The notes under the pieces were generated by a model. The model was given only the letters and a program-made list of their open reading frames with translations, was not told the origin of the DNA and searched no databases. Source: a virus. Taken from it: 37,639 nucleotides of DNA. This document shows positions 1-37,639 of this stretch, piece after piece; position 1 is the first letter of the stretch; every line of letters begins with the position of its first letter. Made by a program: the position numbers and the translations under genes. Location of the stretch: positions 1 through 37,639 of IMG/VR virus record IMGVR_UViG_3300044546_000477; one strand, given 5' to 3'.

Positions 1-3000
1 CACCACCAGCTGTTGGTAAAAATCCGGCCATACTTTGATTATAACCCTGATATCTAATTGGTTCTTCTAAAAATTTTGTTGAAAAAGTATAAAATAATCT
101 TTTATCAAACATTGTTGGGTTTCCAAATCTAAAAACTGTGTCATATGTCATTAGACTATTAAATAACGATTGGAAATTTTGATTTTGTTTTGTTATAACT
201 TCATCAATTAACCCTTCAGTTCCAATTGATGTTGGTTTTTCAACTTTCATTAACAACCTCATAAAATATTGGAAATTCTTAACCGCTATTTCTGTTTCGG
301 TTTCTTCACCTTCTTCAGCTGGAATCATTGTTTTATAATCATAAATTGATCTACTATAATTCAAAAATTCTTCTTCAAAAGAATCTAAAACTTTTGTTTC
401 AAATGTTGTGAATATTTCAGAAATTTTTGTGTATTCTGACTTATCACCATTTATTGAAAAATTTTCCTGTATTTTCTTGTCATTAAAAATTTGTTTTAGG
501 TAGGAATCTGGATCTGGAATTTTAACACTATTATTATCAAAATATCCATAATTTGGTGCACCCCAAAACATTCTTGCTGAACCATTAAATACAGCTGTAT
601 TTCCAGTAATTTCTAATTTTAGATTACCATTTTTGAAACATTCATCATTAACTTGATTCTTTGTATTACCGAAAGATGGTAAAACATAATATTTTTCTTC
701 ATTAGTTAATTTTGATAAGACAGACCAAGGAGTTAGATTTAAATTTCGATTTGGGTTATTTGAATCAAATCCTGTTGTTTTAATTATTTTTGAATTTATA
801 TTTGTTGATAATACTAATTTCTTATTGTCAATTAGTGCTTGTATTTCACCTTGTCCGTATCCAGTTGTTTGTGCGTTGGTCACAAAAAAATCAGAAGGTT
901 CGGAAACGAAGAATGTTGCTCCAGAATAATTTTGTGCCGTGTCAATAGTATATACTAAATTAGGGTTTGTTGTTCCGGTTATTTTTGAAATTATTTTAGT
1001 TCCTGGTATAATATTAGGTCCTGCTATTTTCGCATTAACATCTAATGTTCCACCAGTAATAAAGGTTAATTCAAGTGTTGTTCCAGAAATATTACAAGTT
1101 CCATTTATTTTTGTTAAATTTTGTGATGGTGCAATTTTATAAATTCCAACACCACCAGTTGTCCCACTAATTTGTGAAATAATTGTAGTCCCCAAATCAA
1201 CTTTAGGTCCGGATAGTGTATTACCAGGTGTTAAACTATTATCATTTACCGTATAAACAACCATAGTATCGTCAAACACATCACAAGTTCCGTTTAATTG
1301 TGTTGACCCACTAAATAATTTAAGTCCTTGGAAGAACACATTCATATCATCAATCAATTTTGGATAAAATCCGGTATTCATATATGTTGTATATGAACCA
1401 GTCCCAAGATTTTGTGTTAAAGTGATATTTCTTTGTGTCCCATCAATATTTAATGTGTATGTTTTTGTTGTTGCCGAATTAACCGGATCATAATTTGATA
1501 GATAATTAAAATCTTTCCAAGAATTATCTAAAATATCTTTTCCTTCTCTGTTCCAAGTTTTATATCTATGCCAGATTGACCCATATTTTAAAACCCAAAC
1601 ATATGGTAATTTATGAACCGCACCAAATTTTTTAAGTGTTGATACAATATAATCCAAATCTTCTGATGCGTCTTTTGTTTTAAATCTTTCTCTTAATGTT
1701 GCTGTTGGTAAACTATTAATAAAAAGATATGCTGCCGCTTTATATGGATTTAAATCCTTTGAGTTATATCTAAAATTAAATACACCATTTTGTATCGCAT
1801 TTATGAAATACGGTGTATTCATCATTGATGTTGTTTGTTCTTCACTTAAATTACCATTATAACCAGAATAATAAACATTACCTTCGGTGATAAACTGATC
1901 TTCAATTTTTCTATTTCTATAAAATTGTTTAAGGTTTGAATTTATAGTTTGATTAAATATATCTGTAGTATAATTAAAATTAGTTATAGGTCTTTTAACA
2001 TCAGTAGTATCATCACTTTTAAAGTTTGTGATTGTTTTTTGTGTTGTATTATAAACTAATGTTTTATTTGTATTAAAAATTTCATTAACACCATTTGTTC
2101 CTTTAACATTCGCTAAATAATCTTTACACCAATCAAGATTTGTTATTGGATACATATCGGTAAAATCAAATTGATTACTATATGTTTTTACTTGAATGTA
2201 ATCTTCAATTTTATTTTGTTGTGTTGCCGAAACATTTGGTTGTGATGAAGGACTTAATAATAAGTTTCTATTAAATAACTGAAAAGGTGTGTTTGTTTTA
2301 TTTTTAATATATGGTGTAACAAATTCACCCCTAATAAATTTTTGCCAACTTTCCCCTTCTCCTTGATTTGATATATGTCTTAAAAATGTTTGGAAGTTTG
2401 CACCATCAATTAAATATTGTTTTAACTTTTTGATTAAAAATGGATTATCAGACCCCAAGGATTTAAGTGCATTTATTTTTTCATTTTCAGATTCAACTAA
2501 ATAAACACTTGATTGATAACCATCTACTCTACTTAATTTAGAATAAAAAGTATTAACCATAATCCTTTCGTAAATTTCATAATAGAATTTTACTTCTTCT
2601 TTATTTTGAAAGACCTCATTTGACACCGGAAAATCTACAGCGTTTAAACTTAATCTCATTGGTTGTTGTTCGGAATTATTCGAATCACCCAAATCCGGTT
2701 CTGGTGCTTCCCTTTCAATAAAACCTTTTATATATTCTTCAACAAATTCAACTTCAGGCCATAACTCCGGAATATATGCTTTTGTTATTGAAGATAGTTT
2801 TGGATCTCCAGGATATTTCAAAGCGAATTTTTCTTGTGAATCATCACCTTGTGATTCAAGAATGATTTGTGGCCAAGGATATATTGGTTCAGTAGATTGT
2901 TGTGCATTTTTAACATCAACACTCTGAGCTGTAGTTGTTCCGAAAACAGATGCTCGTCTGTATGGGTCGTCTCTTACTTCCCATGCAGCATTATGGACAT

Positions 3001-4690
3001 CATCCATCAATCTTAAAAAAGCTTCACCTTGGGCGTAAAAAACCGCAAGAATATTTCTAATTGTTGGTTTAAACCCAATACCACTATCTTTTCTTGCTAA
3101 TTGTTCTCCTAAATTATCTGTAATTTGTTTTTCAATTTCAGCTCTTAAAGTTGTTAATTCTTTTGCTGCTTGATTACAAATATCATTAAAAGTTCCTTTT
3201 CCATCAAAAACAAAATATTGGTTTGATGGTATTTCATTAGTTTTCGTAGTTGTAAATTCCTGAACTAATGTTCCACCGGATGTTGTTTTACCATAAGCTT
3301 CATTAAATGATTTAGTAAAATCAACGTCATTTATTGTGATTGTTTTTTTAAATTTATCTATTGTAACATTTACTGGAACTTGACTCTTTGTTTGTTTTCC
3401 ACCAACAGTATAACTTCCATTTTTACCGGCAACACTATTAGCTTCTAATTTTTTTGTAAAATCTTTAATAATACCATTAAGTTCTGTTATTGCATCATTT
3501 TTTTTCTGTGCTGTATCATAATCTTTACTAAAGGTATATACTTTTGTGTTGTCGGTTAAAACAAGTGGGAATTTAAAATCCATATATGTTCTATACCAAG
3601 AATTGGTATCAAAAAATACTTTCTTTTGAAATTCGGTTAATAATGTTTGGAAATTTTCAAGTTCAGTTAATGATCCTAAATTTTCTTTTGTGAATTTTTC
3701 TAATATATCCTTAATGAAAGTATCTAACTTACTCTTTAATTGGAATAAACTATATTCCGGAAAATCATCATCAATTAAACCTTTTGATTTATATTCGGAA
3801 TACAATTCCTTCATTTTTTGATAACCTCTTGAAACAACAACAGGTTTTACATTATCTGATGATTGTTTTGAAACTCCGTTAGTTGGTTTTGGTCCTCCTT
3901 GTGAAACTTGATTTGGACTTACAAATGAATTATACATATGTGGAACAGCAAGCATATGTCCCCAATTTATATAAGACATTACACCATATTTGTAACCATA
4001 TAATTTTAAACTAATCTTAAAATTTCCAGATGTGTTATCAAAAGTAGAATTAAATGTCTGTAACATAAGTGGCATCCTAACGGCTTTACCATAATACCCC
4101 TTTAATGTTAAGTAAAATATTGGGTATGGTAATTGAAAGAACGCGGCATATGGTGAGCTATTTCCACCTTCAAATAACGCTCTACCTTTAACATCTTCTA
4201 ATTGGATTGTTACTTGTGGGTAAAAGCTTGTATCAATCGCAACTTCAATACTTTTAATACCTAAAAGTCCATTATCTACAGCACCAGGTGTTCCGTTTGA
4301 TGATAATGATTGTGAAATATAATAATCATCAGATTTCTTTGGGTTTTTAACCGCATTTAATTTTGGTTGATTAACACCTTCACCTTTAATAGCACCCTTA
4401 CCTGTTATTTCATCAGTCCAATTATTATTCATAAATGTCTTAAACCCAGGATTTAAGAAATTTATTTTTCCAACTGAAATTGTTCTTACATTATCATTAA
4501 GTGGTGCACCAATTGCTAATTTTGTTCTGGGAACGACACTACACTCAAGGTTAGCATACATAACCAGATTTTCTTGTTTGACTAATCTATCTTTAACCTT
4601 ACCATCTTGATCTATTACTTTGTTTGGGTCAATAAGGGATATGTTGTCGTAATCAAATTCTACTAAAATATTTTCTCCGTTATCTACCAT
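1..4690 (-). CDS. Giant baseplate/tail structural protein, C-terminus beyond left edge
   Basis: The reading frame is open without a stop from the ATG at 4690 to the window edge, giving about 1563 residues of a longer protein (begins MVDNGENILVEFDYDN). The start lies 11 bases inside the end of the gp53-like gene, so the two are probably translationally coupled. Residues about 140-240 form a conserved-looking beta-rich region (SFYPQVTIQLEDVKGRALFE, then a segment rich in Tyr and Phe with GYYGKAV). Residues about 1130-1255 hold two tandem copies of a small beta module with the pattern NGTC-x-GTxIISxIxGTT-xYxI. I cannot name the family from motifs alone. The position, directly after the tape measure, OmpA-domain protein and gp53-like wedge gene, argues for a baseplate wedge or hub component. 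No signal peptide or membrane segment is visible. Confidence 0.8.
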   Translation of the reverse strand, partial: MVDNGENILVEFDYDNISLIDPNKVIDQDGKVKDRLVKQENLVMYANLECSVVPRTKLAIGAPLNDNVRTISVGKINFLNPGFKTFMNNNWTDEITGKGAIKGEGVNQPKLNAVKNPKKSDDYYISQSLSSNGTPGAVDNGLLGIKSIEVAIDTSFYPQVTIQLEDVKGRALFEGGNSSPYAAFFQLPYPIFYLTLKGYYGKAVRMPLMLQTFNSTFDNTSGNFKISLKLYGYKYGVMSYINWGHMLAVPHMYNSFVSPNQVSQGGPKPTNGVSKQSSDNVKPVVVSRGYQKMKELYSEYKSKGLIDDDFPEYSLFQLKSKLDTFIKDILEKFTKENLGSLTELENFQTLLTEFQKKVFFDTNSWYRTYMDFKFPLVLTDNTKVYTFSKDYDTAQKKNDAITELNGIIKDFTKKLEANSVAGKNGSYTVGGKQTKSQVPVNVTIDKFKKTITINDVDFTKSFNEAYGKTTSGGTLVQEFTTTKTNEIPSNQYFVFDGKGTFNDICNQAAKELTTLRAEIEKQITDNLGEQLARKDSGIGFKPTIRNILAVFYAQGEAFLRLMDDVHNAAWEVRDDPYRRASVFGTTTAQSVDVKNAQQSTEPIYPWPQIILESQGDDSQEKFALKYPGDPKLSSITKAYIPELWPEVEFVEEYIKGFIEREAPEPDLGDSNNSEQQPMRLSLNAVDFPVSNEVFQNKEEVKFYYEIYERIMVNTFYSKLSRVDGYQSSVYLVESENEKINALKSLGSDNPFLIKKLKQYLIDGANFQTFLRHISNQGEGESWQKFIRGEFVTPYIKNKTNTPFQLFNRNLLLSPSSQPNVSATQQNKIEDYIQVKTYSNQFDFTDMYPITNLDWCKDYLANVKGTNGVNEIFNTNKTLVYNTTQKTITNFKSDDTTDVKRPITNFNYTTDIFNQTINSNLKQFYRNRKIEDQFITEGNVYYSGYNGNLSEEQTTSMMNTPYFINAIQNGVFNFRYNSKDLNPYKAAAYLFINSLPTATLRERFKTKDASEDLDYIVSTLKKFGAVHKLPYVWVLKYGSIWHRYKTWNREGKDILDNSWKDFNYLSNYDPVNSATTKTYTLNIDGTQRNITLTQNLGTGSYTTYMNTGFYPKLIDDMNVFFQGLKLFSGSTQLNGTCDVFDDTMVVYTVNDNSLTPGNTLSGPKVDLGTTIISQISGTTGGVGIYKIAPSQNLTKINGTCNISGTTLELTFITGGTLDVNAKIAGPNIIPGTKIISKITGTTNPNLVYTIDTAQNYSGATFFVSEPSDFFVTNAQTTGYGQGEIQALIDNKKLVLSTNINSKIIKTTGFDSNNPNRNLNLTPWSVLSKLTNEEKYYVLPSFGNTKNQVNDECFKNGNLKLEITGNTAVFNGSARMFWGAPNYGYFDNNSVKIPDPDSYLKQIFNDKKIQENFSINGDKSEYTKISEIFTTFETKVLDSFEEEFLNYSRSIYDYKTMIPAEEGEETETEIAVKNFQYFMRLLMKVEKPTSIGTEGLIDEVITKQNQNFQSLFNSLMTYDTVFRFGNPTMFDKRLFYTFSTKFLEEPIRYQGYNQSMAGFLPTAGG
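925..1310 (-). repeat. Two tandem beta modules inside the giant baseplate protein
   Basis: Two adjacent segments of roughly 60 codons each share the order NGTC, a beta stretch, Gly-rich turn, GTxIIS(Q/K)I(S/T)GTT and a final YxI(A/D)xxQN. This resembles the small Ig-like or adhesin-like repeat often embedded in phage structural proteins (family resemblance from memory). The copies are diverged at the DNA level, so they are not a recent duplication. Confidence 0.55.
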
Positions 4691-5003
4691 AATAGAAGAA
4701 GTGGTTGTTTAATTCGTTATTATAATCTTGTAATGAACTTAGCAAAGGAAATGGAATTGTCAATATTGCACCATCAGGAATACTCCATTCGGATCCGGAA
4801 TATTGTGGATTTGCTTGTTGAATTAACCAACCAAAAAATGGTGATCCGTAAAATTGAAAAGATATTTTATCTAATCTTGATTGTCCGGCAATATAAATAT
4901 AATTCTTATCCGTAGCTTTTGACGGAATGGTTATGTAAGGAACAACTTGTTGTTTTCCATCTACTAAAAATTGATTATATCTATTATAATATTGTAAGTT
5001 CAT
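4680..5003 (-). CDS. 53: Baseplate wedge protein, gp53-like with LysM-type fold
   Basis: This 107-residue protein has the arrangement of T4 gp53-type wedge proteins and LysM domains. IAGQSRLDKISFQFYG is followed by FFGWLIQQANP and then WSIPDGAILTIPFP, where the final Pro-rich strand closes the LysM-like fold. T4 gp53 is longer (about 196 residues), so this is a short version. Its ATG begins one base after the stop of the 1684-residue gene (TAA-T-ATG), and its own end overlaps the next start by 11 bases. It is therefore the middle gene of a tightly coupled baseplate operon. It probably helps join baseplate wedges into a ring. A generic LysM tail protein (gpX-like) is the main alternative. Confidence 0.68.
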   Translation of the reverse strand: MNLQYYNRYNQFLVDGKQQVVPYITIPSKATDKNYIYIAGQSRLDKISFQFYGSPFFGWLIQQANPQYSGSEWSIPDGAILTIPFPLLSSLQDYNNELNNHFFYYGR

Positions 5004-5004
5004 A

Positions 5005-8000
5005 TTAATTAAATTTTACTTTTCCATCAAAAGTTTTAAAGTCATTATTTAAATTATTTATCGAATACAAGTCTGTTATTCTTTTTTGTTGGTCGTTTGT
5101 ACCATCAGTTGGTATTACATAATCAAGAACATATTTATCATTTTCGTTAAGTGGTGACTGAATTAACGATTTATATGTGTCAGAATCTTTTATCTTACTA
5201 TATAAATCAATATTAACTTTTGTATAACCATTAAATAATATCACACAAATATTCATAGCCTTATCTATTTCAGTTCCTACTAAATTTTTGTCTTTATAAA
5301 CTTGACTATCCAATAAGAAAGTTTTTAATGAATTTCGACTATTTTCAACAAAAAATGTTTGTGCCATAATTTGATAAAACCTATTTGTTGCATCGTCTTC
5401 ACTTATTGTTGAATTACCAAAAGCCCAAGACGCTGGTTTTGGTTCTTTACTAAAATTATTATCAATAAATAAAGCGTCAGATGGTTTATAATGTTCTTTA
5501 TTTAAAAACAAGTATCTATCTTGCTGAATAATGTTTGTTGGCTCATCAAAGAATGTTATGTGTTTATCTTTAATCTTTGTATAATTATTTTTAAATAAAT
5601 CATATGTGTCACCAGATAAGTTGTAAACAACTGGTTTGTTTTCAGAATTTAACGAACCATCAGTCTTTGTTAATACCAAATTAAATTTTCTGATATTTTG
5701 GATATAATCTTGTTGATTATTCACCAAATTTGAAATATCACTATTTAATTTTAATGAAAAGTCGGATTGTAAACTTTCAATAAACAGAATTAATCTTCTT
5801 TCTAATTCTCTTTTTTCAGTATTTTTTAACACCTTACTTTTATCAATTTCAAACATAAAAGGGTCGTTTCTTTTTTTAACATCTGAAATACTTTCACTGA
5901 ATAATTTATTAATCTTATCTTCTATTTTATTTGGTTTTCCATAAATTGGTAATTTTGACGAAGTTCCATATTCATCAAATTTACCTTCACTAAAATTTCT
6001 ATCGTAATATAATAAATCAACAATCCCAATGTTAAAATTCTTAACAAGTGTTGTGTGTGTATCTATAACCGTATCAAAATACTCTTTTGTTTTATTCCAA
6101 AAATCATTCATTTGACTTGTATAATCAATTTGAGTATCAGATAATATTGCTCCAACCGTATTTCCACCTTTTTTAGGTTGTGTATTTTTAATTTCGGCAA
6201 CTGAAACTGGTGGTTGACTAGCTAATATTTTTTCAACAACATATTTGTCTCTAGCACTAATATCTTCAGTAGCTGTTGCTCTTTCATCATAAATTTCCGT
6301 ATTAGCGTAAAAATTAAATGATAGTGCATTTTGTAATTCTTCTACTGGTTGTTTTAGTCCGTGTCCACCAATAAAATCAAATCCTAATGTTACTTTAACA
6401 ATCATTGGTTGCACACCAATACCTTCTGGATTTAAATCATATTTTGCTTCTTCATATGAAAATCCTAAACTATTTGGGACAATTTTACTATGGTAAAAGT
6501 CACCAACTCTTAAAACCAAAATTGGTGGTGCACCAAAAGAAGTATTTAAAGCGTCATTGTATTTTGGTCTACCATCGGCACCAATAATAGGAATTGTTTG
6601 TCCTGGTCTAACACATTGATTTAAAAATGTTAATCTACCATTTAAACCTTCAGGTGTCATTGAATGGAATGCTGGGTTAAAATATTTAATCTTATCTTTA
6701 ATTGATTGGAAAATCATTGGGTCAGATTCTTTTAACACCTCAAAATAATCACATTCAGAAAATAATGTTCTTAAAACTTTTTTTGAAATACCATCTTTAA
6801 TTTTTTGCTCCACAGTAATGTTTGGTGATGGTTTAATTGTTTGAGCTGGATTAGTTTGAACGCTTGAGGCTTGTTCCTTTTTTTCTTCAACATTTGGTGT
6901 TGGTTTTTTTTCTTCACCACCACCGCCAGTTTGTTTTTTTGGTGGTTGTTTTGCTTTAATGTCTTTAATTGTAACCCTTCTACAAGCCATAGCTGGTATT
7001 GAATATATTTCGGCCGCTGAAGTTACTTTATATGTATTACCGGTTTTTATATTAAGGTTAGCACTACAATTCACAGTGTCAGCTAATACACCATCTTTAC
7101 CAGATGAATTAACAACGGTTGCGTCAGTTTTAACTTCGGTACTTGTTTTTGGTATTACAGCTGTTTCACCCTTTGGGTTACCTTTAACTGTTAATTTTTT
7201 ATCCTTAATATAATCTTCAAAAGATTTTCCGTTTTTATCTTTTTGTTTCCTAAACCATTGTAATACCGAATCAATCCTTCTTTCAGATAAAGTTTGGTTA
7301 TATGCCACGGTTTGTACCGCAGATGCGGAACCAACTAAATCTACAGATACTTCACCACCATTAAGTAGTATTTCTGCAATTTGTGTTATAAGAGTATCTT
7401 TGATTACTGTAAAATTACCTTCAATAACTTGTGTAAAGAAATCTGGAATACCAGCTTTACTCCATTCTTTATATGTTCCATCACTTTCTTTTGAATATGT
7501 TATGGTTGGTGCTGATGTATCATATTTTCCTTTATTACCGACATATCCACTATACCAACTATCATATGGTTGACTAGCGGTTTTACTCCAACTTCCTTTA
7601 CATTCAGGACAATCATTATCAAAATAAAAAGCGTAATTTATGAATTTTGATAAATCCACATCTTCAAGAGCGTTTGTTGTGTTATTTTCAACTTTAGTTT
7701 TAGCATCTGTCGGTGATGTGTCAGCGTTAGTACTACTTCCAATAGTTTTATCTGCTTGTTCTGGTTGTTTAGGAATTTCAAATGCAACTTGTCCCAATTC
7801 TTCAGATGTTAATCTTGGGTTATTTAATACTTGTTGGTATGTAAATAAATCCCTTGTTGGTATTGTATTAAATTTAATACCCAATTCATATAAATCATAT
7901 TTCAAACAACCAGCAAAGAATGAATCCAACATTGAATCGACTTTTTGTGGGTCTATTTTTTTCAATTGTTTTTGGACGATTGTATTCATTACCGCCGGAT

Positions 8001-10059
8001 GATCCACAATTATTTTCCAACTTATTGAACCTTTTCTTGTTGTATTTTTATATGTATATATCGGTTCTGGTCTACCTAAAAACGATGTCTTATTAAATTC
8101 TGGTGTGCTATCATCAGAAAATGTTAAATCGTATGGTGGAAACCACATTATTCTACCACCATTTGGTCCTTTTTCACATACCGGTAAATCATCGTAAGTA
8201 AATCCGGGTCTATCCGAAGTTCTCCAAGCGAGATTCTCAATTGAGAACATATATTTCTTAACTTTATTATCAACAATATTCGTTGATCCAGGATTTTTAA
8301 GTGGTGCAATATTTAAATTGTACGCTTTGTCAAATATTGAGTATGAAAATTTTCTACCTTCTGTTGTAATACCATCAGATTTTTGTAAATCGGCGTATGT
8401 GTAATATGGTGTGTCTTTTGTAAAAACTCTACAATATTCAATACCATCTTCATTTCCATCTGAATTATTTTTATAAGATAAAACTTGCGAACCTTTTGTT
8501 AATTCTTTGTAACCATCATTAAACACTTTTGATACTTGATTAATTGCATTACCGACGTGTTTTAATCTTGATTGACCAGTAACCTTATCTGCAGATTCGA
8601 TTAATCTTTGGGTATCATCTAAAATTGAACCTTCTTTAAATGGAATTTCTGTTGATTGATAACTGGAATAATCAGCTCTTATTGTTTCAAATTCTTGGTC
8701 TAATGATGTTACTTTACCACCAACACCTTGCTTGAATCCAGCATTATCTTTATATTTTGGTGATGTCCAAACAAATTGACCTGAAATACCACCACCATTA
8801 CTTAATGATTTTCCTTTAAGACCATTTACAATTTTACTTTCATTACCTTCATATAATATACCTAATTCTTGTGGTCCATAAACAATTGTATTTATTTGTC
8901 TACCACCAGGTCCAACTGGAATTTGATTCGCAGGAGAATCAATCTGTGATGGTTCAGCTTCTGGACTTCCAACATAATATCCACCAGTATTTGGTTTATC
9001 TGGATCAAGAATTCTATCAAGTCCAGTTGTAATACTTTGTAATGGTCCTCTGGTATATTTTGGTCTATATTTGTTATAATCTAATGATGAAAATAAAATG
9101 GATCTTTGTCCGTTTCCGGTATTAGCGACAAATGTTTCAGATGGATTTCTAAAAACATCAAGTATTGGACCTAACAAACCACCGGTAACACCATTAACAA
9201 CATTTAATGCTTTTTCAAGTTTTGGTGCTTGGAAATTAACATCATTAAAATAATCACCTGGAATTGTAGATACTGGAAAATATGTTCCAGATAATCGCAA
9301 ACCAAATTGTGCGGCAGCTTCAACTGGGTTTTCCGGTTGTGTAATTGTCCAATTCTTATCAATTAAAGGTTGTTTTCCTGTTGCAACAAGACTAGCGTTA
9401 AATGGGTCTTGTAGTGAATCTAAATTTAATCTACCAATCGTTTCTTTTTTAAGTTGGTCGGCAATTCTTTCCTCAAACGCACTTTTTAATTGTTGAGCAC
9501 CTAATCTAGCTAAGTATGTATCTTGAGATAATGGTCCATTTGATCCTGTTGGGTTTTGACTAAAGATTAAATCGTATGCTGTATATGTTGATGCAACAAA
9601 TGAGGATGGATCCCAATACGGTTGGTATATTTTAGGATTACCAACAACATCGGTAATAACTATAAGGTCTGAATAGCCACCTGTTGGTCCATAAATGTTC
9701 TGAACATAAGCAGCATCAATAAAAAATTCATTTATTAAATCTAACTTTGTATCATTTGGGTCGTAAGGACCTGAATTCGATTCAACCGGATATGGTGCTC
9801 CAGGTAATGAATATTTTCCATTAAACCCACCTTCTGGACCATATTCATTTAATGGATATAATGTATTAGCAAATTGATTTGTTGCTATTAAATCATCTGA
9901 CGAATCAATTACACTTGATACCGTTAAATTAGTTTCATAATTTATATTACCTGGGGAACTTGAAAAAACACCGGGAACTGTATATGGTTGTAAATTCCTA
10001 GTAACCAATTGGTTTCTAAAACTTGATGAATTTGCAAACGATAATAAACTTTCAGACAT
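5005..10059 (-). CDS. Large baseplate-associated protein with OmpA-like peptidoglycan-binding domain
   Basis: The protein has 1684 residues. The N-terminal part (about 1-850) is rich in Gly, Pro and Asn and looks structural. Around residues 895-945 there is an OmpA C-terminal-like segment: VDLVGSASA followed by YNQTLSERRIDSVLQWF, matching the YNxxLSxRRAxxV helix of peptidoglycan-binding OmpA domains. A low-complexity linker follows at about 1030-1075 (PPKKQTGGGGEEKKPTP). A compact domain then spans about 1110-1260 (FHSMTPEGLNGRLTFLNQC, FGAPPILVLRVGDFYHSKI, EGIGVQPMIVKVTLGFDFIG, LQNALSFNFYAN). The gene lies between the tape measure and the gp53-like gene, so a baseplate or tail-tip location is likely, with the OmpA-like part contacting the cell wall during infection. 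A promoter-like motif and AGGA lie just before the start. The family name is unknown to me. Confidence 0.8.
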   Translation of the reverse strand: MSESLLSFANSSSFRNQLVTRNLQPYTVPGVFSSSPGNINYETNLTVSSVIDSSDDLIATNQFANTLYPLNEYGPEGGFNGKYSLPGAPYPVESNSGPYDPNDTKLDLINEFFIDAAYVQNIYGPTGGYSDLIVITDVVGNPKIYQPYWDPSSFVASTYTAYDLIFSQNPTGSNGPLSQDTYLARLGAQQLKSAFEERIADQLKKETIGRLNLDSLQDPFNASLVATGKQPLIDKNWTITQPENPVEAAAQFGLRLSGTYFPVSTIPGDYFNDVNFQAPKLEKALNVVNGVTGGLLGPILDVFRNPSETFVANTGNGQRSILFSSLDYNKYRPKYTRGPLQSITTGLDRILDPDKPNTGGYYVGSPEAEPSQIDSPANQIPVGPGGRQINTIVYGPQELGILYEGNESKIVNGLKGKSLSNGGGISGQFVWTSPKYKDNAGFKQGVGGKVTSLDQEFETIRADYSSYQSTEIPFKEGSILDDTQRLIESADKVTGQSRLKHVGNAINQVSKVFNDGYKELTKGSQVLSYKNNSDGNEDGIEYCRVFTKDTPYYTYADLQKSDGITTEGRKFSYSIFDKAYNLNIAPLKNPGSTNIVDNKVKKYMFSIENLAWRTSDRPGFTYDDLPVCEKGPNGGRIMWFPPYDLTFSDDSTPEFNKTSFLGRPEPIYTYKNTTRKGSISWKIIVDHPAVMNTIVQKQLKKIDPQKVDSMLDSFFAGCLKYDLYELGIKFNTIPTRDLFTYQQVLNNPRLTSEELGQVAFEIPKQPEQADKTIGSSTNADTSPTDAKTKVENNTTNALEDVDLSKFINYAFYFDNDCPECKGSWSKTASQPYDSWYSGYVGNKGKYDTSAPTITYSKESDGTYKEWSKAGIPDFFTQVIEGNFTVIKDTLITQIAEILLNGGEVSVDLVGSASAVQTVAYNQTLSERRIDSVLQWFRKQKDKNGKSFEDYIKDKKLTVKGNPKGETAVIPKTSTEVKTDATVVNSSGKDGVLADTVNCSANLNIKTGNTYKVTSAAEIYSIPAMACRRVTIKDIKAKQPPKKQTGGGGEEKKPTPNVEEKKEQASSVQTNPAQTIKPSPNITVEQKIKDGISKKVLRTLFSECDYFEVLKESDPMIFQSIKDKIKYFNPAFHSMTPEGLNGRLTFLNQCVRPGQTIPIIGADGRPKYNDALNTSFGAPPILVLRVGDFYHSKIVPNSLGFSYEEAKYDLNPEGIGVQPMIVKVTLGFDFIGGHGLKQPVEELQNALSFNFYANTEIYDERATATEDISARDKYVVEKILASQPPVSVAEIKNTQPKKGGNTVGAILSDTQIDYTSQMNDFWNKTKEYFDTVIDTHTTLVKNFNIGIVDLLYYDRNFSEGKFDEYGTSSKLPIYGKPNKIEDKINKLFSESISDVKKRNDPFMFEIDKSKVLKNTEKRELERRLILFIESLQSDFSLKLNSDISNLVNNQQDYIQNIRKFNLVLTKTDGSLNSENKPVVYNLSGDTYDLFKNNYTKIKDKHITFFDEPTNIIQQDRYLFLNKEHYKPSDALFIDNNFSKEPKPASWAFGNSTISEDDATNRFYQIMAQTFFVENSRNSLKTFLLDSQVYKDKNLVGTEIDKAMNICVILFNGYTKVNIDLYSKIKDSDTYKSLIQSPLNENDKYVLDYVIPTDGTNDQQKRITDLYSINNLNNDFKTFDGKVKFN

Positions 10060-10070
10060 ATCCTATTTTA

Positions 10071-10082
10071 AAATAAATATAA
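10071..10082 (-). promoter_or_regulatory. TATTTAT-core promoter-like motif
   Basis: The coding strand reads TTATATTTATTT, 11 bases before the ATG of the OmpA-domain protein. The tape measure gene ends at 10101, so this marks a separate start within the tail operon. Confidence 0.55.
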
Positions 10083-10100
10083 AAAATTTGATTTTATCAA

Positions 10101-12086
10101 TTAAATACCTTGATTTGCTTTATCCATACTACTCATTAAATCTGTTAATGTTTTTGGGTCGTTTTTAAGTTTTTCTATTAATATATTGTAAAGTTCTGGT
10201 GATAAATTTTTTAATGAACCATCTGAATTTGTTATATCTATTTTTTGGTCAACATTAAGATTTTTATTCATAAATGATTCAGTTGTTGTCTTACCTTCAT
10301 TAAAAAACTTTTGTACCTGATCGATTAATGTTGTATTAACATTTGATTCTTCAATTTTTTGAATACCTCCAATACCTTGATAAACACCTGAAAGATTCGA
10401 AGTACCTTGTGTGTATGCACCTTTTAAACCTTCTAGCGCACCACCAGTCATACCCAATATAGTTTTAACTATATTTCCTGGTATTTCACTTAAAGTTGTT
10501 GTTATTTTAGATATATTTTCTGGGGTAAACCCACCAGATATTAATGATGTTGCGGATTCTTCAATTGGACTTGATACACCAGTTAAACCACCTCTAACAT
10601 CTTGTGATTTTATTTTTCCGAATAAATTTTCAGTTGCCGCACCTCTTATCGCTAAATTTGCTTCGGCAACTCTTTGAAGTGGTCCTTGACTTGCAGCACC
10701 CAATCTTACCGCAAATTCAGTTCCAGTTAATGTTGCTGCAATTTGTTCTTGTACTGTTAATTGACTTCTAGCGATGTCTTCAGCTGACATAGCTTGTTTG
10801 GCTTGATCTTCTTTTATTTTTTCTAACTGACCAGCTGTTAAATCTTCAACAGCAACTTCTTGTTTTGTTCCTTTATCATCTGTAATTTGAACGACAGCTT
10901 TTCCGTCTTTCATTTGAGACATATTAGCAATTAACATTCTATCTTCTTCACTGGCAGCAAAACTTGGGAATCTGATTTGTTTTAGTTTCATATCCAAATC
11001 AGAACTTTTAATCGCCATACTAGCTAATTCATCGGCATTCATACCAAGTTCTTTAGCAACTTCCCTTAATTGTAGTTTAGCACCAGGTAATATTTCAAAT
11101 CCAGAACCATCAGCTTTTAATCTTGTAAATTGTTGGGCGACTTTTGTCATTTGATCCTGTAATTTCGCAGGGTCATTAAGTGCCATATCCATCGCTGATA
11201 ATGGGTCTAACAATTCTGATGATGTAACACCTAATCTTTGTAATGCTGAACTAAATTCAATAGCACTTTCTGGGTTTAATAATGAATCTGCTTTTTGGAA
11301 TACTTTTTCCATATTAACACCAAGCATCGCTGATTGAGCTTGCATTTTTGCTAAACCTTGAACCCCGCCTTCAAAATTAAATAAATTAAGTTGTTTTAAA
11401 TTACCAACAACTCCAGCTGTAACTTCTTTAACATTTACACCAACACTTTTAGCGTAGTTTGCAACATCAGTCATTTCATCACCAACACTTGATAATTGAG
11501 TACCAACTTGTGAAAATTCTTTAACTAAAGATCCTACCTCAACACCAGTAAACTTTGATGTAGCACCAAGTTCAATAATTGTTTCATTTGCAACAGTTGT
11601 ATTTGTTTTTAATGTATTTGGTATTTCAGCTAAAATTTGCATACCTTTATCGGTACTAATACCTAATTTAACCATTTCTGGTATTGTATCGGCTATTGTA
11701 CTTTTTAATTCATCAGCCCTAGCACGGCCAAGACCCATTTGGTTTCCTAACTTCTGCGCGTCACTAATCAATGCGTTTACATCATCTTTAACGGTTTTTA
11801 AATCTAAAAATGGACCGGTTGTCGCTTCAATTCCAGATCTTATATCTGATTCAATACCTGTTAAATCTAAAGCGCCACCAACTTTTTTTTCCTCTACAGT
11901 AATTGAAGAAGGTGAAGATGTTATCGTACTACGTTCTTTATTTTTACTTTCAGCATCAGCCTTACCTTGATTATATGCCGATTCCAAGGCCTTTTTTTGG
12001 TCTTCAGTTAAATCATTAACAGATTTAATTGTTGGTCCAATAAGTTTTTTAGCTAATTGTAATAATAAACTATCAGTAAGACCCAT
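10101..12086 (-). CDS. 29: Tail tape measure protein
   Basis: The 661-residue protein is rich in Ala, Leu, Lys, Thr and Gln, mostly helical, with no Cys-rich or enzymatic signature. It contains tape-measure style stretches such as VGVNVKEVTAGVVGNLKQL and LGVNMEKVFQKADSLL. T4 gp29 has 590 residues and a tail of about 93 nm, and at roughly 0.15 nm per residue this protein would set a tail near 100 nm (inference from the known length rule). It follows the gp26-like gene and a small chaperone-like ORF, the same local order as the tail chaperone/tape measure block of many tailed phages. Its own promoter-like motif lies 13 bases before the ATG. The alternative is another helical baseplate hub protein, which I consider less likely. 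Confidence 0.75.
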   Translation of the reverse strand: MGLTDSLLLQLAKKLIGPTIKSVNDLTEDQKKALESAYNQGKADAESKNKERSTITSSPSSITVEEKKVGGALDLTGIESDIRSGIEATTGPFLDLKTVKDDVNALISDAQKLGNQMGLGRARADELKSTIADTIPEMVKLGISTDKGMQILAEIPNTLKTNTTVANETIIELGATSKFTGVEVGSLVKEFSQVGTQLSSVGDEMTDVANYAKSVGVNVKEVTAGVVGNLKQLNLFNFEGGVQGLAKMQAQSAMLGVNMEKVFQKADSLLNPESAIEFSSALQRLGVTSSELLDPLSAMDMALNDPAKLQDQMTKVAQQFTRLKADGSGFEILPGAKLQLREVAKELGMNADELASMAIKSSDLDMKLKQIRFPSFAASEEDRMLIANMSQMKDGKAVVQITDDKGTKQEVAVEDLTAGQLEKIKEDQAKQAMSAEDIARSQLTVQEQIAATLTGTEFAVRLGAASQGPLQRVAEANLAIRGAATENLFGKIKSQDVRGGLTGVSSPIEESATSLISGGFTPENISKITTTLSEIPGNIVKTILGMTGGALEGLKGAYTQGTSNLSGVYQGIGGIQKIEESNVNTTLIDQVQKFFNEGKTTTESFMNKNLNVDQKIDITNSDGSLKNLSPELYNILIEKLKNDPKTLTDLMSSMDKANQGI

Positions 12087-12099
12087 AGTGTGTTTTTAC

Positions 12100-12111
12100 T
12101 ATAAATATATT
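12100..12111 (-). promoter_or_regulatory. TATTTAT-core promoter-like motif
   Basis: AATATATTTATA on the coding strand, 13 bases before the tape measure ATG and immediately after the stop codon (12112-12114) of the small chaperone-like ORF. Confidence 0.6.
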
Positions 12112-12291
12112 TTAGGTTGTTTTTTGGGGTTGTAAATCTTCCAATAATTTTTCAACAAGATATTTCCTAACATATGTAGGTATTGACAAAAATTCATTGT
12201 ATTGCATATGAATATATTTTGCAAGATAAAAATATTCGTCCAATAAAAATTTTGAGTATTTAGAAGAAAGGCCGAAAAAATTCCACCCCAA
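12112..12291 (-). CDS. Small tape-measure chaperone-like ORF in a shifted frame
   Basis: The frame overlaps the end of the gp26-like gene, displaced +1 (equivalently -2), and runs to a TAA at 12112. It encodes FFGLSSKYSKFLLDEYF, then YIHMQYNEFLSIPTYVRKYL and EKLLEDLQ. This pattern of helix, a 'xxxMP/IP-xxxR' turn and a second helix resembles small tail assembly chaperones that accompany tape measures. The frame is blocked by TGA just upstream (12301-12303), so no long separate gene exists. It would be reached either from the TTG at 12291 (59 residues) or by frameshifting on TTTTTTC at 12274-12280, which fuses 53 residues after Phe250 of the gp26-like protein. An ATG inside (31 residues) is a poorer start. 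The chaperone role is inferred from position and size. Confidence 0.6.
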   Translation of the reverse strand: MGWNFFGLSSKYSKFLLDEYFYLAKYIHMQYNEFLSIPTYVRKYLVEKLLEDLQPQKTT

Positions 12292-13024
12292 AGGCGATAT
12301 TCACATCTACCTTTTCTCCTGACGGGGCTATAACTGTTCGTTTAAGGTCTAATCTTGGTTCATTATCTCTCATAAAATTTCTTATGAACTTTGAATCATT
12401 GATTGGCATATTTTGGATAAAGGTTGCAATTTTATTAGGGTCTCTATCACCATTTAATTCAACAATCGTTTTACTTAATCTTGTTGTAACTATTGGTGCG
12501 TTATATCCAATTGGATATAAATCAACAATTCTGTCAATTTCCATAGTATCCATTAGACTTAACATTTTTAATTTAACATGGGCTCCAGACATTGGTAATA
12601 CAATTTCAAAGAATCCTTCATTATTTGGTTGGGTTTTTGATTGAATTATATTTAATTCGTCAAGCATAACTGTTGCTTCAAACGATTTACCAGTTTTTGG
12701 GTCATTAACAAAGATGTTATATTCTGGACCAAATGATGTATTTCTTAAAAACAAAAGAATTGCTTCAACATCACCTTCCAATAATTCTTCAGGTCTAATA
12801 TCCCTTTCATATAATTTATTTCTTAATAATGGAACAATAATTGTTTCTTTAATTGTTTTTGTTCCGTCAATATTAACTAATATATTTTCATCACTGGCTG
12901 TCAAATAACCAACCTTTACACTTTTCTTTTTTGATGTATAGAAAATACCATTTGATGGTAATGGAACTACATCGTGTGGTAAATTAAAATCTTGTTGTCC
13001 GTATGTTACTAAATCTTGATCCAT
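12260..13024 (-). CDS. 26: Baseplate hub assembly protein, gp26-like
   Basis: This 254-residue protein matches the general pattern of the T4 baseplate protein family that includes gp26 (about 208 residues). It has an N-terminal LPHDVVPLPSNGIFY segment, a KVGYLTASDENIL strand, then RDIRPEELLEGDVEAILLFL and a conserved-looking C-terminal FIRNFMRDNEPRLDL. It probably helps assemble the baseplate hub together with the tape measure. It sits two coding units upstream of the tape measure, and its last 31 bases overlap the chaperone-like ORF in another frame. A run of six T followed by C five codons before the stop is a candidate slippery site. Recognition is by pattern and position, not by search. 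Confidence 0.65.
   Translation of the reverse strand: MDQDLVTYGQQDFNLPHDVVPLPSNGIFYTSKKKSVKVGYLTASDENILVNIDGTKTIKETIIVPLLRNKLYERDIRPEELLEGDVEAILLFLRNTSFGPEYNIFVNDPKTGKSFEATVMLDELNIIQSKTQPNNEGFFEIVLPMSGAHVKLKMLSLMDTMEIDRIVDLYPIGYNAPIVTTRLSKTIVELNGDRDPNKIATFIQNMPINDSKFIRNFMRDNEPRLDLKRTVIAPSGEKVDVNIAFGVEFFRPFF
12274..12280 (-). promoter_or_regulatory. Candidate translational slippery site
   Basis: The coding strand reads GAA TTT TTT CGG in the gp26-like frame. A Phe tRNA on TTT could move +1 onto TTC, or back by 2 within the six T, and in either case enters the open chaperone-like frame (next codons GGC CTT TCT, or TTC GGC CTT). The in-frame stop is 12 bases further on. No experimental support. 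Confidence 0.4.
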
Positions 13025-13061
13025 AATTTTTTTTTATTATAAAAATATATCAATAGTTGAT

Positions 13062-14645
13062 TTAATAAATAGTTAATTCCCATCGAATATTTCCACAATC
13101 ATATATTCTATATATTTTTCTATCAAACATAATTTGTTTTTCGGTTTTATCTTTATCATAACCTTCTTTGACTAAATTTGTTTTATTAAAATTAAACCTA
13201 TAATGTCTCTTATCGCCAATTACATACCAATAATTTGGTTTAGATTGTGAAATCATTTTAAAATTAAGTTTTTCATACATATTACCGTCAAATATTCTAA
13301 TATCTGAATATGATATTAATTTTTGTGGTTTGTATGTTCTAATAAACGATTGTAATAATCTTGATGCCGAACCAATTACATTTGTATTTAACTTATTACA
13401 AAATCTATTTAATTCCCATTCATCACTTTTACCACCCATAATAATTCTACCTTTTGAAAAGGTCATAAGTGAAATTAATTCATCATTATAATATAAACCT
13501 AACTTAACACTTGAATTTACAACACCTTGAATGTGATTATCAGTTAAAAACTTTTTAGTTTCATTAACGGAAACATTTCTAATTTCACATTTCCTAGCAT
13601 AAATTCTATTTTCACTAATGTTTAATTTATTTTTAATAATTGATTTAACAATTTCTTTTTTATAAATCCATTCATCTTCAAAAATATGAACCAAGCTAAT
13701 TCCCAGATTTTTACATTTGTTTGTTTTATCTAAATGATATGTTGGAGTTTTAAATAATTCGTTATGCCAATAAAGACCATTAAATTCAAAACCGATATTA
13801 TGTTCCGGAATAAACAAATCAACCTCAACTTTTGAATTTGGTAATTTATAATTTGTAATATGTTTAATATTAAGTTCATTTAAGAATCTGGATATTTCTT
13901 CTTCATAACCACTCCTTTGACTAAATCCAACTGGATTACAAGTTAGACAACATTCGTAATTTCTTTTATATCGTTCATATAATAATTGTTTAGAAAGTTC
14001 GGATTCATTCTTACAAATCGGACAAACAATAATAATCGAACCTTTTTTAACATCTTTAAAATCAATATCCGGATATAAATTTATAAAATCTTTAATTAAT
14101 TTGTTTCGGTAGTTATTTGATTTTGCATAATTATCAACACCATACCTTATTTCACAAGTTCTTTTTTGTTTATCAATATTATTGTAATTACCATTACCAT
14201 AATAGAGTTCTTTGGTTTTTTTACTTTTTTCTACATTATTATAATTTTCATCCCCATACTTTTTTAGTTTGGTTTCTTTTTGTTTTTTTATGAAATCATT
14301 ATGTTGAGTGTAGAAATCAACACCATATTTTTTATTGAAAGTTTTCTTTTGTCTTTTAACCAGTTCATCCTTTGACTTATTCGCACAGGTCAAAGAACAG
14401 AAATCACCATATGGTTTATCAAATCTATTTCTAAATTTTATTTCGTTACCACAAGAAATACATTTAGGTCTTTCTGTTAAATTATGAAAATAAAAATATA
14501 TTTTTTCTTTAAATGTTATATTGTCTTGGATGTTTTTGGAATATTCAATTATTTTTGAATACAACTCTGGTTCATTATTATTTAACCATTTTTCATTGGT
14601 TTTATATCCAGATTTGTTGTTAGTTATAAAAAAAGAAAAATCCAT
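13062..14645 (-). CDS. Homing endonuclease, PD-(D/E)XK/Vsr-like with zinc fingers (copy A)
   Basis: The 527-residue protein has: an N-terminal domain (FFITNNKSGYKT...); a zinc finger (CISCGNEI ... CSLTC, about 58-86); four repeats built around KKYGxxxY (about 98-175); a second zinc finger (CPIC ... CLTC, about 207-237); a nuclease core with EVDLFIPEHNIGFEFNGLYW (about 275-295) and LVHIFEDEW; and a C-terminal domain (DNHIQG, RFCNKLN, YEKLNF, IYDCGNI). The acidic residues in DLFIP and FEFNG are the likely metal ligands. It is a paralogue of the gene at 15281, which lies on the other side of the tail tube gene in opposite orientation. Such free-standing nucleases insert near conserved phage genes and spread by cutting alleles that lack them. 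The exact family name is uncertain. Confidence 0.8.
   Translation of the reverse strand: MDFSFFITNNKSGYKTNEKWLNNNEPELYSKIIEYSKNIQDNITFKEKIYFYFHNLTERPKCISCGNEIKFRNRFDKPYGDFCSLTCANKSKDELVKRQKKTFNKKYGVDFYTQHNDFIKKQKETKLKKYGDENYNNVEKSKKTKELYYGNGNYNNIDKQKRTCEIRYGVDNYAKSNNYRNKLIKDFINLYPDIDFKDVKKGSIIIVCPICKNESELSKQLLYERYKRNYECCLTCNPVGFSQRSGYEEEISRFLNELNIKHITNYKLPNSKVEVDLFIPEHNIGFEFNGLYWHNELFKTPTYHLDKTNKCKNLGISLVHIFEDEWIYKKEIVKSIIKNKLNISENRIYARKCEIRNVSVNETKKFLTDNHIQGVVNSSVKLGLYYNDELISLMTFSKGRIIMGGKSDEWELNRFCNKLNTNVIGSASRLLQSFIRTYKPQKLISYSDIRIFDGNMYEKLNFKMISQSKPNYWYVIGDKRHYRFNFNKTNLVKEGYDKDKTEKQIMFDRKIYRIYDCGNIRWELTIY
13064..13074 (-). promoter_or_regulatory. TATTTAT-core promoter-like motif
   Basis: AACTATTTATT on the coding strand, 39 bases before the gp26-like ATG and overlapping the stop of the preceding endonuclease gene. 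A variant with one extra T pair (TATATTTTTATA, near 13038-13050) lies closer and is an alternative. Confidence 0.45.
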
Positions 14646-14659
14646 ACATTTACTATTTC

Positions 14660-14672
14660 TAATAAATATATG
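14660..14672 (-). promoter_or_regulatory. TATTTAT-core promoter-like motif
   Basis: CATATATTTATTA on the coding strand, 14 bases before the ATG of endonuclease copy A, in the 62-base gap after the tail tube gene. Confidence 0.55.
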
Positions 14673-14707
14673 GATTTATATTTTGGTTGTAAAGGGTGTG
14701 TAAAAAA

Positions 14708-15196
14708 TTAATAAACCAATATACAACGATCCATAACAATCGTTGAAGAGATTGTTGAAATTTCGTCTCCACCATATTTTAGTGACCCACCATCATATCC
14801 TGTAAGCCAAGCTCCTTCAAGAATCCATTTTTCAACAACAACTCCTGTTGGATCTAGCATTTCTAAATCAACATTTTTCTTATATCCGGCAGCGTAACCC
14901 ATACGACCAGTTACAGATTCTGCACAAGTTCTAAGCCATTCCATAATAGCTTGTGTTGCAGATGGTCCAATCGGATCTCTAAATGTAACCGGTAATGATT
15001 CCCAGTTAAACTTACCAGCAACATAAACTTCAGTATTTAAAAATGGTATTGCAACAGAATTAATTTTCAATTTTGGTCGTGATGTGCTCTCAACATACCA
15101 TTCATTTATCCCCAAAGAAGAAGGGAATCTCAAGATCCACCTATTGTTACGCTTCGGTTCGTAAGGGATAGGCATTTTCATTAATAAATCAGCCAT
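14708..15196 (-). CDS. 19: Tail tube protein, gp19-like
   Basis: At 162 residues it is practically the length of T4 gp19 (163). It starts MADLLMKMPIPYEPKRNNRW, continues with RFPSSLGINEWYVESTSRP and a strand-rich middle containing VTFRDPIGPSATQAIMEWL, and ends with LEGAWLTGYDGGSLKYGGDE and a last beta strand. This is the usual order of a T4-type tube monomer, which stacks as hexamers inside the sheath. In T4 the sheath gene directly precedes the tube gene. Here a HAD-fold gene and an opposing endonuclease gene lie between them. A promoter-like motif on its strand lies 58 bases before the start, inside the leader of the divergent endonuclease. Confidence 0.9.
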   Translation of the reverse strand: MADLLMKMPIPYEPKRNNRWILRFPSSLGINEWYVESTSRPKLKINSVAIPFLNTEVYVAGKFNWESLPVTFRDPIGPSATQAIMEWLRTCAESVTGRMGYAAGYKKNVDLEMLDPTGVVVEKWILEGAWLTGYDGGSLKYGGDEISTISSTIVMDRCILVY

Positions 15197-15211
15197 TTTT
15201 TTGTTTTTTTT

Positions 15212-15221
15212 AATATTTATG
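15212..15221 (+). promoter_or_regulatory. TATTTAT-core promoter-like motif, divergent pair (plus)
   Basis: AATATTTATG on the plus strand, 59 bases before the ATG of endonuclease copy B. It lies downstream of the opposing motif at 15255-15264, so the two divergent transcripts overlap. Confidence 0.5.
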
Positions 15222-15254
15222 TTTATATTTGTAAATTATATTATTTACATTAAT

Positions 15255-15264
15255 CATAAATATC
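15255..15264 (-). promoter_or_regulatory. TATTTAT-core promoter-like motif, divergent pair (minus)
   Basis: GATATTTATG on the minus strand, 58 bases before the tail tube ATG. With the plus-strand motif it forms a near-symmetrical inverted pair. Confidence 0.5.
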
Positions 15265-15280
15265 TTATAAAGTAAAAAAA

Positions 15281-16897
15281 ATGGACTTACTTAAATTTTT
15301 TATAGAAAATAATAATAGTGGGGCAAAAACTAAAGAATCTTTTTTAAAAAAAAATTACCCAGAATTATATTTGGATATAGTCAATTACACAAATAACGAT
15401 TTAATTAATTTACCCTTTAAACAAAAAATCTGGCACTTTATTAATAAAACCCAAAATCAACCAAAATGTCAGAATTGTGGTAATAATTTGAAATTTAAAA
15501 AATCGTTAACGGAAGGTTATGGTTTGTATTGTTCTATTTTATGTTCGAACAATTGTGAGATAAGAAAAACAAAAATCAAGAAAACCAATAATGATAAATA
15601 TGGTGGTAATGCACCTATTTGTTCTGATGTTATTAAGGATAAAGTAAAAGAGACTTTCTTAAACACATTTGGTGTTGATAATATCTTCAAGGATAAAGAA
15701 TATATCAAATCAAAAACAATCGCTAAATATAATGTCGACCATATTTCAAAACTTGAATCAACTAAAGAAAAAATAAAAAAAACAAACACTAATAAATATG
15801 GTGTTTCGACTCCTTTAATTTTACCGGAAATTAGACAAGTTGGTTTTGATAAAAAAAGTGAATGGTTTTATTCAAAATATAATAGTTTAAATGTTATTGA
15901 TTATACTGGAAAAACAATAACAATACAATGTGATTGTTGTAATAACAATTATGAGATTGAAAGGTCTTTATTGTATTATAGATTTGAAAATAATATAAAT
16001 CCTTGTAGTTTATGTAATCCGATAAATGAATTAAGGTCATTTAAGGAAAAACAAATTTGTGAGTTTTTGGATGAGCTTGGTATTGAATATGTTGAGAATG
16101 ATAGAACAATACTTAAAGGTCAAGAATTGGATATTTACATACCAGGACATAATATTGCTATCGAATTTGATGGTTTATTTTGGCATTCAGATAAATTCAA
16201 AGATAAACATTATCATACTTTAAAAACAGATGAATGTAAAAAACTAAACATTAGGGTAATTCATATTTTTGAAGATGAATGGGATAATAAAAAAGATATA
16301 GTAAAAAGTAGAATTAAAACATTAATGGGTCTTATTGAGACTCGTATTTTTGCTAGAAATTGTGAAATAAAATATGTTGATACAAAAACAAAAACAAAAT
16401 TCTTGGAAGAAAACCACATTCAAGGTTCAGTTGGTAGTAAATTTAATTTAGGATTGTATTATAATTCAGATTTAGTATCGATAATGACATTTGGTAAAAA
16501 AAGGTTGAATCTTGGATATAAAAAAACAAAAAATGATGAGTATGAATTACTTCGTTTTTGTAATAAATTAAATCACATTGTTGTTGGTGGGGCTTCCAAA
16601 CTCCTTAAAAGGTTTATCGTTGATTGCTCACCAAAAGAAATTATAAGTTATGCTGATAAAAGATGGAGTAATGGCAACCTATATGAAAAATTGAATTTTT
16701 CTTTTGTTAAAGATACGACACCAAATTATTATTACATTGTAAATAAAAAAAGAGAATCAAGATTTAAATATAGGAAAGATGTTTTGATTAGATTAGGGTA
16801 TGATTCAAACAAAAGTGAATTTGAAATAATGGAAGAACGAGGTATTCCAAAAATTTATGATTGTGGAAATTTATTATACAAAAAATCCCTAAAGTAG
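15281..16897 (+). CDS. Homing endonuclease, PD-(D/E)XK/Vsr-like with zinc fingers (copy B)
   Basis: The 538-residue protein has the same architecture as the gene at 13062-14645: N-terminal FFIENNNSGAKT, zinc finger CQNCGNNL ... CSILC, repeats around KYGxxxP/FGVDNIF, second zinc finger CDCC ... CSLC, nuclease core LDIYIPGHNIAIEFDGLFWH, VIHIFEDEW, then ENHIQGS, RFCNKLN, YEKLNF and IYDCGNL. Shared blocks are strong but the overall sequence is well diverged, so the two copies are old paralogues or separate arrivals. It is the only plus-strand gene in an otherwise minus-strand tail region and carries its own promoter-like motif and terminator, the mark of an inserted self-contained element. Nuclease activity is inferred. 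Confidence 0.8.
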   Translation: MDLLKFFIENNNSGAKTKESFLKKNYPELYLDIVNYTNNDLINLPFKQKIWHFINKTQNQPKCQNCGNNLKFKKSLTEGYGLYCSILCSNNCEIRKTKIKKTNNDKYGGNAPICSDVIKDKVKETFLNTFGVDNIFKDKEYIKSKTIAKYNVDHISKLESTKEKIKKTNTNKYGVSTPLILPEIRQVGFDKKSEWFYSKYNSLNVIDYTGKTITIQCDCCNNNYEIERSLLYYRFENNINPCSLCNPINELRSFKEKQICEFLDELGIEYVENDRTILKGQELDIYIPGHNIAIEFDGLFWHSDKFKDKHYHTLKTDECKKLNIRVIHIFEDEWDNKKDIVKSRIKTLMGLIETRIFARNCEIKYVDTKTKTKFLEENHIQGSVGSKFNLGLYYNSDLVSIMTFGKKRLNLGYKKTKNDEYELLRFCNKLNHIVVGGASKLLKRFIVDCSPKEIISYADKRWSNGNLYEKLNFSFVKDTTPNYYYIVNKKRESRFKYRKDVLIRLGYDSNKSEFEIMEERGIPKIYDCGNLLYKKSLK

Positions 16898-16911
16898 GAT
16901 TTAGGGATTTT
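16882..16911 (+). terminator. Hairpin terminator of endonuclease copy B, containing the stop codon
   Basis: A perfect 12-base stem AAAATCCCTAAA/TTTAGGGATTTT with loop GTAGGA is followed by a T-rich stretch. The TAG stop codon of the gene (16895-16897) lies in the loop, so the last codons form the left arm. Confidence 0.8.
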
Positions 16912-16977
16912 AATCATTTTTCTATTTACTTTGGATTATTTTTAATTATCCATATATTATATATAACTTAATATATA

Positions 16978-17811
16978 TTAATATTTAGTTTTCTTTCCTC
17001 CTGCTGTTAAATAAGTCTGTAATATATTATCTTTCTTTTTATCAAAATGTGTTTTCATCTTTTCTACATTTCTTACATCATCATCTGAAAAACCGATAAA
17101 TGGGGTAAAGTAGTTTGAAATTTTATTTTTCATAAAAGCTTTTTTCTGTAATCTGTGGGATAATAGTTTTACATATCTAATAAATTCTTCCATAGCATCA
17201 ATTTTTCCTTGTTCCGGATTCGTTGCCGAACCTTCACCAAATGATACTGGATGGAATCTACACATATCTAAATAAATTTCCACAAGTTCATCATCACTTA
17301 AATCTTCTTCATCAGCAAGGTCTCTATATTTTTTAAGATTTTTAACCAATGTTGATTTACTTAATCCGTGTTTATTTGAATTAATAAGTCTATGAACCGC
17401 TTCTTTTAAAATTGAAGGTGTGTGCCCTCTAGCGGTAACGATTGCGAAGATTGACCCATTATTAATAGCTTCTACAAAATCAGCCCACGCCGGTCCTGTT
17501 GGGGCTTTCATAGCGTCAGATAGGAATTTATCATCACCAGTCACTCTAAAGTCTCTAAACGGATCTTCGTCAAAACCAACAATTGTATTTCCTTTATAAT
17601 CAAAAGGTTCTTTTCCAATTTCAGTTCTATATTCCGCAAAATCTTCTGTTGACATACCAACCGGTTTTCCGTTATCGTCCTTCAAATAAATTTTTGTTGG
17701 CATAAACATCAAGTTATCGTCCCAGTCAAAAGCATAGTATTTCATTACTGGTGTTGATGTTTCATCAATTATTTCATTGATTAATTTTTTAATATAATTT
17801 TTCTGATTCAT
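16978..17811 (-). CDS. HAD-superfamily hydrolase-like protein with leader-like N-terminus
   Basis: The 277-residue protein shows HAD fold motifs: motif I FDWDDN (Asp29, Asp31), motif II IVTARGH (Thr126), a candidate Lys203 and motif IV GFSDDDVRNV (243-245). The first acidic pair is in place, so phosphatase or phosphotransferase activity is plausible, with unknown substrate. Residues 1-22 (YIKKLINEIIDE) are an amphipathic helix with two (I/L)xE sites before the enzyme domain, like the leaders of the genes at 23149 and 25646. It lies between sheath and tube genes. A promoter-like motif sits only 1-3 bases before this ATG, so a start at Met23 (MKYYAFDWDD, position 17745) would fit a normal leader better. 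I keep the longer start because of the leader. Confidence 0.72.
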   Translation of the reverse strand: MNQKNYIKKLINEIIDETSTPVMKYYAFDWDDNLMFMPTKIYLKDDNGKPVGMSTEDFAEYRTEIGKEPFDYKGNTIVGFDEDPFRDFRVTGDDKFLSDAMKAPTGPAWADFVEAINNGSIFAIVTARGHTPSILKEAVHRLINSNKHGLSKSTLVKNLKKYRDLADEEDLSDDELVEIYLDMCRFHPVSFGEGSATNPEQGKIDAMEEFIRYVKLLSHRLQKKAFMKNKISNYFTPFIGFSDDDVRNVEKMKTHFDKKKDNILQTYLTAGGKKTKY

Positions 17812-17812
17812 A

Positions 17813-17826
17813 TTAATAAATATTTG
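17813..17826 (-). promoter_or_regulatory. TATTTAT-core promoter-like motif, unusually close to start
   Basis: CAAATATTTATTAA on the coding strand, one base before the first ATG of the HAD-like gene. Either that mRNA is almost leaderless or translation starts at an internal ATG. Confidence 0.5.
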
Positions 17827-17835
17827 TTATAATAA

Positions 17836-17860
17836 AAAAGGGAGAACTTGTCTCCCTTTT
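17836..17860 (-). terminator. Hairpin terminator after the tail sheath gene
   Basis: A 10-base stem AAAAGGGAGA/TCTCCCTTTT with a 5-base loop, followed on the minus strand by a run of six T. It lies 18 bases after the sheath stop and before the promoter-like motif of the next gene. Confidence 0.85.
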
Positions 17861-17877
17861 CCTTTAATTTATTTTCA

Positions 17878-20800
17878 TTAGATATTGTCAAAAGATGCAC
17901 CAGTTGGTGTAATATAGAATGTAATATCTATAAATTCTAATGAACGAGTTGGTTTAATATAGATTTTACCAGTTAATTGATTTCTATCTAAATCAGCAGT
18001 ATCACTTGATACTGTAACTCGGAAATCATATAAACCTCTATCTCTTCTGATTGCGTCCAAGATTGGATTAACCGCGTTCAAGAAATCTTGTCTTACTTGT
18101 TCGTCGTTTTGATCGAATAATAATCTTACTGAAACAGCGGAGATTAATTTACGAGCTTGTAATAACAATCTTCTTACGTTGATTCTATCAAGAGCAGATT
18201 CTCTAATTTGAAGTGTTTTATTACCCCAGATTACGGTACCTACATCAGCAAATGTTGCAATTGGGTTAATTCGACCAACATAAAGAACATCTCTATCTTC
18301 TTGTGTTAATTTCTTACGAGCTTTAACAGCATTTACAATACCACGAGTATAACCAGCTGCCGCAAACCAAGGGAATGCGATATTATCTGTTAACGCCAAG
18401 TTTTTTGTAACTTCAGCCGTCGCAGGAATATAAATTTGTGTGTTATTTACAGTATCTCTTGTTAATACCCAAGGATAATATGTTGCAGTATAGTTAGAAT
18501 CAATTCCACTTTCTTCTAAATTATCAACAGCTTCTTGTGGGTAAATTAAGTTATCACCTTCAGTTGTTGAAGCAACAAGCATATTATAATCTGGTGTTGT
18601 TGTGATGTATAAAGAGTCAGCTCTATCATTTTCAATCATATCGATAGTTGCCTCAACTAAATCACTATTATATACATAATCAATACCTGGTGATACAAAT
18701 ACATTGATATTTACAGCTTCTGGGTTAGCAAATGTTCTAATACCAAGTAAATAAGCGTAGTAATCGGTATTTGCATAATCTACAGTTCCATCACCAATTG
18801 CGATTTGTTTGAATGCACCCCATCCTTTAGCTGTTGGGTATCTATCAGATACGCAAGCACCATTTAAGAATCCTTGACGACCTAATACATATTTGTCACC
18901 ATTTGTTCTATATTCTCTATAGATATCCCATCCATCAAAACCACCATTAACAAATAATGTGAATTTTCTTGAGAATAATCTATAATATGGACTATCTGGA
19001 TTTGTTGGTTCAGATGAAAACGCCGCGTCACCAACATAATATTTAGGTGTTCCACTTGTTGAGAATCCGCTTGAAATAGTAATGCCGCTTGCGAATTTAT
19101 CCATATGGAATCCTCTTGTTTTATAAGACCACTCACTACCTTCTAAATCACAAGATGAAATCGGGTTTCGTTTTCCTTTGTATTCAAAGAAACTTGTATC
19201 AAATCCGATATTACTTGACATACCAAGGAATGTTCTTCTAATATTATCACCAGAACTTCTAACAGCGTCGTCAGCTCCTGAAGCCAAACCAAATGGTGGG
19301 TTATAAACTACTTCACCTGGGAAATCATATTTAGTTTTATAAACAGGGAATGGAGATTTAACACCAGCATATTCTCTAAATGCATAACCTTCGAAACCAC
19401 AAGCTACAGCATCAACTGGTGCATCCTCATTCATTTCAACCATAATATATTTAGAATTCAATTCAAATTCACCATCTAATGTACCAATTTTCTTAGCAAT
19501 AAAGTTATTTTGTGATGGATCCATAGAACAATTTGTAAATTTTTCAATTACTACTGGATTTGAATCAACATCAAAATAATCTCTAACTAATACATCAAAT
19601 GTTCTATTGGCGAATGAAATATTAATGATTGAAATTTTAACTTCACTATTTGCTGAATTACCGTCAGATATTGTGTAGAACTTAAACAAGTTAAATGTTT
19701 TAGTACCTCTTAATTCCGATACAACCCAAGGAGAACTTGGTGATTGGAATTTTTCCAAATACCACCCAATTGAGTTTGAGTCTTCACTTTGAGCAGAATC
19801 AAGAGCTGTAAGTTCAGCACTTAAACCTCTAATATATCCTTTTTTCCATCCATAATTTAAAAGAGCTTGGAATCTTTCTTCCAAGAATAATGGTGTTGAA
19901 GTTCTTGGTTTTCCGAAGTTTGTTCCACCAAATACTTTTGCAATATATTGTGAATCGGATTGACTAAATGATGTTTCAAAAATAAAGTTTGTTCCAGAAT
20001 CATTTGTAACATTTACAGCAAATGGTAAATATGGATTTTTAAGAACACCACTATATTGTCCTGACATATTAAGTGTTACATTAGTAGTATTAGAAACTTC
20101 AAATACTGGATTGTTTTCATCTGAATATGTTGCAATACCTCTTGATCTTAATGTGGCAACAACCAAATCATCATAATCGGAATATGAAACACCAGAATAT
20201 AAATAGATTTGACCCACAACAACCCCAGAATAACAATCAACATTTACCGGAGTTGGGGTTGGTGTTGGAGATGTTAATGGTGTTGATGTAACACAAGGAT
20301 TTACCGGTGATGGTGAAGGTGTTGGTGTTGGAACCTGTGTTGTGGTTGTTGTTACAACTGGGAACACTTCAGTTAAACCAGACACAAATGTGAAGAATGA
20401 AAAACCAGAATATAAACCATTATTTGTATTATCAAATAAAGCGTAATACCAAGCATCATTATTCGGTGATGTATAATCAGTTAAATCAGCCGAAGGTGAT
20501 GGAACATTAAATACATTCGTTTCACCAGTAAGACCCATTGAAACTAAATCGTTATAATCGTCACCCCAGATAGAACCAAAATAACTAATATTTGTTGCTT
20601 CAGCTGTTGTTGGTGATGTGTCTGTTATAATGTTAAAAATTTGATCTTTAATATTTGTATCAAGTGTTGAGATTGAGCCATCAAAATTTTCATATTGTTC
20701 AGTCAACATATTCTCAATAAGACTTGGGAATGATATTTCATATTGAATTGTATCTTCAGAATTGGTACATCCAGTAAACGGAACAACGAAAGGAATTGCA

Positions 20801-21222
20801 ACCGGGACATAACATACTGGTAAACAATCAACTGTTGCACCACTAGCACATTGGAATTCTATTGTTGATGGGTTGACATTCGCTTTAGTTACGATAGACC
20901 AAGATGGTCCAGCGTCATAACCGGATAGACCTAATATTCTTGTAACAAATAATTGGTTTGATTGTTGTAAATATGATTTAGCAATATATGCTGCCTCATA
21001 TTTTGGAATTTGTGTGTTCACAAATTTTTCAGGTGATGTTCCCCCAAAGTAGGCTTGAAATTCATCGTAGTTTTTGATAAAGATTGGTTCAAAAGCAGGA
21101 CCTTTCAAAGTTTCTCCTGCAATACCCAAAGTTGTTACACCAACACTTTGTGCAACAAAACTTAAATCAACTTCCGAAGTATAAACACCTGGTGAAACAA
21201 ATACTTTACTGTTAGTTGCCAT
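17878..21222 (-). CDS. 18: Tail sheath protein, gp18-like, enlarged
   Basis: The N-terminus KVFVSPGVYTSEVDLSFVAQ with TTLGIAGETLKGPAFEP is typical of contractile sheath proteins. The C-terminal part contains INVFVSPGIDYVYNSD, ARKLISAVSVRLLFDQND and a final domain (RDRGLYDFRVTVSSDTAD, LTGKIYIKPTRSLEFIDITF) that forms the inner ring contacting the tube. At 1114 residues it is far longer than T4 gp18 (659). The extra mass lies between the two conserved ends and includes a Thr/Pro-rich linker at about residues 288-330 (VVTTTTTQVPTPTPSPSP) with Cys-containing flanks, so extra surface domains are likely. Promoter-like motif 33 bases upstream and a strong terminator downstream suggest a single-gene transcript, suitable for a protein needed in many copies. 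Confidence 0.9.
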   Translation of the reverse strand: MATNSKVFVSPGVYTSEVDLSFVAQSVGVTTLGIAGETLKGPAFEPIFIKNYDEFQAYFGGTSPEKFVNTQIPKYEAAYIAKSYLQQSNQLFVTRILGLSGYDAGPSWSIVTKANVNPSTIEFQCASGATVDCLPVCYVPVAIPFVVPFTGCTNSEDTIQYEISFPSLIENMLTEQYENFDGSISTLDTNIKDQIFNIITDTSPTTAEATNISYFGSIWGDDYNDLVSMGLTGETNVFNVPSPSADLTDYTSPNNDAWYYALFDNTNNGLYSGFSFFTFVSGLTEVFPVVTTTTTQVPTPTPSPSPVNPCVTSTPLTSPTPTPTPVNVDCYSGVVVGQIYLYSGVSYSDYDDLVVATLRSRGIATYSDENNPVFEVSNTTNVTLNMSGQYSGVLKNPYLPFAVNVTNDSGTNFIFETSFSQSDSQYIAKVFGGTNFGKPRTSTPLFLEERFQALLNYGWKKGYIRGLSAELTALDSAQSEDSNSIGWYLEKFQSPSSPWVVSELRGTKTFNLFKFYTISDGNSANSEVKISIINISFANRTFDVLVRDYFDVDSNPVVIEKFTNCSMDPSQNNFIAKKIGTLDGEFELNSKYIMVEMNEDAPVDAVACGFEGYAFREYAGVKSPFPVYKTKYDFPGEVVYNPPFGLASGADDAVRSSGDNIRRTFLGMSSNIGFDTSFFEYKGKRNPISSCDLEGSEWSYKTRGFHMDKFASGITISSGFSTSGTPKYYVGDAAFSSEPTNPDSPYYRLFSRKFTLFVNGGFDGWDIYREYRTNGDKYVLGRQGFLNGACVSDRYPTAKGWGAFKQIAIGDGTVDYANTDYYAYLLGIRTFANPEAVNINVFVSPGIDYVYNSDLVEATIDMIENDRADSLYITTTPDYNMLVASTTEGDNLIYPQEAVDNLEESGIDSNYTATYYPWVLTRDTVNNTQIYIPATAEVTKNLALTDNIAFPWFAAAGYTRGIVNAVKARKKLTQEDRDVLYVGRINPIATFADVGTVIWGNKTLQIRESALDRINVRRLLLQARKLISAVSVRLLFDQNDEQVRQDFLNAVNPILDAIRRDRGLYDFRVTVSSDTADLDRNQLTGKIYIKPTRSLEFIDITFYITPTGASFDNI
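20230..20360 (-). repeat. Thr/Pro-rich degenerate repeat in the sheath gene
   Basis: Degenerate GGTGTTGGT-type repeats on the plus strand encode runs of TP, SP and TTTTT. Such tracts can vary in length by slippage and usually form extended, exposed linkers. Confidence 0.65.
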
Positions 21223-21255
21223 AGATTTTAAATTTTATGTTTTTAATTTATTTTA

Positions 21256-21267
21256 TTATAAATATTG
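21256..21267 (-). promoter_or_regulatory. TATTTAT-core promoter-like motif
   Basis: CAATATTTATAA on the coding strand, 33 bases before the tail sheath ATG. Confidence 0.55.
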
Positions 21268-21299
21268 TGTTTTTTGTCAAAAACTTTACTTAAACAAAA

Positions 21300-21309
21300 C
21301 TATTTATAT
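21300..21309 (+). promoter_or_regulatory. TATTTAT-core promoter-like motif
   Basis: CTATTTATAT, 34 bases before the ATG of the small ribbon-helix-helix gene. It is divergent from the sheath promoter-like motif, 32 bases away. Confidence 0.45.
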
Positions 21310-21343
21310 TTTGGTAAGATTTTTTTCTACCTTTTTTCTACCT

Positions 21344-21508
21344 ATGGAGCAAAACACAAAAAAGATTAAAAATTTAAAGATTGATAAGGATGTTCACGAC
21401 ATCTTAAAAAAGTATTGTGATAAACGAGGTTTAAAAATGTATAAGTTCCTTGAAGGACTTATAATCGAAAAGTGTAAAGAAAAAAGAGATATATATGGTG
21501 AAGATTAA
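21344..21508 (+). CDS. Small ribbon-helix-helix type DNA-binding protein
   Basis: The 54-residue product (MEQNTKKIKNLKIDKDVHDI...) has one beta strand, KIKNLKIDKDV, followed by two helices, HDILKKYCDKRG and KMYKFLEGLIIEKC. This is the layout of Arc/MetJ/CopG-type repressors, which bind DNA as dimers through the strand. I chose the ATG at 21344 rather than the TTG at 21311 because the extra residues (VRFFSTFFLP) do not belong to this fold. It is divergent from the sheath gene and its last 4 bases overlap the convergent end of the tail completion gene. It may regulate neighbouring late genes; that role is inference. Confidence 0.65.
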   Translation: MEQNTKKIKNLKIDKDVHDILKKYCDKRGLKMYKFLEGLIIEKCKEKRDIYGED

Positions 21509-22545
21509 ATAAGTTCCTGAATGAATATAATTTCAGACTCTTTTGTATTATCATCTTTAGTAATATTAATTCTCAAGATATCTCCGGTATTTATCTGAAC
21601 TTCACTTAAATTACTACCATAATAATCATCATTAATAAAAATCTGATATTCATCAACATTTTTGTTTGTTGATAATTTAAGATTTACCGTGTATTCAAAA
21701 GTATATACAGATACTAAATCACCAACTTTGTAAGTTGGAATATATGTTGGTGGAATCTGTGGTTCTGGTTTTTTTTGTTTTTTCTTTTTTATAGATGTAT
21801 CTGTTTCGTAAATTTGAAAAGTTCTTGTAATTGCCGGTCTAATCTCAAATTCGTCTTCATCCATTAAAAACCCTTGAAGGGTAAATTCATATTTCTGAAG
21901 ATATACTTTTCTTTTTTCTAAATCCATTATTGATTCATCAGAAATATTTCCCATAATAATTGGGATATAGTGCCCTTTGATTACTTGGTATGCTTGTTTT
22001 GATGCAAATTTTGTAAGAACAATTTGATTAAACTTATTTAACTCACGCATTCTATTACACACAATAACCACGGTATATTTAATATCAACTGGTATTGGTT
22101 GTGGTATTTTATAAATGTCAAAACCATTTCTTTGTCCGTCCCAAGTTGGTACTTTAGCATAATAATATTGTCTTCTTTCTGGAATATTAAGTGTCATTAA
22201 AGATGGGTTATTCCCATATGTCACTTCTGGAGAACGAACTACTGCAACAAATGGTGGTTCGACATTCTTGTCGATATTTTGAAAATCCCAAGTTTCGGTA
22301 AATTGCACCCAATTCTGTGTTGTTATTAAAATATCAACCATAGGTATTGTTTTACCCTCAACAACACATTTTAATTTGTCACGAACAAAATCTAAAAAAC
22401 CTCTATCCAAATCTGGATGTAATAATGATTTAGGTAGATATGTTCCATCTTGAGAAATCATATCAGCAATTTCGTGTCTTCTTGGTAGAAGAATTTTCTT
22501 ATCTATAAGGTCAATATTTTTTTTAATTTTTTTTGGTAATCCCAT
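21505..22545 (-). CDS. 15: Tail completion/sheath stabiliser protein, gp15-like
   Basis: The 346-residue protein starts at the ATG at 22545 (MGLPKKIKKNIDLIDKKI), one base after the stop of the preceding neck gene. The longer frame from a TTG at 22590 would overlap that gene by 44 bases. Residues about 150-250 hold IPVDIKYTVVIVCNRMRELNKF and a strand-rich part, similar in layout to T4 gp15 (272 residues), which caps the tail tube and sheath. A Lys-rich linker (KKKKQKKPEP) leads to a C-terminal beta domain of about 85 residues that gp15 lacks. The order neck gp14-like, gp15-like, sheath matches T4. Identification rests on position and length more than on motifs. Confidence 0.6.
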   Translation of the reverse strand: MGLPKKIKKNIDLIDKKILLPRRHEIADMISQDGTYLPKSLLHPDLDRGFLDFVRDKLKCVVEGKTIPMVDILITTQNWVQFTETWDFQNIDKNVEPPFVAVVRSPEVTYGNNPSLMTLNIPERRQYYYAKVPTWDGQRNGFDIYKIPQPIPVDIKYTVVIVCNRMRELNKFNQIVLTKFASKQAYQVIKGHYIPIIMGNISDESIMDLEKRKVYLQKYEFTLQGFLMDEDEFEIRPAITRTFQIYETDTSIKKKKQKKPEPQIPPTYIPTYKVGDLVSVYTFEYTVNLKLSTNKNVDEYQIFINDDYYGSNLSEVQINTGDILRINITKDDNTKESEIIFIQELI

Positions 22546-22546
22546 A

Positions 22547-23059
22547 TTATAATCCTCTAAATTCGTTAGGTCCGACAGGTGCTGCCACAATAGTTCTATA
22601 AAATGGTCGGTATCCTTTATATGTGTGTTTTATATCTGATGTAACACGACCATCGTTTACAACCGTATAGTATCTTACAAAACTTTCTGTATCATAGTAT
22701 CCAACATAATCACCAAAATCTATATCAATATTTAAATCTTCAAGAGTTTTTAAATACACAGACATTGTAATATTTCCAGGTTCAAATTGATCCATTTTTG
22801 TTGTCCCAAGAAACTTATTTTCTGGTGCGGCAATTGCAACATAAGCATTAAACTCAACTGGGGGTAAAAACTTAATACCATCTGATACGGTTTCACCATA
22901 AACATCGTCGGTTTTGGTTTTGGATTTGTCTACACGATAAAGAACACAAGTGTAGTTCATATCACCATTTAACCATTCCTGACCTAATGAAATTTCCAGT
23001 TCGTAGTCACTTGAACCAAAAAATTTACCAAGACGTGTTATTGGAACTCTGTTTGTCAT
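22547..23059 (-). CDS. 14: Neck protein, gp14-like
   Basis: The product is 170 residues from the ATG at 23059 (MTNRVPITRLGKFFGSSDYEL). An upstream in-frame TTG at 23086 would add nine residues, but that stretch is the promoter-like motif itself (GGAATATTTATC), so the ATG is preferred. The protein is beta-rich, with DDVYGETVSDGIKFLPPVEF near the middle, resembling the LYGE-containing segment of T4-type neck proteins, and an acidic DLNIDIDFGDYVGYYDTESF part. T4 gp14 (256 residues) connects head and tail with gp13. The next gene is the gp15-like one, in T4 order. Call made by position plus limited motif similarity. Confidence 0.6.
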   Translation of the reverse strand: MTNRVPITRLGKFFGSSDYELEISLGQEWLNGDMNYTCVLYRVDKSKTKTDDVYGETVSDGIKFLPPVEFNAYVAIAAPENKFLGTTKMDQFEPGNITMSVYLKTLEDLNIDIDFGDYVGYYDTESFVRYYTVVNDGRVTSDIKHTYKGYRPFYRTIVAAPVGPNEFRGL

Positions 23060-23072
23060 ACCTTGTTTTATT

Positions 23073-23084
23073 GATAAATATTCC
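23073..23084 (-). promoter_or_regulatory. TATTTAT-core promoter-like motif that decides the neck gene start
   Basis: GGAATATTTATC on the coding strand, 13 bases before the ATG at 23059, the same spacing as seen at the tape measure and gp13-like genes. It excludes the longer TTG start. Confidence 0.6.
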
Positions 23085-23107
23085 AATGATTATTTTGTAA
23101 AATAAAA

Positions 23108-23130
23108 AACCCACCTTTATGGGGTGGGTT
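23108..23130 (-). terminator. Hairpin terminator
   Basis: An 8-base stem AACCCACC/GGTGGGTT with a 7-base loop is followed on the minus strand by six T. It ends the transcript of the leader protein gene at 23149-23733, ahead of the neck gene promoter-like motif. Confidence 0.85.
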
Positions 23131-23148
23131 AATAATTATAGTTTTTTG

Positions 23149-23733
23149 TTATCTGTATTTACTTGATATTATTGGCCTAACAAATGAATCACAGATTGGT
23201 CCAATTTTTTCCCCTTTACTTTTTTTAATTGTAAGAGGTGAACATAATGCTTTAATTTTATTTTCTGAATCTGTAATCATTCTATCAGCAATATCATTTT
23301 CATTATCATTTATAATTTCAGGAATAAAGGAATTCCAACCCTTTTTGGTTGATATTTTACCCCATTCTTTTAAAAACTCATTTTGAGTTTTTAAATCAAA
23401 ATTTTTCCATTCTTTTTCGACCTCTAACATTTTTTTTCTACCTTCACCTGTAATGTCCAAACCTTCTATCGCATTTGCTAATTTATTTGCACTAATTTTA
23501 GCACGATTTGCATCACCTAAAGGCCAAGAGTTAAACCCCTCACTATTTAACCACACTGTGCCTTGTTCATTATCAAACCCCATACCAGGGCTATTTACTG
23601 GTTCATATACTAATCTATATTCGACATAGTAGTTTATTTCTTCGTTTAAATAGTATTTTTGAGTATTTTCTTTAATAACTCGTTTAACAATTCTTGCTAA
23701 ATCTGATTCTGTTAATCTAACTATTCTTTTCAT
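23149..23733 (-). CDS. Leader-bearing protein of unknown function (I)
   Basis: The 194-residue protein begins MKRIVRLTESDLARIVKRV followed by IKEN. This basic amphipathic helix is almost the same as the start of the 140-residue protein at 25646, while the remainder (195-type residues from about 24 on) is unrelated to it. The body contains a YVEYRLVYEPVNSPGMGFDN segment and a mostly helical C-terminal half with two Cys (ALCSPL, GPICDS). The IKE just before Asn23 fits the (I/L)xE cleavage rule of T4 prohead protease gp21. I therefore suggest a capsid-targeted internal protein whose leader is removed during head maturation. The mature function is unknown. It is a single-gene unit with own promoter-like motif and terminator. 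Confidence 0.75.
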   Translation of the reverse strand: MKRIVRLTESDLARIVKRVIKENTQKYYLNEEINYYVEYRLVYEPVNSPGMGFDNEQGTVWLNSEGFNSWPLGDANRAKISANKLANAIEGLDITGEGRKKMLEVEKEWKNFDLKTQNEFLKEWGKISTKKGWNSFIPEIINDNENDIADRMITDSENKIKALCSPLTIKKSKGEKIGPICDSFVRPIISSKYR

Positions 23734-23744
23734 AATTTTTTTAT

Positions 23745-23757
23745 TTATAAATATATC
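23745..23757 (-). promoter_or_regulatory. TATTTAT-core promoter-like motif
   Basis: GATATATTTATAA on the coding strand, 11 bases before the ATG of leader protein I, in a 114-base divergent gap. Confidence 0.6.
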
Positions 23758-23828
23758 GTCAAAAAAAAAAACAACTTTTTTTGTATAAAAATATGTTTTA
23801 TTGATAAATATTGTTTTTATTATTATTT

Positions 23829-23838
23829 TTATTTATAT
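23829..23838 (+). promoter_or_regulatory. TATTTAT-core promoter-like motif
   Basis: TTATTTATAT, 9 bases before the TTG used as helicase start. Surrounding sequence is nearly pure A/T, so this one is weaker. Confidence 0.4.
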
Positions 23839-23847
23839 CTTGAAATT

Positions 23848-25608
23848 TTGGAATTACAAAAACAACTAATAGAACATAAAGCACTTGATTTATTGGACTC
23901 ATATAGTGGAGCCAATAATTACATTCTTTATATGAAATCCAAAAAAGAAACTAACAAAAAGTTTTATCCGACAAGAACTCAAGCAGATTACATTGTAAAT
24001 TATTTTGACACAAAACCAAAAGTTGCCCGTAAGTGGGTTGAGTTAGACCCTTACTTCGCAAAGAAGTTTGCACAAGAAAGATATTTGTTAGAAACACCAG
24101 AAAAAATTTATATTGAAAAATTACTTGTTGAAAAAGATAAGTCGTATCATATCTGGGGTAAATTTTTCGAAAAAGATAGTTTGTCCGAATTTTGGATACC
24201 TAAATCATCTTTAATTAAATCACAAACAGTAGAAGAAGTTAGTATTGATTATTCCAAATACGAGCATAGACCACCACTATCACATCAGAAAGAAGCAATT
24301 GAAAAACTTGTTGGTTCCAGAAGATTTATTTTAGCTGACGATATGGGGTTAGGTAAGACAACTTCCACAATTATTGCGGCGTTAGAAACTGGAGCAAAAA
24401 AGATTTTAATTATTTGTCCGGCATCACTTAAAATAAACTGGCAAAGGGAAATTGAAAATTATTCAGATAGAACTTGTTTTATTGCTGAAGGTAAAAAATT
24501 CTCAACTGAATCTGATTTTGTTATTGTTAATTACGACATACTAAAAAACTTTCATAATAAGGAAGGTAGAGAGAACTCATTATTATTGCAATCAAACTTT
24601 GAACTTGTAATACTTGATGAGGCGCATATGGTGTCAAACGCTCAAGCCCAAAGAACAAAACTTATAAACGATTTTGTAAAAAATATAAAAAGAGTTTGGT
24701 TGCTTACCGGAACACCAATGACATCCAGACCAATTAATTATTATAATTTATTAAACATTATTGAAAGTCCGGTAGCACAAAACTGGATGGCTTATGCAAT
24801 TCGTTATTGTCAAGGATTCCAATTTAGAGCTGGAAAAAGAAAGGTTTGGAATGTGACCGGTGCATCAAACTTGGAAGAATTAAGAGATAGAACATCAAAA
24901 CAAATTTTAAGAAGATTAAAAGAAGATGTTTTAGATTTACCAGATAAAATTATCACACCAGTCTATTTAAGAACATCATCAAAAGAATATAAAGATTTGA
25001 TGGGTGAATATTACGAATGGTTAAAGAATAAGACAGATGAATCATCTTCACTTACGGTTCAGTTTTCGAAATTAATGAAGGTAAGAAAGGTAATTGCAAA
25101 TGAAAAAGTAAAAGATACAATTGAATTTACACAAAATATTATAGACCAAGGAAAGAAAGTAATTATATTCACGAACTTTACCGATACATTACAACTAATT
25201 CATAACCATTTTGGAAAAGAATCTGTTTATTTGGATGGTAGTTGTAATAAAGTCAAAAGACAATATGCGGTGGATCAGTTTCAAGAAAATGAAAAAGTTA
25301 AAGTTTTTGTTGGAAACTTGAAAGCGGCCGGTGTTGGCCTGACATTAACCGCAGCCGAAGTTGTAATAATGAATGATTTGTCTTTTGTTCCAGCCGAACA
25401 CGCACAAGCCGAAGATAGAGCTTATCGTTACGGTCAAAAAAATAATGTTTTAGTTTATTATCCATTGTATGAAAACACAATTGAAGGTGTTATTTATGAT
25501 ATTTTAAATAAAAAGAAAAAAGTAATTGGAACTGTAATGGGTGATGAGGTTCAAGATACTGGCGATGTTGTTGAAGAAATTTTAACTTTGATAAACAAAA
25601 AAATTTAA
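23848..25608 (+). CDS. SNF2-family/UvsW-like DNA helicase-translocase
   Basis: The 586-residue protein has a complete superfamily 2 helicase core. Walker A is DDMGLGKTTS (about 164-173), motif Ia IICPASLKINW, motif II DEAH (257-260) and motif III LLTGTP (286-290). The second RecA-like half has IFTNFTDTLQLI, a DGSCNKVKRQ segment, GVGLTLTAAEVVI (motif V) and AEDRAYRYGQ (motif VI). The QxxxR(A)xRxGQ form is typical of SNF2/SMARCAL1-like enzymes, which anneal or remodel DNA strands, a job done in T4 by UvsW. The start is TTG (MELQKQLIEH). The first ATG would remove 28 residues of what looks like a real N-terminal domain. It probably acts in recombination-dependent replication or fork restart. Confidence 0.9.
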   Translation: MELQKQLIEHKALDLLDSYSGANNYILYMKSKKETNKKFYPTRTQADYIVNYFDTKPKVARKWVELDPYFAKKFAQERYLLETPEKIYIEKLLVEKDKSYHIWGKFFEKDSLSEFWIPKSSLIKSQTVEEVSIDYSKYEHRPPLSHQKEAIEKLVGSRRFILADDMGLGKTTSTIIAALETGAKKILIICPASLKINWQREIENYSDRTCFIAEGKKFSTESDFVIVNYDILKNFHNKEGRENSLLLQSNFELVILDEAHMVSNAQAQRTKLINDFVKNIKRVWLLTGTPMTSRPINYYNLLNIIESPVAQNWMAYAIRYCQGFQFRAGKRKVWNVTGASNLEELRDRTSKQILRRLKEDVLDLPDKIITPVYLRTSSKEYKDLMGEYYEWLKNKTDESSSLTVQFSKLMKVRKVIANEKVKDTIEFTQNIIDQGKKVIIFTNFTDTLQLIHNHFGKESVYLDGSCNKVKRQYAVDQFQENEKVKVFVGNLKAAGVGLTLTAAEVVIMNDLSFVPAEHAQAEDRAYRYGQKNNVLVYYPLYENTIEGVIYDILNKKKKVIGTVMGDEVQDTGDVVEEILTLINKKI

Positions 25609-25623
25609 TTTTTATTGAAATAT

Positions 25624-25633
25624 AATATTTATA
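25624..25633 (+). promoter_or_regulatory. TATTTAT-core promoter-like motif
   Basis: AATATTTATA, 12 bases before the ATG of leader protein II and 15 bases after the helicase stop. Confidence 0.6.
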
Positions 25634-25645
25634 ATAAAAATTATT

Positions 25646-26068
25646 ATGAAAAAAATAATAAGACTAACAGAAAACGATTTAGTTCGTATCGTAAAAAGAG
25701 TTTTAAACGAAAATTTTTCAGAACAAAAAACTTTTGGTGATTTAGAATTTGTTACTGAAAAACAAGATGGTTCAGACAGAAAAGTAAGAGTTTACGCTAA
25801 AAAAATGCCTATGTATAGTGTAATTGCTTTAATTTTAGAAACTAAAAAAGGTGATAATGTAAAATATTTAGGTAAAGTAGGTGTGACAGTAAAATATGAA
25901 AATGGTGAAGAAACAGTAACAATTACTGACGATTATCCTGGAAATATTAAAGGTTTTGTTGAAATGAAAAGTTACGATGATGTTGATTTTATTAGAGAAT
26001 TTGTTGAAAGAGCTCATCGTTTTGGTAAAGCAAAATCGGATTGGTTAAATGTTCCAAAGCTAAGATAA
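25646..26068 (+). CDS. Leader-bearing protein of unknown function (II)
   Basis: This 140-residue protein begins MKKIIRLTENDLVRIVKRV followed by LNEN, matching the leader of the gene at 23149 at most positions. LNE fits the (I/L)xE rule for a T4 gp21-type protease. After the leader there is a beta-rich body of about 110 residues (RKVRVYAKKMPMYSVIALIL, KYLGKVGVTVKYENGEETVT) and a short C-terminal helix (FIREFVERAHRFGKAKSDWL). No enzyme motif is seen. The proposal is the same as for the other leader protein: packaged in the head and processed. It lies between the helicase and the superoxide dismutase fusion on the same strand, each with its own promoter-like motif. Confidence 0.72.
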   Translation: MKKIIRLTENDLVRIVKRVLNENFSEQKTFGDLEFVTEKQDGSDRKVRVYAKKMPMYSVIALILETKKGDNVKYLGKVGVTVKYENGEETVTITDDYPGNIKGFVEMKSYDDVDFIREFVERAHRFGKAKSDWLNVPKLR

Positions 26069-26106
26069 TATATATAACCTAAAGCTTTATTTTTTAATAG
26101 TTCTAT

Positions 26107-26116
26107 CTATTTATAT
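26107..26116 (+). promoter_or_regulatory. TATTTAT-core promoter-like motif, 3 bases from start
   Basis: CTATTTATAT directly before the ATG of the superoxide dismutase fusion gene. The short spacing resembles that at 17813 and 35763. Confidence 0.45.
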
Positions 26117-26119
26117 TTA

Positions 26120-28219
26120 ATGAAAGTTATTATAAAACATATTGATTCTGGTCTTTCATCTGAAGACAAGAAAATGTATAACGATTTTATCAAATTTATA
26201 AACTCAAAATATCCTGTTGATAAAGATTTAACAATTTTATTTCTTGGTAATAAAAAGGGACATATGTCAACTGGTTCTCAAGATATGAATGGTGTTATAA
26301 AAGTTTTATCAAAAAATAGATTAAACCGAGATATAATGAGAACTTTAGCTCACGAATGGGTTCACGCCCATCAGAGATTAGTTCTTGGTAGAGAAAGAGG
26401 TCCGGACATTGGTGGTCAGAATGAAGATGAAGCAAATGCGTTTGCCGGACAACTGATTAAAATGTTTGAAAAAGATAAACCAGAATATAATGAATTGGTA
26501 TTTGAAAATTCAAAACCACTAATAAAAAAACTGGATCTTTTAAAGGAAGAAATTCTTAAAACAGAAAAACAAAATTTACACGAAGAATTTATTACTGAAA
26601 TGAAAAAAATTGGTATTGAAAAACTACCATATTCATATTCAACAATGAAACAATTTGTGGATCCTAAAACAATGGATATCCATTATAATAAACATTATAA
26701 AGGTTATGTTAAAAAATTAAATTCTGCCTTATCCGATAAAAAGGGTGAAATGGAACTTGAAGATATTATAAGAACAATATCAAAATTTGATAAAAAAGTT
26801 AGAAATAATGCTGGTGGTGCTTTTAATCACGCTTTATTTTGGAAGATGCTTTCACCAAAAAAACAATTACCAAAAGGAGAAATTTTTGAAAAGATTAAAA
26901 ATCAATATGGTAATTTGAAAAAACTTAAAGATGAGTTTAATCAATCAGCAAAAGATAGTTTTGGTTCTGGGTGGGTTTGGTTAATTCTTACAAAGTCAAA
27001 TAATTTAAAAATTATGACGACGCCAAACCAAGATAATCCACTTATGAATATTGTAAAAGGTGGTGGTTATCCATTACTTGGTCTTGATTTATGGGAACAC
27101 GCATACTATTTAAAATATCAAAACAAAAGAGATGAATACATAAATAACTTCTGGAATCATATAAATTGGGAATTTGTTAATGATTTATATGAAACTAAAT
27201 CAAAAAAGAAATTAAACGAATCAATAAGAAAAATTATTGTTGAAAATGATACTATGGATTATGATTTAAAAAAAGCAATGGGTCGTGAATTACAAAAAAT
27301 TAGACTTATTCCTTTGGACGCCGAATCCGCATCAGAAGCAGTTAAAAACATTACAAGTGCTGAAATTCAAAGGGGTAATCTTGATTTTAATAGAACACTT
27401 GAAGGTCTTATGTCGCTTAATTTGAGTAATGTGTCAGAAAGATCAAAATATAGATTTAATAATTATTTTCAAAGGTTTGTAAAAAGTAAGTCAAGGGGTC
27501 TTGATTTTGAAGGTATGGTTGCCGGATTTTTAAATGGTAATTTAGCAACAAGTAATGTTTCACCATTTGATGTTTCAACACCAGCTGGTGATAAAATTTC
27601 TTGTAAAATTGTTAGAAGTCAAAAAGAACGAATAATACTTAAAAGTATTAAAGAAACATTGGGTCAATATTTAGCCAACTATTCTGGTTCTGAAGAAAAC
27701 AAACAAGAATTGTTAAAGATGAGCAAACAACCAAATTTTCTTAGATTATTGGTAAATCACGAAAACCAAGATTTGAGAAATCAAGCCGAAGATATTTTGG
27801 GATTTTTACTTACAGACATCACGGGGTTATTGGTTGGTATCCCAAATGAAACAAAAGTTGGGATTGATTTATATTATTATGATAAAAATAAAATTATTGA
27901 TCTTGCTAACACACCAGGATTATTAAATGCCGGAAAATCACCAGAAGCACAAACAATATCATTATCAACAAAAATACTTAGCGGTGACAAAACTATGTCT
28001 GGATTTATTCAGTTTCCACTTTTAACAATTGATGATTATAAATCGTTTTTAATTGGTGATGAAAAAACAAATGAAGTTTTAAATTTATTTAATCAACTTG
28101 GAAATAAATATGGTGTCCAGAGACTTGGAGACAATTTACCACAAGACATTATTAGAGATTTATCTAAAAATGAAAGATTTAAAATAGATCTTAGAAGATT
28201 AGTTAATACAAAGTCTTGA
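26120..28219 (+). CDS. Metallopeptidase-superoxide dismutase-C-terminal domain fusion
   Basis: The product is 699 residues with three parts. Residues 1-150: zinc peptidase-like domain with HEWVH (78-82) and a downstream EDEANAFA (102-109) that can give the third ligand, as in gluzincins of the ImmA/M78 kind. Residues about 160-358: Fe/Mn superoxide dismutase with all four metal ligands, His188, His237, Asp323 and His327 (in LDLWEHAYY), plus Tyr196. Gly233 and Gln304 (in PNQDNPLM) are the second-sphere pattern of Mn rather than Fe enzymes. Residues 365-376 (LNESIRKIIVEN) resemble the leader sites of neighbouring proteins. Residues 380-699 are a domain I cannot name, with E464, D484 and K496 spaced as in a weak PD-(D/E)XK pattern. 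Location next to neck and leader genes suggests a virion protein; this is inference. Confidence 0.85.
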   Translation: MKVIIKHIDSGLSSEDKKMYNDFIKFINSKYPVDKDLTILFLGNKKGHMSTGSQDMNGVIKVLSKNRLNRDIMRTLAHEWVHAHQRLVLGRERGPDIGGQNEDEANAFAGQLIKMFEKDKPEYNELVFENSKPLIKKLDLLKEEILKTEKQNLHEEFITEMKKIGIEKLPYSYSTMKQFVDPKTMDIHYNKHYKGYVKKLNSALSDKKGEMELEDIIRTISKFDKKVRNNAGGAFNHALFWKMLSPKKQLPKGEIFEKIKNQYGNLKKLKDEFNQSAKDSFGSGWVWLILTKSNNLKIMTTPNQDNPLMNIVKGGGYPLLGLDLWEHAYYLKYQNKRDEYINNFWNHINWEFVNDLYETKSKKKLNESIRKIIVENDTMDYDLKKAMGRELQKIRLIPLDAESASEAVKNITSAEIQRGNLDFNRTLEGLMSLNLSNVSERSKYRFNNYFQRFVKSKSRGLDFEGMVAGFLNGNLATSNVSPFDVSTPAGDKISCKIVRSQKERIILKSIKETLGQYLANYSGSEENKQELLKMSKQPNFLRLLVNHENQDLRNQAEDILGFLLTDITGLLVGIPNETKVGIDLYYYDKNKIIDLANTPGLLNAGKSPEAQTISLSTKILSGDKTMSGFIQFPLLTIDDYKSFLIGDEKTNEVLNLFNQLGNKYGVQRLGDNLPQDIIRDLSKNERFKIDLRRLVNTKS

Positions 28220-28227
28220 TATTTATA
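28218..28227 (+). promoter_or_regulatory. TATTTAT-core promoter-like motif
   Basis: GATATTTATA, 13 bases before the ATG of the gp13-like gene. It overlaps the TGA stop of the superoxide dismutase fusion. Confidence 0.6.
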
Positions 28228-28240
28228 TAAAAAAATCATT

Positions 28241-29365
28241 ATGGCAATTATATCTGAACCAGGAAGGAGTGACCTTTATAAAAAAGTAAGACATTTACTT
28301 GGTGCCCCTTTAAGAAGTGTTGAATTAGAAGACGAGCAAATGGATACTCTTTTGGAATTTTCTATTGATGAGTATTCACAATATGTCCAAGATTGGTTAA
28401 TCGAATCTCAATGGACGGCACTAAATAATCTTAATCTTGACACACAATCTCTAACAAAAGCATTCACAACAAAAAGTTTAGATTATGAAACAAGATACAC
28501 ATATGCTTATTCCAAGATTGTTGGTCTACAGGCTGGTGGTGATTGGGTATTAAAAAAGGATTATATTCAGTTAGTTAAAGGGCAACAAATTTATGAGATT
28601 CCGGCAAATAGAGAATTAAATGAATTATTATGGTTCGCACCCCCAACAATGAATAATCTTATATTTGATCCTTGGTCCTTTGGTGGTATTGGCGGTGGTG
28701 GTATTGGTGGTGTTGGTGGATACGCTCAAATTGGTAATATGGCCGGTAGTTATTTTTTAACACCAGCGTTTGATATGTTATTGAGAATGCAAGAAATCAA
28801 TATCCAGAAAAGAATTATACAAGGCGATTTAACATATAGAGTTACCGCATTACCAGATGGTAAGAAAGCGATTCATTTAATGAATACCCCAGGTGGTAAA
28901 TTTGATTTTGGAAATTCTTCTTTAATGAAAGGAAAAGTTTGGTATTGGTATTATGATGTTGGTCCGGAAGATAGAGATAAGTGTTTAAAAGATAATCCAG
29001 ATATTATTAAACTACCTTCCGATGTTCCTTTTGAACAGATGAGTTGGCACGATTTAAATAATCCAGCTCAAATTTGGGTTAGAAGATGGTTTATTGCTTA
29101 TTGTAAAGAAACACTATCGAAAGTTAGGGGTAAATTTAGTGGTAATTTAAAAACGCCAGATGGTGATTTAACAATGGAATGGCAAACATTAGCGACAGAA
29201 GCCAAAGACGAAAAAACAAAATTGATTGACGAACTTATTGGTGCTGAAGGAAGATTAACCAGATTAAAACCAGAAAAGGTTATGGAAAGAGAAGCACAAA
29301 TTGCAGAAAACTTAAATAAACAGCTCAAATTTAGAGCAATGCCAAGACAAATTTATGTTATATGA
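28241..29365 (+). CDS. 13: Neck/head completion protein, gp13-like
   Basis: The 374-residue protein starts with a helical segment (YKKVRHLLGAPLRSVELEDEQM, then LLEFSIDEYSQYVQDWL), as in head-tail connector proteins. A Gly-rich insertion (GGIGGGGIGGVGG) lies at about residues 147-160. The C-terminal third has WVRRWFIAYCKETLSKVRGK followed by DGDLTMEWQTLATEAKDEK, a pattern I associate with T4-type neck proteins of the gp13 type (T4 gp13, 309 residues). It would complete the head below the portal and bind the gp14-like protein. In T4 genes 13 and 14 are adjacent. Here they lie about 5 kb apart on opposite strands. Its stop overlaps the next start (ATGA). Confidence 0.65.
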   Translation: MAIISEPGRSDLYKKVRHLLGAPLRSVELEDEQMDTLLEFSIDEYSQYVQDWLIESQWTALNNLNLDTQSLTKAFTTKSLDYETRYTYAYSKIVGLQAGGDWVLKKDYIQLVKGQQIYEIPANRELNELLWFAPPTMNNLIFDPWSFGGIGGGGIGGVGGYAQIGNMAGSYFLTPAFDMLLRMQEINIQKRIIQGDLTYRVTALPDGKKAIHLMNTPGGKFDFGNSSLMKGKVWYWYYDVGPEDRDKCLKDNPDIIKLPSDVPFEQMSWHDLNNPAQIWVRRWFIAYCKETLSKVRGKFSGNLKTPDGDLTMEWQTLATEAKDEKTKLIDELIGAEGRLTRLKPEKVMEREAQIAENLNKQLKFRAMPRQIYVI

Positions 29366-29736
29366 GTATTAAAATTGATAATCTTACACCAAGAAAAAAT
29401 GTTGTTAGATACCAAACACAAACTGTTATTGAACCAACTGTTATTGTTGAAAACCCTATTAGTATCCATAAAATTATATCAAATGAAGTTTATTCGACTG
29501 GTGAAGAAAATTTTTTAATAGTGAAAGATGTTGAGTATTCCGAAGTTACTCTTAATTCTAATGCAACATCAAAAATCACAATAAAATCATTAACAAATGT
29601 TTTAGTTAAATCTGATGTTGGTTCTATTGATGAAGAATGGGATGAACTTCTTTTAGAAAAAGGTGCTTGTGTAAAATTTAAATTTGTTGAAGGTAACTGG
29701 TATGTTGTTGCTAGTGATGGTTTAAAGATGGGTTAG
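29362..29736 (+). CDS. Small beta-rich protein, probably structural
   Basis: The 124-residue protein is coupled to the gp13-like gene by a 4-base ATGA overlap and converges with the DNA polymerase gene, sharing 4 bases at the ends. Its sequence is mostly alternating beta strands (ATSKITIKSLTNVLVKSD, CVKFKFVEGNWYVVASDG). The WYVVASDG ending resembles the last strand of small beta modules found in fibres and decoration proteins. No enzymatic motif, signal peptide or membrane segment. A neck-attached decoration or whisker-type protein is possible because of the coupling with the neck gene, but the function is unknown. Confidence 0.6.
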   Translation: MSIKIDNLTPRKNVVRYQTQTVIEPTVIVENPISIHKIISNEVYSTGEENFLIVKDVEYSEVTLNSNATSKITIKSLTNVLVKSDVGSIDEEWDELLLEKGACVKFKFVEGNWYVVASDGLKMG

Positions 29737-32666
29737 ATATGTTCTTCCCATCCATCTTCAGCTAATTCATAAATATAGTTAGGGTTCACACCAACTTTAT
29801 CCCAAAATACAACTTCACCTTGTTCCATATCAATAAGGTCTTTCTGAATGTCATCTTGATCCTTTTCTTCGAATGGTACCCCATTTATTAGTTCACATTG
29901 GTCTTTTGTAAAGAATGGTCTATCTTCTGGATTCTTAACTAAAAGTCCATTTCTTACTTCTTCTTTGAAGACAACAAGTAATGGTTCCACTCTTTTATTA
30001 AATGTTGCAATTGCCCTTTGAATATTATATTCACCAGTAAGTCCTGGGTTACTTTCTAATTCTTGAGGATCAATTCTATAACAATTAAGTTGTATTACAG
30101 AATCTGTACTCGCAAGTTTATAAGCTAAGTCTGTTGGGATACCAGTATTTGCTTCTTTATTTTTAGCATCACTACGAACCCAGTTGTCTTCACCCCAAGA
30201 TTTTTCCCACCCATTATTAAGTAAGAATGTTTCTTTTTGTTTATAATCTAATTTTGACTTTGTACTATTAGAAAAAAACAATTCTATTTGTTCGTCACTC
30301 CACCCCTTCTTTGGTTGATTTACTTTCTGAACATCACCGTGTGACGCTTTTGTTCCGTTATTCACATAATAAATTACATCACCAAGATTAACATTAAGAC
30401 CTTCTTTAATTGCAAGCTCCATATGTGCTTGTCTTGACATTAAAGCACCAGCCTTTGTTGTTGTTTTACTTCTTTTAATGTAATCATCGATAGATTGTTT
30501 TACTTTCGCCTTACTTGCAATATCCATTAAAGGAATTTTCTGGTCGAATATTCTTTGTAAGTATTCGTAGTACCACTCAACAAAACCTTGTCCGTTACCA
30601 TTAAGTAATAGTTTGATTCCTTTATCCAAAAAGATTTCAATATACTTTGGCATCTTCTTTGATTTGATTGTATTTCCAGTTAGTTTTACCTTTCCATTGT
30701 GTTCTAATGTAGCATAGTTTTTACGCGCTAAATTAATACAAGAATCCCAAGTTCCATCACAATCCAGACCCATAGTTCCGCGCATAAATTTATCATTAAA
30801 CTCAGCAACATCAGCGTCATAGCCGGTATATTCCTTTCCTTCTTTAACTAACCAGTTTAGACCTCTACCTATGTATTTTCTACCCTCAACACCACCATCT
30901 GGTAAAGAAAAGTTCATACCATCCGTATCGCAAACGAGTGGTGTGTACCCCCGTTTCATAAAGAACTTTAACATCTGTCTTAAATATTGACGACCAGTAC
31001 AAGTAATTTTTTCACCCATATCCATATCACCCCAAGGGAATACTTGTGGAGCAGAAAGAGCACCAAATAAAGAGTTGATAAATATCTTGATTGGGAGTTG
31101 CTTTGTATCGTAAGATTTTGCCTTCTTTTTATCAATTGATTTATATTCCGAAGCTAAGTTCTTATACATAATACGACTATCTCTAAAGTAAGATAATAAA
31201 CCTTTCATTACCCCAGTAATATCTGATTCCGGAAACACATCGTGGGTTAATTGAATTGAAGGATAAAGTGATGAGTAGTCAAGTTTTAAAACATCTTTTG
31301 AATAACCGGTCTTTAATAATCTTGACAATCCACCAACAAAGTTTCTTTTTTCTTTCTTTGCTGGAATTGCAAGTCCGTTCTTATAAGACCAAGCAAGCAT
31401 TACGAGTTTCCAGATTGTTGCAGTTCCCATTGTTGAAACCCTTTCATATGTTGTTGGAAGAAGTGATGCAAGAAGAAATGAACCCTGGTTGAACTCTTCG
31501 TCCACTAACAAGGTTTCTTCCAAGTCATCGTCAAGGTATCGCTCAACAATATCATCACCAGTTGTTTGAATGTAAATGTCGGTTCTTCTTGAACATATTT
31601 CATCAACTTTTTCATCAACACCAACTTTCTTATATTTACCATTTTCAATGTTTAACCAATAAACATTTTTTTCTCTATACATAGAACCAATTTTATCGTG
31701 GTCTATATATACTCGGTCGGCAGCTTCACCATCAATAAACTTTGTAATGTATTTAAGACCCGCTTCTTTGATTGATGAATTAATTGCTTGTGCTCTACGA
31801 ACTGAATGGATAATATCAATGATGTTATAACCCCACATTTGAGTCTGGGTAAAACTTTCAACTTCATTCCCTAATTTTAATATTGATTCTTTTTGTGTAA
31901 TTGACCTTTCACCGTGAAGTGATTTAGCAATTTTTTTAATATCAAGATGCAACATTTTACATCTTTCATAAATCCAATACCAGTCAAAGTTTGCTGAGTT
32001 GTACCCAGAAATGATTGAAGGTTTTAATTCGTCTATAATTTTAAAGAACTCAACAAGACCCTTTCTTTCCTCATCTTCGTTAGAACATTCGATTACCTTT
32101 CTGTAACCCTTATTTGTTTTAATTCCAATCATAAATATCCTACCATCTTTAGGTTCTAAAGAGGTAGTCTCAAGGTCAAATACAAGTCTGGTAATATCAT
32201 TATATTCTTCAAATCCTTTAAATAGTCTTTTTTCTTTTGATATTAAGAATTGTTCTGTTGGTGTTAGCATTAAGAATTTATCTTTAGCTTTTTCACCCCA
32301 AGGATCAATACCACCGTCTCTAAAAAATTGAGATAAAGCCCTATAACCTTTTAAGGACTTAACCAAAAAAGTTAATCCATTTTCTAATTGTTCGTTTCCA
32401 TCAGTTCTTAATTTCTCAATAACAATCCCATATTTGGACATTGCCTCTTTTTGTAATGCTTTTGAACCTTGATAAAAATTAAGTCCTCGTAGGTCACCAA
32501 CCCATGCAAACGCAATTAAACTATCTCTAACGATTGATTTTCCCTTTCCAGGAACTTCTTTGATTTTATAGATGTGGTCTTTTTGATAATCGAACTCTAT
32601 TGCCACAATGTGTTCTTCTGGGTCGTTTCCTTCCAGAAATGATTTTATTTCTTCTGCTGTTATCAT
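29733..32666 (-). CDS. 43: Family B DNA polymerase, gp43-like
   Basis: The 977-residue replicative polymerase has an intact proofreading exonuclease: Exo I FDLETT (Asp164, Glu166), Exo II SGYNSANFDWYWI (Asp228) and an Exo III-like YLDDD (Tyr377, Asp381). The polymerase domain has motif A LKLDYSSLYPSI (Asp463), motif B KIFINSLFGALS (Lys527, Asn531) and motif C VCDTDG (Asp580, Asp582). It is slightly longer than T4 gp43 (898). All catalytic residues are present, so it should be active. The C-terminus likely carries the clamp contact but no clear peptide is evident. It lies apart from other replication genes, between neck and fibre genes, with its own promoter-like motif 55 bases upstream. Confidence 0.95.
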   Translation of the reverse strand: MITAEEIKSFLEGNDPEEHIVAIEFDYQKDHIYKIKEVPGKGKSIVRDSLIAFAWVGDLRGLNFYQGSKALQKEAMSKYGIVIEKLRTDGNEQLENGLTFLVKSLKGYRALSQFFRDGGIDPWGEKAKDKFLMLTPTEQFLISKEKRLFKGFEEYNDITRLVFDLETTSLEPKDGRIFMIGIKTNKGYRKVIECSNEDEERKGLVEFFKIIDELKPSIISGYNSANFDWYWIYERCKMLHLDIKKIAKSLHGERSITQKESILKLGNEVESFTQTQMWGYNIIDIIHSVRRAQAINSSIKEAGLKYITKFIDGEAADRVYIDHDKIGSMYREKNVYWLNIENGKYKKVGVDEKVDEICSRRTDIYIQTTGDDIVERYLDDDLEETLLVDEEFNQGSFLLASLLPTTYERVSTMGTATIWKLVMLAWSYKNGLAIPAKKEKRNFVGGLSRLLKTGYSKDVLKLDYSSLYPSIQLTHDVFPESDITGVMKGLLSYFRDSRIMYKNLASEYKSIDKKKAKSYDTKQLPIKIFINSLFGALSAPQVFPWGDMDMGEKITCTGRQYLRQMLKFFMKRGYTPLVCDTDGMNFSLPDGGVEGRKYIGRGLNWLVKEGKEYTGYDADVAEFNDKFMRGTMGLDCDGTWDSCINLARKNYATLEHNGKVKLTGNTIKSKKMPKYIEIFLDKGIKLLLNGNGQGFVEWYYEYLQRIFDQKIPLMDIASKAKVKQSIDDYIKRSKTTTKAGALMSRQAHMELAIKEGLNVNLGDVIYYVNNGTKASHGDVQKVNQPKKGWSDEQIELFFSNSTKSKLDYKQKETFLLNNGWEKSWGEDNWVRSDAKNKEANTGIPTDLAYKLASTDSVIQLNCYRIDPQELESNPGLTGEYNIQRAIATFNKRVEPLLVVFKEEVRNGLLVKNPEDRPFFTKDQCELINGVPFEEKDQDDIQKDLIDMEQGEVVFWDKVGVNPNYIYELAEDGWEEHI

Positions 32667-32721
32667 AATATATTTTTGATTGGTTCATTTGCTGTCGTAC
32701 CAAACGACATTTACCTTACAT

Positions 32722-32734
32722 CAATAAATATATC
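32722..32734 (-). promoter_or_regulatory. TATTTAT-core promoter-like motif
   Basis: GATATATTTATTG on the coding strand, 55 bases before the DNA polymerase ATG. A replication gene carrying the same motif as tail genes suggests it is not strictly late-specific. Confidence 0.5.
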
Positions 32735-32759
32735 TGATTGATTCAATAATGTCAAATAA

Positions 32760-32786
32760 AAAACCCCAACTTTAAATTGGGGTTTT
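32760..32786 (-). terminator. Hairpin terminator after the fibre gene
   Basis: A 10-base stem AAAACCCCAA/TTGGGGTTTT with loop CTTTAAA, followed on the minus strand by six T, 9 bases after the stop of the repetitive fibre gene. Confidence 0.88.
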
Positions 32787-32794
32787 ATGTTTTT

Positions 32795-34519
32795 TTATAC
32801 ACAAATATATAATCGATTACTATCTGTTGAACACCTATAAATTGTCCCTAATGGTAGGGTCGCTGGTGCTGGATCAACCGGAATATCTTTAATATTTAGA
32901 CAATTAATGTGTAATGTATTTGTTGATGTACTTGAAATACCACAACCAATAATAAATGAATAATTGTGTGTTGATGTATTTCCAGAACCACCAAGTATTC
33001 CACTATAATCTTTTGTAATTGTATTATTACAACCACCACCAATTGTTGAATATAAACCTTCAATTTTATTGTTATATCCACCAATTAAACTTGAAGCAGC
33101 TCCTGTTATATTATTATTACAACCACCGAGTATTGTTGAATAAATAGCTTCAGATGCAATACTATTACTACAACCACCACCTATGATTGAAAAATTACTA
33201 CGAGCGATATTACTATGTCCACCAACAATTGATGAATAATTACAAGATGTTGTATTGGAAATCCCACCACCAATTACTGATCGTTCATTCCAAGTTGTAT
33301 TATTGCAGCCACCACCAATAAAAGAATATTCACTTCTTGCATAATTAATAATCCCACCACCAATTATACTAAATGAACCTGCTGTATTTCCAGAACCACC
33401 ACCAATTGTTGATATACAATACATTGCTGAATTTGAATTACCACCACCAATTGTTGAATTATCACCTAATACCGTGTTACAATATCCACCACTAATTGTT
33501 GAATTTTGATTATTAACAACATTTAACATACCACCACCAATCACTGAGTTACAATTAACAATTGTATTTGTTTCACCACCACCAATTACTGAACTTTGTC
33601 CATAAGTTGTGTTTGTACCACCACCACCAATTGTTGAATATGGCCCACAACTAATATTTGAATAACCACCACTAATTGTTGAAAAATCACAATTAGTTAT
33701 ATTTAAATAACCACCACCAATTGTTTGTGCGTTTAGACTATTATTTGTAACTATCTTATTATTTGTTCCACCAGCAATTGTATTTCCATATACATCATAA
33801 TAACCACTACAAGAAGATATTGTATTAGAAAAGCCACCACCAATTGTTGAACCGTGGACATCATAACCTGATGATGTAATACAATCAATTGTGTTAAAAC
33901 TACCACCACCAATTGTTGATGATTCTGTTCGTATAGTGTTATTTCTTCCACCACCAATATATGTAAATGAGTCAATTCCTGTTATGTTACAATATCCACC
34001 ACTAATCGAACTAGCAATACCACTACTTTCATTATAAGCACCACCACCAATAAAAGAACAATAAAGACCTGTTATATTATTGTAACCACCACCAATAAAT
34101 GAATGGTTGTTATTAATTAAATTATTTTCACCACCAACAATAGCTGAAAAATTATCACCAACTGTATTTCCAGAACCACCTAAAACAGCAGAATAATCAC
34201 CGGCTGCATTATCCGCAACACCGATTCTTTGTGTTGAATCAACACCAGAACCAACTTCATATAATGTTGTTCCACTTGTAAATCCTGTTATTGAAATACC
34301 ACCACCTGGTGTATTTAAAATCAATGTCCCACCAGAATATGTTGCACCGGTTATTATATCGTTAGTTAAACCACTTGTTGTATATGTTTGTAAATCAAGT
34401 GCTGTTATATTTTTTGTTGTTCCAGATGGAACATCGTAATTTACGATAACCAAAAGATCGTTTGGTGTAACACCACTAGTAGTTACATTAGGTAATATTG
34501 ATATTGGTAAATTTGCCAT
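32795..34519 (-). CDS. Repetitive beta-roll fibre/adhesin-like virion protein
   Basis: The 574-residue protein has an N-terminal attachment-like part (ISILPNVTTSGVTPNDLLVI, then TTKNITALDLQTY) typical of phage fibre proteins. From about residue 109 to 535 it consists of roughly 27 repeats of 14-16 residues with the pattern S-x-I-G-G-G-x-x-N-x. These resemble the head repeats of YadA/Hia-type trimeric adhesins, which form a left-handed beta roll. The last 25 residues (LPLGTIYRCSTDSNRLYICV) are a usual fibre C-terminus. The repeats contain many Cys at similar positions (YCN, GCNN, SCN), unusual for this fold. It probably binds the host surface or forms a head or tail fibre. It follows the papain-like protein gene and has its own promoter-like motif and terminator. 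Confidence 0.8.
   Translation of the reverse strand: MANLPISILPNVTTSGVTPNDLLVIVNYDVPSGTTKNITALDLQTYTTSGLTNDIITGATYSGGTLILNTPGGGISITGFTSGTTLYEVGSGVDSTQRIGVADNAAGDYSAVLGGSGNTVGDNFSAIVGGENNLINNNHSFIGGGYNNITGLYCSFIGGGAYNESSGIASSISGGYCNITGIDSFTYIGGGRNNTIRTESSTIGGGSFNTIDCITSSGYDVHGSTIGGGFSNTISSCSGYYDVYGNTIAGGTNNKIVTNNSLNAQTIGGGYLNITNCDFSTISGGYSNISCGPYSTIGGGGTNTTYGQSSVIGGGETNTIVNCNSVIGGGMLNVVNNQNSTISGGYCNTVLGDNSTIGGGNSNSAMYCISTIGGGSGNTAGSFSIIGGGIINYARSEYSFIGGGCNNTTWNERSVIGGGISNTTSCNYSSIVGGHSNIARSNFSIIGGGCSNSIASEAIYSTILGGCNNNITGAASSLIGGYNNKIEGLYSTIGGGCNNTITKDYSGILGGSGNTSTHNYSFIIGCGISSTSTNTLHINCLNIKDIPVDPAPATLPLGTIYRCSTDSNRLYICV
32915..34197 (-). repeat. About 27 tandem 42-48 bp repeats in the fibre gene
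   Basis: On the plus strand, CCACCACCAATTGTTGA-like units recur every 42-48 bases with variations. Several units include longer inserts (for example around 33780-33880). The array can gain or lose units by recombination. Not a CRISPR array: units are coding, not identical and lack unique spacers. Confidence 0.85.
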
Positions 34520-34532
34520 AATTTTTTTTTAC

Positions 34533-34543
34533 TTATAAATATA
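34533..34543 (-). promoter_or_regulatory. TATTTAT-core promoter-like motif
   Basis: TATATTTATAA on the coding strand, 13 bases before the fibre ATG, in a 26-base gap after the papain-like gene. Confidence 0.55.
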
Positions 34544-34545
34544 TT

Positions 34546-35679
34546 TTATGATGGTATTTCCGTTGCGAAACAGATTTCACCTTGTTCTTTTATTAATCTT
34601 TCCATATCTTTAAATGATATATAAGCGGAACCATATTGACCCCAACTTTTACCCCAACTATTTTTTAATCTAAATTGTTTTTTATTTGTGTCAACACCAT
34701 TAATTACATAAGCGTGACCTCCAGCTAAACTACCACCAATTTTTATTAAACCATTTCTGTCCGGATAAAACATACTATTATACCAGTTTGTCCCAACGAC
34801 AACCGGACCTACATTTAAAATTGTATCAATTAATGTTTGAAGATTGTAACCCCAGTAATAGTTCTTCACTTTACCCATTTTTTGTAGGTATTTAACACCA
34901 CCTCTTACTGATGTTCCGTCGTAGTTTTCACCAAACCATTCATCTAACTTTTGTGCGTTTTCATATATCACTTTTGGTTGAATAATCGGTGCAACACCAG
35001 ATTGTCCTACTGGACCATCTTCTAACCAATGAGCCCAAGAAAAACCAACACAATGCGGTGTATTTTTTTGGTCTCCCCACCATCCATTATTATCCCAATA
35101 CCGTGATGTTAATTTATTTGTTGGTTTTGATGTTAATAAATGATTCTCTATTAAATAACTACCATCCCTTTCATCTGGTTTATAGGTCCTACCCAAAAAG
35201 AATTCTGGTTCTAAATTTAATAATGATGTGGTTGTGGTTGTTGTAACCGGAATAACTGGTGTCGATACACAACAAGGAAATTCGGAAACATAACAACTTT
35301 CATATGGAAGGTCGTCAGCAATAAAACTTTCTTGTATGTTTATATATAGTTTATCTCTTATTGGAAGAATTAAAGTTCCTTGGTCGTTTCTAAATAAAAA
35401 CTGACCTTCATACCTACCAATTTTTTTTGTGTCTTTAGATGTGAATTGATAATATACATAATACTCCACCGGAGCGTTCGGATCCATAAGATCCTTTTTT
35501 ACAAATCCGGCTGGTCTTGAAGTTATTTTTGGGACGCCGGTTTCAGTGTCGACCATTGAAAAAAATATTGCCGACTCCTCAATAAAATTCATAAAACTAT
35601 TGTAATCACTACGACCATCTTTCACCACCGTTAATTTTAACAATGGTAATGTTGCGTTTTTTTTAATGTAGAATTCCAT
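34546..35679 (-). CDS. Virion-type protein fused to a papain-like (C1) cysteine protease
   Basis: The 377-residue protein has an N-terminal beta-rich domain (1-125; KKNATLPLLKLTVVKDGRSD, YYVYYQFTSKD) that looks like a phage structural module. A Thr-run linker follows (PVTTTTTTS, 144-152). The C-terminal papain-like domain has oxyanion Gln204, catalytic Cys210 (QKNTPHCVGFSW), His322 (AGGHAYVINGV) and Asn340 (LKNSWGKSWG). All four catalytic-site residues are present. No signal peptide or long pro-region is seen. It may digest host surface proteins during adsorption or process virion proteins. It is placed directly before the repetitive fibre gene, which supports an exposed location. That localisation is inference. 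A promoter-like motif lies 12 bases upstream. Confidence 0.85.
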   Translation of the reverse strand: MEFYIKKNATLPLLKLTVVKDGRSDYNSFMNFIEESAIFFSMVDTETGVPKITSRPAGFVKKDLMDPNAPVEYYVYYQFTSKDTKKIGRYEGQFLFRNDQGTLILPIRDKLYINIQESFIADDLPYESCYVSEFPCCVSTPVIPVTTTTTTSLLNLEPEFFLGRTYKPDERDGSYLIENHLLTSKPTNKLTSRYWDNNGWWGDQKNTPHCVGFSWAHWLEDGPVGQSGVAPIIQPKVIYENAQKLDEWFGENYDGTSVRGGVKYLQKMGKVKNYYWGYNLQTLIDTILNVGPVVVGTNWYNSMFYPDRNGLIKIGGSLAGGHAYVINGVDTNKKQFRLKNSWGKSWGQYGSAYISFKDMERLIKEQGEICFATEIPS

Positions 35680-35691
35680 TTATTGTTTTTA

Positions 35692-35702
35692 CAATAAATA
35701 GT
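35692..35702 (-). promoter_or_regulatory. TATTTAT-core promoter-like motif
   Basis: ACTATTTATTG on the coding strand, 12 bases before the ATG of the papain-like protein gene. Divergent from the motif at 35763. Confidence 0.55.
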
Positions 35703-35762
35703 CACCCAATCAAAAAATTTTTTATAAAAAAATTATAAAAGTGAAACTTTTTTATCTTAATA

Positions 35763-35772
35763 GATATTTATT
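35763..35772 (+). promoter_or_regulatory. TATTTAT-core promoter-like motif
   Basis: GATATTTATT, 3 bases before the first ATG of the small ribbon-helix-helix gene. A start at the second ATG (35791) would give an 18-base spacing. Confidence 0.45.
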
Positions 35773-35775
35773 AGT

Positions 35776-35931
35776 ATGGGAAGAAAATTAATGGAAGAAA
35801 AAGAAAGAAAAATTAAATTTGGAATTAGTTTAGATCGTAGAATTTTTGATAGAATGGTTAAAGAAAAAGAAAATAAATCTCGGTTGATTGAAAAAGTATT
35901 GAAAGAATATTATGGAAACAAAAATTTGTAA
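35776..35931 (+). CDS. Small ribbon-helix-helix type DNA-binding protein, upstream of HNH gene
   Basis: The 51-residue product (MGRKLMEEKERKIKFGISLD...) has a beta strand KIKFGISLD, then helices RRIFDRMVKEKE and SRLIEKVLKEYY, the layout of CopG/Arc-type repressors. It overlaps the start of the HNH endonuclease gene by 20 bases in another frame, so the two are co-transcribed. A likely role is repression of this pair or of neighbouring genes (inference). An internal start at Met6 (35791) is possible and agrees better with the promoter-like motif. It is similar in design, but not clearly in sequence, to the protein at 21344. Confidence 0.68.
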   Translation: MGRKLMEEKERKIKFGISLDRRIFDRMVKEKENKSRLIEKVLKEYYGNKNL

Positions 35932-36499
35932 AAAATGTAAAGAAGAAAAAGAAATTTGTGAGTTCTATAATAATAGAAAATCAAAAGACGGTAAAAGGTC
36001 AAGATGTAAAAAATGTTTAAATTTACAAAACACTTTATATGTTAAAAAAAATAAAGATAGAGTTAATGCTATTAAACAAAAATATGTTGATAATAACAAA
36101 GAAAAAGTAAAACAAAGTAAAAAAGAATGGTTTGATAAAAATCCTAACTATAGAAATGAATGGATCATTAATAATTATAAAAATGATTTTCTTTTCAGAT
36201 TAGTCAACATAATGAGAGCAAGAACAAGACTTTTTTTAAAATCAAAAAATATTAAGAAGAAAAACAACACATTTGAAATCGTAGGGTGTTCACCTGAATT
36301 TTTAAAAGAATATATTGAAAAACAATTTACTAAAGGTATGAATTGGGAGTTATTTGGTAGTCACATACATATTGACCACATAATCCCATTATCTTTTGCA
36401 AAAACAGAAGAAGAGGCATATAAACTTTGTCATTATACAAATTTACAACCACTTTGGGCTGAAGATAATTTAAAAAAAAGTAATAAAATTTTAAATTAA
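35912..36499 (+). CDS. HNH homing endonuclease with N-terminal zinc ribbon
   Basis: The 195-residue protein has a zinc ribbon with Cys6, Cys9, Cys32 and Cys35 (KICKKCK ... RCKKC). A basic Lys/Asn-rich middle part follows, suited to DNA contact. The HNH nuclease module is at the C-terminus: HIHIDHIIPLS (151-161; Asp155, His156), CHYTNLQPLW (Asn177) and DNLKKSNK (about 185-192). All key residues are present. It is a typical free-standing phage HNH endonuclease, unrelated to the two Vsr-like copies near the tail tube. It is on the strand opposite to both neighbours, and its end overlaps the convergent glycosyltransferase gene by 4 bases. Confidence 0.88.
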   Translation: METKICKKCKEEKEICEFYNNRKSKDGKRSRCKKCLNLQNTLYVKKNKDRVNAIKQKYVDNNKEKVKQSKKEWFDKNPNYRNEWIINNYKNDFLFRLVNIMRARTRLFLKSKNIKKKNNTFEIVGCSPEFLKEYIEKQFTKGMNWELFGSHIHIDHIIPLSFAKTEEEAYKLCHYTNLQPLWAEDNLKKSNKILN

Positions 36500-37639
36500 C
36501 TTTCTTTTCTTAACTCTTTTGAATAGTGGTCAAATCTCTCATGCTCAACTGGTGTTAATAGTAACAAGCCACCCCTTAATTGATTCTTTTTTGTTAATTG
36601 GTAATGATGACTCATCCAAGTATTTTCAAAAGGATGTGTCCATTTTGTATCCAAAAACATTTTTTTATTACCTTCTTGACTTATAATGTGAGTCCAATTA
36701 CAATAGTATATTTCACCATCAACATAAGGTAATCCTTTATGTGACATTATATTATTAAACTTTGTTTTTGGTGCGTTTGGGTCTAACCCATTTGTTGGTA
36801 AATTTGGTTTTTCCGGAAAATACTCATTTCTTTTTTCTTGTGGAAGATTATACCACGGCCAACAAGTCCCGTTATCACCGTAAAATTCACTATAATTTAT
36901 TTTGAGAAATTCAAAATTTTCTTTATTCATTATTTCAATACACTTGTTAAATAAATTTGGTGTATATCTATTAAATCCATTTCTACAAGTTTCATCTGGT
37001 TTATTTTGGAAAAACATATCATCCTCTGACCACCACATATATTTTAAATCCGTATTAGCAAAATGTTCGGCAACAAATTGTCTTCCACCACAAATTCCCA
37101 AATTATTTTTCTTGATATGTTCGAAACCATATTCATCACATAATTCTCTATATCTTGGCGTTGTTGAAAGGTCAGTTGAGTTATCAAGTAAAAACTTCTT
37201 GGTCTTATGAATGAAATTTGGATCATAATCCAACATTGATTTAATTAAAGTTTCAAATTGTTTTGGTGAGTTAAATGTTATAACATATAATCCAACATCT
37301 CCATTATAATTTTGAATTGTTTTTTTCCCGGTGTTTTTAATGTGTGTTTTATTATTTTTTAAATCTTCAAAAAATTTGTATAACAATCCATTTGATTCGA
37401 TTTCACAATAATCAATCAAAGATGGGTTTTGATGTAATAGGATTGTAAATAAAGATTCTTCAGTTCCCATATATCCAGATTTTAATGTGTTTAACATCAA
37501 ATCATAATAAAGAACATTCATTTGTGATATAGAATCCTTGTCACCACCAAAAAATCCACCACGAGCAACGAACTTGGTTTTAGTTCCAGATAATTCACAC
37601 ATTTTTTCATAATCAAATCCGTGAACTTCGGTATGAGCT
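36496..37639 (-). CDS. Two-module glycosyltransferase, N-terminus beyond right edge
   Basis: An ATG at 37602 exists, but the frame stays open to the window edge (HTEVHGFDYEKMCELSG), so the gene starts outside. The first visible part (VARGGFFGGDKDSI, then LKSGYMGTEESLFTILL) resembles the end of HtrL/YibB/WlaTC-type sugar transferases (from memory). Counting from that ATG, a GT-A type domain begins at about residue 100: VGLYVITFNSPKQFETLIKS, LLDNSTD, NNLGICGGRQFVAEHF and MWWSEDDMFF. The EDD takes the place of the DxD metal site. The product probably adds sugars to virion proteins, phage DNA or host surface glycans, and the sequence does not tell which. Soluble, with no membrane segments seen. 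Confidence 0.75.
   Translation of the reverse strand, partial: AHTEVHGFDYEKMCELSGTKTKFVARGGFFGGDKDSISQMNVLYYDLMLNTLKSGYMGTEESLFTILLHQNPSLIDYCEIESNGLLYKFFEDLKNNKTHIKNTGKKTIQNYNGDVGLYVITFNSPKQFETLIKSMLDYDPNFIHKTKKFLLDNSTDLSTTPRYRELCDEYGFEHIKKNNLGICGGRQFVAEHFANTDLKYMWWSEDDMFFQNKPDETCRNGFNRYTPNLFNKCIEIMNKENFEFLKINYSEFYGDNGTCWPWYNLPQEKRNEYFPEKPNLPTNGLDPNAPKTKFNNIMSHKGLPYVDGEIYYCNWTHIISQEGNKKMFLDTKWTHPFENTWMSHHYQLTKKNQLRGGLLLLTPVEHERFDHYSKELRKES

Follow-up and report, generated by a model that had tools for sequence, protein, structure and literature searches.

A candidate prohead-protease-processed polyprotein carrying a superoxide dismutase in T4-like phages

In phage T4, the prohead protease gp21 cleaves after L/I-X-E, and the internal proteins are brought into the head by N-terminal capsid targeting sequences of about 10 residues that gp21 removes (PMC9026906). 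The system described here is like that of T4 IPI, IPII, IPIII and Alt in its short leaders, L/I-x-E sites, S77 protease and capsid protein, and its cargo, too, is presumed to leave the head together with the DNA (PMC9026906). Contrary to the T4 internal head proteins, the leaders are here internal linkers in a multi-enzyme chain with an N-terminal peptidase domain, and the putative cargo consists of superoxide dismutase (SOD) and nuclease-like domains. A gp21-related prohead protease also cuts head-packaged proteins past a short Glu-ending motif in the giant phages phiKZ and SPN3US; in the relevant passages, the motif of phiKZ differs (S/A-x-E), the cargo of both phages is unrelated and a multi-enzyme chain is undescribed (PMC9026906). 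One virus, chlorovirus PBCV-1, offers a precedent for a SOD inside the particle: it packages an active Cu/Zn SOD, and its infections show less superoxide than those of a relative without the gene (PMC7019647). This enzyme, however, is a free-standing protein of an unrelated SOD family and the host is a eukaryotic alga. Finally, freshwater Bacteroidetes phages encoding bS21, with genomes of up to 331 kb and predicted Bacteroidetes hosts, were described from oxic lake water (PMC9723584).

The window that we analysed, a viral stretch of 37,639 nt taken as a whole, contains an ORF at 26120..28219 (+) with an ATG start, 699 codons and no internal stops. Its 699-aa product comprises a zincin-like domain, a SOD and a nuclease-like tail, and the ORF is kept in at least 58 distinct related proteins. 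A preliminary description of this DNA had placed it among neck and leader genes, and this setting is indeed found. A neck (head-tail adaptor) gene lies directly downstream at 28241..29365 (+) (phrog_211, E 8.9e-10). An adjacent stand-alone leader gene at 25646..26068 (+) encodes 140 aa beginning with MKKIIRLTENDLVRIVKRVLNE/N (a slash marks here the end of a leader or leader-like motif), a leader class shared with many genes of the related genomes G003 and G001, and a second leader gene, at 23149..23733 (-), encodes 194 aa beginning with MKRIVRLTESDLARIVKRVIKE/N.

On its sequence, the middle domain is certainly a Fe/Mn superoxide dismutase. Both Pfam halves scored over their cut-offs (Sod_Fe_N, E 2.9e-19, 69.8 bits against 27; Sod_Fe_C, E 1.4e-38, 131.4 bits against 20.9) and together span residues 166-355 of a domain of about 166-360. 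The best PDB match is the Mn-SOD 5a9g (E 3e-60, residues 151-363), and this clear similarity to solved Mn-SODs settles the fold. The metal ligands H188 (26681-26683), H237 (26828-26830), D323 (27086-27088) and H327 (27098-27100), all encoded on the + strand, are identical across 59 aligned proteins; nor does this alignment show any variation at G233, Q304, H192, Y196, W241, W325, E326 or Y330. The complete SOD claimed in the preliminary description is borne out; Gly233, Gln304 and the Mn-SOD top matches favour the Mn type proposed there over the Fe type, while sequence alone does not set the metal. Residues 161-367 (26600..27220, +), supported by Pfam, PDB and the alignment and with borders drawn from the L/I-x-E sites, would be the mature SOD, a putative active dismutase whose active site is apparently intact. 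The nearest cellular SODs are mostly from Bacteroidota (Ferruginibacter, 52% identity, and other Chitinophagaceae). The phage SOD resembles a bacterial Bacteroidota Mn-SOD in its whole fold and active site, but it sits between L/I-x-E linkers and other enzymes. In the tree, the phage SODs form one group of their own (support 100/99), with one MAG contig, binned as Fluviicola, as the single outsider. This outsider (L272:1420-2145, 241 aa) has a long branch and a leader-like start, MNLKIVDILRE/G; its contig may be viral.

The N-terminal domain, residues 1-130 (26120..26509, +), contains HEWVH at residues 78-82 (26351-26365, +) and E102 (26423, +). H78, E79 and H82 of this HExxH motif and E102 are invariant in the 59 aligned proteins. 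The peptidase and tail domains were modelled with AlphaFold and the models were compared against solved structures. The peptidase model (mean pLDDT 86.6, pTM 0.75) matched 1oz9, a YbeY relative (Z 9.8, rmsd 2.9, 108 residues), ERAP2 (Z 9.4, rmsd 3.4, 113 residues) and the protease Wss1 (Z 9.2, rmsd 3.1, 109 residues). As modelled, the domain is a minimal zincin and a putative peptidase, in accordance with the HExxH peptidase-type domain first proposed. ImmA/IrrE, a candidate family because of an EDEAN motif, gave no Pfam family match and was absent from the fold matches listed. Pfam, PHROGs and NCBIfam were uninformative on the peptidase, on the tails and on those leader-gene cargoes that were compared with them, and profiles built from the peptidase and tail alignments hit the PDB at chance level only. 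A free-standing relative of the peptidase is encoded by Synechococcus phage B23. A host origin of the fusion was rejected, since none of the 33 candidate stretches retrieved from a collection of 84,980 species' genomes was confirmed as a peptidase-domain relative.

After residue ~362, the chain either ends, giving proteins of 362-365 aa (27 of the 85 distinct SOD ORFs), or continues into one of several tails, for a total length of 466 to 736 aa (the other 58). The tails are unrelated to one another, and some are also found as stand-alone genes. The further domain of about 320 residues reported earlier is thus present here, but as one of several interchangeable tails and not as a constant part of the protein. 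In the window, it corresponds to a restriction-endonuclease-like cargo domain at residues 376-699 (27245..28216, +), of which stand-alone copies exist. Almost all the fold matches listed for its model (mean pLDDT 85.3, pTM 0.80) are restriction endonucleases or Holliday-junction resolvases; the best, 3ndh, has a middling Z of 7.5 (rmsd 4.5, 166 residues), followed among others by NhoI (Z 7.3), HinP1I (7.2) and PvuII (6.4). The tail alignment has invariant E, P-x-D and S-C-K (E98, D118 and K130 in A2 numbering), with S128 in the place of the usual E/D. Because the match list is consistent and these residues are invariant, a PD-(D/E)XK-type fold is likely, and the tail is a putative nuclease with Ser replacing the usual acidic residue. 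Such S-x-K sites are present in active restriction enzymes, for example NgoMIV and Cfr10I. In one relative (L098:4891-6938), a gene of the 699-aa type is broken inside the tail domain into frames of 602 and 78 aa, by either a frameshift or a sequencing error.

To look at the domain borders, invariant L/I-x-E was sought in the first 420 residues of 83 distinct peptidase-SOD proteins. Only two alignment positions were invariant, and both fall in the linker that joins the peptidase to the SOD: L141-K142-E143 (26540..26548, +), with [LI]xE in 83/83 proteins, and I158-T159-E160 (26591..26599, +), directly ahead of the SOD. The middle residue is variable, with four kinds at the first site and seven at the second. 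When two leader-only forms were added, E160 was found in 85/85, P3 was L or I only, and P2 took eight kinds. A third site, L365-N366-E367 (27212..27220, +), marks the start of the tail module, and [LIV]xE is present near this junction in 58/58 distinct tailed ORFs. The stricter pattern [LIV]xE[SNT] matched 54 of them, although in five of these 54 it caught LYET, the true LNE/LTE site being a few residues further on; the other four have LRE or INE near the junction by inspection. A possible further site, I373-V374-E375 (27236..27244, +), corresponds in sequence to the leader end ILNE of stand-alone cargo copies. The 27 tail-less ORFs stop before the tail junction, so that the linker sites alone remain. 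If cut after E160 and E367, the chain would yield a SOD of 207 residues, a normal length for this enzyme. What the preliminary description calls a fusion to a protease is better seen as a polyprotein, the parts of which probably come apart.

The tails are also met behind leaders. The tail of L079 is 72% identical to the product of L079_8064 from the second residue of the latter onward, leader included, and the tails of L031/L032 share 84-90% identity with leader genes close by, within one contig group. Free-standing copies of tails start with MKIIITESQYKLIKEN..., MKIIITENQSDKI... and similar sequences. The tail type of the window occurs alone behind a leader ...DILNE/M, as MDNIYYTIAEQKMERLNDILNE/M... 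and similar (L247, L254, L255, L259, L260). Moreover, in the lineage L248-L253 and L261 the SOD has no peptidase and directly follows a leader ...DILSE/AK. In L248/L249 of this lineage, the only one in which the SOD protein has an N-terminal leader, the SOD stands behind MEQKAQLLKESILIKEDILSE/AKRIGIDKLPFGY... and is followed by two further cargo stretches. The chain of L249:2321-4957 (878 aa, no peptidase domain) runs from leader to SOD to a first cargo, which contains a nuclease-like D...QVK stretch, then through a leader-like ITEN/IITKEQ segment to a restriction-enzyme-like cargo. At L032:5046-8963, five paralogous leader genes of ~149 aa flank the SOD gene on its two sides, a sixth lies further away, and the tail of the SOD gene is another copy of them; recombination within this array is likely to give rise to swapped tails.

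Leaders are abundant in the relatives. A leader pattern, [LIV][TNSK]E within the first 14 residues, was found in 42/292 proteins of G003 and 28/238 of G001, compared with 1-18 and 2-13 proteins when windows further along the chain were taken, and about a tenth of the ORFs in the 304-kb genome fit it. Dozens of genes of unknown function in G003 and G001 (L103-L132) have leaders of the classes RLTESDLTRIVKRVINE, MKIIITESQ, MKKFIITEEEKSRILGMHK, MKELIRHIIKEE and MNLKESIKKVLREE; none of the ten larger leader genes of G003 compared with Pfam had a match over the cut-off. Head-module genes also have leader-like starts, MKFGLIKSRIENILTE/G and MLNDIIKKILRE/A, as do proteins of the cultured Flavobacterium phage immuto, for example MRTLQEKYNAIQEGKFSKEHFIAE/A. 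A leader peptide used as a tblastn query found no match in isolated phages, a result of little weight given the shortness of the query. In the window itself, a gene at 16978-17811 (-) encodes 277 aa starting with MNQKNYIKKLINEIIDE/TS and continuing with YYAFDWDDNLMFMP, which may be a leader followed by an enzyme of the HAD type. Another at 34546-35679 (-) has a papain-like peptidase domain (phrog_16701, E 9e-55), and its N-terminal module, MEFYIKKNATLP..., recurs in relatives with other C-termini.

An S77 prohead protease (Pfam PF03420) is encoded in G001, G002, G003, G006 and G009, while records without it may be fragments. One of the carriers, G001, encodes a protein 90% identical to the polyprotein of the window. 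The major capsid protein of the relatives contains ...ENQAS(F/H/Y)LINE/A; a pattern count gave INE/A in 42 of 47 distinct N-termini, and the other five were read as an upstream LYE/N. In T4 gp23, an LTE/A site lies at the corresponding position.

A search of the viral collection with the fused protein found 201 stretches encoding relatives, and a peptidase profile found 340; both are counts of stretches, several contigs being near-copies. The relatives belong to T4-like phages, with contigs reaching 257-304 kb. In the gene tables that were read, the order is constant: a SNF2/UvsW-like helicase, the SOD gene, the neck gene, a small gene and an opposite-strand DNA polymerase, small leader genes sometimes intervening between the helicase and SOD genes. 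The number of viral stretches with relatives and this constant order together rule out that the fusion is an assembly error. Among isolated phages, the fusion was found in none of a 50,697-record collection, and a search with the DNA polymerase gave distant relatives only. On the reverse strand, the head module has a gene resembling that of ribosomal S21 (TIGR00030, E 2e-4, which is under the cut-off). The same placement is found in the bS21-encoding freshwater Bacteroidetes phages, which are likewise large and T4-like (PMC9723584). Superoxide dismutase goes unmentioned in that paper, and the two groups may be one, judging from gene arrangement only. The source, a lake virus, is probably a T4-like jumbo phage of Bacteroidota. 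The window also carries, among its tail genes, two homing-endonuclease genes of one family, one on each strand, at 13062-14645 (-) and 15281-16897 (+). Unusually long portal, terminase and helicase ORFs of 954-1340 aa were seen at G001 14400-22492, L027:2189-5134 and L079:3108-5972, and intein-like stretches in the portal ORF of G001 and the helicase ORF of L023.

The explanation that we favour, with modest confidence, is that the protein is a polyprotein processed by the prohead protease, which loads a SOD of ~207 aa and other enzymes into the head for delivery on infection. One chain comprising the zincin-like peptidase, the Mn-SOD and the nuclease-like tail would be made; its linkers would serve as leaders in the manner of T4 capsid targeting, and the chain would enter the prohead with the core. 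A gp21-like S77 protease would then cut past L/I-x-E at E143, E160, E367 and possibly E375, freeing the ~207-aa SOD and the separate cargo domains. The freed enzymes would stay in the head beside the DNA and pass with it into the next host, where the SOD would clear superoxide during takeover. The idea of a packaged and delivered enzyme, first put forward in the preliminary description, gains indirect support: L/I-x-E sites that follow the T4-type prohead-protease rule lie on either side of the SOD, the tails are cargo modules that also occur behind leaders resembling capsid-targeting sequences, and in one lineage a leader directly precedes the SOD. Relatives also encode the S77 prohead protease and a capsid protein with LINE/A. 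Packaging, cutting, the loading of metal, ejection and the benefit to the phage are inferred. Several points weigh against it. The N-terminus of the window protein is the zincin domain with no capsid targeting sequence, so that targeting would need an internal signal, unlike in T4, and the tail-less forms retain the linker sites only. The linker is a helix in the AlphaFold model, and its L and E could be conserved for other reasons. The SOD is bigger than T4 IPI and might have to be unfolded for portal passage, and the prohead protease gene is absent from the window contig, itself a fragment that stops short of the corresponding region. The protein is thus not a strict T4 internal protein by its sequence, its leader not being N-terminal, although it may work like one. 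A bolder form, to which we give slightly less than an even chance, is a general delivery system of 'beads on a string', in which leader-cargo units chained around a central Mn-SOD would be cut apart inside the head by the prohead protease; the resulting takeover enzymes (antioxidant, protease, nucleases), a set that changes, would be injected along with the DNA.

Alternatively, the protein could be an ordinary intracellular auxiliary enzyme, an unpackaged multidomain fusion that lowers superoxide during replication, with the linkers as helical spacers. This would agree with the window protein starting without a leader, and with free SODs being annotated elsewhere among phages, for example in Pseudomonas phages of the PA5oct group and in Vibrio phage 2.275.O. 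It would leave unexplained why invariant L/I-x-E is confined to domain borders, why tails have leaders and are exchanged with leader genes, and why one SOD lineage begins with a leader, and we consider it unlikely. Less probable still, at about one chance in ten, a packaged SOD would shield the particle, keeping superoxide off the packaged DNA in sunlit oxic water instead of acting in the host; the evidence for packaging serves it equally and the matching bS21 phage group came from oxic lake water (PMC9723584), but co-packaged peptidase and nuclease-like cargo fit host takeover better than storage. An internal translation start at Met161, the fusion being then an overlap of two products with a free SOD as one of them, is very improbable: Met161 is present in 83/85 proteins, but the leader-only forms have Ala at 161 and start ~20 residues upstream, and a variable P2 beside fixed L/I and E would not be accounted for. 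Finally, a purely structural, non-catalytic use of the SOD fold, the scaffolding alternative of the preliminary description, is hardly credible even though the gene adjoins the neck gene in the contigs read, since the metal ligands, the second-sphere residues and every other catalytic residue checked are invariant.

Altogether, the parts of the favoured prohead-processed polyprotein are of known kinds: Mn-SOD, zincin, PD-(D/E)XK-like fold, T4-type leaders and prohead protease. Their union in a multi-enzyme chain with internal leader-like linkers is undescribed as far as searches of the open-access literature on phage or virion SOD and on phage polyproteins go. If packaging and delivery hold true, a phage would deliver an antioxidant enzyme together with its genome, which would suggest that superoxide matters in the first minutes of infecting aerobic Bacteroidota. 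The T4 capsid-targeting idea, so far concerned with a handful of small proteins, would be widened to a large and modular system of cargo, and the leader alone would predict which proteins of unknown function get injected.
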